Assembly (NCBI GenBank): GCA_005808505.1
Contig: SYLX01000070.1
Span: 1 to 64,000 of the forward strand
Reading direction: 5' to 3'
Source of the DNA: Bdellovibrionales bacterium
GTDB lineage: Bacteria > Bdellovibrionota > Bdellovibrionia > Bdellovibrionales > JAMPXM01
Length of the DNA stretch: 64,000 nucleotides
The position numbers were made by a program, and so were the translations under genes. Below, in pieces: positions 1 through 64,000 of the stretch. Below the pieces are notes generated by a model. The model searched no databases, had not been told where the DNA came from, and saw only the letters and a list, made by a program, of their open reading frames with translations. Numbering within the stretch: position 1 is the stretch's first letter; every line of letters begins with the position of its first letter.

Positions 1-371
1 CGTTCCTCGTGTTGGTCGACATTCGAATTGAATTTGTGGCGAAGCGTGAAGACGCCATTTTCAAACGTCGATTTTTCGGGATGAGCACCATCGGTTCCGT
101 CGATAACGATCTTCTTAACCGAGGCTTTTACGGCTTCTTTGCCCATCGCATCGGCGCAGAGACCTTCGAAGACTTCTTTCAATGGACGGAAGTAAACCAT
201 TTCGTACCACGAGAAATATTGATCTTTCTCTTTGTAATCTTCGTTCTGCATCGTGTCCCACTTCACATCCATCTCCAAGGGGAAGCCGACGATTTTGTCG
301 AAGTCCTCTTTCCATTTCTGGAAGTTTGTTTGTTGAAACTCTTGAATGATGCGTTTTTGCGCCAAACCCAT
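1..371 (-). CDS. Hypothetical protein, N-terminal part, cut by window edge
   Basis: The reading frame begins with ATG at 371, preceded by a good GGAGAGC ribosome site, and stays open to the first base of the window, so only about 123 residues are visible and the C-terminus is missing. The product is hydrophilic, has no signal peptide, starts MGLAQKRIIQEF and contains many Trp, Phe and Tyr residues mixed with acidic ones (for example WYEMVYFRP). I do not recognise a family. It lies 9 bases after the stop of the gene at 381-1073, so the two are very probably co-transcribed and translated together. The plus-strand reading frame over the same bases lacks a ribosome site and is a shadow. Confidence 0.75.
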   Translation of the reverse strand, partial: MGLAQKRIIQEFQQTNFQKWKEDFDKIVGFPLEMDVKWDTMQNEDYKEKDQYFSWYEMVYFRPLKEVFEGLCADAMGKEAVKASVKKIVIDGTDGAHPEKSTFENGVFTLRHKFNSNVDQHEE

Positions 372-380
372 TTGCTCTCC

Positions 381-1073
381 TTAGAGTTGTTGTTCAAACA
401 GCTGTCGAAAAGTGACGTTTATATTATTTAAATCCATTTTGTTGCCGAAGCTGAAGATGATTTTTCCGCCTTCTCGATTTGATTCAAGAGATGCCTCGGG
501 ATCGAAGCGGAAACCAACTAAAGCAAGGCCAGCCAAAGATTCGACGGCCATCGCGTCGTCTTTAAAGGTCTTTAAACAGTCTTCGAATTGCTTGAGGAGC
601 GTGTGCATAAAGAGACGAGGCTTCGCATCGTCTTCTCCGCCGTTCCAATCTAGGTCGATCGGCTTTCCAGAGCCGGCCATGGATTCAAAAAGCGGGATCA
701 GACTCGTTTTGAAGCGCTCGATTGCCAGGCGCGAAGGAGCTTCACCATCAGCAACGGTAAATGCACCTGCGGTGGTTACAAAGGAGATATGCTTTCGGAC
801 TTCGTGAACCGTCACGCCGGTTACGAGCTTCAGCGGAAGCACGCACAGGGCCTCTAACCCTCGCTCCCCTGCTTTTGTTTTGTAAAGCGCAAGCCAAGGC
901 TCTCCCGCCGCATGTTGAACCTTTACCGGAATCCCCGTGTAGACATGTGGCCCAACCATGACGTCGGTGATCGGCCCATCAACCATGTCCGTCTTCTTCT
1001 CGTTTGATGAAGCAATCTCGCGAAGAAGAGTTGCGGCATCCTGAATTCGAAGGTTTCTCAAAAGATTTGTCAT
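381..1073 (-). CDS. Hypothetical cytoplasmic protein
   Basis: This 230-residue protein starts with MTNLLRNLR. I chose the ATG at 1073 because GAGGAT lies 10 bases upstream. A longer frame to 1145 adds an unlikely Arg- and Val-rich head. There is no signal peptide or membrane segment. The central part is rich in Val, Leu and Thr (VLPLKLVTGVTVHEV), and the C-terminal third ends in beta-like strands (GGKIIFSFGNK). I see no catalytic motif and no known family. It is the first gene of a two-gene minus-strand unit with the truncated gene at the window edge, so the two unknown products may act together. Confidence 0.7.
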   Translation of the reverse strand: MTNLLRNLRIQDAATLLREIASSNEKKTDMVDGPITDVMVGPHVYTGIPVKVQHAAGEPWLALYKTKAGERGLEALCVLPLKLVTGVTVHEVRKHISFVTTAGAFTVADGEAPSRLAIERFKTSLIPLFESMAGSGKPIDLDWNGGEDDAKPRLFMHTLLKQFEDCLKTFKDDAMAVESLAGLALVGFRFDPEASLESNREGGKIIFSFGNKMDLNNINVTFRQLFEQQL

Positions 1074-1225
1074 ACGAAACAGAATCCTCACCACGAGCGA
1101 GACTTCGCCCTTAAAAGCGCCTCGTTCAGGATACGGAATAAACAAATTTCGTAAATCAATTTAGGCAATTCAGTGCGAACGTCTTAAGAAGGCCGCGTTC
1201 TCCAAGAGAGGACGCGGCCCGAAGA

Positions 1226-1681
1226 TCAAGGACTTTTTGGAACCACGGGCAGGTAGGGACTTCTCTTATACTCACCGACGAGATCGACCTTTCGCGACTG
1301 CTCGGTGAGCTTCTCGTCGCGATGGAACCGCAATGGCTTCTCGTGAGGAGGCGCTTCGGGATAGTACAACTCCCAACCTTCACCGAGAATCATTTGGTAC
1401 TCGAGTTTCTTCATCCGTGAACCGCGCTTTTCTTCATATTCGAAGACGTATCGCGTGCTGGATGGACGCTCTTGTCGCTGAACTTTGATCGGCTTCCCGG
1501 CCCAGGCCGAAGGTCGCCCTTCAAATTTAACGATGTAAGCGTCGGCCGCGAGAGCCGGTGCATGCTGGATATAGAGCTTGGCCCCAGATTCCCCGGAGAA
1601 AGCTCGAACATCGGCTACCGCTAGATTCGCGGCTCCTAAGATCGAGCAAAAAAGGCCCGCTATGCGCGCTCGATAAAACAT
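1226..1681 (-). CDS. Secreted hypothetical protein, tandem paralogue A
   Basis: The start at 1681 gives a clean signal peptide (MFYRARIAGLFCS, cleavage near VADV) and has GGGAAG six bases upstream. An in-frame ATG at 1687 sits on top of that site. The mature part of about 130 residues shares a clear pattern with the next gene: SGESGAKLYIQ..P, VKFEGRPSAWAGKPI, QERPSSTRY.FEYE and KK.EYQ. It is therefore a tandem duplicate of the protein at 1701-2171, shorter by a small loop. The protein is probably exported to the periplasm or beyond. It contains no catalytic motif that I can see and no Cys in the mature part. Function unknown. Confidence 0.8.
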   Translation of the reverse strand: MFYRARIAGLFCSILGAANLAVADVRAFSGESGAKLYIQHAPALAADAYIVKFEGRPSAWAGKPIKVQRQERPSSTRYVFEYEEKRGSRMKKLEYQMILGEGWELYYPEAPPHEKPLRFHRDEKLTEQSRKVDLVGEYKRSPYLPVVPKSP

Positions 1682-1700
1682 GTGCATCTTCCCGGTAGCC

Positions 1701-2171
1701 TTAAGGGACCTGCGGCTTAAAAGGGGCTTTTGTGCTTTCTCCCGCGAGGTTGATCGCCTGAGAAGACTTCGTCAACGCATCGTCGTGCTTTAGTACGACA
1801 GGCTTACCAGACGCTTCAGGAAAATAGAGCTTTACCTTCTTCACGCGCGAACCGTTGACCAGTTCAAATCCGTCATCGACAACGATTTGATACTCCTGTT
1901 TTTTCGTGCGCGAGCCAACTTTCTTCTCATATTCAAACGCGTAACGGTTAGCGCTCGGGCGCTCTTGGAGCTCGGTGACGATCGGCTTTCCCGCCCATGC
2001 AGACGCTGGTCCTTCAAACTTGATGACGTGCGCGCTTTTGCCGATCGAAGGAGCTTGCTCGATGAACAATTGCTCTCCAGATGGCCCCGTGTAAGCCGCA
2101 ACACCTGCGAAGGCAGAAGCGGAGAGGAATGCTGAAACGAATACGGCCGAAAAAATCTTGGTTTTAAACAT
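1701..2171 (-). CDS. Secreted hypothetical protein, tandem paralogue B
   Basis: This 156-residue protein begins MFKTKIFSAVFVSAFLS with a typical signal peptide ending at AFA-G. GGGA lies nine bases upstream of the ATG. The mature domain repeats the motifs of the downstream neighbour: TGPSGEQLFIEQAPS, VKFEGPASAWAGKPI, LQERPSANRYAFEYEKK and KKQEYQIV. The gene is 19 bases upstream of its paralogue and on the same strand, so they form an operon born by duplication. Copy B carries an insertion around VNGSRVKKV that copy A lacks. I infer a structural or binding role outside the cytoplasm, but no known family is evident. Confidence 0.8.
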   Translation of the reverse strand: MFKTKIFSAVFVSAFLSASAFAGVAAYTGPSGEQLFIEQAPSIGKSAHVIKFEGPASAWAGKPIVTELQERPSANRYAFEYEKKVGSRTKKQEYQIVVDDGFELVNGSRVKKVKLYFPEASGKPVVLKHDDALTKSSQAINLAGESTKAPFKPQVP

Positions 2172-2209
2172 TTTTTATTTTCCCATTCGAATTTAATGAA
2201 ACGGCTCAA

Positions 2210-2743
2210 TTAAGAATTACAAATCTTCTGGCGCTCTGGCGAGAGGGCTTTTTTCTTTGCGAGTTCTCCGCAAGTGTTTTTGAGGTAGTAGGAGTTTTTC
2301 GCGTCGATTTGCCCAGCAAGATCGTCTTTCCACTCTTTCCAGCAGGTATTGAACGCAAGCTCTTTGCCGTCGGCAACCTGTGGGGCGTCGCTCGGAAGCT
2401 CGAATCCTGCGACTACAGCGTCAAGGACATCCGTATTGCTGCAGTCACCTTGTTTTTTTGCGAAAGCGGCTTTGTAGAACGGAACGGCGTTGTATTTGTT
2501 GGAGCCTTTTTGAACCATCTGAGCGGCTTGGAAGTAACTCGCATTCGGATTCTTCTTCATCCAAACATCGAGTGCTTTCAAACAATCACCGGTGTTGTAG
2601 TGAAACTTCTCGATGCATTCTTTTGTGTCGTCGAGATCTTCGAAGATCAACTTCTTATCCACGATCTTAAGAGCAGAAGCTCCAGGCGTGTACGCGCTGA
2701 CGGCGAGGGCGGCGACGGACAAAAACAAACTCAGTTTTTTCAT
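2210..2743 (-). CDS. Secreted Cys-containing hypothetical protein
   Basis: The 177-residue product has a signal peptide (MKKLSLFLSVAALAVSAYT, cleavage near ASA-L) and CGGAG seven bases before the ATG. The mature part is helical and hydrophilic, with six Cys spaced as in small periplasmic disulphide proteins: TKECIEKF, TGDCLKAL, QGDCSNTD, FNTCWKEW, KNTCGEL and QKICNS. The even number and the short helix-Cys spacing suggest three disulphide bonds in a helical bundle. No family is recognised. It lies 38 bases before the tandem pair on the same strand and may be transcribed with it. Confidence 0.8.
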   Translation of the reverse strand: MKKLSLFLSVAALAVSAYTPGASALKIVDKKLIFEDLDDTKECIEKFHYNTGDCLKALDVWMKKNPNASYFQAAQMVQKGSNKYNAVPFYKAAFAKKQGDCSNTDVLDAVVAGFELPSDAPQVADGKELAFNTCWKEWKDDLAGQIDAKNSYYLKNTCGELAKKKALSPERQKICNS

Positions 2744-2893
2744 TCGTTACTCCGTTGAGATTTCAAATGTTGTTGGGTCCGAATCCAAGCATAAACGAAA
2801 TCTGTGCTTCGTAAATCAGAAAGGCTCGAATTTTGGATTAGCTCAGTGAACTCGAATCGAGAACGGTGACGACGATGCGATGGCGAGTAACGA

Positions 2894-3238
2894 TTATCGA
2901 CTCTTGAGTCGAGAGAGACACGTGAGACCCATGATAAAAAGACAACTGCTCCAGAAAACGGAGAAGACAGTGATTTTGGGGATGCCCTGCACATAGAAGT
3001 AAATCTGTTCGAACGCAGGATAGACAAAGATGAGTGCGGAGATGAGATTTCCGACTTTCGTATCAAGAAGTTTTCCCAGCTTTACCAGAAACGGTGAAAA
3101 AGGCCTCTGCTCGCGGTCGGCTTGTCGAATCTTTTTGATAAGAACGTAGCCACCTAGCGGAATACCGATAAAGACGAAGCCGAAGAACAAAATGATGACA
3201 ACGATCTGCCCGAGACTTGTTGAACTCTCATGCTCCAC
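2894..3238 (-). CDS. Small membrane protein with two or three membrane helices
   Basis: I place the start at the GTG at 3238, which follows GGGAGAGAAG at good spacing. An upstream in-frame ATG at 3298 lies inside the transcription terminator of the previous gene and is unlikely. The 114-residue product has a strongly hydrophobic helix near the N-terminus (IVVIILFFGFVFIGIPLGGY), a basic cytoplasmic loop (KKIRQADREQR), and two further hydrophobic stretches (LISALIFVYPAF and FSVFWSSCLFIMGL). No known domain is visible. Function unknown. Confidence 0.65.
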   Translation of the reverse strand: MEHESSTSLGQIVVIILFFGFVFIGIPLGGYVLIKKIRQADREQRPFSPFLVKLGKLLDTKVGNLISALIFVYPAFEQIYFYVQGIPKITVFSVFWSSCLFIMGLTCLSRLKSR

Positions 3239-3278
3239 GATACTTCTCTCCCGAAAGTACGACTTGCAACTCGCTGGC

Positions 3279-3308
3279 AAAAAAAGAGGCTTCCTCATGG
3301 AAGCCTCT
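3279..3308 (-). terminator. Intrinsic terminator of the gene at 3338-3751
   Basis: A perfect ten-base stem (AGAGGCTTCC / GGAAGCCTCT) with a four-base loop is followed, in minus-strand sense, by a run of T. It ends the transcript of the secreted protein upstream. Confidence 0.9.
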
Positions 3309-3337
3309 CTCCTCAGAAAAAATTCTGACTTATCAAA

Positions 3338-3751
3338 TTACAGGTTGTTCTCGAGAATTGTCTCGATATCGCCCTGAGATGTGTCGCGGAGGCGTGTAAC
3401 AGTGAGAGTTGTGCCTTTGAATGTAGACGGCTTGGGCTCACCCTTCTTTACTACGACTTCTTTGAGCTTCGCGCAGACAGCTTTTTTACCTTCAGCGTCT
3501 TTGCAGAGGTTTTCGAGTGCGCTCTTCACTTGACCGCGAGTGCGGCTGGGGATGAGTTGATCTTCGTCAGTTGTCAACTCAGCGTAGTTAACCGTGAACT
3601 TGGGCGCGCAGCCGCAGACCTTTTGGATTTCTGCGACTTCTTCTTTTGCTTTTTCAGCGTCAGCGGCCATAGCTTTTTTTTGCTTCAAGCTTTGTGCTTG
3701 AGCGCCAGAAACCATCATCAAGCAAACGAGTGCTGCGAACAACTTCGACAT
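3338..3751 (-). CDS. Secreted hypothetical protein with CGC motif
   Basis: The start at 3751 has GGAGATAAG immediately upstream and opens with a textbook signal peptide (MSKLFAALVCLMMVSG, cleavage AQA-Q). An in-frame extension to 3898 would bury that signal and is rejected. The mature protein of about 117 residues starts with a charged helix (KQKKAMAADAEKAKEEV), followed by VCGCAPKFTVNYAEL and then two more Cys (NLCKDAEGKKAVCAKL). The arrangement suggests two disulphides joining a helix and a small beta domain. The gene is monocistronic, with a strong terminator directly after it. Confidence 0.8.
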   Translation of the reverse strand: MSKLFAALVCLMMVSGAQAQSLKQKKAMAADAEKAKEEVAEIQKVCGCAPKFTVNYAELTTDEDQLIPSRTRGQVKSALENLCKDAEGKKAVCAKLKEVVVKKGEPKPSTFKGTTLTVTRLRDTSQGDIETILENNL

Positions 3752-4207
3752 CTTATCTCCCATCGTGGTGATGCTGCTTTTAACAAGTTGACCTTGTCGT
3801 TGTATAATAGCTCCGTCCCGCATTTTCGTACGAACTCCGTGAAAATATAAAGACGAAGATGTCCCTATTGGAAACCAACTCACTTCGTGTGTCCACACGA
3901 AAACTAAATTCGTTCATCGTTCATATGAGACGAAACTCCCTGCTCTCCTTTCGAGAACGCCCGACCCAGCAACCTAGACCTTCAGACTCGATTTTGAAGA
4001 ATTGCTACCTTAGGCCACAAATCGGACCTAAAATTTTCGAGCGTACAAAGACCCAGTCAAATACTGGAACTCTTCTAGTCACATAAAGAAGTTTAGTTCG
4101 GACCTTTCTCTTTAAGTCTCTTCTCGGTTTTTACTTTAGGCCGACGAACAGGCCGTTCTACCGAGCCCTCGTGACCAAGGTGTTCCAAATTTCAAATGGA
4201 GTAGAGA
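3752..4207. other. Divergent intergenic region, about 455 bases
   Basis: This region separates the divergent starts at 3751 and 4208 and must hold both promoters. I see no convincing coding frame, repeat or hairpin in it. The only coding signal is the rejected N-terminal extension of the minus-strand gene. Confidence 0.5.
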
Positions 4208-5170
4208 GTGAAAAAACAGACCGCGACTTTCTTGTTTGCAGCTCTTACGTTTGCGCAACCTACCCTCGCTTGCGTTAATACGTATTTTACGCGGATCGAT
4301 GGCTCGCTTGTCTCGGACCTCGCCGGCGGCGACGCACCGGACTTTGCGACCATTTTAACTAGCAAACAAACAACCCATTGGGATCGGGAACTAAAAGAAA
4401 CGGAAGCTCGCCTGGCGAGCGCGGATCCTGAGGAGAAGTGGCGCCACGAAGCCGATCTTGCCGTCTTAAACCTTCGCTTTAACAAAGTCGCCGAAAGCGT
4501 GACAACTCTAGAGCGACTCACGAGAGCGCAGCCAAAAGAATACATTCTTGCGGCCAATCTCGGCACCGCCTATGAACTCGCCGGTCGTGATGAAGACGCA
4601 CTTGTTTGGATAAAAAGAGCCATGGAACTTGATCCGTCATCTCACGAGGGAACCGAGTGGCTTCACGTCAAAATTCTGGAAGCCAAACTTGCCTCGAAAG
4701 CAGATCCAACATGGTGGAAATCCAATTCAGTGCTCGGTTTAGATTTTGGAAACGGAAAAAAGCCGAGGCGGCCAGAAGCTAATTTTGGCAACGAGCGAGT
4801 CGAGGCCGTCGAGAAAGCTTTGCTTTACCAACTTCGCGAACGACTTTCGTTCGTCAAACCGCCAGATGCGATCGTTGGCGATCTGCTTTTCGACTTCGCG
4901 AATCTTGTAGCTCTCCACCGAACGGTCGAAGCAGCTAAGCCCTTGAGCGAATTAGCACTGAGCTTCGAACCACCGCGGAAGGAGTTAGCGCAGGAGCGCG
5001 ATCGCCATTACCGATGGCTTTTGATGACAAAGCTGGATCCCGATACATTGATGAATATCGCTTTGGCCGCAATCGGGGCTGTAGCTCTCGCGATCCTGAT
5101 TGGCACCTATGCCGTGGTTCGACGTGTGCTCCGAAACCGCAGGAACGAAGAAGCTAAACAAGCGGCTTAA
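4208..5170 (+). CDS. Exported TPR-repeat protein with C-terminal membrane anchor
   Basis: Translation begins at a GTG with GGAG seven bases upstream. The 320-residue product has a signal peptide (VKKQTATFLFAALTFAQPTLAC), so the body lies in the periplasm. Residues of about 85-155 form TPR-like helix pairs (AILNLR-like ADLAVLNLRFNKV, YILAANLGTAYELAGRDEDALVWIKRAMELDPSS). Near the C-terminus is one strong membrane helix (ALAAIGAVALAILIGTYAV), followed by an Arg-rich tail that stays in the cytoplasm. A Cys right after the signal (LACVN) could be a lipid site, but the lipobox is imperfect. TPR proteins scaffold complexes, and no partner can be read from the context. Its stop codon overlaps the stop of the convergent HD gene. 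Confidence 0.75.
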   Translation: MKKQTATFLFAALTFAQPTLACVNTYFTRIDGSLVSDLAGGDAPDFATILTSKQTTHWDRELKETEARLASADPEEKWRHEADLAVLNLRFNKVAESVTTLERLTRAQPKEYILAANLGTAYELAGRDEDALVWIKRAMELDPSSHEGTEWLHVKILEAKLASKADPTWWKSNSVLGLDFGNGKKPRRPEANFGNERVEAVEKALLYQLRERLSFVKPPDAIVGDLLFDFANLVALHRTVEAAKPLSELALSFEPPRKELAQERDRHYRWLLMTKLDPDTLMNIALAAIGAVALAILIGTYAVVRRVLRNRRNEEAKQAA

Positions 5171-5655
5171 GCCAAAAGACGATCCAATCGACTCCACAGA
5201 TGGTCAGCGATCCCGGGCACGAAAAGCTCATTCTTGAACTCTGGATACTCGGTTCGGTACATCTCGAGTTTCCTAGCAACTTTTGCTGAAGCTTCGACGT
5301 TTGCGATGCGGTCACAAAGTTTGACGACGGTGGCGCCTCGATGGCCTCGAATTTTGGGATACGTCTTAGCCTTGCGCTCTTTTCTACTAGTACCCGGTTC
5401 ATCTGAGACTCTGTGGACGATGTCCCGTACTTCTCTTCCGAACGCGTTCTCGATTTCTTCGAGACTTACTGACGTATCTTCCGCGACATCGTGAAACCAC
5501 GCTGCCGCGGTGAGAATAGCATCGTTTCCAAAGCCTTCTTCACGCAGCACTCTTTGAACATGATCCAAATGAACTTCGTAAGGATGATCTCCATACCTTT
5601 GATCACCGTGCGCTTGAACGGCAAATGAGCGCGGATCGAACTTGCGAGCGACCAT
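5167..5655 (-). CDS. HD-domain phosphohydrolase, MESH1/small alarmone hydrolase type
   Basis: The 162-residue protein carries the signature of the RelA/SpoT hydrolase domain: an early HGDQRYGDHPYEVHLDHV segment, the metal-binding HD pair in AAWFHDVAEDTSV, and VVKLCDRIANVEA, matching the KLADRxxN box. Length and domain content match stand-alone hydrolases that remove pyrophosphate from (p)ppGpp, or act on related nucleotides. There is no synthetase, TGS or ACT domain. The start at 5655 has GAGGGAGAATAAT before it. The stop codon shares the TTAA bases with the stop of the convergent TPR gene. The substrate is inferred from the family, not shown; other HD hydrolases of this size act on different nucleotides. 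Confidence 0.75.
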   Translation of the reverse strand: MVARKFDPRSFAVQAHGDQRYGDHPYEVHLDHVQRVLREEGFGNDAILTAAAWFHDVAEDTSVSLEEIENAFGREVRDIVHRVSDEPGTSRKERKAKTYPKIRGHRGATVVKLCDRIANVEASAKVARKLEMYRTEYPEFKNELFVPGIADHLWSRLDRLLA

Positions 5656-5744
5656 ATTATTCTCCCTCGACTTCCCACCGGTGATCTTTTGAAACATTAT
5701 AAGAGAAGTCAACTTAAGCTGAAATAGAGCGAAAGACTCGCCGA

Positions 5745-6287
5745 ATGGACGAAACCAGAACTACGTGGATCGAGATCAAACCGGAAGACATGTTTCCGAG
5801 ACTGCTGAGAGCTGCAATCTACTTGGGATGGTTCATCGTTTTCTTTGCCGCTGGACTCGGGCTCGTTCTTCTCAGTCTATATTTTAAAAAGACGACGACA
5901 GCCGACGGCGTCTGGAGCATGGATCCCCTTGCCCTCCTCATTGAAGCAGGTCTCGCTATTTCTTTCGCACAGCTCACGATCCGCAAAGAACTGCGCCGTT
6001 GGGTGCCTCTTGAACGACTCGGCTCTCGTGCGTTGATCTTTAACGACGAAGGTCTTCGCTGCGCGAGCTGCCTATTGAGAAACGCGGTCGATGGTTCACA
6101 GCCCGCTGGTGACTATCTCGATATTCCCTGGGCTTCGATCAAGTTTGCGCGATTCACCCGCCTCTACAGGCATGGTGAATATTTAGAAATTTCGGCCGAT
6201 CAGCACTGGCACGCGATGCTCCCGGGCGGGCTTTCTCCAGACAAAAAGCAGATGATCCGCTATGAACTCAAAGAAAGAGGCAAGTAA
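5745..6287 (+). CDS. Two-helix membrane protein, first gene of a four-gene run
   Basis: The 180-residue protein has a membrane helix at about residues 25-47 (IYLGWFIVFFAAGLGLVLL), a second hydrophobic segment at about 62-80 (PLALLIEAGLAISFA), and a soluble C-terminal domain of mixed strands (ALIFNDEGLRCASCLL, IPWASIKFARF). That overall shape resembles small membrane proteins with a PH-like cytoplasmic domain, but I cannot assign a family. The ATG at 5745 has only a weak ribosome site. The stop is two bases before the start of the next membrane gene, so the two are surely translated together. Confidence 0.7.
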   Translation: MDETRTTWIEIKPEDMFPRLLRAAIYLGWFIVFFAAGLGLVLLSLYFKKTTTADGVWSMDPLALLIEAGLAISFAQLTIRKELRRWVPLERLGSRALIFNDEGLRCASCLLRNAVDGSQPAGDYLDIPWASIKFARFTRLYRHGEYLEISADQHWHAMLPGGLSPDKKQMIRYELKERGK

Positions 6288-6289
6288 AC

Positions 6290-7102
6290 ATGCGCTCAAT
6301 TGGCGACGTCTTCTCACAAATTGGTGATGCGTTCTCCGTTCTTTGGGAGCACAAAAAACTTTTGGTTTTTTCTTATGCCGGCACGCTGGCCCTAGTCCTT
6401 TGTTTCTACAAAATTTATCTCAGAGCCGATCAACTTGGATTCGAGATACCTGACTCGTTTGATCCCTCAAAATACTCGCTCATCCACCTCGGCGCTGCTG
6501 TCGCCCTGGCCATTGCGGGAAACTTCTCGCAAAACCTTATCTCGTTCGTCCTTATCCGCTGCTTCTTGGAAATTAACGACAAAAACGAATGCTCGCTCAT
6601 CGGCGCCTTGCTCAGCGGAATTTTGAACTCCGTTTCGATTCTTTTGTGGAGCGTGCTCGAAACTGTGGTGGGAGTCTTCCTTAGATTCGTTAAAGATTCC
6701 GATTCCTTTCTCGGAAGAGTCGCCGGAACGCTCATGTCTGTGGCTTGGTCGGCGGCGGCGTATTTTGTCCTGCCCATCATGGCGGCCAAAGGTGCAAACC
6801 CATTGAAGGCTCTTGATGAATCAAGTGAGCTTGTAAGCACAACTTGGGGCGCGCAGGCTGTCGGAGCCTTTGGTTTCGGAGTGATTTACTTCTTCTTCTA
6901 CCTCACGACGATTCCGTTCTTGTTTTCTAAATCGCCTTTCGCGGTTTATTACTTTATTGGTTATGTCTCCCTCATCCTCTCCGTTCACGCGGCTCATCTT
7001 GCTGTCTTTGGCGCGGATCTTTACCTCTACGCTGCTCACGAAAGAAAACGGTTCCGCGCGATAGATGATGAGAGCTTGAACAGCTCAGTTCGCGCAAGCT
7101 AG
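6290..7102 (+). CDS. Polytopic membrane protein, DUF6159-like
   Basis: The 270-residue protein has about six hydrophobic helices. Its opening (GDVFSQIGDAFSVLWEHKKLLVF) matches the layout of the uncharacterised DUF6159-type family, in which an amphipathic 'shift-to-membrane' helix precedes the first membrane span. Later helices include AALLSGILNSVSILLWSVL, VAWSAAAYFVLPIMA and YFFFYLTTIPFLF. The segment PLKALDESSELVSTTWG between helices is also typical of that family. The family assignment is from memory and is moderate at best. The gene is tightly coupled to the upstream membrane protein. No transport or enzyme motif is visible. Confidence 0.6.
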   Translation: MRSIGDVFSQIGDAFSVLWEHKKLLVFSYAGTLALVLCFYKIYLRADQLGFEIPDSFDPSKYSLIHLGAAVALAIAGNFSQNLISFVLIRCFLEINDKNECSLIGALLSGILNSVSILLWSVLETVVGVFLRFVKDSDSFLGRVAGTLMSVAWSAAAYFVLPIMAAKGANPLKALDESSELVSTTWGAQAVGAFGFGVIYFFFYLTTIPFLFSKSPFAVYYFIGYVSLILSVHAAHLAVFGADLYLYAAHERKRFRAIDDESLNSSVRAS

Positions 7103-7121
7103 TTTCGGCGGCGGAGTTTCA

Positions 7122-7550
7122 ATGCAAAAGCGGCCTCCTCAAATCAAAACTCCCAGCGGAACAAATTGGTCGTTCTATCTGGAAGTCGACTCCGAAACGA
7201 CGATCTGGTTTTTACGCACTAACGCGACTCGTTCGCCACGCTATCTGCCCGTTCGAGTGGGTAAGTTGAAATGCGATCTTCCGTCCGTGATTTCATCAAT
7301 GACCGAAGATGAAAGCCAGAGTCTTTCGGATCGGGACGACCGCTACTTTTGGTCCGAAGCTACGCAAACTCTCATCGTTCAGCTCCATGTCCTGCGCGAT
7401 TATTCGCAAGAAGTGGAAATACAACAAATTGAGTTTGCAGGTGATCCGTTGAGCCTGCAGACTTGTCGCGGCCCTCAGAGTTTGCCGCTGAGACTCCTGC
7501 CTGATCAAGATTCTGTTGAAGTTTATAGAGTTGATCTTCGCGACAATTGA
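7122..7550 (+). CDS. Hypothetical cytoplasmic protein
   Basis: The 142-residue product begins MQKRPPQIKTPSG and has GGCGGAG at normal spacing before its ATG. It has no signal peptide or membrane helix. Much of the chain looks like beta strands (NWSFYLEVDSETTIWFLR, TQTLIVQLHVLRDYS), and the C-terminus ends with VEVYRVDLRDN. It follows the DUF6159-like gene by 19 bases and precedes a secreted protein by 9 bases on the same strand, so it belongs to the same transcript. No family recognised. Confidence 0.65.
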   Translation: MQKRPPQIKTPSGTNWSFYLEVDSETTIWFLRTNATRSPRYLPVRVGKLKCDLPSVISSMTEDESQSLSDRDDRYFWSEATQTLIVQLHVLRDYSQEVEIQQIEFAGDPLSLQTCRGPQSLPLRLLPDQDSVEVYRVDLRDN

Positions 7551-7559
7551 GGAAGCAAA

Positions 7560-8114
7560 ATGAAAATTTTGATTTTTGGAGCATTCATGATTGCGACGGC
7601 GTTCGGAAGCCCGCGAGAAATCGAACTCAAACTCCCAAACAAAGCAGGCTCGGTTACACTTTCCGTTACTAGGACGAACAAACAAGGCCCGGATGAGCTT
7701 TTAGGCATGCAAGATTGCGGAGACAAAATCCTGCGCCGCCACGGAGCGACTCTTGAAGCCCATCGAAACGACGAAAATTTACTTGGCTGTTTACTCTTCA
7801 AGCATCCACAATTTGTCGCGGATACAGAGTCGCGAGTCCCCGTAGTGTACATCGAAACTTTTTCCTCAGAGAAAACCGTTGAAAGTTTAAAGAAGCTCTA
7901 TTCCCCTGAGTCCATGGAGTTTGGAAAAGCCTCGAATCGAAGTTTCGCCTGGGGAGTTGTGCATGAATGGGCAACGTCAACGACGGGCTCCGCACATTAC
8001 TTATTTCTTGCACCCAAAAACAAATCGTTTGCGATCCGCATCGGGCCTATTGCGGGACTGACGCTTGCTCAATACGACTTCGGTTTTGAGAAAGCCAAAT
8101 GGTCTCTGAAGTAA
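7560..8114 (+). CDS. Secreted hypothetical protein
   Basis: This 184-residue product opens with a short signal peptide (MKILIFGAFMIATAFGS), and GAGGAAGCAAA precedes the ATG. The mature part has one Cys pair (MQDCGDK and LLGCLLF) that may form a disulphide, a segment VPVVYIETFSSEKTVESLKKLYSPESMEFG, and a C-terminal strand-rich part (HYLFLAPKNKSFAIRIGP). It closes the four-gene plus-strand run that starts at 5745. I do not recognise the fold. Since the cluster mixes membrane, cytoplasmic and exported products, an envelope function is a reasonable guess only. Confidence 0.7.
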   Translation: MKILIFGAFMIATAFGSPREIELKLPNKAGSVTLSVTRTNKQGPDELLGMQDCGDKILRRHGATLEAHRNDENLLGCLLFKHPQFVADTESRVPVVYIETFSSEKTVESLKKLYSPESMEFGKASNRSFAWGVVHEWATSTTGSAHYLFLAPKNKSFAIRIGPIAGLTLAQYDFGFEKAKWSLK

Positions 8115-8237
8115 ACACGCACGCTGGCCTGAGCAGAGGCCCGGTACAAAATTGTGACAAGTCCGCTCGCTTCGGTTGAACCGACAGCCCCCTGCTCTCA
8201 ACTTCTGCTTGGACTAACATTCGTTAGGATGTGCGGA

Positions 8238-8253
8238 CATGGATTCATCCATG
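8238..8253 (+). promoter_or_regulatory. Seven-base palindrome beside the ribosome site of the DUF3597 gene
   Basis: CATGGAT and ATCCATG flank a two-base centre and end just before GAGGAGG. It could be an operator or a small RNA hairpin. Its position is the only evidence. Confidence 0.3.
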
Positions 8254-8264
8254 AGGAGGTTTGA

Positions 8265-8690
8265 ATGAGCATCTTTGGTTCGATCATGAGCAAAATCTTT
8301 CCTAAAACTCACCCGGCAGTCGTAGCGAACGCGAGCCCTCTCGCTTCACCCATGCAATCTGAGCAAACCGTCACGAGTTCAGCAACTCTCTCATCACCAC
8401 CTTCGATTGCCGCAGATGAGACGGCCAATCAGGATGTGGACGTATCGGCCATTCTTTCTAAGATGGCGCAAAACAATTCGCAGAATCTCGATTGGCAGCA
8501 CTCGATCGTAGATTTGATGAAGCTTCTGAATCTCGACAGCAGTATTTCCGCACGCAAAGAGTTGGCGCGTGAACTTGGCTATAACCAAGACACGAGCGAC
8601 TCGGCCGCGATGAATATTTGGCTTCACAAAAAAGTCATGGAGAAGCTCGCCGAAAACGGCGGTCGGGTGCCGAAAGATCTTTTGCATTGA
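8265..8690 (+). CDS. DUF3597 family protein
   Basis: The 141-residue protein matches the DUF3597 family along its C-terminal 75 residues: VDVSAILSKMAQ, the block W.HSIVDLMKLLNLDSS, RKELARELGYNQDTSDSA, MNIWLHKKVMEKLAENGG and a final P.DLL. The N-terminus MSIFGSIMSKIF is also typical, followed by a Ser/Ala/Thr-rich linker. The family is widespread in proteobacteria and forms a small helical domain; its role is unknown. The start has an excellent GAGGAGG site. The gene stands alone, with a palindrome just upstream and the convergent transglutaminase-like gene downstream. Confidence 0.9.
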   Translation: MSIFGSIMSKIFPKTHPAVVANASPLASPMQSEQTVTSSATLSSPPSIAADETANQDVDVSAILSKMAQNNSQNLDWQHSIVDLMKLLNLDSSISARKELARELGYNQDTSDSAAMNIWLHKKVMEKLAENGGRVPKDLLH

Positions 8691-8763
8691 GCTAAGGGTT
8701 TATTCCGACCCTTGGGTCCGAACACGCGGTCGCCTAGGCAAAGCGCCGGGCGAACGCGAAAAC

Positions 8764-10056
8764 TCAGAAACCCGGATCGTTCATCGCCTTCGGAAGTTTT
8801 AGAATTTCGTTTGTCCACCTTGATTCGATGAACGGGTTCTGATCTTCGCAGTTACCCGGAGCAAGCGGCACCCAGAGGAAATCCGGATTCTTCGATGACC
8901 ACTTCGCGCTCACGACTTCCCCTGCTTCATCCGTAGAGACATAGTACGCATAGCGTGTGAGCATTGTCCGCGCGACGCCAGGCTCCTCGATCCGCTCATG
9001 ATCGTAGAGATGGAGAGTCACGTCCGCTGAAACGTGGAACCGACCAGGACCCAGCTCGACAATTGACATCGTGTAACCGGATATAACGCTATTTTGAATA
9101 GCCCGGTCGACCATCGTATCTACCAAAACCGGCTTGCCCAGCCCCGCGATAAATGTCGTCAACACCTTATGAAACGTGATCGGATCAACATCATCTCGAA
9201 CGTCGCCAGGATCTCCGTCAAAACGTGTCCCGAAAAAAGCAATCTTCGGGCAAGACTGCTGAATGGATAAGTAAGCTTTTTGGTCGGAGACTTTGAATTC
9301 AAGCTTCGTCACGGCATCGAAGACCGGCGCTTTCGGTTCAGGCTCAAGGATTGAAGCTGCGGCCCACGCGTGGCAATGACCGGCCCATGTGACACCTGAT
9401 CCTTGATGATCAGCTTCCCACTGCTGAGACTCGGCTCGGCGAAAGGGGGCCCGCGCATTCACAAAGCTATCGTATTTTGCCAGAGGTGATTCCGCTCCGG
9501 TGTGCAGCAAACCCGCAGAATAAGGCCACCAGTAGCCACGCCAAGGAAGGGCTGCCGCAGGCACGCTCGCTTTTGCGACGCCGGCTTCAAGCTTCATTGG
9601 ATTCAAATCTACTTTTCCGTGCTCGTGGAAAAATCCGACAAGTTTTTCCACACCTTTGATTCGCGAGCGCTTGAGAAGGCGTCGAAACTGCGGCGTCGAC
9701 TCAGGATCCAGCGGAACCCCAAGAGGATTGAATGAATTTTTCGGCGCTCGATGGAAAGTGACCTTGCCGCGGACACGCGACGCGAACTCTAAACTCCCAT
9801 CGGCTTTGACCAGCATCGCGGTTTCTGGCCGAATCTCACCATTGTTTTCCGGTGAAAAGACGAGACGCTCGTTCTCCATTTCTCGATAGCACCAGACGCG
9901 CGAATTTAAGCCTGTCGAAAATGGAAGTTTCGGCAGCTCTTCTTCGTAGCATGTAGTCCGAAATTCTTCTTCGGCTTCAACTCCACTCGAGATAGCGAAA
10001 GACGTGAAAGCAACAACCGCGGCAAACACTTTTGTCGTCTTAAAACCTAGGCGCAA
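8764..10056 (-). CDS. Secreted transglutaminase-elicitor-like enzyme
   Basis: The 430-residue product begins at a TTG (10056) with AAGGAG six bases upstream, giving a signal peptide (LRLGFKTTKVFAAVVAF, cleavage near VEA-E). A longer frame to 10131 has no usable ribosome site. Residues of about 175-240 contain WRGYWWPYSAGLL, KYDSF, WEADHQG and WAGHCHAWAAAS. The W.GHC(H/G)WA motif with a following His/Asp-rich region is the hallmark of the transglutaminase-elicitor group, in which this Cys is the nucleophile. Family members cross-link proteins through Gln and Lys. The C-terminal part is a beta-rich domain (YTMSIVELGPGRF, HVSADVTLHLYDH). Family assignment is from motif memory. Substrate unknown; secretion suggests an envelope or external target. 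Confidence 0.6.
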   Translation of the reverse strand: MRLGFKTTKVFAAVVAFTSFAISSGVEAEEEFRTTCYEEELPKLPFSTGLNSRVWCYREMENERLVFSPENNGEIRPETAMLVKADGSLEFASRVRGKVTFHRAPKNSFNPLGVPLDPESTPQFRRLLKRSRIKGVEKLVGFFHEHGKVDLNPMKLEAGVAKASVPAAALPWRGYWWPYSAGLLHTGAESPLAKYDSFVNARAPFRRAESQQWEADHQGSGVTWAGHCHAWAAASILEPEPKAPVFDAVTKLEFKVSDQKAYLSIQQSCPKIAFFGTRFDGDPGDVRDDVDPITFHKVLTTFIAGLGKPVLVDTMVDRAIQNSVISGYTMSIVELGPGRFHVSADVTLHLYDHERIEEPGVARTMLTRYAYYVSTDEAGEVVSAKWSSKNPDFLWVPLAPGNCEDQNPFIESRWTNEILKLPKAMNDPGF

Positions 10057-10190
10057 GATGAGCTCCTTGGAGAACCAAAGAAAAGACCAACATTGGGGCC
10101 CCATAGGTTCATCATGTTCGAAGTCGATCAACCTCTCTTCAACGTTGTGTATGAATCGCGAAAGTCACAAGCGAACGAACTAATAAATCT

Positions 10191-11051
10191 TCACAGATTG
10201 GGAATCAGGAGGGCCGGATAGCTGAAGCCTACGAAATGCACGACATTGAGACCGAAATGCACAAGCATGGCGGCTTCGAGTCGTTGCGTTTTCCAGTACG
10301 TAAAACCGTAAATAAAACCGGCAATCGTTGAAAACAAGACGTACGTGACCCCACCGCGAAAATGCGCGAGTCCAAAGAGAACAGACGCTGAGAAAATAGC
10401 GAGAAAAGCGAAGATCCGATTCTTTGGAAAAAGTCTCTGCAAGCCGCCTTGAATGTAACCCCGAAACAAACCTTCTTCTGCTAGACACACGAAGAAGAAA
10501 TTATTCGCGGCCCACAGCCAACCATCCTTAGGCCACTTTGGATCAAAACGAACGAAATTTGCCGAGAGCGCAAGAAGCATCAGAAGAACCGTGATGAAGG
10601 CCCAGCATCCAAACGTAAGCCAGGCTTTCTTTGGTGTCCACGCAGCCTGTTTCCTCTGGACGAAAAACAGAAACACGCAAAGACCCACCAGAGGCTTATC
10701 AAAGTTCAGGTACATCGTGAAGGGTACCGAGTCCTGCGCAAACTGCACGCGATCGAAGACAATCAAGTTGTTGAATCCCGGAAGCAGGTGCTGCGAAAGA
10801 AGAACCGCTAAAATTCCAAACCCGATGCTCGCAAGTCCACGCCAAACGCGAGGGAGCTGCCCGTTCTCGCTAAGCCACATCGAAGCAAAAAGAAAAGCGA
10901 TCCACAGAAGCGACAACCATTCGATGCTTGAAACGGCGAGCGCCGTAGCAGCTGCGATCAAAATCAGTGCAGATGCGATGGCTCGCACCTCAAGGATTGC
11001 GGCGAGGCTCGCAAAAGCCAAAATCAGATACGGCAAGTGACTAGAGTTCAT
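10191..11051 (-). CDS. CPBP family intramembrane metalloprotease
   Basis: The 286-residue polytopic protein has about eight membrane helices and, in its C-terminal half, the three conserved CPBP/Abi boxes: EEGLFRGYIQG (EExxxR), FGLAHFRGG (FxxxH) and LVHFGLNVVHF (HxxxN/H). These residues bind the catalytic metal within the membrane. Relatives process CAAX prenyl proteins in eukaryotes and handle bacteriocins or unknown substrates in bacteria. I chose the ATG at 11051; an upstream TTG at 11072 is possible but has no ribosome site. The gene stands alone, and no peptide substrate gene is adjacent. Confidence 0.85.
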   Translation of the reverse strand: MNSSHLPYLILAFASLAAILEVRAIASALILIAAATALAVSSIEWLSLLWIAFLFASMWLSENGQLPRVWRGLASIGFGILAVLLSQHLLPGFNNLIVFDRVQFAQDSVPFTMYLNFDKPLVGLCVFLFFVQRKQAAWTPKKAWLTFGCWAFITVLLMLLALSANFVRFDPKWPKDGWLWAANNFFFVCLAEEGLFRGYIQGGLQRLFPKNRIFAFLAIFSASVLFGLAHFRGGVTYVLFSTIAGFIYGFTYWKTQRLEAAMLVHFGLNVVHFVGFSYPALLIPNL

Positions 11052-11269
11052 CCGTTTATCCCACTCACGCAAGGGAGAATTCCTGGTAGCTTCCCACCCT
11101 AGGTAAATCAGGGCAAGGACTCATGAGCGCTTTCAACGCTGACTCGTGAACCCGACTCTAGTCTCGAAACGGGATTCGAATCTGAAGGGATCACTTTCCC
11201 ACGGCACACGCTTACAAACTTCGATGGGCAAGTTGTGAATGGCCAACGAATCGCTTAACCTCTAAACAT

Positions 11270-11848
11270 ATGCCGCACTTACACGCCAGGAAAGGCGTCG
11301 CATCTCAAAATGGATCAGAGGCTGGGTTCTCACTCGTTGAGCTCATGGTCGTCGTTTCGATCATCAGCGTCCTGGGAGTCATCGCGCATCCCAATTACAC
11401 GAAGTTCGCCGATCGCGCGAAAATGAACGCGGCTAAAGCCGTCATGAGCCAAGCGAAAGCCGGCATTCAAGGCTTGCGTGAAATTGACGAACGAAACTTG
11501 ATTGGGATCACCGGTAACGGCTGCACGATGTGCCAGCAAGGCATGCCCTACGGTGGCGATCCGTTGAGTGCAACGAACGTGGCTCTAGGCGATGATTCGT
11601 GGCGCCGGATAGGTTTTGACGGCACACCTCGCGACGGCTGGGGGCGACCGTTCGTTCTCGATGAAAACGAAGAAGAAAGCGGACTCACCGACTGCCGCCA
11701 CGATGCACTCTGGAGCGCGGGCGCTGATCATATTTGGCAAGGACCTGGCGACGGAGATGACGTCTTCGGCGACGACATCATCATCCGTGTTCCTTATTAC
11801 AACAAGCGATCTTGCCCTAACAACATCAACGGGCAGTTCGGCGGCTGA
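11270..11848 (+). CDS. GspG-like pseudopilin, copy 1
   Basis: The 192-residue protein carries a prepilin leader of about 18 residues ending in G, then FSLVELMVVVSIISVLGVIA, the classic N-terminal helix cut and methylated by prepilin peptidase (Glu at mature position 5). The head domain has PRDGWGRPFVLDENE, like the D.WG.P motif of GspG, and GPGDGDDVFGDDIIIRVP, an Asp-rich loop that looks like a calcium site. Cys residues (NGCTMCQQ, DCRH, RSCP) may form disulphides. It closely resembles the product at 18908-19492, 7 kb away. No secretion or pilus assembly genes are nearby. The ribosome site is weak. Confidence 0.85.
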   Translation: MPHLHARKGVASQNGSEAGFSLVELMVVVSIISVLGVIAHPNYTKFADRAKMNAAKAVMSQAKAGIQGLREIDERNLIGITGNGCTMCQQGMPYGGDPLSATNVALGDDSWRRIGFDGTPRDGWGRPFVLDENEEESGLTDCRHDALWSAGADHIWQGPGDGDDVFGDDIIIRVPYYNKRSCPNNINGQFGG

Positions 11849-11861
11849 TGCCGCTACGAAG

Positions 11862-12680
11862 TCACGCGCTTTCCGCCCGGCTGAGGTTTTCCACTTTTGT
11901 TTCGATCTTCCCCAAAACTTGGTGGAACTTCAGCGGAACACGGTGATGAAACTCATGCGCCAACAAGGCTGTCGCAGCGCCTGAGCCTAGCAACAGCTCC
12001 ACTCCCCGACTCACCGATACAGGAAGCCTTTCCAAGAGAGGCTCGCCGTAGAAGAGTTTGAGATGAAGCATCTTGGAGAACGAAAACCAAGCAAGCGCCA
12101 TGCATAAGCGATACGTCAAGATCAAGCCGATCATGCTCACCGCTCCAAAGACAAGCCAAAGCCCGATGATTACTAATGTTGCGATCGGAATCATCTGGCG
12201 TCGCGAAGCGGAAAGACCTTTGTTGAACTTCCAGTCCTGATAGAACATCACTTCTTCGTAAAAGATGGCCGTGAAAATACTTTTCACAAAGCTTTTCTGC
12301 TCGAGGAGTTCATGCGGATTCTCGGCAGTCGTCAAAGGTCGCGCAATTAAGTGACCCTTGTGGTGCGCCAGGTGTTTGCGTCGTTTATCAAGATAGGGTT
12401 CTTGATAAGGCGTGTGAAAGACCCAACAAACCGTCGTGAGGAAAGCGCGGAGCTTTGAGTGACTTGAGTGCGGAAGATGCGCACGCTCATGGCGGATATT
12501 AAAGACCCGAAAAACCGCGATGATCATGCCGACCAAAAAGATGGAATAGGTGATCCACCCCGCGTGCCAGGCAACAAATAGAGCATAAGCTGCCAACGTA
12601 AGTAGCACATCTTCGAGCATTAGAGAGCGATCCGCCCGTGGTCCACGAAGAGCAAATTGATTGAGAGTTGTTCTTTGCAC
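11862..12680 (-). CDS. Membrane fatty-acid desaturase-like protein
   Basis: The 272-residue protein starts at GTG 12680 after an ideal GGAGGTTAAG. It has at least four membrane helices and three His boxes in the order expected for di-iron membrane desaturases and hydroxylases: RHERAHLPHSSH, KHLAHHKGH and a late HEFHHR. Such enzymes insert double bonds or hydroxyls into fatty acids or carotenoids at the inner membrane. Sequence between boxes is diverged, so the substrate cannot be read. It is transcribed divergently from the HTH gene at 12783, and the 102-base gap holds repeated operator-like sequence, so that regulator probably controls it. Its stop lies 14 bases from the convergent pseudopilin stop. 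Confidence 0.7.
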   Translation of the reverse strand: MQRTTLNQFALRGPRADRSLMLEDVLLTLAAYALFVAWHAGWITYSIFLVGMIIAVFRVFNIRHERAHLPHSSHSKLRAFLTTVCWVFHTPYQEPYLDKRRKHLAHHKGHLIARPLTTAENPHELLEQKSFVKSIFTAIFYEEVMFYQDWKFNKGLSASRRQMIPIATLVIIGLWLVFGAVSMIGLILTYRLCMALAWFSFSKMLHLKLFYGEPLLERLPVSVSRGVELLLGSGAATALLAHEFHHRVPLKFHQVLGKIETKVENLSRAESA

Positions 12681-12714
12681 CTTAACCTCCGTCTGTTCGA
12701 CTCCTTCATGGCTT

Positions 12715-12772
12715 AGGGTCCTTTTTCGCGCTACTCTTAGGTGAAAAGGACCTAAAATGGGTCCCTTTTGGA
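12715..12772. promoter_or_regulatory. Three operator-like GGGTCCTTTT elements between divergent genes
   Basis: AGGGTCCTTTTTC (12715-12727) and GAAAAGGACCT (12743-12753) form an inverted repeat. A third copy, GGGTCCCTTTTGG, follows at 12760-12772 and touches the ribosome site of the HTH gene. The placement is typical of an autoregulated divergent operator; this is inference. Confidence 0.55.
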
Positions 12773-12782
12773 GGATTCCGCC

Positions 12783-13517
12783 ATGAAATCGGACCGAACA
12801 GACTACATGATCGTGATGAGCCACTTAAAAACGGCATTAAAGCGCCAAAAGATGAACTATCGAGATCTCGCAAAGGGGCTGGGGCTCTCTGAGTCGGGAG
12901 TAAAGAAGATCTTCCTCGCACGCGATGGATCTTTTCAGCGAATCAATGAGATCTGCGCCTATCTTGGTCTGACACTTTCGGATGTTTTAAGCGGCACAAC
13001 CGAAACGGTTCGTCCGATCCATTACTCAAATAAACAGCAAACATTTCTACTTGAGACGCCGAAGGCCTTCGCGCTTTATTGGAAATTGGTTTACGAGAGA
13101 GATAGCGTTGAGAAGTCCATCGCCTCTCTTCACCTTTCGGAGAAGTCGGGATTTTCACTTCTCCGGCAACTCGATCAACATCGGTTGATTAAACTTCTTC
13201 CGGGAGGCCGCGTTCAATTGCCACCGATTCAACTCATTCGTTGGGCCGGAACAGGGCCGCTGGTCGAGAAGATCTATCGTGAATGGTCCCAGGAGTTGGT
13301 GCGTACGGTCGCTTCTCCGCAGCCCCCGCCGAATGCCTATTTCCTCATTCGCTATTTCAAGATTAAGCCTAAGACGTATGCTGATTTCTTAGCGGCCCTC
13401 GAGGATCTCGAGCGCGAATTCATTCGCCGTGGAACAAAAGATATGCGATCGGAAGCCGAAGATCTCGTACACTTCCGTTGGCTTACCGCCGTCGACAATC
13501 GAAGCTTTATCAAATGA
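12783..13517 (+). CDS. XRE/Cro-type HTH transcription regulator
   Basis: This 244-residue protein has an N-terminal helix-turn-helix of the Cro/C1 type at about residues 10-65: LKTALKRQKMNYRDLAKGLG, LSESGVKKIF and FQRINEICAYLGLTLSDV. The remaining 180 residues look like a helical, winged-helix-like effector part (FALYWKLVYERDSVEKSI, SGFSLLRQLDQHRLIKLLPGGR) related in style to regulators common in Bdellovibrio-like bacteria. The ATG at 12783 follows GGAGG at eight bases. It is divergent from the desaturase-like gene, and the shared region holds three similar sequence elements, so autoregulation and control of membrane-lipid modification are likely. Confidence 0.8.
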   Translation: MKSDRTDYMIVMSHLKTALKRQKMNYRDLAKGLGLSESGVKKIFLARDGSFQRINEICAYLGLTLSDVLSGTTETVRPIHYSNKQQTFLLETPKAFALYWKLVYERDSVEKSIASLHLSEKSGFSLLRQLDQHRLIKLLPGGRVQLPPIQLIRWAGTGPLVEKIYREWSQELVRTVASPQPPPNAYFLIRYFKIKPKTYADFLAALEDLEREFIRRGTKDMRSEAEDLVHFRWLTAVDNRSFIK

Positions 13518-13611
13518 TGAAAATCAATCGCAGCTCGGACGATGGAAGGTTGGAATTTTCTTTACCAACTCGCACCGGCACCTTCATCGTTGCGCCTAAG
13601 AAACCGAACTC

Positions 13612-13786
13612 ACGCGTCTCAAATCGAGACACGTGATCAACTTCCAGACAAAGCCTATTCGGGTGTCAAACGTTTTGCGTTTCTTCAGGTAGAGACGAGC
13701 GTCAGAACCAAATCTTACGCTCGCGAGCCGGTCATAGGCTTGCAGAACCATCCCATCAAGCACGGAGTGTTTCGTGCGGATGGGAG
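13612..13786 (+). promoter_or_regulatory. Predicted structured leader RNA before the glycine-rich protein gene
   Basis: Four stems can be read by eye. ACG-GTCTC / GAGAC-CGT spans about 13612-13633. AAGCCTAT (13651-13658) pairs with ATAGGCTT (13734-13741) and encloses CGAGCGT (13696-13702) / ACGCTCG (13717-13723). Finally TCCCATC plus GCACG (13751-13764) pairs with CGTGC plus GATGGGA (13773-13785). The last arm contains the GGGAG ribosome site of the gene at 13793. This looks like a cis-acting regulator that can hide the ribosome site. I could not match it to a known riboswitch class. Confidence 0.5.
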
Positions 13787-13792
13787 TTCGCC

Positions 13793-15127
13793 ATGCTCAA
13801 ATTCAGTAAAGTAGTTCCGCAGCTCAGCGCGCTTTTGCTCTTACCGACTTTCGCGCTTGCCAACTCCCCGTATAGTTATCCGCCAATGGATTATCCGCCT
13901 GCTTATGAAGCGACACCGGGACAACCGGGACGCTCCGGTGCTGAAGGTGGAGCCGGCGGTGCCGGTGGACGCGTCAGCTACGAAGATCATCGAAGCTATC
14001 CATATGCTCCATCCAGCTATGCTCCTGGCCAGCCTGGTCAGCCAGGTCGAGGTGGGCAAGGCGGAGCCGGTGGCGCTGGAGGACGTAGCAATGGACCTGC
14101 GAGCTATCCGCCCTCGGCAGAGATGATGAATCAGAACGCCCCGCGAGTTGATGAATTTGATTATCCTCCTGAGCCGCAATCAGGACGGCCCGGCGGACAA
14201 GGGGGCCGTGGCGGAGTCGGAGCTGGTGGAGCCAGCGGTGCTTCGCAAATGAATCGTCCCTACGCAATGCCTGAGGTAGATAAAACATCGGATTCCTATC
14301 GCTCCTACGAGGCTTGGCGCGAGCAAGTGATCCGCGAATCCCAAGGCCGTGTCGTACCTGGTGAAGCGGGTCAACCTGGAGGCGCCGACGGCTCCGGCGG
14401 AGCCGGTGGCAAAGGTGGCGTAAGCACCACGGGACCCGCTGTTCCGAGCACAGGTAAACTGCCCACATCGGTAAATGCATCGAAGCCCGCAACGCAAAAG
14501 AAACCTTCGAACGGGAAGCCCCAATCAGACGATAAAGATTCGGGTGCCCAGGCCCTTAGCTACGCTTGTTCCAACGGCAAAGACTACACTTTGCTTTTGG
14601 ATCCTAAAACAAAACTCAAGTCAGGAAAGAACAACACCGAGCTCCTCTGGGCTGTCGGCTTTTGTCCCCAGAAAGTCGCAAAGCCTGAATCAAAAGTAAC
14701 GAACAAGGATTTCAAAGCATGTCGTTCTTCCGAACGAACGCGCGAGCTCGTCGATTGCTTGGCTGAACTCTACGACAACAACAAGATGAAGCAAGATGAT
14801 CGAAAGCGTCCATACGTCGCAAGCGAGATCAAGCAAGGTCGCGAACCCTTGAGCGCAAAAAATCTCGCATCGCTTGAGAAGAGCTGCAAAGTAGTCTCGG
14901 GTAATGGTGAGGCCTTTAAAAACACCGGTTGCGCTCGTACAGCGAAGATCGGCGGCTCGACAACGGAGAAGGAATTCTCCTGCCTCTTTGCGAAAGTTGA
15001 AGATCAAAAATTTGAGATGTCTCCCCCTTCGCAGCGTACGTGTTACCGTGCGATTGAAAAGCTTCGTGCGACTTTAATTGCGAGTCGCTCAAAGACGAAC
15101 GGTGCTCCAAAGAAGACCGCGAAATAA
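13793..15127 (+). CDS. Secreted glycine-rich, collagen-like protein with Cys-containing C-terminal domain
   Basis: The 444-residue protein has a signal peptide (MLKFSKVVPQLSALLLLP, cleavage ALA-N). Residues of about 20-220 alternate Pro/Tyr-rich spacers (SYPPMDYPP) with four blocks of collagen- or PE_PGRS-like Gly repeats such as PGQPGRSGAEGGAGGAGG. A Lys/Pro-rich linker follows. The last 190 residues form a basic domain with paired Cys (YACSNGKD, VGFCPQK, FKACRSS, LVDCLAEL, EKSCKVVS, NTGCARTA, FSCLFAK, RTCYRA). I infer a surface or matrix protein with a rigid repeat stalk and a disulphide-bonded head. The upstream leader RNA may control translation. A bidirectional terminator follows. Confidence 0.8.
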   Translation: MLKFSKVVPQLSALLLLPTFALANSPYSYPPMDYPPAYEATPGQPGRSGAEGGAGGAGGRVSYEDHRSYPYAPSSYAPGQPGQPGRGGQGGAGGAGGRSNGPASYPPSAEMMNQNAPRVDEFDYPPEPQSGRPGGQGGRGGVGAGGASGASQMNRPYAMPEVDKTSDSYRSYEAWREQVIRESQGRVVPGEAGQPGGADGSGGAGGKGGVSTTGPAVPSTGKLPTSVNASKPATQKKPSNGKPQSDDKDSGAQALSYACSNGKDYTLLLDPKTKLKSGKNNTELLWAVGFCPQKVAKPESKVTNKDFKACRSSERTRELVDCLAELYDNNKMKQDDRKRPYVASEIKQGREPLSAKNLASLEKSCKVVSGNGEAFKNTGCARTAKIGGSTTEKEFSCLFAKVEDQKFEMSPPSQRTCYRAIEKLRATLIASRSKTNGAPKKTAK

Positions 15128-15190
15128 GATAACACGGCTCATGGGGGCACCGATGGAGATTCACGGCAGCTTGTCGAACTCGAAGTGATC

Positions 15191-15226
15191 AAAAAAAAGC
15201 CGCCCCTTTTGGGAGCGGCTTTTTTC
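15191..15226. terminator. Bidirectional intrinsic terminator
   Basis: The stem GCCGC-CC / GG-GCGGC with a TTTT-containing loop is flanked by an A run on the left and a T run on the right, so it serves the convergent genes at 13793-15127 and 15257-15778. Confidence 0.9.
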
Positions 15227-15256
15227 CTTGCAGGATGCAGATCATCAATTCGCTAA

Positions 15257-15778
15257 TTAGCGAACGATCACGCCAATTTCGCTTGTCTCATAATCAGGTG
15301 ACGGCGAGCACGCATTCACGGTGCTCATATTTCCGACCTTTGCTTCGTAAAAGCCCCACTCGCTTCCACCGTTTTCGAAGTAAGTTTCGCCCGTCGGCAG
15401 TTCCACGCGGAAGACCATTGCCAACCGATCGAAGCGCTCTGGGCTCGAACGTTGTGCGAGAGTGACATCGAACTCTGTGTGCCACGTGAATGGTGCTGCA
15501 GACATCATCTGGGTCTCCTGGCGGATCTGCCACTCAAGTGCTGCAGGATTATCGTGGGCCTGTTTTACGCCGTTTAAGCCGTGAATTAGGGTCACACGCG
15601 TTCCCCACGGAAGTTGTTGATCACCGAAGAAGACGGCAAAGCGGCCCGTAGTTGAGCTGTAGTATCCGCATGAATTTACGGTGACGTGTGTTTTCACCCA
15701 AACGTCAGCCGCAAAGGCTGAGCTCGAAACAACGACAGTAGCGAGAGCTATCAAAAGAGAAGCAAAAAGTTTTCTCAT
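15257..15778 (-). CDS. Secreted hypothetical beta-rich protein
   Basis: The 173-residue product has a clear signal peptide (MRKLFASLLIALATVVVSS, cleavage AFA-A). The mature part looks like a beta-sandwich: VWVKTHVTVNSCGYYSS, RFAVFFGDQQLPWGTRVTLIHG, FTWHTEFDVTLAQ, LAMVFRVELPTG and ENGGSEWGFYEAKVG. Aromatic-rich strands around W.FYEA resemble carbohydrate-binding modules, but no specific family can be claimed. Two Cys (VNSCG and VNACSP) could form one disulphide. A leader with several inverted repeats precedes the gene in minus-strand sense (15794-15877), and a shared terminator follows it. Confidence 0.75.
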   Translation of the reverse strand: MRKLFASLLIALATVVVSSSAFAADVWVKTHVTVNSCGYYSSTTGRFAVFFGDQQLPWGTRVTLIHGLNGVKQAHDNPAALEWQIRQETQMMSAAPFTWHTEFDVTLAQRSSPERFDRLAMVFRVELPTGETYFENGGSEWGFYEAKVGNMSTVNACSPSPDYETSEIGVIVR

Positions 15779-15793
15779 GTATTCCTCACCTCA

Positions 15794-15877
15794 GGCTAAA
15801 GCCGGAGATCCCAAGATTTGATTGGCTCAGACGGTTTAGTGCTTTGGCGATACCTTCGCAATGCGAAGTTTGGGGAT
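15794..15877 (-). promoter_or_regulatory. Possible structured leader RNA before the secreted beta-rich protein
   Basis: In minus-strand sense, ATCCCC-AA near 15877 can pair with TTGGGAT (15808-15814), enclosing a perfect six-base hairpin CTTCGC / GCGAAG at 15854-15868. GGCTTTAGCC (15794-15803) follows close to the ribosome site. The layout is only loosely like a c-di-GMP-I aptamer and lacks its consensus, so the class is unknown. Confidence 0.3.
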
Positions 15878-15950
15878 TGAAAATCTGATCCAGCTGGCTC
15901 ACCTAATTGCAGTTTTTTGCGTGGCCTGCCCTAGCGTCAGACAGGCTAAG

Positions 15951-16010
15951 CCCCCAGAACCTGGGGATTTAAACGAAAAACCCGCTACCCACACCTCGGG
16001 AGCAGGTTTT
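15951..16010 (-). terminator. Terminator after the Gly-linker Cys-rich protein gene
   Basis: In minus-strand sense, ACCTGCTC-CC pairs with GG-TAGCGGGT (one mismatch) and is followed by TTTTTCG. A second short hairpin, CCCCAG / CTGGGG, lies just beyond at 15951-15967. T runs on both sides make the first stem possibly bidirectional. Confidence 0.7.
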
Positions 16011-16071
16011 CATAATCTGCAATGAAGTGTTCCAGTTAGGAAGCTGAACGAATGCGACTCTGACTGAAGCC

Positions 16072-16542
16072 TTACTTACATTTGCCCGAAATGCATTTTT
16101 CACCGGGTGGGCAAGAGTGTGCGCCCGAATCACAAGATTGGCGGCTCACATCCTCGCACTTGCGATTGATGCAATGCTGGAGCCCTGAGCACTGAACACT
16201 GCTTGAACACTTTTTGACGTCGTCATCGTGAGAGCTACCTCCCCCGCCACCGCCGCCGTTCAAGTAGTCACAGACTTCGCGCCCGTTCTTCAGCATGGAT
16301 GCAAGACCTTTCTTCTTTTGGAGCTTGCAAGCCCAGAGACCTTCTTCAAGGGTATAACCTGTGTTGTCGACGATCTCTTGCTGCTTGGCTTTCGATAGCT
16401 TCAGAAAATCCATGCAGGCTTTGTAACTTTCCCGGATCTCCGCCGGACTCAAACATTCAAGCGCGAAGGCAGAGCCTCCCGATAACGCAAAAAGCGCGAG
16501 GATGGAAAAAAGCAACGACAACAAAAGAGTTCGCAAATTCAC
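16072..16542 (-). CDS. Secreted protein with poly-Gly linker and Cys-rich C-terminal module
   Basis: Translation starts at GTG 16542 after GGGGGAT, giving a signal peptide (VNLRTLLLSLLFSILALFA, cleavage near AFA-L). The 156-residue product has a helical N-terminal domain with CLSPAEIRESYKACMDF and WACKLQKKKG, then a linker of seven Gly. The Cys-rich module contains KKCSSSVQCSGLQHCINRKC and SCDSGAHSCPPGEKCISGKC. The C.SG..C...KC pattern is a small disulphide knot seen in many extracellular proteins. The protein at 29802-30209 in this window uses related CPFPASCKSGRC units. A binding role outside the cell is likely; nothing points to catalysis. Confidence 0.75.
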   Translation of the reverse strand: MNLRTLLLSLLFSILALFALSGGSAFALECLSPAEIRESYKACMDFLKLSKAKQQEIVDNTGYTLEEGLWACKLQKKKGLASMLKNGREVCDYLNGGGGGGGSSHDDDVKKCSSSVQCSGLQHCINRKCEDVSRQSCDSGAHSCPPGEKCISGKCK

Positions 16543-16834
16543 AGTAAATCCCCCACTAGGTACTAAATTAGTTTTGCCTACCACTTCCGGCAGTCGCCCC
16601 AAAGACAGGCTGAGCACCAGTGCGGGTGCCTCATGCGACCGTCCTACAAAGCTGAGTGTTTAATTGCGCGAGTCGCAATGGAGCCAAATCAACTCCATTT
16701 GAACAAAGCTGACACCAGAATCCGCGCATTTTGTAAGCGCTCGGACTCCTTCTGACACGAATTCTGCTAATTCGATCGCTCTACGATTCGTCTAGAGCAA
16801 GGATCAAGCAAGGACGATACCAAATACTTCGAAA

Positions 16835-17275
16835 CTACTTTTGATTGACGCCCTTTTGAGCAACCGGAACTGCTTGGCATTTGTGTTCTCGGCATCGCGC
16901 GACCATTGGATAAACGATGCATTTGCACATACCGCCGCGAAAATTCTCTCGGCAGTCCTGCAATCGTTTTTCAAACTCTGGTTTTGCAACGATCGATACT
17001 GCTGTATGACCACAGCATCTGTTGCAGCTATTCGAAACGAGAATGCAGTCTTCATCTTGCTTGCAATCTTGTTCTCGAGCGAGAGGAGGAAGATTTGAAG
17101 GGCCGTGCGTCTGCACTTCAGCGAGCCATCGCTGACGCTCAACTTCTGCCAGCTCTCTCGCTTTTGATTCCGCGCGAAAATCTAGAATGAAGTCGTGAAC
17201 AACTTCAGGATTTTGAACATAGACGAACAACGCGCCGATCACCAGCGCCGTTGCGATGAGTAGGACATATCTCAC
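16835..17275 (-). CDS. Membrane-anchored Cys-rich protein
   Basis: The 146-residue protein starts at GTG 17275 with GAGGATC upstream. It has one N-terminal signal anchor (VRYVLLIATALVIGALFVYV), then a charged helix (FRAESKARELAEVERQRW). A compact domain follows, with ten Cys: QDCKQDEDCILVSNSCNRCC, LQDCRENF, GGMCKCIVYPMVARC and HKCQAV. The spacing C..D.DC...S..C..CCG is found in a class of small bacterial extracellular domains of unknown role. The domain would sit in the periplasm. It has no operon partner. Confidence 0.75.
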   Translation of the reverse strand: MRYVLLIATALVIGALFVYVQNPEVVHDFILDFRAESKARELAEVERQRWLAEVQTHGPSNLPPLAREQDCKQDEDCILVSNSCNRCCGHTAVSIVAKPEFEKRLQDCRENFRGGMCKCIVYPMVARCREHKCQAVPVAQKGVNQK

Positions 17276-17372
17276 AAGTAGATCCTCTATGCCGGTCGAT
17301 CAACAATCACAAACCAAACTTATTTGAGCATAAATTTGGTCCGCGTATTCAGCAAGTGGCTACTAGCGGTAA

Positions 17373-17705
17373 TTAGAGTTCTCCGCGAACCGTCGCGCGT
17401 GCACGGCAAAGCGTGTACGTCGAGTAGAGGTTCGATTCTTCTTCATTGAAGACGTTGCATGTGATCAGCGAAGCGCCCGTGATCACGCAGTTCATAGCAC
17501 CAGCCTCCGCGCAATCGGCCATTGCCTTGCGCTCGGCCATGCGCTCCATCCCCGCTTGCTCCAACTCATTGAAGGGGTTGAGGCCTTCGCCGAAGTTGCT
17601 CTTTTTGTTCGCTGAAGCTTCGGCTTTGAAGACTTGAGAACCTGCGTGAGCCGACTGCGCCGAGGCTACAACAGCGAACGCCGCAACGAGAATGAGTGCT
17701 TTCAT
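17373..17705 (-). CDS. Small secreted hypothetical protein
   Basis: The 110-residue product has a signal peptide (MKALILVAAFAVVASAQSA, cleavage AHA-G) and GGAGGAAAA directly before the ATG. The mature part is about 89 residues with four Cys in the second half (ADCAEAGAMNCVITG, LITCNVF and TLCRARA), probably forming two disulphides. The Ala- and Met-rich segment MERMAERKAMADC is likely helical. No family recognised. It follows the choice-of-anchor-A gene by 36 bases on the same strand and may be co-transcribed. Confidence 0.75.
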   Translation of the reverse strand: MKALILVAAFAVVASAQSAHAGSQVFKAEASANKKSNFGEGLNPFNELEQAGMERMAERKAMADCAEAGAMNCVITGASLITCNVFNEEESNLYSTYTLCRARATVRGEL

Positions 17706-17741
17706 TTTTCCTCCAAAGGTTTGATTCTTAAATAGATTATT

Positions 17742-18713
17742 TTATGCGCCAGCACTAGCCGGAGTCGGTACGCACTGCTTTTGTGAGAAGAACGCCGCGC
17801 CCTGGGGCGGGCAGATGATCGGCGGCGCTGGCGGCGCAACGATCTCGGGGAGCCAGCCGACAAAATGGCCGGGGTTCACTTGGCCGTCGCCACAAAGGCT
17901 ACCGACGTAAAGACCACCTGTTACAAGGCCGTTCCAGAAAGTTACAGAAGCTAACGGCGCAAGCAGTGTCGCCCCGATACCGAGTTCTTTCGATCCGCTT
18001 GCTGACACGCGAAGCGTCTGGGCTTCAAAGAAGTTCAAGAGCACGCGACCTGTTTGAATGCCCTTCAACTGGACATCTAAATTTTCAAGCGATGCTTCAG
18101 TACCAGAAACGTTGATCACGAGGACCGAGACGTCATCGCCTTTGAGACGAATGACCTTCGCCGCACTCAACTCCGAAGCTGTAAGAGACGCGATTGAGTA
18201 GGCTCCAGGCGTCGCAGCGACTTCGAGGACTCCGTCAGTGAGAGAAGCCTTCACCGTGGGTGCTAATCGCGCTAAACGCGACGACTGATCTAGAAAGTAC
18301 TCACCTGCTTTGGCGAGGTTTCTCGCCGCTGGCGCTTGCTTCACGCGACCGTGTGACGAACTCTCTTGAATCTTGACTGTGCCTTCGCTCGCAATTTTTC
18401 CGGCGACGGAAACTTTCTTTAACGTGAGAGCACCCGTCGTCTCGATTCCGCCCGCTACGTGTCCAGAGATCAAGGTCGTCTTGCCGCCTGTCACGAGACG
18501 AGGGCAAGAACCACTCTTTACCGGACCAACTTCGAACCGTTCGAAAGTAAAAGCCCCTTGTGCACCCGTCAGCCCTTGGAAGTCGCTTTTTGCATAGCTG
18601 ATCTCACCGCGGCTGAACACGAGGTAGTCTTGTGGTTTGATCTCCGCGCACTTGCTGGCGTGAGAAACGAATGGAAAGAACGCAATGGTCGAGAGAAGCA
18701 CAAATCTTTTCAT
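17742..18713 (-). CDS. Choice-of-anchor-A (collagen-binding A-domain type) secreted protein
   Basis: The 323-residue protein has a signal peptide (MKRFVLLSTIAFFPFVSHA) and then one domain matching the choice-of-anchor-A family: an early YLVFSRGEISYAKSDFQG, a run of short beta-helix-like strands (TLKKVSVAGKIASEGTVKI), and the typical ending LLNFFEAQTLRVS, GIGATLLAPLASVTFWNG and GGLYVGSLCGDGQVNPGHFVGWLP. Family members sit on bacterial surfaces, often with a C-terminal sorting signal. Here the domain is followed only by a short Pro-rich tail with two Cys and no LPXTG or PEP-CTERM anchor. Adhesion or matrix contact is the likely role. Confidence 0.8.
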   Translation of the reverse strand: MKRFVLLSTIAFFPFVSHASKCAEIKPQDYLVFSRGEISYAKSDFQGLTGAQGAFTFERFEVGPVKSGSCPRLVTGGKTTLISGHVAGGIETTGALTLKKVSVAGKIASEGTVKIQESSSHGRVKQAPAARNLAKAGEYFLDQSSRLARLAPTVKASLTDGVLEVAATPGAYSIASLTASELSAAKVIRLKGDDVSVLVINVSGTEASLENLDVQLKGIQTGRVLLNFFEAQTLRVSASGSKELGIGATLLAPLASVTFWNGLVTGGLYVGSLCGDGQVNPGHFVGWLPEIVAPPAPPIICPPQGAAFFSQKQCVPTPASAGA

Positions 18714-18907
18714 GGCGCATTTGTACCATCATCTTGGGAGAGAGATAAAACGCTTCATGACTTCTTGTAGAAGCGACTCGAGTTGATCAGAACTTCGACA
18801 TCCCGTTTGGCGCCAGCCGTTTTGAAGCGGGACTAAATACCGACCGAACTAGGCAATATTTCTGACTTTCTTGCTCGTCGCCTGGTAACACTTTAAAATT
18901 CAAACAA

Positions 18908-19492
18908 ATGCCGTTGATTTCAATTCGAACCGAGAGAACCCTACCGTCTCAGTCTGGCCCACAAGCCGGCTTCTCCCTCGTGGAGTTGCTGGTGGTCGTC
19001 TCGATCATCAGCATCTTGGGCCTCATCGCTCAACCCAATTACACAAAGTTCGTAGACCGAGCTAAGGTAAACGCCGCCAAGGCTACGTTGAGCCAGGCGA
19101 AAGCCGGAGCCGTTGGTATTCGAGAAATAGATGACGTCACCCTTATCGATCTCACCGGCCAAGTCTGTTCGACTTGTACGATGGGCGCCGCCTTCAACAC
19201 CGATCCGGCCACGTGGGGAAGCATCGCGAATGCAGCTCCTAGCTGGGCTCGAATAGGATTCGACAGCGTACCGCGCGACGCCTGGGGCCGCCCCTTCATG
19301 CTCGAGGAAAACGAGCAAGAGTTCGGGGTCGGCGATTGCAGATACGACGTATTTTATAGCGCAGGTCCCGATCATATTTGGATGGGTTGGGGCGATGGAG
19401 ATGACGTTTTCGGTGATGACGTCATCATCCGTGTTCCGCGGAAAAACGATCGCGCCTGCCCCCATAACCTATGGGGCCAGTTCGGCAGCTAA
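18908..19492 (+). CDS. GspG-like pseudopilin, copy 2
   Basis: The 194-residue product repeats the plan of the protein at 11270-11848: a prepilin leader ending QAG, FSLVELLVVVSIISILGLIA, TKFVDRAKVNAAKATLSQAKAG, PRDAWGRPFMLEENE and GWGDGDDVFGDDVIIRVP, ending in WGQFG. Differences are concentrated in the central loop (TGQVCSTCTMGAAFNTD), suggesting different partners. The Asp-rich loop is probably a calcium site as in major pseudopilins. No pilus or type II secretion machinery is within the window, so the assembly apparatus must be elsewhere. The ribosome site is again weak. Confidence 0.85.
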   Translation: MPLISIRTERTLPSQSGPQAGFSLVELLVVVSIISILGLIAQPNYTKFVDRAKVNAAKATLSQAKAGAVGIREIDDVTLIDLTGQVCSTCTMGAAFNTDPATWGSIANAAPSWARIGFDSVPRDAWGRPFMLEENEQEFGVGDCRYDVFYSAGPDHIWMGWGDGDDVFGDDVIIRVPRKNDRACPHNLWGQFGS

Positions 19493-19496
19493 CAGG

Positions 19497-19715
19497 TTAC
19501 CCAGCCTTGGGAAAGTTCTTTTCCATGATCAAGATGTCGGCCATGTTCATGTGCTGAACGATGAAGACCTTCATCGTCGCCTGCGCCATGTTCGTTGCAA
19601 GCGTTGCTCCCTTCAGGAGCTGAGCATTCTTCTCTTGATTGGAGAATTGAACGAAGAAGACTTTATGTTGAGCCATGTTCATGTGGGGAACGACGATGAC
19701 TTTGGGTCCGTTCAT
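19497..19715 (-). CDS. Small internally repeated protein, DUF6150-like
   Basis: The 72-residue protein contains two near copies of the unit KV.(I/V)V.HMNMA (PKVIVVPHMNMAQHKVFFVQ and MKVFIVQHMNMADILIMEK), separated by a related unit with FSNQEKNAQ and ATNMAQ. The alternating hydrophobic pattern followed by N..A(D/Q) resembles the short beta-repeat proteins of the DUF6150 type; this is recalled and uncertain. There is no signal peptide. It converges on the pseudopilin gene with four bases between the stop codons. AGGA lies ten bases upstream of the ATG. Confidence 0.6.
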   Translation of the reverse strand: MNGPKVIVVPHMNMAQHKVFFVQFSNQEKNAQLLKGATLATNMAQATMKVFIVQHMNMADILIMEKNFPKAG

Positions 19716-19848
19716 TTGCCGAAATCCTTTTGAAAACAGTGTTTGTCTTAGGATGTCGGAGCAATCTCATGCAGCGCAAGCGATCTCGAAGGATCCTGAC
19801 CTACGTCTCGCGAGGTTCTTTGACCATGTAAGTCCTCCGATTGAGAAC

Positions 19849-20226
19849 TTAGAGCGAACCGAAAAACGTTTCGGTGATTTTTAAGTTCTTGAAGTGGATA
19901 CGGAGAAAAGGTCGAGCCAAACGAAGTGGACTATCATCCGGATCCGCAAGCACGACTTCACCACTCTTAAGTTCCAACACTGCCTTTTCGACCGACCCAA
20001 GATCAGCTCTCAACACGGCGAGAACTTCGCTCGACGTCTCGGCAAGCTTCGCGAGATCTTGGGCTTCATCTCTCAATTTCCGCTCGCCGCCGGAGCTAAA
20101 TAAAAACATAAAAATAAATGCAGCCGCTCCGAGAATGGCTATCGCAAATAAACCTAAAATGATTTTCATCCTACCGCCTTTGCTTCCGCCGTTTGGCCCT
20201 TGTTGGTCCGGATCTTGATACGTCAT
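19849..20226 (-). CDS. Single-pass membrane protein
   Basis: The 125-residue protein starts MTYQDPDQQGPNGGSKGGR, a short hydrophilic head, followed by one membrane helix (MKIILGLFAIAILGAAAFIF). The outer part has a helix KLRDEAQDLAKLAETSSEVLAVLRADLGSVEKAV and ends with strands (KIIF-like HFKNLKITETFF). An internal Met just before the helix could be the true start. The gene is divergent from the phosphatase at 20284, with only 57 bases between them. Function unknown. Confidence 0.6.
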   Translation of the reverse strand: MTYQDPDQQGPNGGSKGGRMKIILGLFAIAILGAAAFIFMFLFSSGGERKLRDEAQDLAKLAETSSEVLAVLRADLGSVEKAVLELKSGEVVLADPDDSPLRLARPFLRIHFKNLKITETFFGSL

Positions 20227-20283
20227 CCGTTTGAAATAAGAAAACTCACCGATTGCGGCCAATGTCGGCCAAGGGAGACTCGG

Positions 20284-21045
20284 ATGCGCCTTCTCAAATC
20301 GCATTTATTCGCGCTCGTGGCACTCGTTACGTCTTTGCAAGTGCAAGCTAACGAAAAACCAAAGATCATCTTGTCCCCTTTTGCGCCTACTGTCCAAGGA
20401 GTATCCATCCCGAATACGCATGAAGTGGCGCGTGCGGATGGTTTTGTTCTCCGCGGGATGACGCCCCTTACTACCGAACAAGTGAAAGAACTCGCTGACA
20501 TCGGGATCAATCATATCTTGATCTTCCGCGCTGATTCACCAGGTGAAACTGGGATTGCAGATGAAAAAGCATTGATTGCCCAGCATCCGCGTATCCGCAA
20601 TGTCACTAACATCCAGTTTCCGTGGAAAGATCTCTCTGACTTCGGTCTTCATTGCCGTAACACAGTGGAAGCACTTCGTATCATTCGCGATTCACTTAAA
20701 ACTCCGGGCGAAGGTCTTTTCTTCCACTGCACAGTTGGTGAAGACCGCACTGGCTATCTTGCGGGACTCTACCGCGTTCTCTTTGAAGGTGTGACTCCCC
20801 ATCAGGCCCTCAAATCTGAGATGTGCACGCGCGGCTACGCGGAAGCTGATCCAACTAAACCCCAATTCGTTATCGATCTCGTTCACGCGAACGTGACGCC
20901 CCTTTATCTGAAAATGAATGAGCTCATCGCTAAAGGCGTATTGACGCAAGAGCTTGACCTGAGAGCTTGTGACATAGATCCCGCAACGGATGAAGCGTTC
21001 GCGAAGCGACTTCAATCGGAAGCAGCTCTCTACCGCTGCCAGTAA
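20284..21045 (+). CDS. Secreted tyrosine-phosphatase-like protein
   Basis: The 253-residue protein has a signal peptide (MRLLKSHLFALVALVTSLQ, cleavage VQA-N) and the P-loop of Cys-based phosphatases, HCTVGEDRTG (H148, C149, R155). A WPD-like loop lies before it (FPWKDLSDFG). The layout fits bacterial atypical dual-specificity or phytase-like phosphatases, which remove phosphate from phosphotyrosine, phosphoinositides or inositol phosphates. Export to the periplasm or outside suggests a phytase-like or host/prey-directed role, but the substrate is not evident. GGGAGA precedes the ATG at 20284. An intrinsic terminator follows. Confidence 0.8.
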   Translation: MRLLKSHLFALVALVTSLQVQANEKPKIILSPFAPTVQGVSIPNTHEVARADGFVLRGMTPLTTEQVKELADIGINHILIFRADSPGETGIADEKALIAQHPRIRNVTNIQFPWKDLSDFGLHCRNTVEALRIIRDSLKTPGEGLFFHCTVGEDRTGYLAGLYRVLFEGVTPHQALKSEMCTRGYAEADPTKPQFVIDLVHANVTPLYLKMNELIAKGVLTQELDLRACDIDPATDEAFAKRLQSEAALYRCQ

Positions 21046-21071
21046 TTTCGAAATCGAATTGAGTTTCACGA

Positions 21072-21106
21072 GAAAGGTCTCCGCGTTTTCCCGCGAGGCC
21101 TTTTTC
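21072..21106 (+). terminator. Intrinsic terminator of the phosphatase gene
   Basis: An imperfect hairpin (AAAGG-CT-CGCG / CGCG-AG-CCTTT) is followed by a T run. Confidence 0.75.
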
Positions 21107-21184
21107 GTTTTGTTGCGGTTGATAAATGATGACCGATGCTTGTACGCTAATCGCGTGACGAGATCTTTTTAAAAAGGAGCAGGA

Positions 21185-21730
21185 ATGGATTCCGATTCTT
21201 TTGTGCGTCTGAGAGACCACGGTGCTCTCACTTTGCAAACCGAAGAATTTCTAACAATCGCGCTGGACAAAAAGGCTCGCTTTGCATGGTTTGCCTCGCC
21301 GTTAACGAAAGCTTTCGACGTCGCTCGCGCCGAAGCCTCAAAAAGATCGATCCCCGTCACGGCTTTTGACATTACCTTTTCTTCATACGCTCCGCTTTTT
21401 GAAGGTAGACCGACCGGTCTATTTCTAGATTGGGCCTTAAGCCATTCGATAGAATCAATTGAAGCCAATTGGCTGAAAGCTTTTACACTTCTTTATCCGA
21501 AGAACCCTCGAGCTGATTTTGCAGTTAAGATCTGCGAGAGCATAGACTTCATCGTGATCTTTGATTCCGAAGGTCGACTTCAAAGCATCATAGAGCCTTT
21601 AGTCACTCGCGAGACTCTCGCCTACCAAATCATCTTCGACGCCAAGCGGGTGCTTGCTCCGACTCAGTTCATTCCTTCGAGTCAGGAAAAGTTCGATTTC
21701 CCAACTCGAGTTTTTGCAAATCGACGCTGA
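21185..21730 (+). CDS. Hypothetical cytoplasmic protein
   Basis: The 181-residue protein begins MDSDSFVRLRDHGAL after an AAAAAGGAGCAGGA ribosome site. There is no signal peptide. The middle is strand-rich (RFAWFASPLTKAFDV, VTAFDITFSSYAPLFEG), and the C-terminal part has FIVIFDSEGRLQSIIEP and a helix TRETLAYQIIFDAKRVL. I do not recognise a family or catalytic residues. The next gene starts 13 bases after its stop on the same strand, so the two probably share a transcript. Confidence 0.65.
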   Translation: MDSDSFVRLRDHGALTLQTEEFLTIALDKKARFAWFASPLTKAFDVARAEASKRSIPVTAFDITFSSYAPLFEGRPTGLFLDWALSHSIESIEANWLKAFTLLYPKNPRADFAVKICESIDFIVIFDSEGRLQSIIEPLVTRETLAYQIIFDAKRVLAPTQFIPSSQEKFDFPTRVFANRR

Positions 21731-21743
21731 CGATGGAGCCACC

Positions 21744-22031
21744 ATGAAAACAGCGTACATAGTGTTTTTGCTTCTTGATCTGCTTATTCTCGCCTATGCG
21801 TTTAAAGCTGTTGTCCAAAGTCCTTCGACAGCGCAGCAAAAGAAACTTCAATTTCTGCTCGCCGCTCTCGTCCCTTTCGTTGGTCCTCTGCTCGTGATCT
21901 TCGTCCATCGCAGCGACGATAAGACTGCTCCCTCGAGTGATCGCTACATGGGCCAGAGTATTGATGAAGCAACCAACGATGTGATCATGATGCAAACAGG
22001 AGACGAATCACCACCGTCCCATCGGAATTAA
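21744..22031 (+). CDS. Small two-helix membrane protein
   Basis: The 95-residue protein has two membrane helices: TAYIVFLLLDLLILAYAFKA and LQFLLAALVPFVGPLLVIFV, joined by a short polar loop. The soluble tail is about 40 residues (HRSDDKTAPSSDRYMGQSID). The ATG has GATGGAG upstream. The helix pattern resembles phospholipase-D-nuclease-like N-terminal anchors and other small membrane adaptors, but no family is clear. Confidence 0.65.
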   Translation: MKTAYIVFLLLDLLILAYAFKAVVQSPSTAQQKKLQFLLAALVPFVGPLLVIFVHRSDDKTAPSSDRYMGQSIDEATNDVIMMQTGDESPPSHRN

Positions 22032-22163
22032 GGCCTACCGAGTGCCGGCTTGACCACAATCGTTGGCTATTGATCATAAATTCTTTGATCGCTCGATACA
22101 GCATCCCTGCTATTCATACGGACTTGAACCGCTGGTCCACCATGACCAGCAAAGCAGGGGCTT

Positions 22164-23141
22164 ATGTCGAAAACTAGAATCGGTTACCACGCTTCGCATG
22201 AGCAGTACGCTCCGAGCGAACTTTTACGACTGACTCAAAACGTAGAAAAAGCCGGCTGCTCACTGGCCATGTGCTCGGATCACCTTGTGCCGTGGAGCGA
22301 GCGCCAAGGGCATTCTGGCTACACATGGAGCTGGCTTGGTTCAGCGCTGCAAGCGACTCAGCTGGAATTTGGCACCGTCACGGCTCCTGGCCAACGTTAT
22401 CATCCCGTCATCCTTGCGCAGAAAATTGCGACTCTTGCCGAAATGTTTCCCGGGCGAGTCTGGGTGGCACTTGGTAGCGGCGAACTCATGAATGAGCACG
22501 TCACTGGCGAAAAGTGGCCCGAAAAATCACGGCGGAACCAACGTCTCCTTGAAAGCTTTCGAATCATGAAGGCCTTACTTCAGGGCGAAACCGTCAGCCA
22601 TGACGGTCACATCAAAGTCGATCGCGCCAAGCTTTGGACAAAGCCAGCGTCAATGCCTTTGCTTGTCGGAGCCGCAATCACGGCGCAAACCGCCGAGTGG
22701 ATGGGATCTTGGGCCGATGGACTGGTGACCATTGGTCAAGACTACGATGTCCTCGCGAAAATTATCGAAGCCTTCCGACGGGGCGGCGGAAAATCGAAAC
22801 CGATTTTTCTTCAAGAGCAGATCGCTTACGCACCGACCTATGAAGACGCTATAACGCAAGCGCATGACCAGTGGCGCTTCAGCGTTTTTAAAAGCACCAT
22901 CCTCGCCGACACGGCGATGCCAGAAGACATCGACGAAATCTCGAAGTACGTACGCGAAGAGGATGTGAAAAAATCCGTGCGCGTTTCCGATGATCTTCAG
23001 GAACATCGCGAATGGCTGCAAAGAAACGTCGATCTCGGCTTTGACCGGATCTATCTGCATAATGTCTGTCGGAAGAACCAAGATTTCTTCGAAAGATTTC
23101 GTGAATCTGTTTTTCCAAACCTGAAAGGGGTCTCGCTTTAA
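22164..23141 (+). CDS. LLM-class flavin-dependent oxidoreductase, TIGR03885 type
   Basis: The 325-residue protein is a luciferase-like monooxygenase TIM barrel. It matches the subgroup described as probable non-F420 flavin oxidoreductases: RIGYHASHEQ at the start, CSDHLVPWSERQGHSGYTWS, GTVTAPGQRYHPVILAQK, MFPGRVWVALGSGELMNEH and WADGLVTIGQD. Such enzymes use reduced FMN or F420 to oxidise small molecules; the substrate of this subgroup is not known to me. Length is normal for the family. The start is preceded by AGGGGCTT. It stands alone, two bases ahead of a frame whose true start lies further downstream. Confidence 0.85.
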   Translation: MSKTRIGYHASHEQYAPSELLRLTQNVEKAGCSLAMCSDHLVPWSERQGHSGYTWSWLGSALQATQLEFGTVTAPGQRYHPVILAQKIATLAEMFPGRVWVALGSGELMNEHVTGEKWPEKSRRNQRLLESFRIMKALLQGETVSHDGHIKVDRAKLWTKPASMPLLVGAAITAQTAEWMGSWADGLVTIGQDYDVLAKIIEAFRRGGGKSKPIFLQEQIAYAPTYEDAITQAHDQWRFSVFKSTILADTAMPEDIDEISKYVREEDVKKSVRVSDDLQEHREWLQRNVDLGFDRIYLHNVCRKNQDFFERFRESVFPNLKGVSL

Positions 23142-23283
23142 GGTGTCAAACATCTGGACGTCTGCTCAACGAACTCTCGCCGACTCGCATGGCTTTGAGC
23201 TAAAAACGCATTCAGCCCTCAAAGGCCCGGTCCCCCGGCTGCATTCTCTAACCGTAGCAATGAAGCCCAAAGAAGAGGCGAAG

Positions 23284-23718
23284 ATGACGATCTTCAAAAT
23301 TCTGTTCCTACTCTCCCTATCCATCTACGGCGCGTTTTCTGCCTCGCCTGCCCACGCATCAATCGCGATCTTGGATGTGCAAGAGTTCCGGTGCTCCAAC
23401 GGAGAAAACTACGATGTCATTCGACACTATTGGGGTGGATGGGGGCCTGGCAGCTGGAAACTTGCGGCATTCTGTAACGTCGGTATTCTCAATGAGAAGA
23501 ATCACGATAAATATCAGCCCCGAATGGCGGATCCAAGGATGGCTCATCCTGAAGTCGCTCGGTGTGCCGATGAAGATACCGAGTACGTTCGGCTCTGCTT
23601 TGAAGAATTCAAAACGTTTAATGGCGTTCAAGGTGGCGAGCTTGAACCTTTCGTACATGGTCGACCTTATCTCAAATCAGACTCGGCCCCTATTAAAGGC
23701 GCCAAGGTCGTCAACTAA
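23284..23718 (+). CDS. Secreted hypothetical protein
   Basis: I place the start at 23284, where GAAGAGG precedes an ATG that opens a clean signal peptide (MTIFKILFLLSLSIYGAFS, cleavage AHA-S). A 47-residue in-frame extension to 23143 would put the signal in the middle. The 144-residue product has QEFRCSNGENYDVIRHYWGGWG, FCNVGILNEK, ARCADEDTEYVRLCFEEF and a Gly/Pro-rich end. Four Cys suggest two disulphides. Family unknown. It converges on the DJ-1-like gene with six bases between stops. Confidence 0.75.
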   Translation: MTIFKILFLLSLSIYGAFSASPAHASIAILDVQEFRCSNGENYDVIRHYWGGWGPGSWKLAAFCNVGILNEKNHDKYQPRMADPRMAHPEVARCADEDTEYVRLCFEEFKTFNGVQGGELEPFVHGRPYLKSDSAPIKGAKVVN

Positions 23719-23724
23719 CTACGT

Positions 23725-24288
23725 TCACGCTTTACCTCTGTAGTAGCGCTTCAATGCGTCTACCCGAGATTCTTCAACGACATCGCTCAGACGAGCAACC
23801 TCAACCGCAAAATCAATAAATGCGTTTGGTTTAGCCGTCACGATTGTGCCGTCAACAATGATAGCCTCATCCGTGAGGACCGTTTCGGCAAACACTCCAT
23901 GCTTTTTGAAAAAAGCCATTTGCCGATCTTTGTAACCGTGGGCAATTCGTCGGCCTTTTAATAAGCCTGCACGCTCAAGAAGCACCGGCCCGGCGCAGAT
24001 CGCGCCGATGATGCACCCCTGATGATAGCTTTTCTGCAGGAGTTCGCGCAGAGATCGCAGCTCGACAACGCTGTCGGGATTTCCTCCGGGAACCAAGATC
24101 AGTCTGTAGTCACCGACCTGCACATTGTCGTAGCTGTGATGAGCTTTGATGATCATGCCGTTTGAACCCTGATGGTCCGACCCATCCGGCGTTGCAATCT
24201 CAACCGGGAAAGTCTTATGAACAAGCTCGCACGCCAGCATGATTTCGAATTCAATGCAGCCGGGATAAAAGAGGCTCAAAGTTTTCAT
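23725..24288 (-). CDS. DJ-1/PfpI family protein
   Basis: The 187-residue product has the whole DJ-1/PfpI fold. It opens with KTLSLFYPGCIEFEIML, which holds the conserved acidic residue, then YRLILVPGGNPDS, the nucleophile elbow IIGAICAGPVLLERAGLLKGRR (Cys 98), and VDGTIVTAKPNAFIDFA near the end. Members act as glyoxalases, deglycases, chaperones or amidases. The pattern around the Cys is closest to the DJ-1/YajL/ThiJ branch, so a role in carbonyl or oxidative stress is likely. The start at 24288 has GAGGAGAGGG upstream; a longer frame to 24381 is rejected. Confidence 0.85.
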   Translation of the reverse strand: MKTLSLFYPGCIEFEIMLACELVHKTFPVEIATPDGSDHQGSNGMIIKAHHSYDNVQVGDYRLILVPGGNPDSVVELRSLRELLQKSYHQGCIIGAICAGPVLLERAGLLKGRRIAHGYKDRQMAFFKKHGVFAETVLTDEAIIVDGTIVTAKPNAFIDFAVEVARLSDVVEESRVDALKRYYRGKA

Positions 24289-24555
24289 CGCTCTATCCCT
24301 CTCCTCATGATCGCCCATCGTCGAAACTCTATTCTTCCTGAGGCTAGATTGCGAGTCACCGTGAGTTTGACCGGCCTCCATAAACTAAAGTAACGAACTC
24401 TAAAATTGAGCGACCTTGCTGAATAATGAAACCAAACTGCGAAAAGTCACGGCGCCGACTAGACGGTCACAATGGTTCGGGTTAAGTGTCCTATTCGATC
24501 ACAATTTGAATTCATTCACGGCGGCTTTGGCCCTCGGTTAAAATCGTTGAAGAGT

Positions 24556-24786
24556 ATGAGTGCAAAGAATCTTCCAAACACGACAAGCTGGCGCGACTTT
24601 ATCGAGGAAGGCCCAAGCGGACCCGTCGTGAAGATGACAGGCATTCCGGTTGAGAAGATCCTAAATCATCTCGAGCGTGGCTTTCAAAATCGGGAGATTC
24701 TTCTAGCTTACGCCAAGCTCACTCCTGACGAACTCGAAGCTTGTCGAGAATACCAGCTCTACGTCAGTCGCAAAGAATCTCCCTGA
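24556..24786 (+). CDS. DUF433 family protein, no toxin partner visible
   Basis: The 76-residue protein matches the DUF433 winged-helix domain: a start near SWRDFIEEGPSGPVVKMTG, then TGIPVEKILNHLERGFQNRE, ILLAYAKLTPDELEACREY. This domain is usually found as the antitoxin or DNA-binding half of a pair with a PIN-domain or DUF5615 protein. Here no downstream toxin overlaps or follows it; the next frame is a 58-residue peptide 152 bases away. I start it at the ATG at 24556, giving a compact domain, rather than at the frame start 24472. The ribosome site (TTGAAGAG) is modest. Confidence 0.7.
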   Translation: MSAKNLPNTTSWRDFIEEGPSGPVVKMTGIPVEKILNHLERGFQNREILLAYAKLTPDELEACREYQLYVSRKESP

Positions 24787-24938
24787 GTCTAAGCCGCTCT
24801 TCGGAGAACTTGATTCATTTCGATCCGAAATTTCGCTGATTCGTTTCAACCTGAAACAAAATGGCCCGGAATCGCGTCAAATATATAGCGATAAAATCCG
24901 AACTCGAACCAGTACTCTGAGTAAGAGGAGGAAGAGTT

Positions 24939-25115
24939 ATGGAAACGATCGTTCAACAGCAATCATCGAGTGTTGTTCTCGTCTTTATTCGACGCGGGTC
25001 GATTCCCACTCAGACGTCATTCTCTTCCAATCGTCACCAGCCGTCGCCGAAACCTGCAGCTCGGCCGCAACCCTCGTTGATAGAAACCGTTTTACAAATC
25101 TTATCGGTGAAGTAA
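24939..25115 (+). CDS. Small 58-residue protein
   Basis: A short frame starting METIVQQQSSSVVLVFIRR follows a near-perfect AGGAGGAAGAGTT ribosome site, which is the main evidence that it is translated. The middle is rich in Ser, Pro and Gln (SSNRHQPSPKPAARPQP), and the end is LIETVLQILSVK. It has no signal peptide or membrane helix. The gene lies between the DUF433 protein and the tandem secreted pair on the same strand. I know no homologue. Alternatively this could be a leader peptide or chance frame. Confidence 0.5.
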   Translation: METIVQQQSSSVVLVFIRRGSIPTQTSFSSNRHQPSPKPAARPQPSLIETVLQILSVK

Positions 25116-25316
25116 TTAGCTCTCGGAAACTGCGCGCGTTGAGCTATGTCATTTACGCTCAGAGTTCCTTGATTCAATGTCACAATCTTCCCCTCAAGAA
25201 ATTCAATATTAGCTCAAAACCTGGATGAAAATCGAGTCTAACTAAACAGATTCTGGCTACATCCCGACTCCACTCACCTCACCGTTCGACCGACAGTTTA
25301 AACCGGGAGGAATACG

Positions 25317-25889
25317 ATGAAACACCTAGTACTTGGTCTCACGACGTGGCTCGTGAGTTCGTTCGCGTTTGCCGCAGGCTCTGACTTCATCAACCAAACG
25401 CGCCTGACGATCACGGGAGCAAACCCGGCGCAGACACTTGAGCGAACAGTAGAAGATCTCCAAGCTGTGTTTTACAAGTACAAACCCGCACTGGATAGCG
25501 GCACCCGTATCGTTCGTCCGCTCTTCATTGGAGGCACGCGCCGCGAACCAACCCTCAGCATGACTCTCGAAAAATGTGTTCTATTCGTATGCCAGACGGT
25601 CGATCTCAATGCGGATGTGCACATCACACCTTCGCAAGGAAGTTGCAGCCGCAACATGATTATGAAAGTGGATCTGAACCGCTCAAGCCAAATCCTAACT
25701 GATGTCTACGAATCAATTGATGTGACAGCTTGCCTGAATGGAAAGACTCTCGATCTAAATTCCGAAGCCCGTCACGCTTCGAAGTATTCAACGGGTCCGG
25801 TTCAGCAAGAAACTTTCAAAATGCTCAAAATGCAAATCGATCCGATCGTGAAAGCACTTGATGCAACTCTGCGCGAGAACGCGAAATAA
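25317..25889 (+). CDS. Secreted hypothetical protein, tandem paralogue C
   Basis: The 190-residue protein has a signal peptide (MKHLVLGLTTWLVSSFAFA-A) and GGGAGG before the ATG. Mature landmarks are AGSDFINQTRLTITGANP, a helix RTVEDLQAVFYKYKPAL, RIVRPLFIGGTRREPTLSM, CVLFVCQTVDLNADV, GSCSRNMIMKVDL, and IDVTACLNGKTLDLN. All landmarks recur in the protein at 26064-26636, which has the same length. Four Cys are conserved between the two copies, probably as two disulphides. The overall shape is an alpha/beta domain, possibly binding a lipid or protein ligand. Function unknown. Confidence 0.8.
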   Translation: MKHLVLGLTTWLVSSFAFAAGSDFINQTRLTITGANPAQTLERTVEDLQAVFYKYKPALDSGTRIVRPLFIGGTRREPTLSMTLEKCVLFVCQTVDLNADVHITPSQGSCSRNMIMKVDLNRSSQILTDVYESIDVTACLNGKTLDLNSEARHASKYSTGPVQQETFKMLKMQIDPIVKALDATLRENAK

Positions 25890-26063
25890 CTCACGATCAA
25901 GCTGAAGCACGTTATGCGATAGATTAACCAAGGCAATTGACTGGAGATCCGCTCCCAGAGCCATTTCTCTGGATCGAAGTCGAGTTTTTCCGCGCCCTGT
26001 GCGGCAATCCGTACCTTTTTAAGAAGTTCCCACTATCATGGGAGCCCTCATGGAGGATTACGG

Positions 26064-26636
26064 ATGAATCGACTTCTTCTTCCGATCGCGCTTTTACTCG
26101 CAGGATCCGTGGCCCAAGCGGCGGGATCGGATTTCATCACGCAAAAGAAACTGAAAGTCAGCGGAGCTGACCCCATCAAAACCGTCGAACGAACGACGGA
26201 TGATTTGAGAAGTGTGTTTGAAAAATATCAGCCAGCTCTCGATGCCGACACCCGCGTCGTACGTCCTCTTCAGATCAAAGGTTCGCGTCGCGAGCCGACG
26301 ATGAGCATGAGCCTTGAGAAGTGCGTGCTCTTTATTTGTCAGACAGTTGATCTCAACGCGGACATGAGCACGGAGCCGGCAAAGGGCTCTTGTGATCGGA
26401 ATTTCGTTATGAAAATTGATTTGGAACGCTCAAGCCAGCTGGTGACGGATCTTTACCAATCCATCGACGTAAAAGCGTGTCTCAAAGGGAGCTCATTGGA
26501 ACTTCGCGCGGAAGCGATACACGCACCCCGCCACGAGAGAGGCCCGCTGCAAGAAGAAGCCTTTAGACTTCTGAAAGCGCAGATTGATCCGATCATGAAG
26601 GCCTTGAACACTTCACTGAAAGAAAATGCCCAGTAG
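26064..26636 (+). CDS. Secreted hypothetical protein, tandem paralogue D
   Basis: This is the second copy of the 190-residue secreted family. It has a signal peptide (MNRLLLPIALLLAGSVAQA-A) and conserves AGSDFIT, RTTDDLRSVFEKYQPAL, RVVRPLQIKGSRREPTMSM, CVLFICQTVDLNADM, GSCDRNFVMKIDL, and IDVKACLKGSSLEL. No indel separates it from copy C, while loops such as the one after LNADM are diverged, so both copies appear to be kept by selection. GGAGGAT precedes the ATG. A seven-base hairpin without a clear T run follows at 26651-26673. Confidence 0.8.
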   Translation: MNRLLLPIALLLAGSVAQAAGSDFITQKKLKVSGADPIKTVERTTDDLRSVFEKYQPALDADTRVVRPLQIKGSRREPTMSMSLEKCVLFICQTVDLNADMSTEPAKGSCDRNFVMKIDLERSSQLVTDLYQSIDVKACLKGSSLELRAEAIHAPRHERGPLQEEAFRLLKAQIDPIMKALNTSLKENAQ

Positions 26637-26748
26637 CTTCTTCTTAGCGAAAGCGGAGTTCATCGACCTCCGCTTCGGTCTCACTAAAAGCAAGCCCATG
26701 ATCAATTGTGGAGACAATGATTGACCGATGAGTTGCAAGATTAGTTAG

Positions 26749-27669
26749 ATGGCGCTAAAAAAAATGATGAAATTGAAACGCGCCCTCCGACTTCATAGTT
26801 CGAAACACCCAAAGCTTGCTCTCAAAGATGTTCTAGGAGACGGGTATCTTCTTTCACGAAATGCCATGTATGCACGCACTCGTGAGCTAGCACTCAATTT
26901 CGGTTACCGGTTTGCTCCAGCTTGGGAAAACTATAAACGTGCATCCCTTTTTGAGTTACCGATCATTCTCAAGAAAAAAATGATTCCCTACAATGACTCG
27001 GTTCCAACGTTGATTCGATTGGTCCGCGATCACGACTTCGATGAAGACATGATCGATGTGCTTGTGAATCTGACGAGCTATCACTTCCACGAAGCGGCTC
27101 ACGGCGTATCCGACGCTGTCCTCAAACCGGTGAAGGCGAAGTCGGCGCGGGAGAAAGTGCTATCCGCCTTGCTTTGTGAGAGCTACGCAAACGCAACTGA
27201 ATCTATGGCCGTCACTTTTGTTGACGACGAGATTCAGCAGTTCTTTTTAGAACACAACTCCTATATCTACGCGACTCCGGAACGTGCCTACGAACGTCAG
27301 CAGGCTTTCGTCGCTTGGGGACCAACGGCGCTTTTCCGGATTCTTTGGTTATCCTACCTCTTCGCGAATTTTCTTGTCGATGATGTGTCGACAGAAGAAC
27401 TTGAATCGGCCCTGCAATTTGCTTTGCAGAAAGATAAAATCACGAAAAAAGATCGCGAAATGGGCGCGCAGCTTTTCGCAAACGCCTACGAGCTGAACGA
27501 AAATTTCCGTTTGAAAACGGCAAAGCTTTACATGCGTATGTTGGGCATCAAGGGCAATATTCGAAAAACTCTTGCCTTCGATTTCACGCACCTTCTCACG
27601 AACAATCGGGAATTTCGGCAAGCCTTCGATCGCTTAACCGAAATGACGGCGCTAGATCTAAAGCCTTAG
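26749..27669 (+). CDS. Hypothetical protein with zinc-metalloprotease-like HExxH motif
   Basis: The 306-residue protein has no signal peptide; it opens with a strongly basic helix (MALKKMMKLKRALRLHSSKH). Residues 110-118 read SYHFHEAAH, a perfect HExxH zinc motif, and 26 residues later comes LLCESYANATES, where E144 sits where a gluzincin third ligand would be expected. The rest is helical (TALFRILWLSYLFANFLVDD). I do not recognise the family. The motif alone could arise by chance, but His, Glu and the second Glu fall in two adjacent predicted helices, as required. The ribosome site is weak. If active, it would be a cytoplasmic peptidase of a new kind. Confidence 0.6.
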   Translation: MALKKMMKLKRALRLHSSKHPKLALKDVLGDGYLLSRNAMYARTRELALNFGYRFAPAWENYKRASLFELPIILKKKMIPYNDSVPTLIRLVRDHDFDEDMIDVLVNLTSYHFHEAAHGVSDAVLKPVKAKSAREKVLSALLCESYANATESMAVTFVDDEIQQFFLEHNSYIYATPERAYERQQAFVAWGPTALFRILWLSYLFANFLVDDVSTEELESALQFALQKDKITKKDREMGAQLFANAYELNENFRLKTAKLYMRMLGIKGNIRKTLAFDFTHLLTNNREFRQAFDRLTEMTALDLKP

Positions 27670-27945
27670 TCGTTTGTTAACGTGGCCTGAACCAAATAAT
27701 CAAAGTCTATTTACAGGTACGGGGCTGCAGACATCGCGATCCCGTCACACCTAAGAAACTCCCAAGTCTCTGAAATCTCGCCCGTTTATGACGTGCTGAA
27801 ATCGTCATTTAAGAACCTTTCAACATCACCAAAGTGCTCCCGATAAGCTCTATGTCCAGAGTTAGCCGCTCGGAACCTTCGATTGTTGGAGTCGGCGATT
27901 TTGGCGAGTCTGAAGTGACTTAAAAGTGACCCGGAGGCCTTATTC

Positions 27946-28368
27946 ATGAGACGCGCTTCAATTCTTTTAGCTGAAGATGACCTTGATCTCAGAGAAACAC
28001 TCCAAGCGCTTCTAGCAGAGTTCTACGATGTTCACGTTGCGTCTAACGGTGAACAGGCTCTCGATCTGCTCACCTCAGTGAAAATTGACCTTGTGCTCTT
28101 TGACTTCAATATTCCAAGCGCGACCGGAACCTTAAACGGCGCTCAATTGACGCGAGTTCTGTCCGACATGGAGCTTAATACTCCGGTGATTTGGTTTACC
28201 GGCGAGAGTCGAACTGAGATCGTAAAACAAGCTTGGCGGTTAGGCGTTTATGAGTATCTTGAAAAACCTTTCAACACGGCCACCCTTCTTCAGTCGATAA
28301 CGCGTGCGTTGGAGAATGGCGCAAGCGCTCTGAAAGTGCGCGATCTTCGCGTCTCTTTTCGCGAATAA
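27946..28368 (+). CDS. Single-domain response regulator (receiver)
   Basis: The 140-residue product is a CheY-like receiver domain. The acidic pair is at residues 11-12 (LLAEDDLDL), the phospho-acceptor D53 in LVLFDFNIPS, the switch Thr 85 in WFTGES, and the conserved Lys 107 in LEKPF. No output domain follows, only a 20-residue tail. Stand-alone receivers pass phosphate between kinases or bind targets such as motors. No histidine kinase is adjacent, so it is an orphan. GGAGG lies upstream of the ATG. Confidence 0.9.
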   Translation: MRRASILLAEDDLDLRETLQALLAEFYDVHVASNGEQALDLLTSVKIDLVLFDFNIPSATGTLNGAQLTRVLSDMELNTPVIWFTGESRTEIVKQAWRLGVYEYLEKPFNTATLLQSITRALENGASALKVRDLRVSFRE

Positions 28369-28435
28369 AAACCAAGAGAGTCTTTGACCAGTAACGTTGG
28401 ATCGAGCGACGCTTGGTCCAACGGAAGGACTCGCT

Positions 28436-28846
28436 ATGCTGCACGCAAAAACGACTGGTCTCTATGCAATTCTCTTAACCGTGTCCGCGTTGATTTGCTC
28501 GGCAAATGCGCTAGCTAATAAAGCGAATCAAAAAGCTCCTCCGGAGTTAGTGAACTTGGTGAGCGAGTTCGGAAAAGCCATCAAGAAAAAGGATATCAAA
28601 GCCGCAAGCGCAATGAGTCGCTTCCCGCTTCGCAATGCGGTCCATATGGATCAACCTAAGAAATCTCAGTCTGAATTCGCCTCGTCGGTCAAAGAAGGGC
28701 TACCCGGCTATTGTCATCGCGTAAATGAGCTCAAGCTCGATGAGAACGGTAAGGATTGGTATTTAGACTGCGATGGAAACATCTTCTTCTTTGGGCAAGT
28801 TGCCGGTAAATGGAAGTATCTCGGTTACGAGAACATCAACGAGTGA
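28436..28846 (+). CDS. Secreted hypothetical protein
   Basis: The start at 28436 follows GGAAGGAC. The 136-residue product has a signal peptide (MLHAKTTGLYAILLTVSAL, cleavage near ALA-N). The mature part resembles small SnoaL/DUF4440-like helical cores at its beginning (ELVNLVSEFGKAIKKKDIKAASAM) and ends in strands (DWYLDCDGNIFFFGQVAGKWKYLGY). A pair of Cys (GYCHRV and LDCDG) may form a disulphide. This resembles a secreted NTF2-fold domain, but I would not assign it. No operon partner is clear. Confidence 0.7.
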   Translation: MLHAKTTGLYAILLTVSALICSANALANKANQKAPPELVNLVSEFGKAIKKKDIKAASAMSRFPLRNAVHMDQPKKSQSEFASSVKEGLPGYCHRVNELKLDENGKDWYLDCDGNIFFFGQVAGKWKYLGYENINE

Positions 28847-29028
28847 CCAATCGCCCTTAATCGTAGCGGTCATGAGCGTCTTTTTAACGTTCTCACTGCA
28901 GCAAGTTCTTCTGCCATTGAGTCAAACGACAGCGCGAAAACTTGAAGAACCGTCACGATTCGGTTCCAATCTGAAACCTGACTCTGCCCGTGACGTTGTT
29001 ATTTAGCCGACGAAAGTGAAACTCTTCC

Positions 29029-29796
29029 ATGTGCATCGTCTACTTCGCCAAAGATTTGCATCCTGACTACCCGGTCATCGCGGCTTTCAACCGAGACGAA
29101 GATTACAACCGCGAAGCGGCGCAAGCTGACTTCTGGAAAGATGCTCCACTCGTCCTTGCCGGCCGGGACTTCTCTTCTTCTGGAACGTGGGGAGGAGTTT
29201 CGAAAAAAGGACGGTTTGGATTTCTCACGAACTATCGAAACCCAAAGCTTGTTAAGGCGCACGCAAAGAGCCGTGGGGAGCTTGTCTCGGAATTTCTAAA
29301 GGGATCCACGTCAGCGAGTGAATACTTGAGAAAAGTCGTTCAGCCTCGTCAAGATGAGTTTAACCCATTCAATCTGCTGATCGGTGATCGGAACGAGACC
29401 TGCTACTATTCGAATGTGACTAACGAGATTCAAACGCTCACGAAGGGCTTCTACGGCTTGAGCAATCATCTGCTGAATACAGATTGGATGAAGGTTCGCA
29501 TCGGTCGAGCGTGGTTTGAAAGTTACCTCAAGCAACAGCGAAAGCCCGCTCCAGAGGATTTTACCGAGCTTCTCTTAAATAGCGTTCAAGCACCAGACGA
29601 GGCTCTTCCAGATACTGGCATTGATAGGAAGATCGAGAAGCTGATCTCCCCAATCTTTATCCAAATGCCTGGCTACGGCACACGCGTGTCGTCGGTTCTG
29701 CTAATTAGCTCGACCGGTCAGATCGATTTTCTCGAGAAAACGCATGTCCCTAAAGTCAACGAGTCGATCCGGAAATTCAGATTTCAGATCGGCTGA
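29029..29796 (+). CDS. TANGO2/NRDE family protein
   Basis: The 255-residue protein begins MCIVYFAKD and has the diagnostic FNRDEDYNR block, a Gly-rich SSSGTWGGVSKKGRFGFLTN, NLLIGDRNETCYYSN and GFYGLSNHLLNTDWMKV. These are the conserved segments of the NRDE/TANGO2 family, which has an Ntn-hydrolase-like fold with Cys 2 as the candidate nucleophile. Human TANGO2 loss causes metabolic crises, and roles in haem handling and lipid metabolism have been proposed. The bacterial role is unknown. The conserved MC start supports this start despite a weak ribosome site. Confidence 0.85.
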   Translation: MCIVYFAKDLHPDYPVIAAFNRDEDYNREAAQADFWKDAPLVLAGRDFSSSGTWGGVSKKGRFGFLTNYRNPKLVKAHAKSRGELVSEFLKGSTSASEYLRKVVQPRQDEFNPFNLLIGDRNETCYYSNVTNEIQTLTKGFYGLSNHLLNTDWMKVRIGRAWFESYLKQQRKPAPEDFTELLLNSVQAPDEALPDTGIDRKIEKLISPIFIQMPGYGTRVSSVLLISSTGQIDFLEKTHVPKVNESIRKFRFQIG

Positions 29797-29801
29797 CGTT
29801 A

Positions 29802-30209
29802 TCAATTCCGCTCACAACGGCCAGACTTACAGCTGTATGGAAACGGGCAGCTTTTAAATACGTTGCATTCGACGCCGTCGCCATTACTCTTCACGCAGCG
29901 ACCGCTCTTGCAACTCGCCGGAAACGGGCAAGAATTAAAAACATCGCATTCAACACCATCACCGTTGCTCTTTACGCAGCGACCGTTCTTACAACTCGCC
30001 GGGAAGGGACAAGGCTTAAAGATGTTGCAGATCTGGCGAAGGGAGCCGGTTGAGATTTGATCCTGCTCGACGTCACTTTGCGTTTGCTCCGTATGAAGTG
30101 TTGTCTGTGCTTCCGAAACGTCACCGTCTTGTGCAAAGGCGATATTCATCGCAAGAAGCGCGATCATCACGGCCGTGCATAAGCTCAAGATCCATTTTTG
30201 ATATCCCAT
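29802..30209 (-). CDS. Secreted protein with three tandem Cys-rich repeats
   Basis: The 135-residue product has a signal peptide (MGYQKWILSLCTAVMIALL, cleavage IAFA-Q), a Gln/Thr-rich spacer, and then three 27-residue units of the form C(N/D)(I/V)F..CPFPASCK.GRCVKSNGDGVE. Each unit has four Cys. The last unit ends in CERN. The start has GGGGGAT upstream. The units are repeated at DNA level (81 bases), so the array can expand or shrink by recombination. The CPFPASC-GRC module resembles the C-terminal module at 16072-16542. A binding or protective role outside the cell is likely. Confidence 0.8.
   Translation of the reverse strand: MGYQKWILSLCTAVMIALLAMNIAFAQDGDVSEAQTTLHTEQTQSDVEQDQISTGSLRQICNIFKPCPFPASCKNGRCVKSNGDGVECDVFNSCPFPASCKSGRCVKSNGDGVECNVFKSCPFPYSCKSGRCERN
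29841..30040. repeat. Tandem 81-base repeat, about two and a half copies
   Basis: Copies begin at 29841, 29922 and 30003 and encode the Cys-rich units. The first two are the most similar in DNA sequence; the third is diverged. Confidence 0.85.
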
Positions 30210-30449
30210 TTATCCCCCGTTTAGTTACGTGTAGGTGACCGGTAGCTTCCAAAATGGCCCCGATTTTCGACTTAGAGTGGAAACGCACCTTCAGGCCCAA
30301 GGGCAAAGCAACTGAAATGCCATTCGAATCGGTAGGGCTTTGGCTCCAATCGATTCAAATTGAAACGAACGGCGCTCGATTCGCACCAGAGATGTCACTC
30401 CTACTGCCTCCTCCCTTCCGCGAAACTGAGTTTGTAGGGGGAGCACGGA

Positions 30450-32333
30450 ATGAAATCAAAACTCGCAAAAGTGACCCTGGGAATCTCGCTCTTCGCAGAG
30501 GCACTTCTTCTTCAGGGATGTGCCGGTGACTTCAAACCTGTATCGACACTGACCCTTCCTTCAAATGCAGGTCTCGATGGCGGTGGAACAACGGTCGCGG
30601 TTGACGGAAAAACTCTCTACGCCAACAACTGCGCAGCTTGCCACGGGCCGGTTGCGACTTCGACGAAGATGGGTCGAGTCGCGCAGCAAATTCAAGCCGC
30701 CCTCTCTTCGATTCCGCAGATGAAGCCAATTCAATTAACGACTAACGAAATCAGCCTGATCGCGGCAGCCCTTGCTCCTTCGCAGAATTCGGCGGCCGTA
30801 ACCCCTACCGAAGCGGCTGCAAAATACTTCCCGCTTCCGGATCGTGAGAAGGCACCTAAGAGAATTTCGCGCCTCACCCGCGATCAACTCGAGGTCACAA
30901 TCAAAACTCTTTTCTCATCCTATCCGCTTCCTTCCATAAAGAATGCGCTACCGGCTGATCCGCTCATCACTAATTATGAATACTCGGAAGTCTTGAATTT
31001 CAATGCTGCCAATTTTGCTCCTTTTAAAACTTGGCTCGATCAAGTTGTAGCTGCCGTGCGAGCAAATCCCGCAGGCCTTATCAACTGCACCTCCATGAAC
31101 AACTCGCAAACTTGTCTTCAAACTCAAGCGCGGGCTTTCCTGGTCAAAGCTTTTCGCGGCGACGTGAGTGAAGCGAAGCTAACGGAACTCACGAACTTTT
31201 ATGTTACGGCTTTTTCTAAAACGGATCTCGCGACGGCAACCGGTGATCTAGTCGATATTACTCTTAGTTCGCCGCAATTCCTCTTTCGGGAGGAGTACGA
31301 AATCTCTGCAAGCACGGCACAACTTGTTCCTGCCGAACAACTCCAGCTCCTCACGTACGGTCTCGCCGATGCTCCACCTGAGAAGCTCGCAATGAATTCG
31401 CTGAATGCGGCTAGTTACGTCAGTGCTTCAGCTCAGCCAGCTACCATCAACGCGGTTCTTTCTACACCAGAAGCTCGCGCAAAACTTTCGCGCTTCTTCC
31501 TCGCGTGGCTGGAAGTCAAAGAAGCAAGTGAGTACAACCTCGCACCCTCTCTTTTCCCTGAGTTCACTTCGCAAGTCGCGGCTTCGGCCGTGAACGAGAC
31601 AAAGAAGTTTTTAAATCACCATGTGACTCGGCCACAAATCAGCCTCAAAGACATCACGCTCGCAACTCAGTCCTTCGTAGATGCCAACCTCTCGAACATT
31701 TACGGCGTGAGTGCTGCGGATCCCATGGGCAACTCACTAGTCAACCTGAATCCGGCTGAGCGTCTCGGCATTTTCTCGCAACCTGCCGTCATTGCATCGC
31801 ACTCAGGACCTGATACGACCCGCCCGGTGAAACGAGGAGCATTCTTCGCCCGCAAGGTCATGTGCATCCCGATCGCGGGAACTCCTCCCGATGTCGACAC
31901 AACTCTGCCCGATAACCGTGCGCAAACGCTTCGCCAGAAAATCGAAGCAGCTACGAATAACTCGCGCTGCATGAGCTGTCATAGTGCGCTCAACCCGATG
32001 GGCTTTTTCCAGGAGCGCTACTCCGCAAGCGGCAAGTGGCGGACGACTGAAGACGGGCTAAACGTCGACGCACGCATTAACTTCACTTCGCTTGATGAAG
32101 GTTCGCTCCACACCGATGGTCCTGTGGAAACGATCAAAGGATTAAGCCAGTCCATGATGTTCCAACAATGTTTTATCCGTCAGATGTTTCGCTTCTATAT
32201 GGGTCGCGCCGAGACTGCGTCTGACGATCCGGTTCTTAAGGAGATGTTTCTCGCGTTTACCGCAAACGACAAGCAAGACGTTCTAGCAGCGCTCAAGACT
32301 TTGGCGAACTCTTCACGGCTCAATAATCGATAA
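30450..32333 (+). CDS. DUF1592/DUF1588-type cytochrome c lipoprotein
   Basis: The 627-residue protein has a lipoprotein signal (LAKVTLGISLFAEALLLQGC), so it is anchored by lipid. It has an N-terminal c-type haem site (NNCAACHGPVA, about residue 60), then the DUF1592-type helical core (RISRLTRDQLEVTIKTLF, SPQFLFREEYE). A DUF1588-like segment contains VKRGAFFARKVMCIPIAGTPP and a second CxxCH (CMSCHSALNPMGF), and a DUF1585-like end (QQCFIRQMFRFYMGR) closes the protein. This layout is typical of planctomycete and myxobacterial proteins found beside DUF1552, as here. The role is unknown; an oxidative attack on polymers has been suggested for the wider group. Coupled to the next gene by 10 bases. 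Confidence 0.85.
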   Translation: MKSKLAKVTLGISLFAEALLLQGCAGDFKPVSTLTLPSNAGLDGGGTTVAVDGKTLYANNCAACHGPVATSTKMGRVAQQIQAALSSIPQMKPIQLTTNEISLIAAALAPSQNSAAVTPTEAAAKYFPLPDREKAPKRISRLTRDQLEVTIKTLFSSYPLPSIKNALPADPLITNYEYSEVLNFNAANFAPFKTWLDQVVAAVRANPAGLINCTSMNNSQTCLQTQARAFLVKAFRGDVSEAKLTELTNFYVTAFSKTDLATATGDLVDITLSSPQFLFREEYEISASTAQLVPAEQLQLLTYGLADAPPEKLAMNSLNAASYVSASAQPATINAVLSTPEARAKLSRFFLAWLEVKEASEYNLAPSLFPEFTSQVAASAVNETKKFLNHHVTRPQISLKDITLATQSFVDANLSNIYGVSAADPMGNSLVNLNPAERLGIFSQPAVIASHSGPDTTRPVKRGAFFARKVMCIPIAGTPPDVDTTLPDNRAQTLRQKIEAATNNSRCMSCHSALNPMGFFQERYSASGKWRTTEDGLNVDARINFTSLDEGSLHTDGPVETIKGLSQSMMFQQCFIRQMFRFYMGRAETASDDPVLKEMFLAFTANDKQDVLAALKTLANSSRLNNR

Positions 32334-32343
32334 GGGGGCAGTT

Positions 32344-33768
32344 ATGAAAAACTCAAAACCACTTCTCACCCGTCGCGATCTGATCAAACAACTCGGTTTT
32401 GCTGCCTTCATCATGCATCCGCTCCTACGAAGTATGGCCCTTGCTGCTTCGACACCTTTCGCGAACGCACCTCGTTTCGTCATGTTCTTCAAAGGTGCTG
32501 CGTTTCAGCCATCGCAAATGCCGACGAGCCTAGCGGCCATGGCGGGAACTCCGCTCGCATCCCTCCAGCCGCACGCAAATGACTTCATCTTGTTTAAGAA
32601 CATGAACATCCACGGCGGCTCACCGAAGGCCTCTTATCAAGAGGAGCATGGCGCAGGACTTTTCGGCTGCGTTACCGGAAACTCTTTGAAGTACACAAGT
32701 AACGATTCGTACTTCGCGTATACTGATTTTGAATCGATCGATATTCGCATCGCTCGCGAGTACCAAGCGCGTGCTGGTCTCTCGAGTCTGCCGATCTCAA
32801 GTCTGCACATAGGCGGCGGCGCGCATTCGGATGCGGACAGCGTAGGCCTCGGGCAGCGTTACATCTCCTTCCGTAACCGGCAAGCGGGGGATTCGACTTA
32901 TGGAAACGCGATCGAGCCGATTCAAAATGCCGGTCAAGTCTACGACATGCTCATGCAGCGAATTAACTTAATGTGCGCAGGATCATCCAACCAGCCAAAC
33001 GCGGATCAAGCAAAACTTCGCGCAACGCTGGAGCAGAAAAAAAGCGTATTGGATTTGAAGTTAAAAGAAATTCAGGAAGCCCGCTCAAAGTTCGGACTAG
33101 ATTCCGAGCACTCCAAAAAGCTCGACGGACTTCTCGAAGGATGGCGCGAAGCGGAGAAGCTTGTTTCAGCTGAACTTGCCAACCTTGGACAAAATCAAGG
33201 CGGCTCTGGGCAAATGTGTCCGTCGATCACGCGCCCGACCGGAAACGGAACTAAAAAACAAAATTTAGATGAACTCTCGCCCGTTCACGACCAGATGATC
33301 AGCATGGTGCAACTCGCCTTCCAGTGGGATCTCACGCGGGTCGTGGCTTTCACTCTCTCTGGGGCTTCATGCGGACAATACAGCCCGAGCCGCGGCGTGA
33401 ACTCTGCCCATCATTCTCTTGAACATGCAAATAACCTTTCGCAATTAGCAAAAGTCGATGCGTACTACGCCGAAAAGTTTGCGGGCTTACTTAGCGCCCT
33501 TAAGAAAGTTGACGACGGAAACGGGCAAACAGCTCTCTACAACAGCTCGATCGTTTTCGGACAAGAGTGCTGGAGCAGCAGTGGACACTCTCTCAAAGGA
33601 GTTCCGTTCATGCTCGCTGGCCAAGGTGGTGGAAAATTCATGAGCGGAAGAATCGTGGACGCTGGAGGCCGCAACAACAATGATCTTCTCATCTCTTGCT
33701 TGCAGGCTTCAGGCGTTCAGGCTTCGACATTCGGCATGGCGTCGCTTTGCAAAGGACCCATCGTTTAA
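32344..33768 (+). CDS. DUF1552 family protein with Tat-like signal
   Basis: The 474-residue protein starts with TRRDLIKQLGFAAFIMHPLL, a twin-arginine-like signal that would export it folded. The body matches DUF1552: FVMFFKGAAFQPSQMP, DFILFKNMNIHGG, GAGLFGCVTGN, SIDIRIAREYQ, LRATLEQKKSVLDLK, MVQLAFQWDLTRVVAFTLSG and SAHHSLEHA. The fold is related to sulfatase/alkaline-phosphatase-like proteins (DUF1501 relatives). With the upstream cytochrome c lipoprotein it forms a conserved two-gene unit whose substrate is unknown. A strong intrinsic terminator lies 13 bases after the stop. Confidence 0.85.
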   Translation: MKNSKPLLTRRDLIKQLGFAAFIMHPLLRSMALAASTPFANAPRFVMFFKGAAFQPSQMPTSLAAMAGTPLASLQPHANDFILFKNMNIHGGSPKASYQEEHGAGLFGCVTGNSLKYTSNDSYFAYTDFESIDIRIAREYQARAGLSSLPISSLHIGGGAHSDADSVGLGQRYISFRNRQAGDSTYGNAIEPIQNAGQVYDMLMQRINLMCAGSSNQPNADQAKLRATLEQKKSVLDLKLKEIQEARSKFGLDSEHSKKLDGLLEGWREAEKLVSAELANLGQNQGGSGQMCPSITRPTGNGTKKQNLDELSPVHDQMISMVQLAFQWDLTRVVAFTLSGASCGQYSPSRGVNSAHHSLEHANNLSQLAKVDAYYAEKFAGLLSALKKVDDGNGQTALYNSSIVFGQECWSSSGHSLKGVPFMLAGQGGGKFMSGRIVDAGGRNNNDLLISCLQASGVQASTFGMASLCKGPIV

Positions 33769-33780
33769 TTTCAGACTTTC

Positions 33781-33834
33781 CCCTCGGCAAGCGCTAACCC
33801 AACGGGCCCCCATCCCAGCTTGCCGAGGGTTTTT
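33781..33834 (+). terminator. Intrinsic terminator of the DUF1592/DUF1552 operon
   Basis: CCCTCGGCAAGC (33781-33792) pairs perfectly with GCTTGCCGAGGG (33818-33829) across a 25-base loop, followed by TTTTTC. The rest of the gap to 34116 holds only a presumed promoter; I see nothing else in it. Confidence 0.85.
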
Positions 33835-34116
33835 CATTCTTCACGAATCCTCATGTTTCTTAGCGAACAAGAGGTAACTCTACTGATTAAGAGCCGCAAG
33901 CGATGGAGGCACATGCCTTTAACCTTCCGTTAATGGAGGTCGCTCTATTCTCTCTAGGACACCCAAATCTGCAGAGAATCGCTTCTATAACAGGTTATCG
34001 CTGTCTAATCTGTTGACGATCAAGAATGAACTACCTGACGAGATCTACCCCTATTGACGCCAAGCAGACGTTGCCGTCATATAGGGCTGTTCACCGACAA
34101 ACCGAGGAGAACTCGG

Positions 34117-34821
34117 ATGGGAAATTCCCACCAGGCCACATTTCAGACGACGTTTGACCAAGCAGCCGAGTTCCGTGAACTCTGCGTACTGCTCACTCAG
34201 CTCACGCGGGCACACGGAGTACGAACCGTTGCCTTTGACGATCCTAGCCTACGCCACTTTACAGCGCTGAAACATGATCAACGTGTTCAGTGTTTAGATC
34301 TATTGCGTAACTACGTCGACGTTCTAAGCTCGGCTGATAATGAGGGTCTCGACCTCACGGACTCTCCGCTCCTTACGTTCAAAATGATCCGCAAGATGGG
34401 TCTGACAGCGCCCAGCGACATCTTTGATAAGATGACTCGTGACTGCGTCGTTGAACTCTATAATCGCGACAACATTCAGATCTTCCGCAACTTACGCTTC
34501 TTTGAAATTTGCAGTTACACGATTGAAGACATCATTTGCCGAGAATGGTGGAAACTCTATTCTCGAGAAGACGAAATCACTCGCGGCATCTTCGTTTGGG
34601 GGAGCCGGATTTTCAGCCAAGAAGTTTCGCGTACGGTACGACCAGAAATCCCACGCCACGTTTTGCGTGAAAACGAATCCTTCCGACGCTTTGGAATGTA
34701 CGTTGATCTCGATTTCATGACGCCCGTCTATGCAGGCAAGGAAGTATTCGGCGCGATCGTTGTCGAAAAAGCCGAGATCTTTGAAGCTTTGCCGATCTCA
34801 TCGGCGGAAGCCCTGGCGTGA
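34117..34821 (+). CDS. Hypothetical cytoplasmic protein
   Basis: The 234-residue product starts at 34117 after GAGGAGAAC. It is helical and polar in its first part (FDQAAEFRELCVLLTQLTRA, RVQCLDLLRNYVDVL) and richer in aromatic residues later (FFEICSYTIEDIICREWWKLY, FGMYVDLDFMTP). There is no signal peptide. I recognise no family; the repeated short helices followed by a beta end suggest a sensory or adaptor protein. It is convergent with the GNAT-diiron fusion gene and may not be related to it functionally. Confidence 0.65.
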   Translation: MGNSHQATFQTTFDQAAEFRELCVLLTQLTRAHGVRTVAFDDPSLRHFTALKHDQRVQCLDLLRNYVDVLSSADNEGLDLTDSPLLTFKMIRKMGLTAPSDIFDKMTRDCVVELYNRDNIQIFRNLRFFEICSYTIEDIICREWWKLYSREDEITRGIFVWGSRIFSQEVSRTVRPEIPRHVLRENESFRRFGMYVDLDFMTPVYAGKEVFGAIVVEKAEIFEALPISSAEALA

Positions 34822-34865
34822 TCTAAAGAAAACCGGCCGCGCGGCGTGTGCCGCCGACGTCCGGC

Positions 34866-34901
34866 GAATTGACGGGCGAATTGACGGGCGAGTTGATGGA
34901 C
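34866..34901. repeat. Three 12-base tandem repeats
   Basis: GAATTGACGGGC occurs twice exactly, then once as GAGTTGATGGAC, in the 90-base gap between two convergent genes. A GCGGC / GCCGC hairpin precedes them. Confidence 0.85.
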
Positions 34902-34911
34902 CCGCGAATGA

Positions 34912-36279
34912 TCAAGCGGCCGATCGAAGGATGGTGCGCTCCCTCTTCATGCACTCGTCCAAAATTCCTGAGTACATGGCCGCGCATTGTCGAAGGTTCT
35001 GCTCAATCTGCTGCCGCTGCTCTGGACTCAGACCTTCCAGAAGTTCAAAGGCTTTATCCAAATGCCCAACGTCCTCTTCCGAATGAACTTTCAAAAAGTT
35101 TGATGCTTTTTTCCCGTGCGCCGCTTGCACGCGTTCGAAAGCTTTTTGCCCGTAATCAACGGCAATTCCCTCTAAGCAAAGAACGTAACCAAAAAAGGAT
35201 GCAGGTGATCGGAAGAACATCCAGAACACTTGGGATTGGTAGAACCCAGATGTGGATGCAAACTCACTTTGGAGCTCCATACCTAAATGTTTTAGGTCGT
35301 TGGTTAGGAGCAGTTCGTGATTTCTTTCTTCTTTAGCGTGATCCACAAAGCGATGATGAAGTTTATTATCGGGGAATAAAGATCCCGCAAGTGAGATCAG
35401 CCTCGTCGAATTTGAGACGAAGTAGTACGTTTGCGAAAGCCAGTTGGCGTAGAACTCCTTATCCTCCCAAGGAGACTCGACAAGCTTCTGCAGCAAGGGA
35501 GCTGTGGCTTCGCGATAGATTTCCATCATTGTCGCGCTTTTCATTTGAACTCCTTGAGATTTGGGCTGAACCGCTTGAAGCGAATGTGCATGAGTCTGGA
35601 CGTGGGTCACTTGCGTCGTATCAATCCGATCTTTCCAAAGCTGATCGACGAACTCGCGCGTAACTCCGTCTGGATGCGATTTCACTTCCTCTTTTGAGCA
35701 AGCCATGAGGCTGCAAAAATAATCGTACTTCGTGATCTGCTCTTGATACGTGCGAAAGCCCAACCGGTCCCCGATCTTATCGACCCCGATATCGGTTCTC
35801 GGCGTTCCGACGACGGCATCGTATCCCGACGCTTGCATCACGCGTTGACCTAACGAGACAAGAATATCGGCCCACGCGGTGCCTGAAAGCGACTTACGCC
35901 ACTGGGGATTGACGGTAAGATACTCCATACTCATCAATCTGATGCATCCAGCATTGGCTAATTTTTGGAGAGCCGAATCTTCAATGCCAGCGAAGTAAGA
36001 ATGCTCCCGGTCGCTACGAGCAGAAAGATCAAAGAAGGTGTAGAGATGCATCCCGACTAGCTCATGATTTCGATCGAGGATGCAGGCCGCGATGTCTTGG
36101 CGAAAGAATTCATCGGGGTTGAGGGCTTCAGCCTGATTCACCTTCTTAAAGACGGCATACCAAACTTCTCGCCATAGAGAGTAGGCCCGATTGCGAAGTT
36201 CAAGTTCGTCTTGTTTCGTCGAAAAGCCGCCAAGAGAGATGATCCGATATTGAAACGACTTGTTTTCAACCAGCTTCAT
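34912..36279 (-). CDS. GNAT acyltransferase fused to haem-oxygenase-like di-iron domain
   Basis: The 455-residue protein has two parts. Residues 1-210 look like a GNAT/autoinducer-synthase-type acyltransferase: RNRAYSLWREVWY, an acidic EFFRQDIAACILD, VGMHLYTFFDL, MEYLTVNPQWR and a final DRLGFRTYQ. Residues of about 245-450 are a helical bundle of the haem-oxygenase-like di-iron (TenA/PqqC-related) class, with HHRFVDHAKEERNHELLL, LCLEGIAVDYG and KVHSEEDVGHLDKAFE, where the E..H, E and H...D..H ligands fall in register. I infer acylation followed by an oxidation on one chain, making a small molecule. GAGGAC precedes the ATG, and a 19-base dyad lies 34 bases upstream. Substrates unknown. Confidence 0.65.
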   Translation of the reverse strand: MKLVENKSFQYRIISLGGFSTKQDELELRNRAYSLWREVWYAVFKKVNQAEALNPDEFFRQDIAACILDRNHELVGMHLYTFFDLSARSDREHSYFAGIEDSALQKLANAGCIRLMSMEYLTVNPQWRKSLSGTAWADILVSLGQRVMQASGYDAVVGTPRTDIGVDKIGDRLGFRTYQEQITKYDYFCSLMACSKEEVKSHPDGVTREFVDQLWKDRIDTTQVTHVQTHAHSLQAVQPKSQGVQMKSATMMEIYREATAPLLQKLVESPWEDKEFYANWLSQTYYFVSNSTRLISLAGSLFPDNKLHHRFVDHAKEERNHELLLTNDLKHLGMELQSEFASTSGFYQSQVFWMFFRSPASFFGYVLCLEGIAVDYGQKAFERVQAAHGKKASNFLKVHSEEDVGHLDKAFELLEGLSPEQRQQIEQNLRQCAAMYSGILDECMKRERTILRSAA

Positions 36280-36312
36280 CCGAATGTCCTCTTCATATAG
36301 ACTTTTCGGATA

Positions 36313-36331
36313 CTCAACATTATTTGTTGAG
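36313..36331. promoter_or_regulatory. Operator-like dyad upstream of the GNAT-diiron gene
   Basis: CTCAACA and TGTTGAG are perfect inverted repeats around a five-base AT-rich centre, 34 bases before the start codon. The size and symmetry fit a dimeric regulator. Confidence 0.5.
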
Positions 36332-36435
36332 GTTTATAACTGTCCCAGCTTTAGAGGCTCCTAGCTCATGGCTCATTTCAATTGGCTCAAAGAGAGAGGA
36401 CTTCGGTTAAGTTGGCCCGCCACGCATTTAACTTG

Positions 36436-37806
36436 TCATTTGCCGTTGAGCACATTTTGCCCTTTCCGAGACTGATCAATCGACTCGCCAAGAACCCGCA
36501 TCGCTTCTTGAGGCGCATGGAAGCCCATTGAATTTTCTGCTTCGACAAAATCCAAAAGAAATTGCGCCTGGCGCTGATGATTTTGCGCCTCCTTGAGGGT
36601 CATCTCGCCGGTCCCATTTGCTTTGGCGACCTTGATGTCCTTGATTAAATCTATCAAGGCATTCATGGCGGTGTTCCGTAAATTAAACGTGTTTGTCTGA
36701 ATGACGTCGACTTTAGCGCGTAAATCAGCTTCAGACGAGCGATGACACGTCTGACAAGCTCGATTGATATTGAGAAGTGGCGATCGGACGTGATGATCAG
36801 AAATTTTCATCGCGCCCTCTCTGATGTAGGGCATATGGCAGTCGGTGCAAGAAACGCCCGAACGCGCGTGGACCCCTTGCGAGTACATTTCAAACTCGGG
36901 ATGCTGCGCTTTGAGAACAGGTGCACCGGTCTCCGCGTGAAACCAATCTTTGTGGCCGTTTTCTTGGTAGTTGGCCAGGATGTCCGTTGCTTTCAGCCCT
37001 TTTTCCCAAGGATACGTCAGCCTTTTTTCAGGACCTTTAAAGTAGTATTCTACGTGGCATTGGGCACATACGAAGGTGCGCTTCTCCTGATGAGTCGCAT
37101 CGCGATTGACATCGAAGTCGAGCTTTCCTTCCAACGCTTTCACTTTTTTTATTCCTTCCATGAAGCCTGGGCGAGTCACCCGTAACTGCATCGTCTGGGA
37201 GTCGTGACAATCGATGCAGGAGACAGGGTGAGAAACATGCTTTACGGCCTCGGTGAATGGCATTTGATTCATCTTTTCAAAGCCTTTTATCAAGTCGCCA
37301 TCGCCAAGCTTCTTGTAGGGGACGTAGACCGAGCCGTGACAATGAATGCACGTCCCCGGCTGCTTCGCCGCCTGCTGACGCTGGGTGAAGATTTGATCGG
37401 TCAACATGTGGAAGTGCCCGCGTTCTTCTCGAAAATCGACCGAGAACGGATAACCAGCCCACATTGTTTTTAGGCGTGGATCTTCATCGAGCCTACTTTG
37501 AGCGACCACGCTTCTGGGATCAGCCTCGGTTGGCGCCCGGGGTACAGCCTCACTACCGCCGTATTTCGTACGAACTTGGTCAACCGTCTTCAGATAGCTG
37601 TCATATTGAAGTGGAAAGTTTTTGCCCCAAATTGCAGGATCAACGGTTTCTTCCGTCAATTCTACAACGCGGTAAAAGGGTTTTTTGCCTTCTTGCTTCT
37701 TCTCCATGATGTCGATCGTGAGCGCGATGATTCCAATCCCTGCGAGGAGACCAGCTAAACCGAACGCAAAAAATAGCCCAAGTTTTTTAGTTCTCATGCT
37801 TGCCAT
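36436..37806 (-). CDS. nrfA: Cytochrome c552 nitrite reductase, catalytic subunit
   Basis: The 456-residue protein has an N-terminal signal anchor and five haem c sites: CIHCH (153-157), CIDCH, CAQCH, CTDCH and CQTCH. Surrounding sequence is that of NrfA: RLKTMWAGYPFSVDFREERGH, QCHVEYYF, and the HPEFEMYSQGVHARSGVSC block with KISDHHVRSPL. NrfA reduces nitrite to ammonium with six electrons in the periplasm. The first, catalytic haem site is CxxCH, not the usual CxxCK, which defines the less common variant known from some other bacteria. I start at 37806, after GAGGAG. It is the second gene of an nrfHA operon, 17 bases after nrfH. Confidence 0.93.
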   Translation of the reverse strand: MASMRTKKLGLFFAFGLAGLLAGIGIIALTIDIMEKKQEGKKPFYRVVELTEETVDPAIWGKNFPLQYDSYLKTVDQVRTKYGGSEAVPRAPTEADPRSVVAQSRLDEDPRLKTMWAGYPFSVDFREERGHFHMLTDQIFTQRQQAAKQPGTCIHCHGSVYVPYKKLGDGDLIKGFEKMNQMPFTEAVKHVSHPVSCIDCHDSQTMQLRVTRPGFMEGIKKVKALEGKLDFDVNRDATHQEKRTFVCAQCHVEYYFKGPEKRLTYPWEKGLKATDILANYQENGHKDWFHAETGAPVLKAQHPEFEMYSQGVHARSGVSCTDCHMPYIREGAMKISDHHVRSPLLNINRACQTCHRSSEADLRAKVDVIQTNTFNLRNTAMNALIDLIKDIKVAKANGTGEMTLKEAQNHQRQAQFLLDFVEAENSMGFHAPQEAMRVLGESIDQSRKGQNVLNGK

Positions 37807-37823
37807 AACACTCCTCGAAGCTT

Positions 37824-38273
37824 CTATTCCAAATGTCCAACAGTGCTGTGACATCGGACGCACGAAAATGGTTCATTCTCAGTTGTCACATCGATCTGAT
37901 GAACAACATCAGTGTGACACTTACGGCAGGACTGCTCGGTGATTGCACCGTTTCTCTTGGTGATCTGAATCGGCTCATGAAAGTTGCCCGTGGTAAAGGC
38001 AACTGAGTGGTTCCATCCATTGAGAGCTTTTGTGAAATACTTGTTCACCACGCCCTTTGGCGTGTGACAGTCGTTGCAGACCGCAACGGCGTGGTGACTT
38101 GATTTTGTCCAAGCGTTGAAGTGATTCGCCATCACGTGGCAGTTCATGCACGCCTTCGGATCATTCGTCATGTATGCGGCACCATGGGCGTAGAAAAAGG
38201 TGTAGCCACCGATGCCCATCAGAAGACATACGCCAAACAGGGCTAGAATTTTTAGTACCGAATCTGCGCTCAT
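37824..38273 (-). CDS. nrfH: Membrane tetrahaem quinol dehydrogenase of nitrite reductase
   Basis: The 149-residue protein has one membrane helix (ILALFGVCLLMGIGGYTFF) followed by four haem c sites: CMNCH, CNDCH, CRKCH and CVRCH. This is the NapC/NirT-type subunit NrfH, which takes electrons from menaquinol and passes them to NrfA. The phrase ACMNCHVMANHFNAW and the HTPKGVVNKYF segment are family hallmarks. I start at the ATG at 38273; an in-frame TTG at 38348 is possible but less likely. The operon order nrfH-nrfA is standard. Regulation by an FNR- or NarL-like protein is expected, but I see no clear binding site. Confidence 0.93.
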   Translation of the reverse strand: MSADSVLKILALFGVCLLMGIGGYTFFYAHGAAYMTNDPKACMNCHVMANHFNAWTKSSHHAVAVCNDCHTPKGVVNKYFTKALNGWNHSVAFTTGNFHEPIQITKRNGAITEQSCRKCHTDVVHQIDVTTENEPFSCVRCHSTVGHLE

Positions 38274-38504
38274 CTCTTTCGAACCTCTACCAAGTTCAAT
38301 TCGATGACCAGTAGTCACAGTCGGCTTTTCAGTATTTAATAAACTCAAACGGGAATGTTGAAATCGCGTTAAACATGTGCCGTTTAGTCACTCTCAGTTG
38401 AGCTAAATGTCTCAGCCTGAGTCGATCAAACCTAGACAGTTCGCGGGGAATTTTTCGTGTTGGGATCAAATGAATCCAACGCGAACGACTTAAATCTCGG
38501 AATA

Positions 38505-38604
38505 TGACCCCTTCGTCCCCAAAACATACAATTCCTTAACGAAACTTCCGAAAGAGAGTGGGGATGCTCTCAGCATGTCGAGTTAATGCGCGAAGAAGGG
38601 GTCA
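38505..38604 (+). promoter_or_regulatory. Long-range inverted repeat that covers the ribosome site of the gene at 38609
   Basis: TGACCCCTTC (38505-38514) is exactly complementary to GAAGGGGTCA (38595-38604), and the second arm is the ribosome site. The 80-base loop has its own GAGAG / CTCTC hairpin. Further upstream in this 335-base divergent gap with nrfH, a GTTGGgAT / ATCCAAC dyad sits at about 38459-38480. This suggests translation control by RNA folding. Confidence 0.5.
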
Positions 38605-38608
38605 AACA

Positions 38609-39292
38609 ATGAGGTCAACAAGACAACTCTCGATGTTCGTCCACCTTGCGATGCTAGTTGTTCCAATGATGTTTGTTTCGCTAGAAGCATCAGCTGCCCG
38701 CACCCTCCGAGTCGCGTCCTATCCCGTGCGATACATCTTTGAGTACAATTCGACTCCGCTCCATGTCTGTAACACCGGTGAGCGCATGGGCGCGATGATC
38801 TCGTACATGATGAGCTTTACGAACCTCTCCTCGATTCCGCAAACGATCACCGTCACGACCCTTCCTGGTAGCTACGGCGGAGCGGTAACGAACTCCTGTG
38901 GAGCATGGCCAGATCAGAGGTTCTCTCATTGCTTTGAAGACAACTCAGGTAACGTGGCCAACGGCGCAACGGGTGTTAATCCGACGACGAAAATCATTCC
39001 TGCAAACGGCACCATCGGTTACCGCTTTGTTGCCGTGGCTTGGTCGCCCTTCGGGAATACTTGTGGTACAGGCCATAATCACGGCGACTTCTTTATGTCG
39101 ATTTCTTTCGAAGTCAAAGTAAACGAAGATCGGGGCGCCATTCAAGGGACGCTTGTTCCAATGCTCGATGCGCCTGTTCCAGGTGGTCAGGCTTGCGGAA
39201 TCAGTCTTCCGCCCACGCCGATCTGTAACCCGATTCTCGATCGTCAGCGTTCAACGGTTCCGCTCCCGATCAATGGCGGTCGGCCGTTTTGA
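38609..39292 (+). CDS. Secreted hypothetical protein
   Basis: The 227-residue product starts at 38609 after AAGGGG and has a signal peptide (MRSTRQLSMFVHLAMLVVP, cleavage ASA-A). The mature domain is beta-rich and resembles a surface immunoglobulin-like fold: YPVRYIFEYNSTPLHVC, MISYMMSFTNLSSIPQTITVTT, IPANGTIGYRFVAVAW, then GTGHNHGDFFMSISFEVKV. The HNHGD segment could bind a metal. A Pro-rich Cys-containing tail follows. Family unknown. The leader just upstream can fold over its ribosome site, so its expression may respond to an RNA switch. Confidence 0.75.
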   Translation: MRSTRQLSMFVHLAMLVVPMMFVSLEASAARTLRVASYPVRYIFEYNSTPLHVCNTGERMGAMISYMMSFTNLSSIPQTITVTTLPGSYGGAVTNSCGAWPDQRFSHCFEDNSGNVANGATGVNPTTKIIPANGTIGYRFVAVAWSPFGNTCGTGHNHGDFFMSISFEVKVNEDRGAIQGTLVPMLDAPVPGGQACGISLPPTPICNPILDRQRSTVPLPINGGRPF

Positions 39293-39303
39293 AACGTCGA
39301 ATG

Positions 39304-40047
39304 TTAGTTCGCTTCGGCACCATCCGATATCAAACGAATCTCTTTTTGATCGTTGATGCTCCAGACATCAACGCGTCCGCTATTCCCTAAAGGCATCACG
39401 ACAAGAATTTCGAAGCCAGTCTCATCGGCTGTGCAACCTTTCTTGCAGTACGTTTCGTAGTCAGAAAGGCGTACGCTCTCAACGCGCTCATCGTATTTAA
39501 AAACCTCGCCGAGTTCGTTAGCCGCATCGTTGATATACGAATCTGTATCTAGGCGAGTTGGATCTTCTCGGAACTCCTCGGAGTCGCTATAGCTTGAAGG
39601 TCTAAAAGCGGCAACAAAACCAATTTTATATTTGATAAGCGGCTCATTAGGCCGCCACCCAATCGCTTTCAGATCGGTGGAATAGCGTTTGTATTCCGCG
39701 TGGAATGCTTTTTGTCCTGAGTAAAATGACGCGAGCGCCATTTTGGCTTCTGAGCGCCGCTCGCGTAGCTGTTCGTCAGTCAAGGTCTGCTTCTTCAACT
39801 GCTGATCTTCATCGAGACGCTTAACTCTTGAAATCTCCGCGGGATTAGACGCCGCCTGTTCCGATTTGGATGCCATCGGCCCAACCCCAATGACTTCTTG
39901 AGCCGATGTCTGAGTTGATCCGTCTTCGGGAAGAGGCTGAGCTGACCGCTGGAAGAAGTAAAAAAGGGCGAACACGAGGATCACCACGATCATGATTCCA
40001 ATTTTCTGCCGACGATGTCTTGCTAACGATAAACGCGCAGGTCTCAC
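39304..40047 (-). CDS. Membrane-anchored protein with pilin-like head domain
   Basis: The 247-residue protein starts at GTG 40047, whose bases overlap the stop of the GH114-like gene, so translation is coupled. A basic head (RLSLARHRRQK) leads into one membrane helix (IGIMIVVILVFALFYFF), not a prepilin helix. After a Gln/Ser-rich linker comes RRSEAKMALASFYSGQKAFHAEYKRYSTDLKAIG, which matches the start of the head domain of type IV pilin-like proteins, and then YKIGFVAAF and YCKKGCTAD. It therefore looks like a pilin head on a new stalk. It is the last gene of the operon that begins at 42668. Confidence 0.75.
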   Translation of the reverse strand: MRPARLSLARHRRQKIGIMIVVILVFALFYFFQRSAQPLPEDGSTQTSAQEVIGVGPMASKSEQAASNPAEISRVKRLDEDQQLKKQTLTDEQLRERRSEAKMALASFYSGQKAFHAEYKRYSTDLKAIGWRPNEPLIKYKIGFVAAFRPSSYSDSEEFREDPTRLDTDSYINDAANELGEVFKYDERVESVRLSDYETYCKKGCTADETGFEILVVMPLGNSGRVDVWSINDQKEIRLISDGAEAN

Positions 40048-41111
40048 GGGCAAGGCTCGTAGCGTGAACCATCCCGATTCGCAGGACCGAACCACAATGT
40101 GTAGGAATTCGTTCGAGCTTGATCGCAAAGGCTAGAGGAGAATGCGGACGATTCCGAAACGGCAACCGGCTTCTTCTTTGCCGCAAACGGCTCGTAGCGG
40201 CCGCAACTTCCGCTCGTGTAGCACCCGTCGGCACTGGCAAGATCAAAGTAGTCCACGAGATCTGCAGCTAGAAGGCCTGTGTTCGCTAACGATACGATCA
40301 TCTTTCGATCATGCGCTGCTAGGGCAAGGAACCGGGCGTAATCGATGGCCGTCGAGGACGTGAGCGGAAATCCGCTTGTGCTGAGGTATCCATCCGTTTG
40401 ATCCCAAAGCACGCCGTCGCAGCCTTTGGTCTTTGCGAGATCCAACCGTCTTTCCATGATCGCCCTCACATTAGCCGAGCGTGTATCCAGCCAATACTCG
40501 TTCGTTGAGCCCGATTGATTTCCGATATCACCTGCGTTGAAATCGGAGGCGTCTGGATCATTACTTTTGTAGACGCCCGCCGTTATCATGCAAATCAAAG
40601 TATGTCCTTCGCTCTTGATTGAATTGAGTTCGCCCGTCGTGTATCCAATTCCGTCGGCAAAGTAATACACGGGCGTCGGGATCGAACGTGGCGTATTGCT
40701 CCATTGCATGTAAGAAGCTTTGAGAGAACGAATTTCAATTCTCTCGGCAACGAATGTTTCTCCATTATATGTAAGTGTTTCGGCGCGAATAGGGTCGATC
40801 GAGAAATCAGCAGCCGTCAGACTTCGCGGTGTTGGCAGATTCAAACAGTTCTCACGCACGACAACTGCTGAACTTACGCTCGCAACAACGATTCTGGATT
40901 TCACGAACGTTCCGTCCGAACACGTGCCAGCTTGAATGTAGATCTTTCCGTCGTAAGTATGTCCCCCGCCCCCACTGTCACCGTTACTCGATTGATTGGA
41001 AAACAGTGGCAGCGAGCAATTTTGATAGAAGACAAAAGGAATGAGTAAGAGCAGCAGATTCGATAAGATTCGCGAGGCTCTTCTTGATTTTTCACTCGTT
41101 AGGCGAAGCAT
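40044..41111 (-). CDS. GH114-like glycosidase, membrane- or lipid-anchored
   Basis: The 355-residue protein has an N-terminal signal segment (ILSNLLLLLIPFVFYQNC) of the YQNC type, likely a lipoprotein. The body contains ICMITAGVYKS, YWLDTRSANVRAIMERRLDLA, CDGVLWDQTDGYL, TSSTAIDYARFLALAAHDRKM, SLANTG and DYFDLASADGC, the pattern of the glycoside hydrolase 114 (endo-alpha-1,4-polygalactosaminidase) TIM barrel. Acidic residues in these segments would be catalytic. The substrate is probably a GalN-rich exopolysaccharide such as Pel. Its ATG directly follows the stop of the regulator gene, and its stop overlaps the next start. Confidence 0.75.
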   Translation of the reverse strand: MLRLTSEKSRRASRILSNLLLLLIPFVFYQNCSLPLFSNQSSNGDSGGGGHTYDGKIYIQAGTCSDGTFVKSRIVVASVSSAVVVRENCLNLPTPRSLTAADFSIDPIRAETLTYNGETFVAERIEIRSLKASYMQWSNTPRSIPTPVYYFADGIGYTTGELNSIKSEGHTLICMITAGVYKSNDPDASDFNAGDIGNQSGSTNEYWLDTRSANVRAIMERRLDLAKTKGCDGVLWDQTDGYLSTSGFPLTSSTAIDYARFLALAAHDRKMIVSLANTGLLAADLVDYFDLASADGCYTSGSCGRYEPFAAKKKPVAVSESSAFSSSLCDQARTNSYTLWFGPANRDGSRYEPCP

Positions 41112-42668
41112 TTACAACCCCACTTTCAAATCGGTCGAGCCTTGTTTCGAGGCGATCTCATACTTGATGGCGCTTCCCGCCCCTCGCTTGATGATTTCGC
41201 CGTTCTTAATCGCCCACTGGCTAAATCGGTGGAACGTCGAACGCGACCACCCAACTTGCGTGCACGCCTCTTCAGCCGTAAAAGACGTGCCGCCTGGAAA
41301 TTGCTTTTCAATTGTTCGTTTTCGCGCCTGCATTGGATCAACGGAAGCGAGTTTCAGCGGTATTCGAAGAGCAAAGGATCCGAAGATCGATAGACGGTAG
41401 CTGCCGTTTATGAACCGAATCTCACAAGGCAAATCCGCATTTGCTAACCACTTATTTGTTCTAAATAGAATCTGACGAACTTTTCCTGGCGAGCTCTCCA
41501 CATTGAAATGTTCATCAGGATATACGGCCGAGAAGAGACTGCCCACACTTTGCGGAACGTAAAAGTCCCGGCTCATGGCCGTAAGAATTTGATGAACCTT
41601 ATTACCGTCGAGAGAGTCTCGGCCTCTTAGGCTCCCGGTTTCGAGATCAAAGTAAACATCTGCGGTCGGATCACCAAGCCTATAACTCTCGCTCGGTTGC
41701 GCCGCAAATTGCTTTAACACTCGTTCGCGATAGGCCTCAAGCGGCGTGCCGAAGATAAGATGATCATAGAGGGACTGATCAAACGCTATTTTGATCGTGA
41801 AGAGATCGGCTTCGCGGATACTGACCCAGTGCTCGCGCTCCTGAGCAAGTTGGCGAAAAGCAATGAGAGGCTTTGTCGAGTTCTCCTCGATTGACTTCAT
41901 GATCACTCGCCACTTTGTGATGAGAAGATGGTCAAAAGAAAATCCACTTCCCAATCGCGACGCTGCTTGTTCGAGGCTCAAGCGGGCCTGCTGGAAATCC
42001 TCATTTAAGAAGTAGCAGCGAGCCTTCTGCTCGAAGCAGTTTGCAGCAAGCCGATGGGCCGTTGCTCGCTCGGCCATCTCGATTGTTTGATCTAATAGGG
42101 CTGCGGCTTTTTCAGGTTCACCCATCTCAAGGTGCGCGCTACTCAAATTCACACGCGCGACGAGCTTAGAATAATCACCAGCTGACGAGCTCAGATAATC
42201 TTCTAAATAAGGAATGGCGAGCGAGTAGTCGCCGTTTGAGATGTAACAAAAGCCCATGAAGAGTGTTGCGTCCGGAGTTCTGCGCGCTTCTGGTGAAGAC
42301 AAGACATCCGTCAAAAGATCGATCGCTTCGGAAACAGATCCGTTTCGTGACAGCAAGACCGCGTACTCGCTAATTTCGGCGGTGTTTGCCGGCACGTCGA
42401 GCTTCTTCTCATTGCGCACAATCGGATGGAGTAATCTCAAGCCTTGCTTGACGAGGCCAACGCGTCGGCAAATGTTTGCGAGAGGAAGCCTTATCTCACG
42501 AGAGGCTTTCGCTAAACTCTCACTCGCCAAGCGTTTCGCAACTTGATCACCTCTTCCGGCCTTGATCAGCGAGTCGCACTCGGCGACGAGTGAAATGAGT
42601 TTTTGCGATGCTCTGCTTTGAGACACGGTCCTCCCGAAAACGGGCACGATCAAAGTTCTTCTAAACAT
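41112..42668 (-). CDS. TPR-type transcription regulator with C-terminal winged helix
   Basis: The 518-residue protein has TPR-like helix pairs through residues of about 80-260 (DATLFMGFCYISNGDYSLAI, ARVNLSSAHLEMGEPEKAA, AANCFEQKARCYFLNEDF), a middle domain, and a C-terminal DNA-binding segment: SFTAEEACTQVGWSRSTFHR, FSQWAIKNGEIIKRG. It has no signal peptide. The next gene's ATG follows its TAA directly, so it heads a three-gene operon with the GH114-like enzyme and the pilin-head protein. A regulator co-transcribed with an exported enzyme suggests control of that operon and perhaps of the divergent lyase at 42821. Confidence 0.7.
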   Translation of the reverse strand: MFRRTLIVPVFGRTVSQSRASQKLISLVAECDSLIKAGRGDQVAKRLASESLAKASREIRLPLANICRRVGLVKQGLRLLHPIVRNEKKLDVPANTAEISEYAVLLSRNGSVSEAIDLLTDVLSSPEARRTPDATLFMGFCYISNGDYSLAIPYLEDYLSSSAGDYSKLVARVNLSSAHLEMGEPEKAAALLDQTIEMAERATAHRLAANCFEQKARCYFLNEDFQQARLSLEQAASRLGSGFSFDHLLITKWRVIMKSIEENSTKPLIAFRQLAQEREHWVSIREADLFTIKIAFDQSLYDHLIFGTPLEAYRERVLKQFAAQPSESYRLGDPTADVYFDLETGSLRGRDSLDGNKVHQILTAMSRDFYVPQSVGSLFSAVYPDEHFNVESSPGKVRQILFRTNKWLANADLPCEIRFINGSYRLSIFGSFALRIPLKLASVDPMQARKRTIEKQFPGGTSFTAEEACTQVGWSRSTFHRFSQWAIKNGEIIKRGAGSAIKYEIASKQGSTDLKVGL

Positions 42669-42820
42669 TAAAGCACCTACAGGAGCTTTAGCTCAATCCC
42701 CGTCGCAAATCGAAACGCGCTGCCCTCTCACCAGATATGTAACTCGAAAAGACCGACCAACGGCGGTGAGATGGAGACAGATCCAAACCACAATTTCCAT
42801 CATGTACGTAAGGGGGAAAA

Positions 42821-44605
42821 ATGGGGTCACCTCGGTTATCGAATGGCAGCATCGCAAACGTCAGCAAGCTTACTGCCGGCGTCTTCATCGCGAGTTTTCT
42901 TTTAATTCCTTCGCTTGCTCTCTGCGCGGATTACTTCGTGTCTCCAAGCGGTTCTGATTCGAACAACGGCTCGATGACATCACCTTTTAGATCGCTCCCG
43001 AAAGCTTACAGCTTAGCTTCGGCGGGGACTACGATCTATCTGCGCGGTGGCGTTTACTCTCCCACTTCACGCATTGTACTGAATAAAAGCGGCACGAGCG
43101 CGAATCCTATCCGCGTCTTCGCATACGAAGGCGAGACACCGATTATCGACGGCACAAATGAATCCGAGCAATGGCGTTCTCTTCTCGAGATCCCGGGAAG
43201 CTTTAACCACGTCAGAGGTCTAGAGGTCCGCAATGCTTCGAACACCGGTGTCGCGATTTTGGGAAGCGGCCAAGGAAACATCCTCGAGAAGCTTAACGTT
43301 CACCACTCGGGCCGCGTTTGGGAAGAAGGCAACGGGATCGTTATTTATGACTCAAGCTCAAACAACCTCATTCTAAATTGCGACTCTCATCACAACCGCT
43401 CGGTGAGGAACGTCGGTAATTCTGACGGCATTCGCCAAAGCGGTCGTGGATTGGGCAACATTCTGCGAGGAAACAGAGCTTATCGGAATTCTGATGATGG
43501 CTTCGATCTCTGGAACGGAGCTCCGACTTTGCTTGAGGGTAACATCGCCTATGAGAACGGTTACGATGATTCATTCAACCGACTTGGTGATGGCAATGGA
43601 TTTAAGCTCGGTGGAAATCACTCAGGCTACACGTCGGGCGGGCACACGCTCCGCAACAATGTTGCCTTTCGAAATCCTTTAAATGGCTTCGACTACAACA
43701 CCGGCCAAGGCGCCTTCAAGCTTTACAACAATACGGCGTACATGAATGGACCTGTCATGCCCGGCGGCGGCAGCTGGGGTGAGAACTTCGTCTTTTCAAA
43801 TAGCGGCGACGTCTTTCGAAACAACTTAAGCTACCAAGGTGGCCAATCTCTCAAGGGCGACGACCAATCCAACTCGTGGTCATTATCGGTCAGCGTGACG
43901 GATGCAGACTTTCTCTCGCTTGATGATTCCGCTCTTCGCGGACCTCGAACGGCGGACGGCTCGCTTCCGACCTCTAACTTCTTGCGACTCGCTTCCAGCA
44001 GCGATTTGATCAATAAGGGAGTCAACGTTGGTCTTCCGTACTCCGGTAGCGCTCCTGACCTTGGCGCCTACGAGGCGGGAACGACCGTTTCGCCAACTCC
44101 GACTCCGACTCCGACTCCTGCGCCAACCCCACAGCCTACGCCAGCCCCTACACCGCAATCGACTCCGAGCGGAGTGAACCTTCTTAAAAATCCTGGGTTT
44201 GAGAACGGCGGAACTTCTTGGACTGACTGGGGCAACACCCGTGTGACATCAGAAAACATCCACTCGGGTCAATATGCACTTCGCGTTGGTACTGGTGAAG
44301 GTGGTCGCGGCCAAGTGGTTCAAGGCATTCAACCGGGCGCAACTTATGTTCTGAGTGTTAACGCCAAAGTCCCGAGTGCACGCGATGAACAGTGTTACAT
44401 CGGATTCACCTTCCGCGACGCTAACGGACGCTCGATCTCCTCACCCTCGCCTTCTCTTCACGCACTCTCCGGAGGATGGGCAACCTCAACTCTTCGCGCT
44501 TCGGCGAAGGCTCCACCAAATGCCGTCAGCGTTTCGGTCTGGGTTTGGAAGGATGCGACATCCGGGTTCTGCTACGTCGATAGTTTCAACTTCTTCAAAC
44601 AATAA
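42821..44605 (+). CDS. Secreted beta-helix polysaccharide lyase with TP linker and CBM
   Basis: The 594-residue protein has a signal peptide (about residues 15-35). Residues 37-420 form a right-handed beta-helix: YFVSPSGSDSNNGSMTSPF, TIYLRGGVY, a NVHHSGR.WEEGNGI turn, NSDDGFDLW and GFKLGGNHSG. The DDGFDLW motif is typical of the PL9-like pectate-lyase superfamily. A linker of TP/AP repeats follows. The last 150 residues are a jelly-roll carbohydrate-binding module (LLKNPGFENGGTSWTDWG, HSGQYALRVGTG, VWKDATSGFCYVD). It probably cleaves an acidic polysaccharide outside the cell. It is divergent from the regulator-GH114 operon with a 152-base shared gap. Confidence 0.8.
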   Translation: MGSPRLSNGSIANVSKLTAGVFIASFLLIPSLALCADYFVSPSGSDSNNGSMTSPFRSLPKAYSLASAGTTIYLRGGVYSPTSRIVLNKSGTSANPIRVFAYEGETPIIDGTNESEQWRSLLEIPGSFNHVRGLEVRNASNTGVAILGSGQGNILEKLNVHHSGRVWEEGNGIVIYDSSSNNLILNCDSHHNRSVRNVGNSDGIRQSGRGLGNILRGNRAYRNSDDGFDLWNGAPTLLEGNIAYENGYDDSFNRLGDGNGFKLGGNHSGYTSGGHTLRNNVAFRNPLNGFDYNTGQGAFKLYNNTAYMNGPVMPGGGSWGENFVFSNSGDVFRNNLSYQGGQSLKGDDQSNSWSLSVSVTDADFLSLDDSALRGPRTADGSLPTSNFLRLASSSDLINKGVNVGLPYSGSAPDLGAYEAGTTVSPTPTPTPTPAPTPQPTPAPTPQSTPSGVNLLKNPGFENGGTSWTDWGNTRVTSENIHSGQYALRVGTGEGGRGQVVQGIQPGATYVLSVNAKVPSARDEQCYIGFTFRDANGRSISSPSPSLHALSGGWATSTLRASAKAPPNAVSVSVWVWKDATSGFCYVDSFNFFKQ

Positions 44606-44688
44606 TGATTGAACCAACTTGACCGGGGGTCCCACGCCTCCGGTCATGAGATGAGTCAGGAAGCACTCATAAAGTTGTGAGGCGCACT

Positions 44689-45594
44689 ATGAAAGATCAA
44701 ACCGGCTTCAGCCTAGTCGAAACCATCATTGCAAGCGGTATCGCGGTCTTTATCATTCTCGCCGTGACGAGTATCTTCACAACGCAGCTGAACCAAATCA
44801 AAGGCCTAAATCAAAAACAAGAAATGCTTGAACTCAAATCTTTGATGCTCGAGCAGCTTTCAAAACCCGGCGTTTGCTCTTGGCAATTGCACGACAAGGT
44901 GATTGATGTCAGCGGATCAACAACGGAATCATCACCTAGCCCCACGATCTTGAATCTTGTTTCTCTGCATCAGGGCACCTCCACGACTTCCGCTTTGATT
45001 GCGCGAAGCTCGCAGCGTTTACCAAACACGCAGCACGGAATCGTCGTGCGTAACGTCACTTTCCGCGGAATCTACGCTACCGGTAACCCGGATGAATATG
45101 TCGGCCGCTTTGAGGTCGCCTTTGATCAATCTTCGCTCGCACACAACATGAAGCCCGTGCAGGTTCAGCAACTCATTCTGACGAATCCCTCGGACCCGGT
45201 TGGCGCGAAGCGAATCACGACTTGTCGAGGATCCGTTGAAGTTCGAGCGGAATGCGCAACGGCTTATTATCGTGGAAAAGCTTCTTCTCTCCCTAGAACA
45301 GCGGTGATTGCGCACACCTTCGCTAGCGGCTCGCCAACTTTTAACGATGTTTTCGAAACTCATGAATATACAGGGGGCGGAAATCACTGGGGGCTGTCGT
45401 GCAAGGCCCCCTACGCTGGAACGAATTGCGGTCATAAAGAACTTGGCATAGACGAGAGTGCGGGACCGGGCCGCTTGATGACCTCGGATATTTGGCTAGA
45501 GAAAGACGGTGTTCAAGGTTGTTTCACTGATGATGAAGAACTCAATGGGCCTGATCCGGTCATGTTCTTAACCTGCTGCCGCTATTCCATTTAA
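44689..45594 (+). CDS. Pseudopilin, GspJ/PilV-like
   Basis: The 301-residue protein has a very short prepilin leader (MKDQTG), then FSLVETIIASGIAVFIILA, the conserved helix with Glu at mature position 5. The rest, about 275 residues, is a large head with several Cys (GVCSWQLH, TTCRGS, AECATAY, LSCKAPYAGTNCG, GCFTDDE, TCCRYSI), quite unlike the GspG copies. Large-head pseudopilins sit at the tip of pseudopili and bind cargo. It follows the lyase gene by 83 bases, so lyase and pilin may be expressed together. GAGGCGC precedes the ATG. Confidence 0.8.
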   Translation: MKDQTGFSLVETIIASGIAVFIILAVTSIFTTQLNQIKGLNQKQEMLELKSLMLEQLSKPGVCSWQLHDKVIDVSGSTTESSPSPTILNLVSLHQGTSTTSALIARSSQRLPNTQHGIVVRNVTFRGIYATGNPDEYVGRFEVAFDQSSLAHNMKPVQVQQLILTNPSDPVGAKRITTCRGSVEVRAECATAYYRGKASSLPRTAVIAHTFASGSPTFNDVFETHEYTGGGNHWGLSCKAPYAGTNCGHKELGIDESAGPGRLMTSDIWLEKDGVQGCFTDDEELNGPDPVMFLTCCRYSI

Positions 45595-45599
45595 GGAAT

Positions 45600-45821
45600 T
45601 TATTTTTTCTTCTTCGGCTTTGGTTTCTTGGTTTGAACCTTTTTCTCTTCCGCGGCTTTGATCGGCTCGGGACGAGGGTCATAGTAATAGCCAGGAGGCG
45701 CGGCCGTGTAACCCAAAGAAGCCGCAGCGCCGCCTACGCTCGCTCCTGCGTCCTCTGCTACAAGTGCTACAAGACTCGCGCCAAAGCTCATTACGAGAGC
45801 CGCAAACAAAAGTTTCGACAT
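45600..45821 (-). CDS. Small secreted protein with Lys-rich tail
   Basis: The 73-residue product has a signal peptide (MSKLLFAALVMSFGASLVA) and an AGGAGG site. The mature part has a small Gly/Ala-rich segment, PPGYYYDPRPEP and a tail of Lys runs (KKPKPKKKK). Such basic tails bind nucleic acids, lipopolysaccharide or peptidoglycan. It converges on the pseudopilin gene with five bases between the stops. Function unknown. Confidence 0.7.
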   Translation of the reverse strand: MSKLLFAALVMSFGASLVALVAEDAGASVGGAAASLGYTAAPPGYYYDPRPEPIKAAEEKKVQTKKPKPKKKK

Positions 45822-45919
45822 GATTGCCTCCTAAAGTCGTTTCGTTTGAAGGCACGGTCATAACGGAAAAGCCGATCGCTGCCCAGACAATCCTTCTCGC
45901 CGAATCAAAATTTGTAGGT

Positions 45920-46846
45920 TTAACGCTCGTTAAAGACCGCACATTCCTCAGGCGCGTCGTTCAAAACGTGAAGCGCTTTGACCAAAACTCGGCAAGTGAA
46001 TTTTTGAACTGTTTCGATTCGCTCGGGTGAAGGTTCAGCACCAAGCGCAAAGCCGTCTAAATGATCGATTCCGTCTTCTACACCCCCGTCTAAACCGAAG
46101 GGCGTAAGATCGCCGAGGCGCGGGAGTAACATGTGATCTGTGGGCACAAGACCATCGTTGTCACCGTAGAGCGAGACGATTCCACCCGACTTCTTCAAGC
46201 TCGGTGAGACCTCTTCGAACCGCTTGCGCGATCGAAGATAAAGAACGCGTGATGAGAGTTCAGCCAGTTGATCACTCCGTACTTTTGCCGCGCTCGCAGC
46301 CCAATCGGCTTTCACCGTCTCGGTCATCATCGAGAGAAAACCTTGATGTTGATTTCGAAAGTACCAATAGGCCGGAGTCCAAGCGTAGATGGATGTGTCC
46401 CATTCGTTCATGACGTGATCTGTATACGGTGATCCCATAAGCGGAGATTGCACGACGACGAGAAGTGCCACGCGCGCTTTCGTAAATTGCTCCGGGTATC
46501 GAAGAAGCGTATGGAGCGACTCTAAGCCGCCTTTGCTGTGAGCAATGATCAACAGTGGTCTTTTGCCATTTTCAAATTCCGAAAGTCGGGCTAGCTCACG
46601 GCGTATCAGCGCGACGTTATTTAAAACCGCAGTTTCTGATGACGGTCGAATTTCGCTCACGCTCGAGGCACCTAGATCACGCAGGAAGCGGATGTTTTCC
46701 GTGAAGTATCCCGGGATTTCTTCATTCTTGTAACCGGCAATAAAAACATAATGAAACTTATCGAGCGCGCTCGCGGCTCGTGCAGGCTTTAGCGGAAGCA
46801 ACGCGAATCCAAACAGGCTCAAGACAATCAAAAAGACTTTCATCAT
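45920..46846 (-). CDS. Secreted alpha/beta hydrolase, lipase-like
   Basis: The 308-residue protein has a signal peptide (MMKVFLIVLSLFGFALLP, cleavage ARA-A). The fold is alpha/beta hydrolase: YVFIAGYKNEEIPGYF at the first strand, LLIIAHSKGGLESL with the nucleophile Ser in the HSKGG elbow (AHSKG for the usual GxSxG), IVSLYGDNDGLVP with the acid and VEDGIDHLDGF with the likely catalytic His. The first Gly of the elbow is replaced by Ala, seen in some lipases. Substrate unknown, possibly a lipid ester. The start at 46846 follows GAGG. Confidence 0.8.
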   Translation of the reverse strand: MMKVFLIVLSLFGFALLPLKPARAASALDKFHYVFIAGYKNEEIPGYFTENIRFLRDLGASSVSEIRPSSETAVLNNVALIRRELARLSEFENGKRPLLIIAHSKGGLESLHTLLRYPEQFTKARVALLVVVQSPLMGSPYTDHVMNEWDTSIYAWTPAYWYFRNQHQGFLSMMTETVKADWAASAAKVRSDQLAELSSRVLYLRSRKRFEEVSPSLKKSGGIVSLYGDNDGLVPTDHMLLPRLGDLTPFGLDGGVEDGIDHLDGFALGAEPSPERIETVQKFTCRVLVKALHVLNDAPEECAVFNER

Positions 46847-47148
46847 CGACGACCTCACTCCGCCTCTCAGGCATGCCCGTACTTACCTCATGGATCAAGC
46901 TGTCATGGCGGTTCGCGTCCCGATTTGAAACAGTTTTCCCACATCGGCCTCATGGGCCTTGTCGACGCTTCAGTCAATGCGCATGCGCAAATCGTTCAGG
47001 GTCAATTCATCGAGACCCTGAGCAATGTTTCAACCTGAAACGAGGCTTCGAACTTGCGCCTTTTTCCGCAGGGTTCGGAAGCCTGGTCGAATTGGGCAGA
47101 TCCTTGCAAATCTTCTTTGGCAGGAACATCAAATACGGGAGGTTTCAG
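46847..47148. other. Divergent intergenic region, about 300 bases
   Basis: The gap lies between the hydrolase start and the repeat protein start and must contain both promoters. The plus frame stays open across it, but the sequence lacks a ribosome site and a signal peptide, so I regard it as non-coding. No hairpin or repeat stands out. Confidence 0.5.
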
Positions 47149-48075
47149 GTGAAGGCATCAAACGTACTCGGTCGCGCAGCCCTGTTAGCTATGGCTTTTA
47201 TCGGGGAATTCACTTCGGCGGAAGCGGCCTGCAACTACAGCGATCCTACCGTAAGTCTCAGTATTCAAAGCCCGGGCTCGGCTGCGGGCGTGCAAGTATC
47301 AGTCGCGCGCATTCACGCGAGCGTCTCGGCAGGCAATCTGCAAAGTGGCTCGAGCTCGAATTGCAGCAACTTCAGCAGTAGCAGCGCCTACATCTACGTT
47401 GGCAATCGCTATATCGGAAATGGATCAGTGAATTGGAATACCGCTGAAGTTGGGGATGGTCGCCATCTCATCCGCGTCGACGTCACGGATAGTAACGGCG
47501 GCCGCGCCTCGGCTCAACAATACATCGAAGTCCGAAACAACTGGATCCACCCTCTTGTCTGGAATCACCACGAGTACGTTAGGCTGAATCCTGACGTTGC
47601 GAACGCATTTGGTGGTGAACCCAGCCGCACCCTTTCGCACTGGCTCTATTACGGAATCCGCGAAGGCCGTCAGGCGACTCGCGCTTTCTCATCGATGGAG
47701 TACATGCAAAGCTATGGCGACCTTCAAGCTGCTTTCGGCGCCAATGGACCAGCTTTAGTTGACCACTACATCCGCCACGGCGTTCATGAGGGTCGAGTGG
47801 GCGTTTTCGCTCTTCGTCCGGAAGTTTGGAATGTTCACTACTACTACGCGATTCATCCTGATCTTCAAGCCGCATTCCCCGGCGACGTCGAGGCACTTAA
47901 GCGCCACTGGCTGGAGTACGGCGTAAACGAAGGTCGCCGTGCAAAAGAGACCTTCTCAGCTCCGAACTACCTCGCTAATCACGGTGATCTCCGTGCGGCT
48001 TACGGCTATAACTATCGCGAGGGCATTAAACACTACATCGTATACGGCATCTACGAAGGCCGAAGCGGTAACTAA
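47149..48075 (+). CDS. Secreted protein with four YG-EGR repeats
   Basis: The start is GTG 47149 after GGGAGG, giving a signal peptide (VKASNVLGRAALLAMAFIG, cleavage AEA-A). Residues of about 25-130 form an Ig-like domain (TVSLSIQSPGSAAGVQVSV, YIYVGNRYIGNG, HLIRVDVTDSNGG). Residues of about 135-308 are four tandem units of roughly 45 residues, each with Y...NPD(V/L)..AFGG.....HW..YG..EGR (for example LSHWLYYGIREGR, LKRHWLEYGVNEGR). This repeat is found in surface and cell-wall-associated proteins of many bacteria; its ligand is not established. A strong terminator follows. Confidence 0.8.
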   Translation: MKASNVLGRAALLAMAFIGEFTSAEAACNYSDPTVSLSIQSPGSAAGVQVSVARIHASVSAGNLQSGSSSNCSNFSSSSAYIYVGNRYIGNGSVNWNTAEVGDGRHLIRVDVTDSNGGRASAQQYIEVRNNWIHPLVWNHHEYVRLNPDVANAFGGEPSRTLSHWLYYGIREGRQATRAFSSMEYMQSYGDLQAAFGANGPALVDHYIRHGVHEGRVGVFALRPEVWNVHYYYAIHPDLQAAFPGDVEALKRHWLEYGVNEGRRAKETFSAPNYLANHGDLRAAYGYNYREGIKHYIVYGIYEGRSGN

Positions 48076-48094
48076 AAACGCCTCGTCGAAAACG

Positions 48095-48123
48095 AAAAAG
48101 CCGATCGCGAGGATCGGCTTTTT
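48095..48123. terminator. Bidirectional intrinsic terminator
   Basis: AAAAAGCCGATC and GATCGGCTTTTT are perfectly complementary around a five-base loop. It serves the repeat protein gene and the convergent VOC gene. Confidence 0.95.
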
Positions 48124-48510
48124 TTATTCCGGATCGTGACAGACAGCTTCGACATTATGGCCGTCGGGATCGAAAACAAACGCACCGAAATAATTCTGGT
48201 GATAATGGGGCCGAGGCCCGGGAGCACCGTTATCTCTTCCTCCGGCTGCGAGCGCAGCCTTGTAAAAGTCTTCGACCTGCTTTCGCGAGTCGGCTCGAAA
48301 GGCGACATGGATACGCGGCTCGTTTGGCAGACCTTCGGTCGTCCAAAAATCAGGTTTCGGCGGAACGCCGTAACCGAGGACCTCTTTGCCGTTCGTGAAC
48401 TGCTTTGGAATTTCCATCATCAGTTTGTAGCCAAGAGGCGCGAGTGCTTTTTCATAGAACTCACGGCTTTTTTTCGGATCACTGACTTGAACACCCATAT
48501 GATCAATCAT
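48124..48510 (-). CDS. VOC (glyoxalase/dioxygenase fold) family protein
   Basis: The 128-residue protein has the two-module VOC fold. Module one starts IDHMGVQVSDPKKSREFYEKAL and ends in GYGVPPKPDFW. Module two has RIHVAFRADSRKQVEDFYKAAL and the C-terminal YFGAFVFDPDGHNVEAVCH. Metal ligands would be the early His (H4) and the late Glu (VEAV), plus an HVAF His. The family covers glyoxalases, dioxygenases and resistance proteins, and this branch is uncharacterised. I start at 48510 after AAGG. Confidence 0.85.
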   Translation of the reverse strand: MIDHMGVQVSDPKKSREFYEKALAPLGYKLMMEIPKQFTNGKEVLGYGVPPKPDFWTTEGLPNEPRIHVAFRADSRKQVEDFYKAALAAGGRDNGAPGPRPHYHQNYFGAFVFDPDGHNVEAVCHDPE

Positions 48511-48618
48511 GGTCGAGCCTTTCAGGTGGAATGTTGAAATTCTTCCTTCCAGATTGGTAAACTTCAAACTGAAAACGAATTTTCGCACGGCGAAACCGGC
48601 TGCGGAGCTCTACAAATC

Positions 48619-49092
48619 ATGATGGAAACGGAAAAGCTTATGCGCAAAGTAGATTGCCCTAAATGTCGCGTGCCGCTCAATGTAGCGAGAATGTGCGATC
48701 AGTGCGGCGGCACATTAACGGCATTCACGCTTCTCAATCACGTCTGCCCGATTGGTTATCTTCAACGTTGCATCGACGTTGTGAAAAAAGAGGGAAAACC
48801 TTCCGACCGAATCTGCCCGACATGCGTAGACGCGATGACCGCGCTCATAATTCCCGGTTCTGATCCCGGACTTGAACTCGATTTTTGTTTGAAGTGTCAG
48901 CTCTTGTGGAGCGATCCCAATGAACTCTCAAGGCTTCCCCAAAAGTCCGAGCTTGAAAAAGCCCAAGTCGAAGCTGAGAGACTCATCAACGACGCTCGGA
49001 AAAACCAAGCTGAACTGGAGGCGAAGATTTCTAATTTACAGCAACAGGCCGCCCTCAACGGCGCGGTCATTGGTTTACTCCTCATCGACTAA
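48619..49092 (+). CDS. Zinc-ribbon protein with coiled-coil tail
   Basis: The 157-residue protein carries CPKC and CDQCGG near the N-terminus, then CPTC and a later FCLKCQLLWSD, forming zinc ribbons like those of the TFIIB-type zinc-finger family. A long coiled coil follows (SELEKAQVEAERLINDARKN, QAELEAKISNLQQQ), and the end is hydrophobic (GAVIGLLLID). Start at 48619 is tentative; an ATG at 48640 is also possible. The stop overlaps that of the convergent gene by four bases. Confidence 0.75.
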   Translation: MMETEKLMRKVDCPKCRVPLNVARMCDQCGGTLTAFTLLNHVCPIGYLQRCIDVVKKEGKPSDRICPTCVDAMTALIIPGSDPGLELDFCLKCQLLWSDPNELSRLPQKSELEKAQVEAERLINDARKNQAELEAKISNLQQQAALNGAVIGLLLID

Positions 49093-49469
49093 GCTTTCTT
49101 TTTAGAAGCCCGCTTTCTTGGTTTTGAGATCACTCCAATGCGCGGATCCCCTTTCAGGACTTTCTCCGTGATCGCTAAAGCTGTTTGTTCGAAGTCCTCG
49201 CTCTGAGGCTCGAGATAAACCCACTTCTTCAAAACGGGGTGCGGTCTGAGCGCCGGAAATTCACTCCTTAAACTTTCGTGGTGCTCAACAGAGGTACAAA
49301 TTAATAGCCCGTTAAAGGGCGGCTCGCGATCGGCGAGGACAAGCTGTTGTTTTCCATCCAGTCCAATCAACTGACAGCCCATCATCTGCTTTTGCGTGAA
49401 TGAGGGCCGATCTTCCAAAGACTCAACGATCCATTGATAATCATTTTGCCGCTTACGCGATCTAGTCAT
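49089..49469 (-). CDS. Hypothetical protein, Lys-rich C-terminus
   Basis: The 126-residue product starts MTRSRKRQNDYQWIVES after CGGAG. The segment KQMMGCQLIGLDGKQQLVLAD and the strands LLICTSVEHHESL and KKWVYLEPQSEDF suggest a small alpha/beta domain perhaps related to MmcQ/YjbR or TfoX-type proteins, which bind DNA or act as accessory factors. That comparison is weak. The C-terminus RKRASKKKA is basic. It overlaps the 3' end of the zinc-ribbon gene. Confidence 0.65.
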   Translation of the reverse strand: MTRSRKRQNDYQWIVESLEDRPSFTQKQMMGCQLIGLDGKQQLVLADREPPFNGLLICTSVEHHESLRSEFPALRPHPVLKKWVYLEPQSEDFEQTALAITEKVLKGDPRIGVISKPRKRASKKKA

Positions 49470-49737
49470 TGAAGCTCCGAAAGGTAAAAGTCCACGCATT
49501 AATGGCTATCAAACTTGCCGACAGCCGTGAATGATTATTCATACCTCGTATTAACCAAAGCCGAGCGCAGGAATTGATTTTGAACTCCGCAAGCAAGATA
49601 GGGACTCATGCCATTTTGTCGCAATGCTTGATTGCTTTCACGAAGGGGTTTCGTGAGTGCATAAGCAAAAATTCTCCACCGACCTCTCATGCGGCCGAGA
49701 CTCCGAATTGGTAGGACTCAGCTGCAGGAGGTCTCTC

Positions 49738-50205
49738 GTGGAAACATCAACGAAAGCGGCGGTCGTCGCTGGTCTTGCAGGTGCAGGAACTCTCAACCTT
49801 ATTCACGAAACGGCTAGGCGATTTATCCCAAACGCCCCTCATGTTCATGAAGTCGCGATGCAGGCAAATCAAAGATTCGTCTTCTCGCCTCTCGGAATTC
49901 AACTTTCAAAACGCAATCTATATCTCGCAACCCTCGCTGGCGATCTGGTTTCGAATTCAGTTTTTTACGCCGCGGTCGTAAACGGCATGGGGCGAAGCGA
50001 TCAAAATTCCGTATGGAAGCGCGCAACCCTCTTCGGACTCGGCGCAGGAGTCTTGACCGTGATTCTTCCGCCGCTGGCGGGCCTAAAGCAACAACCCACC
50101 CGAAACTTTGCCAAGACCGCGACCTTGACGGCAGCTTGGTATCTTCTCGGGTCCTTGGTCGCCGCAGCAGGCTTCAATGCTTCGCGAGCCTTCAATGATC
50201 ACTGA
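49738..50205 (+). CDS. Polytopic membrane protein
   Basis: Translation starts at GTG 49738 after AGGAGG. The 155-residue protein has four likely membrane segments: AAVVAGLAGAGTLNLIH, LATLAGDLVSNSVFYAAVV, TLFGLGAGVLTVILPPLAG and AWYLLGSLVAAAGFNA. Between the first two is a charged loop (ARRFIPNAPHVHEVAMQANQ). The plan is that of small uncharacterised inner-membrane proteins. No family named. Confidence 0.7.
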   Translation: METSTKAAVVAGLAGAGTLNLIHETARRFIPNAPHVHEVAMQANQRFVFSPLGIQLSKRNLYLATLAGDLVSNSVFYAAVVNGMGRSDQNSVWKRATLFGLGAGVLTVILPPLAGLKQQPTRNFAKTATLTAAWYLLGSLVAAAGFNASRAFNDH

Positions 50206-50316
50206 CCTCGCTTAGTGTCTCAATTTGAGACGCTTTCCTCGATGACTTCCGGGCACTCTTGGGCCAAGCCTTTGCTAGATCTAATCGTGAATCCGAGAAC
50301 AGACAGGAGAAAGCCA

Positions 50317-51543
50317 GTGAAAGGCCCGAGCACTGATCAGTCATTGAGCAAGCGTCAGACGAAATTGAGCTTCGTGTTACTAGCTTTGCTTTTGATCGCG
50401 GGCCCCGCTTGCGGATCTTTCCACTCCAAGCTCGGGGCAAACGAGAATTCGAGTGCCGTAATTCCACCGGCATCAGATGACGAGGATGGCGATGATTGGT
50501 GGAACAATCCGACACCGACACCAAGTCCAACAGCGACTCCGGGATCAACACCTTCGCCTACGCCGTCTCCGACGCCACCTCCTTCACCAACACCTCTTCC
50601 GAGCCTGGGCTTTCGGGTCATGACGTTCAATATTAAGGGAATCCCTTGCCTTGGTGACAATGCCGTCGCGAGTATTGGCTCTGTATTGGGATTAAAGCGT
50701 TGCCCACTCGTGAATGACGGGTTTACGCGCTCCACGCGTGAACGAGTCGCGGAACTCATTCAGCGACTCCAAACTCTCAAAGCCGAGGGTCAAGAACCTG
50801 ATGTGATCCTTCTGCAAGAAGCCTTTACCGCTGAGAACTGGATCTTCGACGATTCGGCTGTCGAGTCCATCCCTGGCCGAAGCGGGTACCCTTATCACGC
50901 TTGGGGTTCACCGGCCAGAATCGGCGAAGGCATCGATGACTATTGGAATCTCATCTTCGAAAAACGATCGAAGATCCGTGGGCTATTGAGCTCCGGCCTC
51001 TTGATCCTCTCGAAACATCCCATCGAAGCGGTCAAGCGTTTTGAATTCGGCGACGTCTGCACAATTGATGACTGCGCTTCTAATAAGGGCGTGCTGCTAA
51101 CGAGAATTCGGGTCGCATCTTTGGGACTGACGATGGATATCGCAAACACGCACCAACAAGCTGGCGTTGCGAACGCCTCGATTCGCAACATCCAGTCGCA
51201 GCTTGCGGCTTCATTTATCCACGGACAACGAACGGGTCGTGTCCTTTTTTATGGTGGTGACTTCAACTACCGACTACCGAGTCAAGAACCCGCTGCTTCG
51301 GTGATTGAAACGGTCCTCCAAGTTCAGCACGCTGGGCGAGAATGCAAAGCCCTCGGCCCCGAACTTTGCGAAATTCCAAACTCATCGAACTTGGACCGCG
51401 TCGCCGGAAACTCGCTTGATCACATTTACTTCAAAGGTGCCGAAGATACGATTCTTTCGCCCGTATTCGTTGAGAGTCCTGCTTGGACTTTCGGCGGCGG
51501 ACTCCCGCTTTCCGATCATCTACCGATCATCGCGGAGTTTTAA
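50317..51543 (+). CDS. Secreted endonuclease/exonuclease/phosphatase-fold protein, sphingomyelinase-like
   Basis: Translation starts at GTG 50317 after AGGAGA. The 408-residue product has a lipoprotein-like signal (LSFVLLALLLIAGPAC), an acidic patch (DDEDGDDWW), a Thr/Pro linker (TPTPSPTATPGS), and then a DNase I-type domain: RVMTFNIKG at the start, VILLQEAF with the catalytic Glu, DIANTHQQ, FYGGDFNYRLPS with the Asp/Asn pair, and a C-terminal LSDHLPI with the catalytic His. These residues are shared by DNase I, sphingomyelinases and inositol phosphatases. The secreted location and an N-terminal linker favour a phospholipase C/sphingomyelinase or nuclease role. Confidence 0.8.
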   Translation: MKGPSTDQSLSKRQTKLSFVLLALLLIAGPACGSFHSKLGANENSSAVIPPASDDEDGDDWWNNPTPTPSPTATPGSTPSPTPSPTPPPSPTPLPSLGFRVMTFNIKGIPCLGDNAVASIGSVLGLKRCPLVNDGFTRSTRERVAELIQRLQTLKAEGQEPDVILLQEAFTAENWIFDDSAVESIPGRSGYPYHAWGSPARIGEGIDDYWNLIFEKRSKIRGLLSSGLLILSKHPIEAVKRFEFGDVCTIDDCASNKGVLLTRIRVASLGLTMDIANTHQQAGVANASIRNIQSQLAASFIHGQRTGRVLFYGGDFNYRLPSQEPAASVIETVLQVQHAGRECKALGPELCEIPNSSNLDRVAGNSLDHIYFKGAEDTILSPVFVESPAWTFGGGLPLSDHLPIIAEF

Positions 51544-51555
51544 AACCGGCTGTCG

Positions 51556-52080
51556 TCAGATGACGGCAGCAAGAATTCTTGAATATGAAAACTTACCGCT
51601 TTGAGTGAATCTTTCGAGCTCTGCTTTCGAAAAGCGGGCGGGCGCGTAGATGCGAAACCAGTGCCCCCGCTCAAAACACAATTGAAGAACCGTCTCTTCA
51701 CCTCTACTAATTTGATGAAAGACCGATCCATAAAAACAGATCGAACCAGATTCATCGCCGTACCAACTCTGGTCCGCAATCGAAGCCCACTCACTGGGAA
51801 TCGTTTGTTGATTGGCGAGCAAGGCTTCAAGCACTTTCGCATCGAGGAGAGTCGCACCGCTAGCATCAATTTCGTTGAGTCTCTTCTCAATGGTGGTTGA
51901 TACGAGTGCGGGATCTACAACGTCACGACCAAGAACAGAAACGAGCTTTATTTTTGACGGATCCACTTCGGTCACAAGGTTTGATTTAGGATTTATCTCT
52001 TCCCGAGAAAAGTAGCCCGAACCAAGAAGATCACTTCGTAAATCTAACGATCTGCTTCGATCAATTTTCAAGTGGGCCAT
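51556..52080 (-). CDS. Hypothetical cytoplasmic protein
   Basis: The 174-residue product begins MAHLKIDRSRSLDLRSD after AGGAGGATTC, a very strong site. It has no signal peptide. It includes a helix ERLNEIDASGATLLDAKVLEALL and a strand-rich part SWYGDESGSICFYGSVFHQI and QLCFERGHWFRIYAPARF. I do not know a family. It converges on the DNase I-fold gene with 12 bases between the stops. Confidence 0.7.
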   Translation of the reverse strand: MAHLKIDRSRSLDLRSDLLGSGYFSREEINPKSNLVTEVDPSKIKLVSVLGRDVVDPALVSTTIEKRLNEIDASGATLLDAKVLEALLANQQTIPSEWASIADQSWYGDESGSICFYGSVFHQISRGEETVLQLCFERGHWFRIYAPARFSKAELERFTQSGKFSYSRILAAVI

Positions 52081-52297
52081 GAATCCTCCTCGTGGAGCAA
52101 GTCAGTCGGGTCCGGCTCCATCTTAGAAAATCGGCTTATGAAGATCAACGAATCATGTTTCGTCACGTTTTGATTCACGCCCTCGATGATTGACGGATTT
52201 CGCCAACCCTTTAAGTTTGATATCCCGTTCGATCTAGTCGTACGTCCGTCGCGATGGAAGGCCAGGAATCCGATGGTTGGAGGGACTGGGGGATTCC

Positions 52298-53791
52298 ATG
52301 AAGTTCATCACAACCATCGCCGCATTCGCTACTTTCGCCGCGACACAAGCGCATGCCTTTGTCGATCTCGGAAAAATCTCAACAAGCATTCGCGTGTCGA
52401 GTGAAAAACCAGCGAGCCTCAATCGCAGCAACTGCTCCCAGCTTCTGAACCGCTATAGCCAGCAGTTGAACTCTTATGCAGCGGAAGATTTTCGTCGCGA
52501 CGATCTCAAAAGAGACGGTCACAAGATTATCGAGAACCTTTGGAAGTCGCGTCTAAAAATCCGCTCGAGCATGATCGAGATGAGCCGTGAAGGTGTGATC
52601 GCGCCCTCTTGCGTGAGCGCACTTCGAAACGTCTTCCGCACCTTTAGATATTTTGAAGAATACGTTGGCCTCCACCTCCTTGAGAAACAAGCGTGGAAGA
52701 ATCCTTCCGCGACGCCTGTCTTCTCCGGTGGCTTCCCTTCGCTCGTCCTTAGCCCATCAATTAAGAAGGTGGAACTTCGTTCAGGCGACGTCCTTGTTTC
52801 CTACGGCATGGCTTACGGAAGTGCCGCAATCGCTCACGTGGGCGAAGACTCCGGCACGTTTTCGCACATGGCAATCGTCCACGTCGATACCGACGGCTCG
52901 ACTTATACGATCGAAGCGCATCCTGAGTTCGGCGTAAAAGTCGCCCCGATTGAAAAATACCTCTCCGATGAGAAAGGACGCTCAGGCCTCTTCCGTCATC
53001 GTGACGCAAATCTTGCGAAATTAGCCTCTAAGCGGATTTTTGATATCACGTCGAAAGCGGACTGGTCGGGCCACGCAATCCCTTACGACTTCACGATGAA
53101 TCTAAAAGATCACTCGAAGCTCTTCTGCACGGAAGTCGTTAGCTACGCCTTTGAGCTCGCAGCATCTGAGCTCAAGCGATCGATGACTTTGCCGCCGTAT
53201 CCCACCAAGATCGCGATGAAGAATCCTTACATCCTCGATGCTTTCGGAATTAAAACTCGTGTTGCGTTCGCGCCGAGTGATATCGATGTTGACCCGCAGT
53301 TTGAAATGTTGGCCGAGTGGCGTGATGTAGCACGTACTCGCCTCATGCATCAGCAACAAGCTGCGCTCCAAAGCGAATTCAAGTGGATGGACACCCTTAA
53401 TTACAACTACCGCAGCAGCGTTGAGACGAAAGCAACTGCACGTCTCCTCTACATCACTCGCCACATGCCGCTTTTTGACGGTTTCGTAAAGAACATGGTG
53501 CCTGAAGCTCTTTCGGACGAAACTCTAGAAGCCGTTGTGCAGGTCTACTTCGTCTCCGACGTTTTGAGAGATCAACTAAGTCAGCTTGATGATTATTACG
53601 AGCGAACTTACGGCACGTTGATGACCGCAAGCCAAACTCTCGAAGGCGCTGAGGTAGCGCGCGTTTGGGATCGCGACGGATACCTCGCGTATAAGCGCTG
53701 GGAAAAATACGGTCGCGCGCAAGGTGAGCCATCACCGCCCGGACATCAGTGGCACTTTGTTCTGCGCTCTGAAAGTGAGCGCATAGATTAA
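52298..53791 (+). CDS. Secreted YiiX-like (permuted NlpC/P60) cysteine hydrolase
   Basis: The 497-residue protein has a signal peptide (MKFITTIAAFATFAATQAHA). Residues of about 155-300 match YiiX/YebB-type permuted papain-like hydrolases: VELRSGDVLVSYG, a FSHMAIVHVDTDG segment that supplies the His, and KLFCTEVVSYAFELA, with the nucleophile Cys after the His, as expected in the permuted order. A helical N-terminal region precedes this domain, and a 170-residue helical domain follows. Such enzymes cleave amide bonds in peptidoglycan or remove lipids and tails from proteins. GGGGGATTCC precedes the ATG. Confidence 0.8.
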   Translation: MKFITTIAAFATFAATQAHAFVDLGKISTSIRVSSEKPASLNRSNCSQLLNRYSQQLNSYAAEDFRRDDLKRDGHKIIENLWKSRLKIRSSMIEMSREGVIAPSCVSALRNVFRTFRYFEEYVGLHLLEKQAWKNPSATPVFSGGFPSLVLSPSIKKVELRSGDVLVSYGMAYGSAAIAHVGEDSGTFSHMAIVHVDTDGSTYTIEAHPEFGVKVAPIEKYLSDEKGRSGLFRHRDANLAKLASKRIFDITSKADWSGHAIPYDFTMNLKDHSKLFCTEVVSYAFELAASELKRSMTLPPYPTKIAMKNPYILDAFGIKTRVAFAPSDIDVDPQFEMLAEWRDVARTRLMHQQQAALQSEFKWMDTLNYNYRSSVETKATARLLYITRHMPLFDGFVKNMVPEALSDETLEAVVQVYFVSDVLRDQLSQLDDYYERTYGTLMTASQTLEGAEVARVWDRDGYLAYKRWEKYGRAQGEPSPPGHQWHFVLRSESERID

Positions 53792-53816
53792 TTGCGTGCC
53801 GTTGCGGCTTCGCCGT

Positions 53817-54164
53817 CTACTCGCGCGGTCGGACTTCGATGAGTTCGACTTCGAAGATGAGATTTGAATTCGGTTTGATATGGGGCCCAACTTGTCTCTC
53901 ACCGTAAGCAAGATGCGCCGGAACGAAAAGCCGGCGCTTCCCGCCTTCTCGCATGCCCATCAATCCTTGGTCCCAACCTTTGATGACCCGACCTGAGCCG
54001 ATTACGAATTGAAAGGGACGCCCGTGATCATGGGACGAATCAAACTTTGTTCCGTCTTCAAGGCGTCCCGTGTAATGGCAAAGGAGCAAAGCGCCTTTTT
54101 CGGCAGCTTTGCCCGTACCTTCTTGCAGATCGGTGATCTCGAGAGTCATTGACTGATCCATCAT
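53817..54164 (-). CDS. FKBP-type peptidyl-prolyl isomerase
   Basis: The 115-residue protein is a single FKBP domain: KGALLLCHYTGRLEDGTKFDSS at the start, GRPFQFVIGSGRVIKGWDQGLMG, MREGGKRRLFVPAHLAYGER, and the final IKPNSNLIFEVELIEV. All landmark residues of the active pocket are present (Tyr, Phe, Asp, Val-Ile, Trp, Tyr). It has no signal peptide and no insert domain, so it is a minimal cytoplasmic isomerase. The exact start is uncertain (54164 or 54149). Confidence 0.92.
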   Translation of the reverse strand: MMDQSMTLEITDLQEGTGKAAEKGALLLCHYTGRLEDGTKFDSSHDHGRPFQFVIGSGRVIKGWDQGLMGMREGGKRRLFVPAHLAYGERQVGPHIKPNSNLIFEVELIEVRPRE

Positions 54165-54210
54165 GCTGCGATCGTAGCACTCTGGACCTCTCATCTTGCA
54201 AGCTCAGACT

Positions 54211-54573
54211 TTAGTTTTCAGCGCGGAGATGGAATTCAAAATTGCGCCAAGTGATCGTATTGCAATCTTCAGAGAAGAAGAATTCGCGCGCCCCTCCCGG
54301 CTCACAAGTCACGGTCGTGGGATAAATTGAAGCGTCGTAGGAGCACGAAACAGCCGTGTAGTTTGAAGGCCATACAACTTCTAAGTTCGTAGCATCGCGG
54401 AATGCGATCAAGCCATTGATCTCGCAATGCTCGCAGCCAACTAGCGGTGAGCCACCTTGATTTTCCTTGCCTGCGTAGACCTTACCGCTGAGATCTCCGC
54501 AAGAGATCGTACCTGCCTGCGCTAGTGGCGCAGACATAAATGCAGCAAGACTCAATGCGAACAGAAAACGCAT
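54211..54573 (-). CDS. Small secreted Cys-containing protein
   Basis: The 120-residue product has a signal peptide (MRFLFALSLAAFMSAPLAQA-G) and six Cys in the mature part: ISCGDLSG, VGCEHCEING, VSCSYDAS, VTCEPGG and EDCNTI. The chain alternates short strands (LEVVWPSNYTAVSC, TITWRNFEFHLRA), suggesting a small beta domain held by three disulphides. GGGAGAAGG precedes the ATG. No family recognised. It lies upstream of the FKBP gene on the same strand. Confidence 0.75.
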   Translation of the reverse strand: MRFLFALSLAAFMSAPLAQAGTISCGDLSGKVYAGKENQGGSPLVGCEHCEINGLIAFRDATNLEVVWPSNYTAVSCSYDASIYPTTVTCEPGGAREFFFSEDCNTITWRNFEFHLRAEN

Positions 54574-54729
54574 AACCTTCTCCCATCACGTTTAACAGAC
54601 CCATGCACCGAGTACGTAGGTCTTACCATCCGGTCATGATGAGCTGCTTCGAAACGGAAGATCAAAGATTTCGCAAGGCTTTTCGAATTCTAAACCAAGG
54701 TGGCATTTGCACACGCAGGGCCTAAAGAC

Positions 54730-55026
54730 TTACTCCTGACGGCAGCACATCGTTCCCATGATTGAGTAAACCTTATTGCCGAACTCGTCGGAAGAACAAG
54801 ACCCATGCCCCGAAGTCCTGGCGGAACAGGTGTAACTTTGGCCACTACCCCGTTCAAGATCCTCTTCAGCGGTTCGCTCTTCGACACCCAATTGATTGTT
54901 TATGAGATTCTTCGCCCATTGGCAATCCGTAGTGGTTGATGTGTAACCACGCTTGTAGCAAAATTCGGGACCCGCTTGAGCAACCGACGTCAATGACAAC
55001 ACAACAATAAGAACACGCATGACCAT
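54730..55026 (-). CDS. Small secreted Cys-rich protein
   Basis: The 98-residue protein starts at 55026 after GAGGGAGG and has a signal peptide (MVMRVLIVVLSLTSVAQA-G). The mature 80 residues contain FCYKRGYTSTTTDCQWAK, SYTCSARTSGHGSCSSD and MCCRQE, six Cys that could form a knot. It has no known family. The length, charge and Cys content fit a secreted effector or binding peptide. It stands alone. Confidence 0.75.
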   Translation of the reverse strand: MVMRVLIVVLSLTSVAQAGPEFCYKRGYTSTTTDCQWAKNLINNQLGVEERTAEEDLERGSGQSYTCSARTSGHGSCSSDEFGNKVYSIMGTMCCRQE

Positions 55027-55165
55027 GATGGCCTCCCTCTTTGACGAGGGAATCTAACGGAAAACCATCATGGCCCAAATACCATTGGATAAGTTTAAGT
55101 CGATCAGTTTGCCATTCTTCAATCGACCGACGCATTTTCCTGCGAGCATCAAATGAATAAAGGCT

Positions 55166-55693
55166 TCAACGTGAGGGAATTTCACCGATCCAGTAACGAC
55201 GCATCAATTCGTTTTCTTCGTCATCCAGAATTCGGTCTTCAAGTTTTCCACCGAAGCGTTCGATGATTTTCCAAGAGGGAACATTGGTGTCTGAGCACGT
55301 GATCATGATGGACTTCAAGCCTAGACTCTTGCAGAACTCCAAAGCTTGCCGCACCATTTCTGACGCGTAACCCTTACCTCGAAACTTCGGTGCGACCGCG
55401 TAACCGATGTGGCCGCCGCGTTTACGTAAATAATCATTGAGCGTGTGCCTGACACTGACGCGTCCGATGATCTTCCCGTCTAAAAATCCGTACAACATCG
55501 TATGCGGCACGCGACCTGGCGCAAGCTCAATGCCGAGGGCCTCTTTGCGCAAGATCTCCAGCATCTCGCCGTAGCTCATGCCTTCTTTCCAAGAAAAGGT
55601 ATACCAGCTTGGATCTTCACCGGCCCATTCCTTGAAACCGTCGAAAAAGGTTCGTTCGTCAGCCGCAGTCAGTTCGCGAAGGATGAGATTCAT
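55166..55693 (-). CDS. GNAT acetyltransferase
   Basis: The 175-residue protein starts MNLILRELTAADERTFFDGF and contains the acetyl-CoA site GYAVAPKFRGKGYASEMV, with the R-G-x-G-x-A loop, preceded by a beta strand IIGRVSVRH, and ends with VPSWKIIERFGGKLE. This is the RimJ/RimL-type N-acetyltransferase pattern (an N-terminal DWF-like start and the NVPSWKIIE motif). The substrate is unknown: a protein N-terminus, amine or drug. The start at 55693 is chosen over an upstream frame start at 55741. It follows a secreted protein gene by seven bases and may share its transcript. Confidence 0.85.
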   Translation of the reverse strand: MNLILRELTAADERTFFDGFKEWAGEDPSWYTFSWKEGMSYGEMLEILRKEALGIELAPGRVPHTMLYGFLDGKIIGRVSVRHTLNDYLRKRGGHIGYAVAPKFRGKGYASEMVRQALEFCKSLGLKSIMITCSDTNVPSWKIIERFGGKLEDRILDDEENELMRRYWIGEIPSR

Positions 55694-55700
55694 GCAAGAC

Positions 55701-56312
55701 CTAATTTCTGCGTGCTTCCCGCTTGAGTCGGGCAACTTCATCAGTGATGTCCAGCGGCTCAGCGGGGGCTATCGAAGAAACGCTCACGGAGCCCGCTTCA
55801 AACCGCTTAGCGAGGACAGCTAAAGCCTTATCATCCCATTTGCTGACATAACAAGGCTGAGTACCCTCAAGATAGATGACGGATACTTCGGCTATTCGTT
55901 GAGAAGCTGGTTTCACGAGTTGCCCGCGGTCGAGAAAGATTTCGATCTGATCATCAAGCCTTTTTTTGAATGAGGTTGATAGCCGTGGAGAACACGCCTC
56001 TCTTCGTGAGGCTTTCAGTGAAATCTCGTTGCTGGCATTTGTATTTGTATACTGAAAGTCTCGTAAGCTTAGAGGGCATTCGTTTACCGCTTCGCCCTTT
56101 CGCTCTGAAGCTAAGAAGATTTCGCCAACTGAACTGACGCGGAGACCACCGGAAAATGTTTCCTTCGTGCGTTCTGACGTGAACTCGTAACGACATTCAA
56201 AAATAGTACTGCTCGTCGACTTCAAATTTTTGAACTGTAGAGCCGAGACTGGTTTAGCCGACGCATCGATCGCCGCTAAGAAAACCAAGTAAGCCACCGC
56301 AAACTTATTCAT
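55701..56312 (-). CDS. Secreted hypothetical protein
   Basis: The 203-residue product has a signal peptide (MNKFAVAYLVFLAAIDASA) and AAGGACGCG before the ATG. The mature part includes IFECRYEFTSERTKETFSGG, VNECPLSLRDFQY, REACSPRLSTSFKK and QPCYVSKWDDK, four Cys that suggest two disulphides. The segment EVSVIYLEGTQ is strand-like. It lies between the PAD-like gene upstream and the GNAT gene downstream, all on the same strand and close together, so a three-gene transcript is likely. Function unknown. Confidence 0.75.
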   Translation of the reverse strand: MNKFAVAYLVFLAAIDASAKPVSALQFKNLKSTSSTIFECRYEFTSERTKETFSGGLRVSSVGEIFLASERKGEAVNECPLSLRDFQYTNTNASNEISLKASRREACSPRLSTSFKKRLDDQIEIFLDRGQLVKPASQRIAEVSVIYLEGTQPCYVSKWDDKALAVLAKRFEAGSVSVSSIAPAEPLDITDEVARLKREARRN

Positions 56313-56337
56313 GACGCGTCCTTATCCTATCGAGAAG

Positions 56338-57855
56338 TTACTTTTGGGGTCGGCAGTAACGAATCGTGTTCGTTGAACAATGCAAGTTCCCTTGTTTCGC
56401 ATGCATCTGACTCGTATCAAGAAACTTCACCTGCAGTTTTCCGTTCAGAGATTCAATTCGGTTTTTTAGATCCGCGCGCAAGGATTCATTGCCAGGGTCG
56501 GACATCAAAACCGTATCACCGAACTGTTGCAAGTTGGTCGGATTAGGGAAAATTCCGCCAGCCTTGGAAACTTTCAGGTCGCGAAGACCATTCTTGATTC
56601 CCCTGTCGGTAACGAGACCTTTGAAAAGCATTGGAAGCTCCACCATTTTTGGCGATGGGCAGCCATCTTTCCCAAGCTTCTTTTCGAGATCACCTTTGAA
56701 ACCATTTAAAAGCTTTCCAGCTCCCTCATTCGTGAGGTTGAGCTGGGGGTCACTCTCGATCAAGTCAACGAGCTGCGCGTTTGTTAATTTTGAAAGATCC
56801 AAATAGCATTGATCCGATTCGTCGTTCTTATCGGAAACTCGACTCTTCACTGATGCTGGCTCGCGCGAAGCGGGCATTCCGGCAACTGATCTGTTCGGCT
56901 TAACTCGCGTGTTATCTTCAAGCTGCTGCTTACGCCTTGAGAGGCTATCGCAAAGTCGCAAATAGTATTTGGTGAGATTTTCTGAAGACGCTGCGTTGTT
57001 GAGCAGCGGAAGCGCGTTGCCGTTGGGCGATTTTCTCAACGCTTCGAGGCCCACTTTCGGATTCGCGACCAAAACCGCGATGTCACAAAGTCCCGGGCCG
57101 GTTCGAACTGTCGTGTAAATTTCGTCCGTGTGACCTACATTCAGAAATGACGTCGGCGCTCTCACCTTTGGTGAGCTTTTCCCGCAGATATCATCGGCAA
57201 ATGCCTTCCAAGCATATCCGCCGATGTCGCCATCACCGATCACGCACAGACCTTCCGGTCCGCCTTCGATGTTTCCGCCGGAATAACCATCTTCGCCGTG
57301 TTCCTCTTCTGCGAAGGCTTGACCCGACGGCACATTGCAAACTTCGGCGAGCTTGTTGATCGTTGCGTCTCGCGCTGCAGCCGCGCGATTGTAGGTTCCG
57401 TTTGGTCGCACGAGCGGCTTTCCGTTATTCACCACGCCCTGCATGAAATCCTGCTGCCAATTCCAGCCCATGCCACCCTCGACACGGCTCAAAGAGGATA
57501 ACCAAACCTTCTTTTGCTCGGGCGATCCTTCCATTTTTTCGACGGCGCTCTTCACGGCTGAGTATGTCTCCGGCGTGACGTTCATCATAAATTGGGGAGG
57601 TTTATCGGGAACCGCTTTGATGACGTTTTCAACGAAGCTTTTAACCCAGGCTGTGCCACCGGTGACGTCAGAGATCGTTACAGCGAGAGCAGGATACGAA
57701 TCAGATAAAACTTCAGTCCCCTTGGCGGGACACTCAGGGACTTCAGGATCGTTGATGTTGTGTCGCAGGCATGCGTTGGGTTCTTCAGATGCATATCCAG
57801 GAAGAGCCGTCTGTAGAAGCGCGAGAAAAACGAAAGCTGGAAATTGAAATTTCAT
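56338..57855 (-). CDS. Secreted peptidylarginine-deiminase-like protein
   Basis: The 505-residue product has a signal peptide (MKFQFPAFVFLALLQTALP) and GGGAT before the ATG. Residues of about 125-280 and the end match the catalytic domain of eukaryotic-type PADs: WNWQQDFMQG (Asp 136), GGNIEGGP, SFLNVGHTDEIYTTV (His 242, Asp 244), IAVLVANPKVGLEAL, and the C-terminal GNLHCSTNTIRYC with nucleophile Cys 493. PADs turn protein arginine into citrulline and need calcium. The two N-terminal Ig-like domains of vertebrate PADs are absent, and a low-complexity insert of about 60 residues sits near 290-350. Assignment by motif; moderate to high. It heads a likely three-gene run. Confidence 0.75.
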   Translation of the reverse strand: MKFQFPAFVFLALLQTALPGYASEEPNACLRHNINDPEVPECPAKGTEVLSDSYPALAVTISDVTGGTAWVKSFVENVIKAVPDKPPQFMMNVTPETYSAVKSAVEKMEGSPEQKKVWLSSLSRVEGGMGWNWQQDFMQGVVNNGKPLVRPNGTYNRAAAARDATINKLAEVCNVPSGQAFAEEEHGEDGYSGGNIEGGPEGLCVIGDGDIGGYAWKAFADDICGKSSPKVRAPTSFLNVGHTDEIYTTVRTGPGLCDIAVLVANPKVGLEALRKSPNGNALPLLNNAASSENLTKYYLRLCDSLSRRKQQLEDNTRVKPNRSVAGMPASREPASVKSRVSDKNDESDQCYLDLSKLTNAQLVDLIESDPQLNLTNEGAGKLLNGFKGDLEKKLGKDGCPSPKMVELPMLFKGLVTDRGIKNGLRDLKVSKAGGIFPNPTNLQQFGDTVLMSDPGNESLRADLKNRIESLNGKLQVKFLDTSQMHAKQGNLHCSTNTIRYCRPQK

Positions 57856-58095
57856 CTTTTATCCCGTGGGTTTGACTCGACCATTTTACCAGGGATGCAT
57901 GCAGGCTCAAAAGCGTGGCCGAAGATGTAGACTAACGTATTGACGGCTACCTGACCGGTCCTGGAGGCCTTCGGAACACAATTTCGATCTCATTACGAGA
58001 CGTTTACTTCTCCTTTCTGTCGCATCAGTTCGAGAAGATTTATCCTGAATGCGTCGAAATTGGGGAAAAGCGAGCCGATCTTACGGGGGCACTTC

Positions 58096-60714
58096 GTGAA
58101 GAAGCTATGGGTAGCTGCATGTCTTTTTGCATGCCTCGGAATCATTGCGGGATACCAGAACTGCGGCGGCAACTTCGAATCTTTGCAAAACTTAGAACTC
58201 AATAGCCATCCTTCACTCGATATCGATCGGTCCTTCGTCTCGGTTGCCGATGTCGGCGAACCGCTTACGCTCAAGTTCGAGTTCAACAATCCTGGCAACA
58301 TGCAAAATTGGCATACGCGAAAGGGTCTTAGCGATGGCCGCGTGAAAACTTCCAGCGAAGGGACCGGAATCCTTTGGGCACAAGTCAACGGGAATGACCC
58401 ACAGCTCATCAACGAGTCCGTTGATATCAATGCTGACGATGTTCGCGTCATCAAAATTCGCGTCAGCCGCGCGCCCACACCGGACCGCACTCTTCGCTTC
58501 TTCTGGGCGAACGAGGGTCAAGAAAGCTTCACGGCTCAGCAGAGTGTTTCGATTCAGCTATCGACCGAGGATGCCTATCGCGAGTACGAACTTCCTGTGG
58601 ATAAATCGCCTCTCTGGTTCGGGCGCATTCGCAAGATCCGCATTGATCCAGGCGAGACGCTCGGTGCGAGCGCTCAAGCACCGTCTGCCATCGGCATCGA
58701 CTACATCCGATTCTTTTATCCACGTGGCCGCTTCCAGGGCGACATTCTCACCGTGGATTCTCCGTCCGTCGATCCGATGTCGGTAGCGTCGATGCTTCGG
58801 CAGCTCGACAATTTTCCTCTAAAAGCGGCACCCCCAACACGTCGGGTGAGCGTCTACCTTCAAAGCGAACGTCTTGATAGGCTCAAAGAGAAGCTGACAA
58901 ATTCCGCCGCGCCAGTCGTTTTGAAGTATCTGAATGAAGCAAACCTTCAACCCGAGTCAGTTAGTGTTGCTCAGCTTCTCGATACGGTCTCATCACCGGC
59001 CGTTCCCCGTATTCCGCGCGGGATTGCATTTGAAACTAACGTGGACGCTGAAGACAACGTCGCAACCAACGATCCACTTTGGAGAAGAATCGAATATGTT
59101 CGCGACAACAATTCATCTGAAGCGCTGGCCGCAACCCATCTGATCTCGTCGGCTCGCGAAGTTCGTCGCGCCCTCGTCGACTCGCGTGCTGACGCTGCCG
59201 CAAAGGCATCGAAACGAGAAGTTGCGCCACCTTTCTTCATCAAACTCGAGCATTCCAATCGGATCCGGGATTTTGCAGTCTTCGCTCATTTGGCTCGACA
59301 AAATCAGTCCACGCTATTTCGCGATCTAGAGGACCTGCTTCTCGCAGTAACGTCGCTTAGAAACCGCGACGGTTCTTACGTCGCGATTGTCGGAAACCCG
59401 CAGGTCGATGCACGCGACGTCGGAATGGAGAAATGGACGCCGTTTGCCGTCTACGTTCAAGCCTATGACCTTTACACTCTTGGTCTTGAACGAAAACTGT
59501 TTACGACAAACGACGATCGCCACGGACGCATTCTTCACTTCATCACCCAGGTCACGGCAAATGCTTTACGCGTGCACGATCGATGGGTTCAGGGTGATGC
59601 GCGTGAGTCCGATCCCAACGAGCAGATCGGCTGGAGTCGCAGCGGCAACAACCATCAGAGTTATCACAACAATGCGATCTACGTAGGTGCGGCTGCCCTG
59701 CGCGCGAACAATCGGCGCGACTTAAGCTACGCTTTGAAAACGTACGCGGTGAGTTCAAACGCAAACCGGATCGGTGGGCCTCGCATGCCTACAATCAAAG
59801 AGTCGCTGCGCCCTCGCGGTTATATCGGCATGCAAAAACTTGCGATCATGAAGCAATCGCCCGATTGGGGTGGCGAACAGAAATCTCCAGATGCGCAAAC
59901 TTCGTTCGTAAGGAGTTCCGATCCCAACCGTTCTTTTGAAAACGGAGAAATTTGGGATCGCTACCGCAACAATCAGGTTGAAGGTGGACGCAATCCTACA
60001 CGGCGCGTGGCTCGTGGACTCGATTACGCCTTCGTCAATCTCGGCGGCCTCGCAATGCTTGCCGAAGCCGCAACCATGCAAGGAGACCTCTTAAAACGCG
60101 CCGATAAAACCTACGTCACTTTCTTCGAATTCGATGATTTAGGCGTCGGGCTCCGTGATTCCTTGAAATTTTATTTACCGTTTTTAGTTCACTTCAATCC
60201 CGTTGGCGGCGGGGAACTCCTGTACACGCAACAGAATCAACCTCTCGCGAAACTCACAACTTCGGAAACGATCAATCGTTTCCGTCGACGGAACCCCTTG
60301 CCGCTTGAACACGCCGATTTCGATGCAATAGGCTTACGTGGTGCTTACGACATGTATTATTGCCGCAACGTCGCCAATGCGTCGAACCCTGAGTATAAGG
60401 CGATCTGTAAGATGAGTTGTAAGCCTCAGTCGGCCGACTACAATTCCCTCTACCCGAAAGGCGGAGCTACCGAAGCGTCTTGTCGTGTCGTAGCTCAGCG
60501 GACTTACACGTTTGATCTTTTCTGGATGCAAGTGGCACCGCTTGCAGAACGTTATCAAATGCAGAGTAAAGAGCTATGCAAAAAAGTCGCTGCCGCCTAC
60601 ACAGAAACGAAACGGCGTGATCTTGCGGTCGCAAAAGAAGCAGGTGGCACGACGGGATCTCCATTCATGGCAGCGCTCTTCGACATCAAACCCAACTGCG
60701 GGAAGTTCCAATAA
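58096..60714 (+). CDS. Large alginate-lyase-like lipoprotein with beta-sandwich domain
   Basis: The start is GTG 58096 after GGGGGCAC; the signal VKKLWVAACLFACLGIIAGYQNC is of the YQNC lipoprotein type. Residues of about 40-225 form a beta-sandwich (LTLKFEFNNPGN, GILWAQVNG, IKIRVSRAP, IGIDYIRFF), probably carbohydrate-binding. The remaining 640 residues are mostly helical, with RDFAVFAHLARQNQSTLFRD, WTPFAVYVQAYDLYTLGL and RSGNNHQSYHNNAIYVGAAAL, in the style of the (alpha/alpha) toroid of alginate lyases (PF05426-like), where N-N-H and Y are catalytic. Substrate unclear. Divergent from the PAD-like gene. Confidence 0.65.
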   Translation: MKKLWVAACLFACLGIIAGYQNCGGNFESLQNLELNSHPSLDIDRSFVSVADVGEPLTLKFEFNNPGNMQNWHTRKGLSDGRVKTSSEGTGILWAQVNGNDPQLINESVDINADDVRVIKIRVSRAPTPDRTLRFFWANEGQESFTAQQSVSIQLSTEDAYREYELPVDKSPLWFGRIRKIRIDPGETLGASAQAPSAIGIDYIRFFYPRGRFQGDILTVDSPSVDPMSVASMLRQLDNFPLKAAPPTRRVSVYLQSERLDRLKEKLTNSAAPVVLKYLNEANLQPESVSVAQLLDTVSSPAVPRIPRGIAFETNVDAEDNVATNDPLWRRIEYVRDNNSSEALAATHLISSAREVRRALVDSRADAAAKASKREVAPPFFIKLEHSNRIRDFAVFAHLARQNQSTLFRDLEDLLLAVTSLRNRDGSYVAIVGNPQVDARDVGMEKWTPFAVYVQAYDLYTLGLERKLFTTNDDRHGRILHFITQVTANALRVHDRWVQGDARESDPNEQIGWSRSGNNHQSYHNNAIYVGAAALRANNRRDLSYALKTYAVSSNANRIGGPRMPTIKESLRPRGYIGMQKLAIMKQSPDWGGEQKSPDAQTSFVRSSDPNRSFENGEIWDRYRNNQVEGGRNPTRRVARGLDYAFVNLGGLAMLAEAATMQGDLLKRADKTYVTFFEFDDLGVGLRDSLKFYLPFLVHFNPVGGGELLYTQQNQPLAKLTTSETINRFRRRNPLPLEHADFDAIGLRGAYDMYYCRNVANASNPEYKAICKMSCKPQSADYNSLYPKGGATEASCRVVAQRTYTFDLFWMQVAPLAERYQMQSKELCKKVAAAYTETKRRDLAVAKEAGGTTGSPFMAALFDIKPNCGKFQ

Positions 60715-60749
60715 GCAGGTTGTCCGGTCTCCACAAAGACGGCGCTTCT

Positions 60750-61940
60750 TTAGCGAACTTTTTTGAACACGAAATCGAGAGTCTTTAGCCTTTGGCCCGC
60801 TCGCAAAACGTTGAGCGGGTAGAACGTTGTTCGCCAATAGATCCCGCCGCGCTTCATGCACAAAATCGCCGTTCGCAGAAAGATGCCTGGCAAAACGACA
60901 AACGAGAACGGAAGCGTAAAGCCAAGCCAAGGTGATAACCCCAAAGTCTTCTCTGCCGTAAATCCGCTGGTGATCATGTAGATTGCGAGGCTCGAGAAAT
61001 AGAAGTTTGAACCCCCAAAAACAAGCGGCATCACGAAGACCGCAAAGAAGACGATGTATGCGCCGATCGTTGAAAACACGGCCGCCGGAAACGAATACTG
61101 AAAGATGGCGAAACTATTTTTCTCGACGCCTCGAACGAACGCCTGAAAGCTCGGATACCACTCCAAACTCAGCTCCCCGACTCCGCTCAAGAAATCGACT
61201 TTCACTCCTGTTTTCTTGATGAGCCACGCAAGACCTGCATCATCGATAACTTCCATTCTGAGTTCTTCAAAACCTTTAGATTTCTGAAACGCAGATCGAC
61301 TTACTAGATTGAACACTCCTGTTCCGACGGCATCGGGTGCGTGCGGACTTTGAAAGCGCTTCTTCGAATAACCAAGACCGAGGAGATGAAAGAGCTGCAG
61401 AAGAATCGCTCGAAGCATCACCGAAGAACAAGTAAAGCCAGGTCCCACCGCTAAAAAGTCGAGACCTTGTTTCCGAACGTGCGCAATTGCTTTCTGCAAG
61501 CTCTTCTCACCGTAATGAACATCAGCGTCCGTGAACAAAAACCAGTCACCCGTGGCGGCCTCTGACCCCCGGTGTAGTGCGTGAACTTTCCCGAGCCAAC
61601 GGTCAGGCAATTCATGGACATCGATGATCTTCGCGCGCGGATCCTGCCCTACGACACGCTCGAGAACGTCGCGGGTACCATCAGTCGATCGGTCATTTAC
61701 AAAGATGAATTCGAGCGCCGGGTAGGTCATCGCGAGGAGCGATCGTGCAGCCTCGCCGATCGTGGACTCTTCGTTACAAGCCGGAATGATCAGGCTTACC
61801 CTGGGCTGATAGGCTGAAGCATCAACTTCAACGTCTCGCAAAAGCCCAACGGCTTGGTGAAAGTTCCAAGTTCTTGCCGTAAGCACCAGGAACCAAAGAC
61901 CAGCGACGGCGACCCAAATATCGGAGGCGGAGAAATCCAT
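60750..61940 (-). CDS. GT2 family glycosyltransferase, HpnB-like
   Basis: The 396-residue protein has an N-terminal membrane helix, then a GT-A domain: VSLIIPACNEESTIGEAARSL, FIFVNDRSTDGTRDVLE, WLGKVHALHRGSEAATGDW, FTDADVHYGEKSL (the DxD-like motif), and a late IDDAGLAWLIKK with FVRGVEKNSFA. Three or four helices at the C-terminus anchor it (YIVFFAVFVMPLVFGG, WLGFTLPFSFVVLPG). This arrangement matches the hopanoid-associated glycosyltransferase branch (HpnB), but no hopanoid genes are nearby. It ends a three-gene minus-strand run with two unknown proteins. Confidence 0.85.
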   Translation of the reverse strand: MDFSASDIWVAVAGLWFLVLTARTWNFHQAVGLLRDVEVDASAYQPRVSLIIPACNEESTIGEAARSLLAMTYPALEFIFVNDRSTDGTRDVLERVVGQDPRAKIIDVHELPDRWLGKVHALHRGSEAATGDWFLFTDADVHYGEKSLQKAIAHVRKQGLDFLAVGPGFTCSSVMLRAILLQLFHLLGLGYSKKRFQSPHAPDAVGTGVFNLVSRSAFQKSKGFEELRMEVIDDAGLAWLIKKTGVKVDFLSGVGELSLEWYPSFQAFVRGVEKNSFAIFQYSFPAAVFSTIGAYIVFFAVFVMPLVFGGSNFYFSSLAIYMITSGFTAEKTLGLSPWLGFTLPFSFVVLPGIFLRTAILCMKRGGIYWRTTFYPLNVLRAGQRLKTLDFVFKKVR

Positions 61941-61979
61941 ACGAGGAGCCTATCACCAAGCTGGGTGACGGCAACAAAA

Positions 61980-62498
61980 TCAGTTCGGGTTGTGACGGAT
62001 ACTACGATCTTTAGGAGTATGCCCCGGCTGAGGGTTCGCCGGACTTGCGGTACCTCGGTAGTTCGTCTTCTGCCGAGTTCCGTCGAGCTTTTTCTCCGCG
62101 ACGATATCGACATCTACTAAAGTTGAGTAGCCGTCGAGCACGGCAAGAAAAGCAAAACGGAGAATGAGTTCATCGCGATCTTCGCAAGATGCGATCTTGT
62201 ACTTGATCTGCGTTCTCTTGATTCGACGGGTTTCTTTCCCTTGATCCGCGAAGTACACATCGATGTTTCGCGCAGCTTCCATCGTCTTTTCGTACGCTTC
62301 AGCCTGTTCTTCGATGTTTGCAAGATAGCAGGTGTGACAGTACACACCCTTGGTCATCACTTCGGGAACTTTCGGCAGGAACGAAAACGCATCCTCCGTA
62401 AAGAGATGAGCGCATGTTTTACAAGACGGCTCTGTGCAAATTCCGCAGCGAAGAGTTGTCTTTTGCGATCGGCAAGTCGTGCACTCAAGCTTTTCCAT
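61980..62498 (-). CDS. Cys-rich zinc-binding protein
   Basis: The 172-residue protein starts at 62498 after GAGGGATTCG. The N-terminal half binds metal: LECTTCRSQKTTLRCGICTE, PSCKTCAHLF and VYCHTCYLANIEEQ, a cross-brace or B-box-like set of Cys. A helix with QAEAYEKTMEAARN follows. The second half is an alpha/beta domain (LILRFAFLAVLDGYSTLVDVDIVAEKK). It could be a signalling or metal-handling adaptor. It lies 14 bases after the HDxxHx11E protein gene and 39 bases before the GT2 gene. Confidence 0.75.
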   Translation of the reverse strand: MEKLECTTCRSQKTTLRCGICTEPSCKTCAHLFTEDAFSFLPKVPEVMTKGVYCHTCYLANIEEQAEAYEKTMEAARNIDVYFADQGKETRRIKRTQIKYKIASCEDRDELILRFAFLAVLDGYSTLVDVDIVAEKKLDGTRQKTNYRGTASPANPQPGHTPKDRSIRHNPN

Positions 62499-62512
62499 CG
62501 AATCCCTCAAAC

Positions 62513-63061
62513 TTAGAACAAAGTAGAAATTAAAAGAAGCGGTACCCCGACGTGCAGGACAACCGAGAAAAGAACAATTCCCGCAAATAAGGTGACATCA
62601 CTGACGCTGATACTGACTTCCGCTGACGCAGTTGTGTCTCGACGGAGCTCCGTGACTTGCTTTGACAGAAGATCTTCATACGACGAAAAACGATAAACAC
62701 CTTTCGAGCGTCTTCCGCGAGCAAAAGCACGGAGAGCTTCTGCAGGTGAATGAATGAGTCCAATCAAAATCCCCTGCAGATTGATGGCCCATGCTGCCCA
62801 ATATCGTCCGCAGCCTGTTCCAAGCTCATAGGCACTGATCAGACCCTCTCCCTTCCAATCGGTTTTATAGCCGGTCAGGATGTGATCGATGTCGTGAAGC
62901 GGAACCGCCTTCTTCCTGGCGCTAAAATTCGGTAACCGTAACTGAAAGCCTAGAATAGGAAGCCGCACCCAGTTGTCCGTGTACGTGTCGGCATTAAAGC
63001 CGCTCATTGCGAAGTACTGCTCGCGTGCTTCTAACACCGTTTGGCGGTCGTCTGAGACCAT
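62513..63061 (-). CDS. COQ4-like protein with HDxxHx11E motif and membrane end
   Basis: The 182-residue protein starts at 63061 after GGAGAG. Residues 56-72 read HDIDHILTGYKTDWKGE, which is exactly HDxxH followed by eleven residues and E, the zinc motif of COQ4 proteins that organise ubiquinone synthesis. Around it are VPLHDIDH and LISAYELGTGCG. The middle has WAAWAINLQGILIGLIHSP, and the end is a strongly hydrophobic segment (LFAGIVLFSVVLHVGVPLLL). The rest does not obviously match COQ4, so I call it COQ4-like by motif. It is the first gene of a run with the Cys-rich protein and a GT2 glycosyltransferase. Confidence 0.65.
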   Translation of the reverse strand: MVSDDRQTVLEAREQYFAMSGFNADTYTDNWVRLPILGFQLRLPNFSARKKAVPLHDIDHILTGYKTDWKGEGLISAYELGTGCGRYWAAWAINLQGILIGLIHSPAEALRAFARGRRSKGVYRFSSYEDLLSKQVTELRRDTTASAEVSISVSDVTLFAGIVLFSVVLHVGVPLLLISTLF

Positions 63062-63070
63062 AATCTCTCC

Positions 63071-63205
63071 ATGAGTCGGCGTGAACTCTACGCGAATTTA
63101 CTGAAGGAGGCAAAACCCAACCAGAATCGGTGTACGCGCGAGCTTGCCGAAGGAAAGATTTACGGTAAGTTGGATCGAAGAGCTGAAAAATTGGAGGCGA
63201 AGTAA
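63071..63205 (+). CDS. Possible 44-residue small protein
   Basis: A short plus-strand frame begins MSRRELYANLLKEAKPNQ and ends KLDRRAEKLEAK. The composition (charged, helical, one Cys in NRCTREL) is protein-like, but the ribosome site is poor and the frame starts only nine bases from the divergent gene start. It could be a chance frame. Confidence 0.3.
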   Translation: MSRRELYANLLKEAKPNQNRCTRELAEGKIYGKLDRRAEKLEAK

Positions 63206-63316
63206 GCGGCTTGGCCGCAAGCTTTTAAGCGCCTTCTGCCATCCTGGGCGGCGCCCGTTTCCACTTCCAAGAGCCGAGAGGAAACGAACTCGCCGTTTGG
63301 GCTAATCAGGAAAATG

Positions 63317-63342
63317 AAAAAGCCGCTCATGTAAGCGGCTTT
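63317..63342 (-). terminator. Intrinsic terminator of the last minus-strand gene
   Basis: AAAGCCGCT and AGCGGCTTT are complementary around a six-base loop and are followed, in minus-strand sense, by TTTTT. Confidence 0.9.
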
Positions 63343-63376
63343 GGTCGCGATCAAACTTTTGAACTCAATGCTCTCA

Positions 63377-63913
63377 TTAATCGAGCGGGATGCACTTTTT
63401 CGACATGTCGTCAGCAATCTTGCGTGCTTCAGCGTTCATGTTTTTCGACTGCTCAACTTGGCCGATCAAGCAGCTCTTTTTTCCGTTCAGACGCACGACG
63501 AAAAGAGAATCGCGGCTCTCATCATAGTTTTCGCCGTAGCCATGGATATTGAGGCGATAGATGAGCGAGTGGAACTTTGTAACTGAACCATCTTTGTTGA
63601 CCTTGCCGCGCCATTCAACTTTGTCGGAACCCATATCGTGGAAAGCGCCGATGCGCGTGAACTCGACTTGTTCACCACCGTAGATCAATGAAAGGGAGTA
63701 GCGGATATCGCCGCCGCTGATCTGCACCGTGTAGCCGTTTTTACCTTCGCAGTGGCCAGTGTAGTAGTCGATTTCGGGCTCGGCTTCGTTCTCGCTGCTT
63801 TCGATGGTTTTGCAGTCTTTAACGGCAACGCTAGTGTAGACCGAAGACGATTTACTTTCAGCGAACGAGCTGAGCGGAAGAAGAAGGCTTGTGAGCAAGA
63901 TCAGGGCTTTCAT
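63377..63913 (-). CDS. Secreted hypothetical protein
   Basis: The 178-residue product starts at 63913 after AAGGA, with a signal peptide (MKALILLTSLLLPLSSFA). The mature part has VKDCKTIESSENEAEPEID, YTGHCEGKNGYTVQISGG, KKSCLIGQVE and SKKCIPLD, four Cys that likely form two disulphides. Between them are strands (RYSLSLIYGGEQVEFTRIG, RDSLFVVRLNGKK). I recognise no family. The terminator directly after it shows it is transcribed alone. The first 20 residues are typical of a Sec signal. Confidence 0.75.
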   Translation of the reverse strand: MKALILLTSLLLPLSSFAESKSSSVYTSVAVKDCKTIESSENEAEPEIDYYTGHCEGKNGYTVQISGGDIRYSLSLIYGGEQVEFTRIGAFHDMGSDKVEWRGKVNKDGSVTKFHSLIYRLNIHGYGENYDESRDSLFVVRLNGKKSCLIGQVEQSKNMNAEARKIADDMSKKCIPLD

Positions 63914-64000
63914 GGGATTTCCTTTCAAATTCAAAACCGAATTAAGTGCTCGCGACCGCTTTGTCCGGAGGACTTCGGCTGCGTGAGCGTTCGAAAAGAG

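Follow-up and report, generated by a model that had tools for sequence, protein, structure and literature searches.

The glycine-rich protein gene at 13793-15127 of the 64,000-nucleotide stretch of Bdellovibrionales DNA analysed here (henceforth the window) is preceded by a leader that is predicted to sequester the Shine-Dalgarno (SD) sequence in a stable stem immediately 5' of the start codon. On balance, we favor a two-layer control of this gene, in which a putative operator governs transcription and the leader hairpin that buries the SD damps translation. The leader region is bounded upstream by the gene for a 244-residue Cro/C1-type helix-turn-helix (HTH) protein (12783-13517; HTH_26, Pfam PF13443, 30.6 bits over cut-off), and both genes lie on the plus strand. 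The 444-residue product of the downstream open reading frame combines an apparent signal peptide with short collagen-like GXY glycine-rich stretches and a C-terminal part with cysteine. It is an orphan: there is no match in Pfam, NCBIfam or PHROGs and no real homologue in phages, plasmids, viral contigs or GTDB contigs, the best relative being a 29% partial match in a single one of 368 genomes of the phylum. A strong intrinsic terminator (AAAAAAAGCCGCCCC...GGGAGCGGCTTTTTT, 15190-15230) is seen 3' of the gene, suggesting that the glycine-rich transcript ends there. On either side of the region lies one of two paralogous pilin-like genes (11270-11848 and 18908-19492), both bearing a type IV N-terminal methylation motif.

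The SD, GGGAG at 13782-13786, is located six bases 5' of the ATG and is fully paired in the 3' arm of a predicted terminal hairpin on the plus strand (13745-13789, -24.9 kcal/mol), which ends three bases before the start codon and has a z-score of -5.8 computed on 13743-13793. An earlier reading of this DNA, hereafter the original prediction, had described a 12-pair hairpin with GGGAG in its 3' arm; both hairpin and motif are present, but the stem comprises 18 pairs in three blocks (4 + 7 + 7). In the model, the unpaired probability of the SD is at most about 0.1 at each position from 15 to 50 C, whereas blocking the 5' arm of the hairpin frees a part of it. The hairpin is predicted for all 5' ends tried, from 13637 to 13743, and is thus independent of the exact transcription start. 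To obtain a base rate, we folded the 5' regions of 284 genes with a recognisable SD, drawn from 464 kb of this genome (the window and twenty 20-kb pieces). Among these, the glycine-rich gene ranks first for the stability of its 120-nucleotide 5' region and second for that of the last 51 nucleotides. The predicted cost of opening its ribosome site, 20.7 kcal/mol against a median of 9.5, is the fifth highest, and at least one of the four genes above it (3298, minus strand) resembles a terminator overlapping a badly chosen start. Hence, the central proposal that the leader hides the ribosome site of this gene is upheld at the level of predicted structure, and the hairpin is exceptional for its genome.

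Stems of this type are familiar from the structured sxy leader of Haemophilus and the initiation hairpins of phage coat genes. As in those systems, the ribosome site is sequestered by a stable stem directly 5' of the start codon, which should reduce translation; the present case differs in that the gene is an orphan and that both the stem and its effect are predicted. The leader is, accordingly, a fresh example of an already known SD-burying element and ordinary in kind, and it matters mainly as a strong single case, easy to test, from a bacterial order that has received little study. With one leader sequence behind it, the function of the predicted SD hairpin is plausible but unproven. Within the same genome a comM-like gene (L109 minus strand, start 10592) likewise has a long interrupted hairpin directly before its ATG with the SD in the 3' arm, although both its sequence and the gene are unrelated to the glycine-rich leader, and some of its orthologues in the family also show SD hairpins. 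Separately, we noted the hairpin of this Mg-chelatase/competence gene (G000:C224:30592) as having 19 pairs and -29 kcal/mol and as ending at the ATG; several of the orthologues examined (L119, L120, L121) place the ribosome site in a hairpin.

Beyond the terminal hairpin, the entire RNA from 13612 to 13793 is predicted to fold with -70.7 kcal/mol against a mean of -50.1 for dinucleotide shuffles, none of 200 of which was as good (z -5.4), in agreement with the suspicion of a structured leader. The signal stems chiefly from 13696-13793 (z -7.7, dinucleotide shuffles). All the complementary arms named in the original prediction are present, namely AAGCCTAT (13651-13658) with ATAGGCTT (13734-13741) and CGAGCGT (13696-13702) with ACGCTCG (13717-13723), yet the nesting of the latter pair within the former lies outside the favoured fold. 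This fold is instead a row of plus-strand hairpins: a weak one at 13647-13667, one of 6 pairs in the GTTTCTTCAGGTAGAGAC region (13679-13696), one of 9 pairs formed by GAGCGT-CAGA...TCTT-ACGCTC (13697-13722), one of 7 pairs formed by GCGAGCC...GGCTTGC (13723-13743, probability 0.96) and the terminal hairpin. The outer stem AAGCCTAT/ATAGGCTT (13651-13741, plus strand) is a minor alternative with a probability of 0.03, i.e. about 3% of the ensemble, and forcing it costs 2.3 kcal/mol. It is excluded by the hairpin at 13723-13743, while the SD hairpin is not in competition with it. Nor is the density of arms as improbable by chance as had been thought: 3.7% of equal-sized stretches of the window contain as many perfect pairs of at least 7 bases, making the count just mildly unusual. 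Likewise, when the whole window was scanned coarsely (10 shuffles per position), the leader ranked within the top sixteen of 1278 positions and not alone at the top, and about a dozen other stretches, some of them coding, reach z-scores near or beyond -4 (10 shuffles each). The z-score alone, with similar values elsewhere in the window, does not prove function. An intrinsic terminator inside the leader was considered and ruled out, there being no T run on the plus strand.

As modelled, the anatomy of the leader is that of a lock with no switch evident, the predicted fold being static and devoid of a second state. This bears on the suggestion that the leader is an RNA thermometer or a metabolite riboswitch of an undescribed class, a reading that we regard as very improbable. 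Many such elements are multi-hairpin leaders with the SD within the last stem, and in this respect the leader is comparable to thermometers such as ROSE and fourU. However, it has no weak internal stretch at the SD, the hairpin by itself is too stable, and the modelled SD pairing survives unchanged from 15 to 50 C. A riboswitch finds equally little in its favor, as there are no two mutually exclusive folds: the SD hairpin forms in every fold and with every 5' end examined, whichever upstream fold is adopted, and no competing SD-exposing fold is seen. Furthermore, a search of Rfam at gathering and relaxed thresholds recovered no credible match to a described class, the two weak matches being on the minus strand and far below their cut-offs. 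BLAST with the leader found no match in the family genomes, and a single-sequence covariance model run on 13 family genomes retrieved only the leader itself and a chance match at E 0.68; the relatives searched for homologues of the leader and of the protein include none of the same genus. The HTH regulator offered another route to homologous leaders. Its paralogue elsewhere in the genome (G000:C216, 50% identical) has neither a comparable leader nor a glycine-rich neighbour, and the genes neighbouring this paralogue and its relatives differ.

The very stability of the hairpin, which in the model is too great for self-opening, could be taken to favor a conditional leader, with translation switched by a trans-acting factor, CsrA for instance, or by a small RNA acting on the hairpin. 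The genome does encode a csrA gene (90.8 bits), and the leader has an ACGGA at 13762-13766 near the loop, in the apical part of the hairpin, as well as a GGA overlapping the SD. However, GGA motifs are common, just one of these is near a loop and it lies within weak apical pairs rather than in a clean loop, and the candidate site is already closed without any protein, while the sites that CsrA represses are usually accessible ones. Compared with CsrA-regulated leaders (see the review PMC7652899), the resemblance comprises the presence of csrA in the genome and of GGA motifs both at the SD and close to the loop of a hairpin, whereas the SD here needs no protein to be closed and the CsrA site is putative. 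We consider control by such a factor unlikely. Doubtful too is the more ambitious reading, that the leader represents a new class of conditional cis-regulatory RNA, exposing the ribosome site for a secreted, collagen-like product on a protein or small-RNA signal, and works together with an undescribed transcription regulon that extends across the order and has YGTCTCRNNNYGAGACR as its mark.

A different way of opening the hairpin would be translational coupling, whereby ribosomes on an upstream frame would melt it and pass translation on to the ATG at 13793. The obvious candidate is a 90-codon frame with an ATG start (13542-13814, plus strand), which runs without a stop across the entire leader, all hairpins included, and terminates 22 bases into the glycine-rich gene. 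Against this, its codon score of 0.02 is intermediate, with genes scoring 0.087 (sd 0.033) and the off-frame null -0.108 (sd 0.057), a second leader frame scores 0.011 in the same test, and no good ribosome site is apparent by eye at the start of the 90-codon frame. This frame has no support as a real gene, and we view coupling as a doubtful explanation. In the same region there is a putative 40-codon frame (13514-13636), which starts in an ATGATGA overlapping the regulator stop and reads MMKINRSSDDGRLEFSLPTRTGTFIVAPKKPNSRVSNRDT.

The first of the arm pairs in the leader calls for a different interpretation from the rest. It is the near-perfect palindrome TCACGCGTCTCAAATCGAGACACGTGA at 13610-13636, which had been proposed as RNA structure and is better read as the putative operator of an order-wide regulator. 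Its core, CGTCTCAAATCGAGACA at 13615-13631, is an intergenic match to the motif YGTCTCRNNNYGAGACR. The basic pattern GTCTC-N5-GAGAC is present in 37 copies in the genome against 5 for the reversed pattern, and a close form of it is enriched in all 13 family genomes. As the bases flanking the searched core are also conserved, the motif could be refined to the 17-base YGTCTCRNNNYGAGACR. This form has 24 copies in the present genome and 32 in another family member, with 0 for the reversed control in either, and it is present in 55 of the 59 genomes searched. The majority of the sites in the genome itself (27 of 35) fall outside long reading frames. Moreover, the outermost Y and R of the motif are kept, yet do not pair reliably with each other, which points to a conserved DNA sequence rather than an RNA stem. 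A second copy of the palindrome is found in the window at 50216-50232.

One could extend this interpretation to all the arms, regarding them as operators and other dyads at the DNA level and the RNA fold as incidental. This holds for the first pair, and both strands indeed fold well. The other arms, however, have no recurrent match in the genome or the family, and the end of the strongest hairpin falls precisely at the ribosome site, which would be expected of a functional RNA but not of a DNA element. We hence think it quite unlikely that the DNA-level explanation covers the leader as a whole.

Under the two-layer control that we favor, the operator at 13610-13636 would probably set transcription of the orphan gene, and the transcript would begin with several successive hairpins, of which the final one (13745-13789) would bury GGGAG and thereby damp translation initiation. 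The damping might be lifted where the hairpin is held open, be it by ribosomes that bound during transcription or are otherwise present on the RNA, by a trans-acting protein or by a small RNA. The operator motif and the predicted leader structure are both present at this locus and both rare in the genome; from these we infer occupancy of the operator, the place of the transcription start, low translation and any conditionality. The most likely working mode would be a constant brake on a secreted protein, with a regulated switch being less likely.

The palindrome itself may matter more than the leader, as it is enriched in nearly every relative examined, and it merits separate study. YGTCTCRNNNYGAGACR has the look of an operator for a regulator that is shared across the order and undescribed; in the literature searched, for its sequence and in connection with Bdellovibrio, no description of the motif was found. 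No fixed -10 box is visible behind the operator sites, and no promoter consensus was found at the leader. Many of the genes 3' of the operator appear to be secreted, with a crude test of signal-peptide enrichment that is not significant (p 0.18 in this genome, 0.09 in the family). The adjacent HTH protein is probably not the regulator that binds 13610-13636, given that, by eye, its gene and the paralogous one carry other dyads before their own starts. Directly before the HTH gene there is a dyad GGACC-TAAAATG-GGTCC at 12748 (within 12740-12770), and a repeated GGTACC precedes the start of the paralogous regulator (L089, 3820-3880, minus strand); these dyads are possible autoregulatory operators of the two genes.

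What the first reader, a model, noticed from the sequence alone, without database searches (positions are those of the whole stretch)
34912..36331. GNAT acyltransferase fused to a haem-oxygenase-like di-iron domain behind a perfect 7-5-7 dyad
One 455-residue chain joins a GNAT/autoinducer-synthase-style N-terminal half to a helical bundle with E..H, E and H...D..H ligand spacing of the TenA/PqqC-related di-iron family. CTCAACA-N5-TGTTGAG lies 34 bases before its start. Acyltransfer followed by oxygenation on one enzyme, under a dimeric regulator, would fit synthesis of a new small-molecule signal or antimetabolite. The fusion is inferred by eye from motifs; the biosynthetic role is a hypothesis.
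Basis: partly seen in the sequence, partly recalled or inferred. Interest (0 to 1): 0.85.

Follow-up and report, generated by a model that had tools for sequence, protein, structure and literature searches.

The report
Fused acyltransferase-oxidase in Bdellovibrio-type module
In one relative of the predatory bacterium Bdellovibrio, two neighbouring enzymes (one that joins fatty acyl groups to small molecules, one that oxidises small molecules with iron and oxygen) have become a single protein; the pair belongs to a widespread, apparently undescribed gene set that also carries a sensor and looks built to make and sense an oxidised, fatty-acylated signal.

Summary
The 455-residue ORF (34912..36279, -) is real and both domain calls hold. 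The C half is a haem-oxygenase-like di-iron oxidase (PF14518 above its cut-off; all six 3His/3carboxylate ligands invariant in 36 relatives). The N half matches no sequence family, but its predicted fold matches FeeM (N-acyl amino acid synthase) and BjaI (acyl-homoserine lactone synthase). The fusion itself appears private to this genome: in every other full-length match in about 300 Bdellovibrionota genomes, the halves are adjacent genes with at least one stop between them. The disordered linker still holds the downstream gene's Shine-Dalgarno and ATG, so this looks like a stop-loss fusion of an operon pair. The 7-5-7 dyad is not conserved, and similar dyads are common. What is conserved is a module: acyl synthase + oxidase, usually tail-to-tail with a PAS-fold sensor and often an XRE regulator. 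B. bacteriovorus HD100 has it. Where the haem-oxygenase-like gene is missing beside a PAS gene, another oxidase (fatty-acid desaturase or FAD oxidase; P450 on one truncated contig) accompanies the synthase. Best reading: a LuxI/LuxR-like circuit making and sensing an oxidised N-acyl compound. The enzyme assignments are well supported; the signalling role is inference.

The parts
34912..36279 (-). 455-aa fused GNAT + haem-oxygenase-like di-iron (HDO) protein
35611..36279 (-). N-terminal GNAT-fold domain (residues 1-223), FeeM/BjaI-like N-acyl synthase fold
   Evidence: no sequence family; Foldseek 2g0b TMt 0.61-0.68, 5w8a/c/e TMt 0.61
35545..35610 (-). inter-domain linker, residues 224-245, predicted disordered (pLDDT < 50); corresponds to the GNAT 3' end plus intergenic spacer of unfused relatives
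35566..35568 (-). codon 238 (CAG) in ...L-Q-A-V-Q: best candidate for the lost GNAT stop codon (inference; several other linker codons are also one change from a stop)
   Evidence: relatives' GNATs end L-[KR]-[IVK]-A(-A)-stop
35550..35555 (-). AAGGAG Shine-Dalgarno 5 nt before internal ATG (codon 246, 35542..35544); retained start site of the HDO half
34912..35544 (-). C-terminal HDO domain (residues 246-455), ligands E318, H321, E370, H399, D403, H406; C-terminus RSAA
34117..34821 (+). PAS-fold protein (234 aa from ATG 34117; ORF open from TTG 34054), convergent with the fused gene; conserved module partner
   Evidence: AlphaFold2 pLDDT 91.1; Foldseek PAS domains prob 1.00
36313..36331 (.). 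perfect dyad CTCAACA-N5-TGTTGAG; not conserved in relatives

Best explanation
The ORF is a fusion, probably through loss of one stop codon, of two enzymes that elsewhere in the Bdellovibrionota are adjacent, apparently co-transcribed genes: a GNAT-fold N-acyl synthase of the FeeM/LuxI structural type and a 3His/3carboxylate haem-oxygenase-like di-iron oxidase. Proposed mechanism. (1) The GNAT half transfers an acyl group from acyl-ACP or acyl-CoA to an amine such as an amino acid (inferred from fold). (2) The di-iron half uses O2 to desaturate, cleave or oxygenate that product or its acyl or amino-acid precursor (inferred from ligands and from the swap with fatty-acid desaturases). (3) The oxidised N-acyl product is sensed by the convergent PAS-fold protein, which acts through an XRE-type regulator (encoded nearby in a little under half of the modules), giving a LuxI/LuxR-like autoregulatory circuit (inferred). 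In this genome the two catalytic domains are tethered by a disordered linker of about 20 residues. The retained internal Shine-Dalgarno and ATG could also yield free oxidase.
For: Di-iron oxidase: PF14518 above cut-off, PDB 3dde and MboA by profile, invariant 3H/3C ligands (ligand rule from PMC13108848). Synthase fold: FeeM and BjaI. Pair linkage: a match in 48/60 relatives and 77/188 good-quality genomes of the phylum, with gaps of -76 to +32 nt between the two genes. Module: of 56 GNAT genes with at least 2.5 kb on each side, 44 have an HDO gene and 47 a PAS gene within 3.5 kb, 40 both; order and strand vary while the set persists. Trees of the three families correlate (r 0.41-0.54, 0/1000 permutations). 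PAS fold: pLDDT 91, Foldseek prob 1.00; XRE: HTH_3. Tailoring swap: all 7 GNAT+PAS modules without HDO carry another oxidase, 5 FA_desaturase and 2 FAD_binding_4; a truncated contig has P450; others carry a desaturase in addition. Precedent for an HDO-made autoinducer: PvfB (PMC10194917). Fusion origin: stops in all other full-length matches, retained SD/ATG, disordered linker.
Against: No substrate, product, metal content or regulatory effect is shown. Fold similarity to FeeM/BjaI is at about 11% identity, and amine acetyltransferases match almost as well. Some pairs lack PAS (4 of 56) and some GNATs stand alone (5 of 56). The window has no XRE gene next to the PAS gene. The fusion is one codon in one draft MAG (93% complete, 7% contaminated) and could be a base-calling error.
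Confidence: 0.55

Rival explanations
1. Membrane aminolipid or lipoamino-acid synthesis: the GNAT makes N-acyl amino acids that stay in the membrane (like OlsB products), and the oxidases hydroxylate or desaturate them (like OlsE); PAS/XRE regulate the pathway by redox or oxygen, with no cell-to-cell signal.
For: OlsB-type N-acyltransferases and N-acyl amino acid/AHL synthases are related, and OlsE hydroxylates ornithine lipid (PMC11631085). Several modules hold FA_desaturase-family enzymes.
Against: No member matches the Pfam models for OlsB-type or autoinducer synthases. No PlsC/OlsA-like acyltransferase was recognised among the recurring neighbours. Several modules per genome plus PAS solos fit a diversified signal better.
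Confidence: 0.2
2. A toxin, antimetabolite or siderophore-like product used against prey or competitors; PAS/XRE only control when it is made.
For: HDOs commonly make antibiotics and metal-binding chalkophores (PMC13108848); MboA of mangotoxin synthesis is the second-best profile hit; the host group includes predators.
Against: No exporter, resistance gene, NRPS or carrier protein was recognised as a recurring module member. The constant partner is a sensor with solo paralogues.
Confidence: 0.15
3. The fusion is an assembly or sequencing error; the genome really has two ordinary adjacent genes. (This concerns the fusion only and is compatible with the module reading.)
For: Only one case among about 300 genomes. 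The junction is one substitution away from a stop at several codons and keeps SD+ATG. Draft MAG, 269 contigs.
Against: The frame is open over 455 codons with no frameshift, and the whole linker is stop-free, so one specific substitution error at the stop codon would be needed.
Confidence: 0.25

Closest known systems
FeeM, N-acyl amino acid synthase (PDB 2g0b)
   Same: GNAT fold of the N half (Foldseek prob 1.00, TMt 0.61-0.68); FeeM is itself structurally close to AHL synthases without sequence similarity (PMC9654057)
   Different: about 11% identity, no Pfam/NCBIfam match; nearly always linked to an oxidase and/or a PAS gene here; substrates unknown
LuxI-type AHL synthase (BjaI, 5w8a/c/e) with LuxR receptor
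   Same: fold of the synthase half; synthase gene next to a gene for a PAS-fold sensor and, often, an HTH regulator; solo sensors also occur
   Different: no PF00765 match; sensor and HTH are separate proteins; an oxidase is added; no AHL evidence
Haem-oxygenase-like di-metal oxidases (UndA, CADD, MboA, PvfB)
   Same: PF14518, 3His/3carboxylate ligands, Foldseek to CADD and UndA
   Different: distant in sequence from the characterised members; partner is an N-acyl-synthase-like protein; reaction unknown
Pvf/mgo signalling (PvfB N-oxygenase)
   Same: an HDO-type di-iron enzyme helps to make an autoinducer (PMC10194917)
   Different: NRPS-based; no GNAT or PAS partner described there
SznF
   Same: an HDO domain within a multi-domain protein
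   Different: SznF pairs HDO with a cupin (own knowledge), not with a GNAT

Membership tests
HDO superfamily (haem-oxygenase-like di-metal oxidases) | seven-helix haem-oxygenase fold | tested here: met
   PF14518 35.5 bits, cut-off 28.9; Foldseek 3dde, CADD, UndA
HDO superfamily (haem-oxygenase-like di-metal oxidases) | three His and three carboxylate ligands | tested here: met
   E318, H321, E370, H399, D403, H406 invariant 36/36; 3H/3C definition from PMC13108848
HDO superfamily (haem-oxygenase-like di-metal oxidases) | bound Fe/Fe or Fe/Mn and O2-dependent activity | not testable with these tools
   needs purified protein
TenA/THI-4/PQQC (PF03070) | Pfam score above cut-off | tested here: not met
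   13.6 bits against 22, although TenA folds resemble it
[quoted passage not shown]
   four chains, prob 1.00
[quoted passage not shown]
   26 members against Pfam and NCBIfam, no relevant hit
[quoted passage not shown]
   assay needed
LuxI AHL synthase (PF00765) | Pfam Autoind_synth match | tested here: not met
   no hit in 26 members
LuxI AHL synthase (PF00765) | AHL-synthase fold | tested here: met
   BjaI 5w8a/c/e prob 1.00, TMt 0.61
Aminolipid N-acyltransferase OlsB (PF13444) | PF13444 match | tested here: not met
   no PF13444 hit in 26 members
Aminolipid N-acyltransferase OlsB (PF13444) | adjacent OlsA/PlsC-type acyltransferase | tested here: inconclusive
   recurring neighbour families beyond the module are same-genus synteny; not every neighbour was annotated
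PAS domain sensor | PAS fold | tested here: met
   AlphaFold2 pLDDT 91.1, Foldseek top hits are PAS-domain proteins; 5 of 26 members give weak PAS_9 hits
Quorum-sensing (synthase/receptor) system | product accumulates, binds the receptor and changes transcription | not testable with these tools
   only gene linkage is shown

The most novel reading that the evidence does not exclude
The module is a previously undescribed class of autoinducer system of predatory bacteria: a FeeM/LuxI-fold synthase whose acylated product is diversified by interchangeable oxidases (HDO, membrane desaturase, FAD oxidase, P450) and read by a PAS-fold receptor that works with an XRE regulator. Both enzymes tend to carry ssrA-like C-terminal -AA tails that would keep them short-lived, and in this genome the synthase and oxidase have become one chain.
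Probability: 0.4. Interest if true: 0.88.

Novelty: new variant of a known kind. Interest (0 to 1): 0.72.

Why it matters
My limited literature searches turned up no endogenous small-molecule signal for Bdellovibrio. This module is widespread in the phylum, is sometimes present in several copies, and occurs in the laboratory strain HD100 (G039, identified by its genome length), where PAS, GNAT and HDO lie on one strand and can be deleted. It gives a concrete gene set with which to ask whether these predators coordinate by a diffusible acylated signal. It also extends the HDO superfamily to a setting with an N-acyl-synthase partner. The private fusion supports the view that the two enzymes work on one pathway.

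Tried and rejected
Dyad as a conserved operator: rejected. Fusion as a family trait: rejected. nrfHA-linked nitrite/NO role: the nrfHA genes lie upstream on the same strand in the window, but no such gene family recurs at the other loci, so I treat it as incidental. PDB sequence search with GNAT and PAS profiles: nothing useful. The first alignment for folding misplaced the GNAT rows (A5) and was replaced by A7. Families conserved at ten loci of one genus look like ordinary synteny, not module parts. Literature searches on a GNAT-HDO fusion or a Bdellovibrio signal gave nothing direct.

Full report
1. The observation. The window holds a 455-codon ORF at 34912..36279 on the minus strand and a perfect CTCAACA-N5-TGTTGAG at 36313..36331. 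The genome (G000, contig 39) is a 5.0-Mb, 269-contig draft, 93% complete and 7% contaminated. All 15 loci found in the named genome collection are MAGs, 14 titled as Bdellovibrionota members and one only as 'bacterium', so the genome belongs to the Bdellovibrio phylum or very near it.

2. C-terminal half. Pfam PF14518 (Haem_oxygenas_2) matches residues 279-435 above its cut-off. The best PDB sequence match is 3dde (haem-oxygenase-like fold); a profile of 24 relatives also reaches MboA, a mangotoxin-synthesis enzyme. Across 36 relatives E318, H321, E370, H399, D403 and H406 do not vary. That is the three-His/three-carboxylate set described for UndA and CADD (PMC13108848). Foldseek on the predicted structure adds CADD and UndA. 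The half is an HDO by every test available here; metal content was not testable.

3. N-terminal half. No Pfam or NCBIfam family is found for it or for 25 relatives. The AlphaFold2 model (pLDDT 91 overall) matches FeeM (2g0b, four chains) and the acyl-homoserine lactone synthase BjaI with probability 1.00, but also several amine N-acetyltransferases. Conserved residues include W36, D56, F58, R60, Y95, E119, R161 and G174. That E119 corresponds to Glu94 of the FeeM pocket (PMC9654057) is a lead from motif order, not a test. So it is a GNAT-fold enzyme that most resembles N-acyl synthases; its substrates are inferred.

4. The fusion is private. One or both halves match in 48 of 60 relatives, and in 77 of 188 good genomes sampled from the phylum. 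Every match that spans both halves has at least one in-frame stop, except the window. Reading the loci shows two adjacent genes, usually GNAT then HDO, with gaps from -76 to +32 nt; in L074 the GNAT stop is followed directly by the HDO ATG. The window's own genome carries a second copy with a stop between the halves, broken over contigs 83 and 199. In the window the linker codes ...HSLQAV-CAG-CCC-AAA-TCT-CAAGGAGTTCAA-ATG: an AAGGAG Shine-Dalgarno 5 nt before an internal ATG (codon 246) survives, and CAG at codon 238 sits where relatives have L-[KR]-[IVK]-A(-A)-stop. Residues 224-245 are predicted disordered and the model has pTM 0.57, as expected for two independent domains on a tether. I infer a stop-loss fusion. 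A base-calling error cannot be excluded.

5. The dyad. Perfect 7-base-arm dyads with gaps of 0-12 occur 91 times in the window and exact 7-5-7 dyads four times; none of the other GNAT upstream regions has this sequence. In the whole genome there is one perfect copy and four with one mismatch; two of those four lie inside coding genes, and the other two are identical sequences with no recognisable module gene nearby. The dyad may still be an operator in this genome, but it is not evidence for the family.

6. The module. Clustering all neighbours found a third family in 31 of 40 loci, including window 34054..34821 (+), and a fourth, a ~98-aa XRE protein. The third family has almost no sequence-level match, but its model (pLDDT 91.1) matches PAS domains, with HIF/ARNT PAS-B and NifL among the first hits. 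XRE members match HTH_3. Among 56 distinct GNAT genes with enough flank, 44 have HDO and 47 have PAS within 3.5 kb, 40 have both; 25 have XRE. Orders differ: usually tail-to-tail, but also co-directional, GNAT/HDO divergent, or HDO before GNAT, so the association is not mere inherited synteny. Distance matrices of the three family trees correlate (r 0.54, 0.49, 0.41; 0 of 1000 permutations); shared species history contributes to this.

7. The oxidase is interchangeable. All seven GNAT+PAS loci without HDO carry another oxidase: a fatty-acid desaturase homologue in five (L110, L112, L113, L117, L118; PF00487 shown for L110 and L117) and a FAD-binding oxidase in two (L115, L116; PF01565 shown for L116). 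A truncated contig (L127) shows XRE, PAS, GNAT and a P450. Five further loci have a desaturase homologue in addition to HDO (L040, L042/L074, L082, L120, L121; the L121 match is weak). In two loci without PAS a histidine kinase sits beside the pair (L119, L068). A constant acyl synthase plus sensor with exchangeable oxidases, several of them fatty-acid desaturases, points to an oxidised acyl compound. This is the strongest functional argument I have, and it is indirect.

8. Related genomes. G039 is one contig of 3,782,950 bases, the published length of B. bacteriovorus HD100 (PMC2731167). It carries PAS, GNAT and HDO on one strand at about 2.370-2.372 Mb, a lone GNAT at 3.152 Mb, and five further PAS paralogues, one with its own XRE gene, reminiscent of LuxR solos.

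9. Protein tails. 23 of 51 GNAT and 28 of 51 HDO proteins end in AA, against 6 of 369 neighbouring proteins and 0 of 46 PAS proteins (Fisher p about 1e-18 and 5e-24, not corrected for relatedness). The tmRNA tags of four relatives end in LAA. I infer ssrA-like degrons. The fused protein keeps only the terminal tail (RSAA).

10. Mechanism and certainty. Shown: ORF, domains, ligands, linkage, swap. Inferred: acyl transfer to an amine; oxidation of that product or its precursor; sensing by PAS; regulation through XRE. My estimate is 0.9 for the two-enzyme architecture, 0.65 for an oxidised N-acyl product, and 0.45 for a signal read by the PAS protein.

11. Novelty. Each part is of a known kind by fold, but the combination appears undescribed in the searches I could make, which cover open-access papers only. 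I file it as a new variant of a known kind, and give the stronger reading, a new autoinducer class, a probability of 0.4.

Noticed in passing
L034-L088 (families) and window 34912..34926: GNAT and HDO proteins end in AA far more often than neighbours (23/51 and 28/51 against 6/369), resembling the ssrA tag ending LAA: possible ClpXP degrons on both enzymes; PAS 0/46.
   Followed up: partly
L110, L112, L113, L117, L118 (desaturase); L115, L116 (FAD oxidase); L127 (P450): Modules in which another oxidase gene takes the place of the HDO gene beside the GNAT and PAS genes.
   Followed up: yes
L108 (G000:C130:4500-15000): In the window's own genome three PAS-family genes lie together with an XRE-like gene and a response regulator (Response_reg + Trans_reg_C), next to two flagellin-like genes.
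   Followed up: partly
L119 4598-7495; L068 7464-10289: A histidine kinase gene lies beside the GNAT/HDO pair in loci that lack the PAS gene.
   Followed up: partly
L067/L111, L123, L124, L125, L126: Solitary GNAT genes of the same family without oxidase or PAS neighbours.
   Followed up: no
window 36436..38348 (-): Cytochrome c nitrite reductase genes nrfA and nrfH directly upstream of the fused gene on the same strand; not a recurring neighbour.
   Followed up: partly
window 34864..34900: Three tandem near-identical 12-bp units (GCGAATTGACGG) in the short convergent gap between the PAS and fused-gene stop codons.
   Followed up: no
window 29802..30209 (-): Small secreted-looking protein with three tandem Cys-rich repeats (CPFPxSCKxGRC).
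   Followed up: no
window 30450..33768 (+): Adjacent genes for a PSCyt3/PSD-domain cytochrome and an HXXSHH (DUF1552) protein, a pair best known from Planctomycetes (own knowledge).
   Followed up: no

Follow-up and report, generated by a model that had tools for sequence, protein, structure and literature searches.

A probable regulator and surface lipoprotein cassette carrying a GH114 domain in a Bdellovibrionales genome

Genes and features at the locus

Three adjoining genes on the reverse strand and one divergent gene make up the locus, which lies inside a window (the whole stretch of DNA analysed) of 64,000 nucleotides. The features referred to below are as follows.

39304..40047 (-): gene 3, a membrane-anchored PilA-head-like protein of 247 aa; not conserved as part of the unit
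40044..41111 (-): GH114 lipoprotein of 355 aa, by its matches to Pfam PF03537 and to the Ega3 structure 6oj1
40095..40667 (-): GH114 domain, with the nucleophile Asp kept and the general acid/base Glu replaced by Asp
40731..40979 (-): constant N-terminal module of the GH114 lipoprotein (GGGGHTYDGK...C...RENC...), from module alignments
41112..42668 (-): TPR-double winged-helix regulator of 518 aa, from the ORF call and Pfam TPR_12 (E 1.9e-13)
42698..42799 (no strand assigned): conserved intergenic stretch, a candidate operator/promoter, alignable with the lyase-regulator gap at locus G076:C10
42821..44605 (+): secreted PelN-like beta-helix lyase with a CBM_4_9 domain, divergent from the regulator

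The TAA of the regulator directly abuts the ATG of the GH114 gene (a junction of 0 bp), and the GTG of gene 3, at 40047, sits in a GTGA overlap with the GH114 gene (a junction of -4 bp). This GTG start is supported because the orthologs of gene 3 begin near the same place. Judging by the gene junctions, the three genes would be co-transcribed. A sequence-only reading of this DNA had described three touching ORFs with these domain labels, and the ORF coordinates together with the Pfam, NCBIfam and PDB matches bear the description out, including the likeness of the middle gene to GH114 (Pfam Glyco_hydro_114, E 4e-43).

The product of gene 3 consists of a transmembrane helix and a linker, followed by a head that faintly resembles Myxococcus PilA. 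The head matches PilA families over short stretches and with scores under the curated cut-offs (PF14245, E 0.0014; NCBIfam PilA_Myxo, E 4.8e-5, residues 93-134), and it also matches the PilA of PDB entry 8tj2 (E 0.0056). The prepilin leader G/FTLxE is missing from gene 3 (P0001) and from its orthologs, all of which begin with an ordinary transmembrane helix. Such leaderless proteins, which combine a PilA-like head with a Pro/Ser-rich stalk and a transmembrane helix, are found phylum-wide in varied contexts (L042-L047).

The same earlier reading took the regulator, the GH114 protein and the pilin head for one co-regulated system that, with the lyase and a nearby pseudopilin, could form a matrix-degrading surface apparatus. 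Such a system draws on the tight junctions and on the row of three export-associated or regulatory genes, and gene 3 may well share the transcript in the window's genome. We nevertheless find it improbable, as gene 3 is absent next door at all four of the other GH114 cassettes (G000:C33, G001:C405, G076:C9 and G076:C10) and its six best orthologs (30-42% identity) sit in unrelated contexts, adjoining purT, purE, a fur-like gene and others (names read from sequences). Being absent beside the other GH114 cassettes and having its orthologs elsewhere, gene 3 is best taken as an independent gene that lies downstream by chance. Thus the gene order in relatives, which the sequence-only reading had itself named as a test, does not sustain a conserved three-gene unit, and the reported trio is a pair (regulator and GH114 lipoprotein) plus an unrelated neighbor gene. 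Of the proposed system, the regulator, the anchored GH114 lipoprotein and the divergent lyase stay together as a unit, and the pilin-head gene drops out. We found no evidence linking the pseudopilin to it.

A regulator family paired with a constant lipoprotein module

The regulator has a TPR part (residues ~19-320) followed by an OmpR-type winged helix-turn-helix (~328-437) and a second one (~445-505). Its AlphaFold2 model is of high confidence (pLDDT 87.3, pTM 0.79), and the topology of TPR superhelix, OmpR-type winged helix and second winged helix was read from the secondary structure of that model. The top fold matches of the TPR part are Rap/NprR receptors (VIA, Z 20.9 over ~300 residues at 11% identity), with generic TPR proteins close behind (LGN, Z 19.7; MalT, Z 17.6); domain III of MalT is also among the regulator's profile matches (E 1.3e-5). 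Four polar residues are near-invariant in 60 paralogs, N174 (98%), N210 (87%), K252 (93%) and R285 (100%), and by our repeat numbering they would line the groove at successive TPRs. Their conservation hints at a common type of ligand among the paralogs, perhaps peptide-like.

The regulator belongs to a paralog family of the Bdellovibrionota, and 63 of the 368 genomes searched in the phylum have it. Among 78 relatives the family is found in 25-26 genomes, with 7 copies in the window's genome and up to 12-15 elsewhere. A regulator profile from a narrow alignment, run on named genomes within the phylum, matched only Bdellovibrionales, Bdellovibrionaceae and Bdellovibrio MAGs.

What lies beside these regulators is, in many cases, a lipoprotein with a constant front. 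In a search with the GH114 lipoprotein as the single query, 19 of the 20 matches that cover its N-terminal part adjoin a regulator paralog, and most of them have no GH114 domain. When the regulator-adjoining lipoproteins are aligned, they have in common a lipobox (usually FQNC), a short low-complexity linker, the motif GNGxGY[DEG]GK and two invariant Cys. The resulting module is ~80 residues long (GNGxGYxGK…C…C), the C-terminal domains that come after it are unlike one another, and the whole proteins span 240-840 aa. The window lipoprotein follows this order, with a signal peptide, a YQNC lipobox (Cys32), the constant module and then the GH114 barrel; in its model the module is predicted to be a small beta domain (pLDDT about 90).

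The FQNC lipobox was considered as a mark specific to the cassette and rejected, since the genome has it in many places (45 vs. 17 in the reversed control). FQNC/YQNC replaces the usual LxGC-type lipobox widely in genome G000, and an 884-aa lipoprotein elsewhere in the window (58060-60714) also bears a lipobox of this type.

Searching the 78 genomes with a module profile gives 76 genes, spread over 19 genomes that all have the regulator. Within 2.5 kb of a regulator lie 53 of the 76 module genes, against 1.1 expected from gene numbers and genome sizes. Sequences from the vicinity of regulators went into the profile as seeds, a bias that affects neither the single-query count above nor a count in eight held-out genomes; there, at least 11 of the 21 module genes have a regulator no more than 2.5 kb away (four regulators per genome scored). 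In the phylum set, a hand count gives the regulator in 26 of 27 genomes with the module and in 37 of the 341 others. Independently of the module, a lipoprotein with an NC-type lipobox adjoins 40 of 61 regulators, compared with 25 of 354 other nearby genes.

The pairing is not obligatory, because about one third to one half of the regulators have no recognizable module or lipoprotein next door. Order and orientation also vary: the regulator may come first (often with a 4-bp overlap), the lipoprotein may come first, or the two may diverge. As an example, a Bdellovibrio sp. Amazon MAG (L136) has two divergent lipoprotein and regulator pairs in tandem (74-2361 and 3907-6372). In two different genera a GAF-domain-like protein is encoded directly 3′ of a module lipoprotein (L068 7652-8896; L109 2045-3283). 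Genomes G006 (e.g., C43, C122) and G241 (e.g., C12, C66) each carry many module lipoproteins, of 700-860 aa, several of them with no regulator detected nearby; this subfamily has apparently expanded.

The two partners also diverge together. Distances between regulators correlate with distances between modules (Mantel r 0.40, p 0.0002; r 0.27, p 0.007 with the GH114 pairs removed), and the correlation with the module is higher for the TPR part (r 0.43) than for the winged helices (r 0.29). Common descent of the two genes as a pair suffices to explain this correlation.

One could read the same correlation in another way, with the regulator as an RRNPPA-like peptide receptor and the signal derived from the exported lipoprotein beside it, whether whole or as a fragment. 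Rap and NprR as the closest structural matches of the TPR domain, near-invariant polar residues at positions that our repeat numbering places in the groove, and a neighboring gene for an exported product would all fit. On the other hand, generic TPR superhelices score nearly as well, the winged helices are C-terminal, unlike those of NprR or PlcR, and the covariation with the module is accounted for by descent. Moreover, the signal-peptide sequences do not covary with the regulators (r -0.08), and on that result the signal peptide of the lipoprotein was rejected as the regulator's ligand. We give the peptide-receptor explanation little credence. Equally improbable is a bolder reading, a large undescribed family of paired regulators and modular surface lipoproteins where every TPR regulator would be matched to its own partner's product (peptide or module), as a Gram-negative counterpart of the peptide-receptor cassettes that turns the surface heads of a repertoire on and off individually. 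A role in anti-phage defense was also considered and dropped, as PADLOC gave no matches.

We consider it likely, instead, that the regulator and the GH114 lipoprotein form a two-gene cassette, one of many copies that arose in the Bdellovibrionota through duplication and divergence. The cassette recurs dozens of times in Bdellovibrio relatives, and what we observe of it is domain content, recurrent adjacency, a common module, variable C-termini, correlated divergence, and the block with the lyase at a second locus described below.

Variable heads, the GH114 domain and the divergent lyase

Among 38 partner C-termini we find GH114 in 5, beta-helix in 2, and DUF4214, NHL and Lcl_C in one each; 2 of the 38 have weak matches to GH39 or to a polysaccharide lyase, and most partners have no Pfam match. 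The 88 neighbors of cassettes include beta-helix domains in 5, CBM6 three times and CBM4_9 three times; in 126 genes further out, no such domain ranks with the most frequent families. These counts hint at a carbohydrate theme for the cassette neighborhoods, though the carbohydrate-active neighbors are a minority.

GH114 itself is rare, being found in 4 of the 78 genomes. By its Pfam score (147.8 bits, cut-off 27) the window domain is a member of the family, and it matches the Ega3 structure 6oj1 both by sequence (E 2.8e-26) and by fold (Foldseek E 1.7e-18, TMt 0.80). The other module-bearing GH114 lipoproteins beside a regulator are those of the four cassettes that lack gene 3.

The catalytic pair of Ega3 is Asp189 and Glu247 (PMC12054363). 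Aligned to Ega3, the window protein conserves the nucleophile Asp and several invariant core residues, and has an Asp at the position of the acid/base Glu247. In the cassette at G001:C405 both catalytic residues are lost (Thr/Gly) while the fold residues are retained. The Asp/Glu pair is intact in 3 of the 5 cassette GH114s, and by sequence reading both residues are also intact in two GH114s without the module (G008:C636 and a second GH114 gene at G076:C9).

The activity of the window protein is uncertain because an Asp stands for the acid/base Glu; an active enzyme, a slow one and a binder are all conceivable. The last of these amounts to an alternative for the whole GH114 head, which would be polysaccharide-binding (lectin- or sensor-like) and no longer a hydrolase, with the cassettes displaying binders and the lyase doing the cutting. 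The substitution in the window, the loss of both residues at G001:C405, and the many partner lipoproteins without a known catalytic domain point that way. But the pair is kept in most cassette GH114s and the nucleophile is kept in the window, a single wrong base in a metagenome assembly could turn Glu into Asp, and in other glycosidase families Asp can act as the acid/base. We regard a binding head as a tentative possibility. It would fit within the cassette reading, altering its last step alone. Matrix degradation, as suggested in the sequence-only reading, is plausible, though made uncertain by the Asp in place of the acid/base Glu.

The divergent gene at 42821 matches the PelN model with an E-value of 5.7e-65, below its equivalog cut-off. 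The layout of lyase, regulator and GH114 lipoprotein recurs in another genus at G076:C10, where identity to the window is 55% for the lyase, 49-51% for the GH114 protein and 36-37% for the regulator. In a further case, at G000:C228, a gene with beta-helix and CBM6 domains is divergent from the regulator and a module lipoprotein lies downstream, as in the window.

The intergenic gaps of the window and G076:C10 align with a Smith-Waterman score of 43.5, reached by 0.2% of shuffles. The best-aligned core is TCGAGTTACA...TCTG..GAGAG...GCGTTTC, ~80 bases before the regulator. This conserved stretch is a candidate control site on the basis of the alignment, and the divergent lyase probably shares its control region with the regulator and GH114 pair. 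That the lyase belongs to the unit, as had been suggested, agrees with the common layout and with the conserved intergenic stretch at the second locus.

We found no operator motif common to the whole regulator family upstream of the regulators. The top-ranked 8-mer, TTCGAGTT/AACTCGAA, is yet within the shuffle range for a best k-mer; we did not accept it as an operator because its counts are 5/60 vs. 2/310 for other genes, with two occurrences inside coding sequence. A scan for promoter and terminator consensus sequences gave matches no more frequent than in shuffles.

A working model and its relation to known systems

In our best reading, a surface lipoprotein whose head can be exchanged would be under the control of a local regulator; in this copy the head would be aimed at a galactosamine-rich matrix polysaccharide. 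The TPR groove of the cytoplasmic regulator would sense a signal, and the winged helices would bind the regulator's own upstream region, which here may serve the divergent lyase as well. The lipoprotein is predicted to be exported, lipidated at the Cys of its Q-N-C lipobox, and held on the cell surface. Its C-terminal domain, here GH114, would bind or cut the galactosamine-rich matrix polysaccharide, as suggested by its family, and the secreted beta-helix lyase would attack acidic polysaccharide.

Ega3 of Aspergillus fumigatus (with the related GH166 PelA and GH191) has in common with the window protein the fold, the family and the nucleophile Asp. The window protein differs from it as a lipoprotein of bacterial origin that carries a further module at its N-terminus, has Asp at the acid/base position and is tied to a dedicated regulator.

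In the two-gene form of RRNPPA systems, the receptor is encoded beside an exported product (PMC10075063). The Gram-positive Rap/NprR/PlcR group resembles the cassette in that a TPR superhelix regulator adjoins an exported product, a similarity at the level of the fold only. Here the host phylum is Gram-negative, the regulator model places two winged helices at the C-terminus and lacks the N-terminal xre/Cro-type HTH of the DNA-binding RRNPPA members, and the partner (among ORFs of at least 70 aa) is a full-sized lipoprotein as opposed to a short propeptide. Similarly, MalT-type activators couple a TPR superhelix sensor to DNA binding, whereas our regulator has neither an ATPase domain nor a LuxR-type HTH.

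Within the same phylum, the mosaic adhesive trimer (MAT) fibers of Bdellovibrio are built from related surface proteins that have one part in common and differ at the tip; one of them has been shown to bind prey glycans (PMC10769870). The cassette lipoproteins likewise combine a shared part with different tips. The MAT proteins form trimeric fibers, with no paired regulator mentioned in the abstract or headings of that paper, whereas here we have module lipoproteins, the window's being modeled as a beta module plus a barrel.

Polysaccharide utilization loci (PULs) also encode jointly a local regulator, a surface lipoprotein and a secreted polysaccharide-active enzyme. They use another class of regulator, and neither the SusC/SusD pair nor a transporter is seen among the 25 most frequent families of immediate cassette neighbors. 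The cassette works most like locally regulated surface-enzyme loci, and we do not claim membership in either the RRNPPA or the PUL systems.

We found no description of the regulator-lipoprotein cassette in Pfam, NCBIfam, PADLOC or the open-access literature. Bdellovibrionota and their uncultured relatives must select among many surface tools, and one regulator for each lipoprotein with a fixed front and a variable head would offer a handle on how such a repertoire diversifies and is selectively expressed. The module and the architecture of the regulator, neither of which has a name, can be searched for and tested, and the cassette setting now includes a hydrolase fold of the Pel/galactosaminogalactan type.

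Elsewhere in the window, at 46780-48075, there is a secreted protein that ends in repeats of ~45 residues (...HPDLQAAFPGD...LKRHWLEYGVNEGR...).
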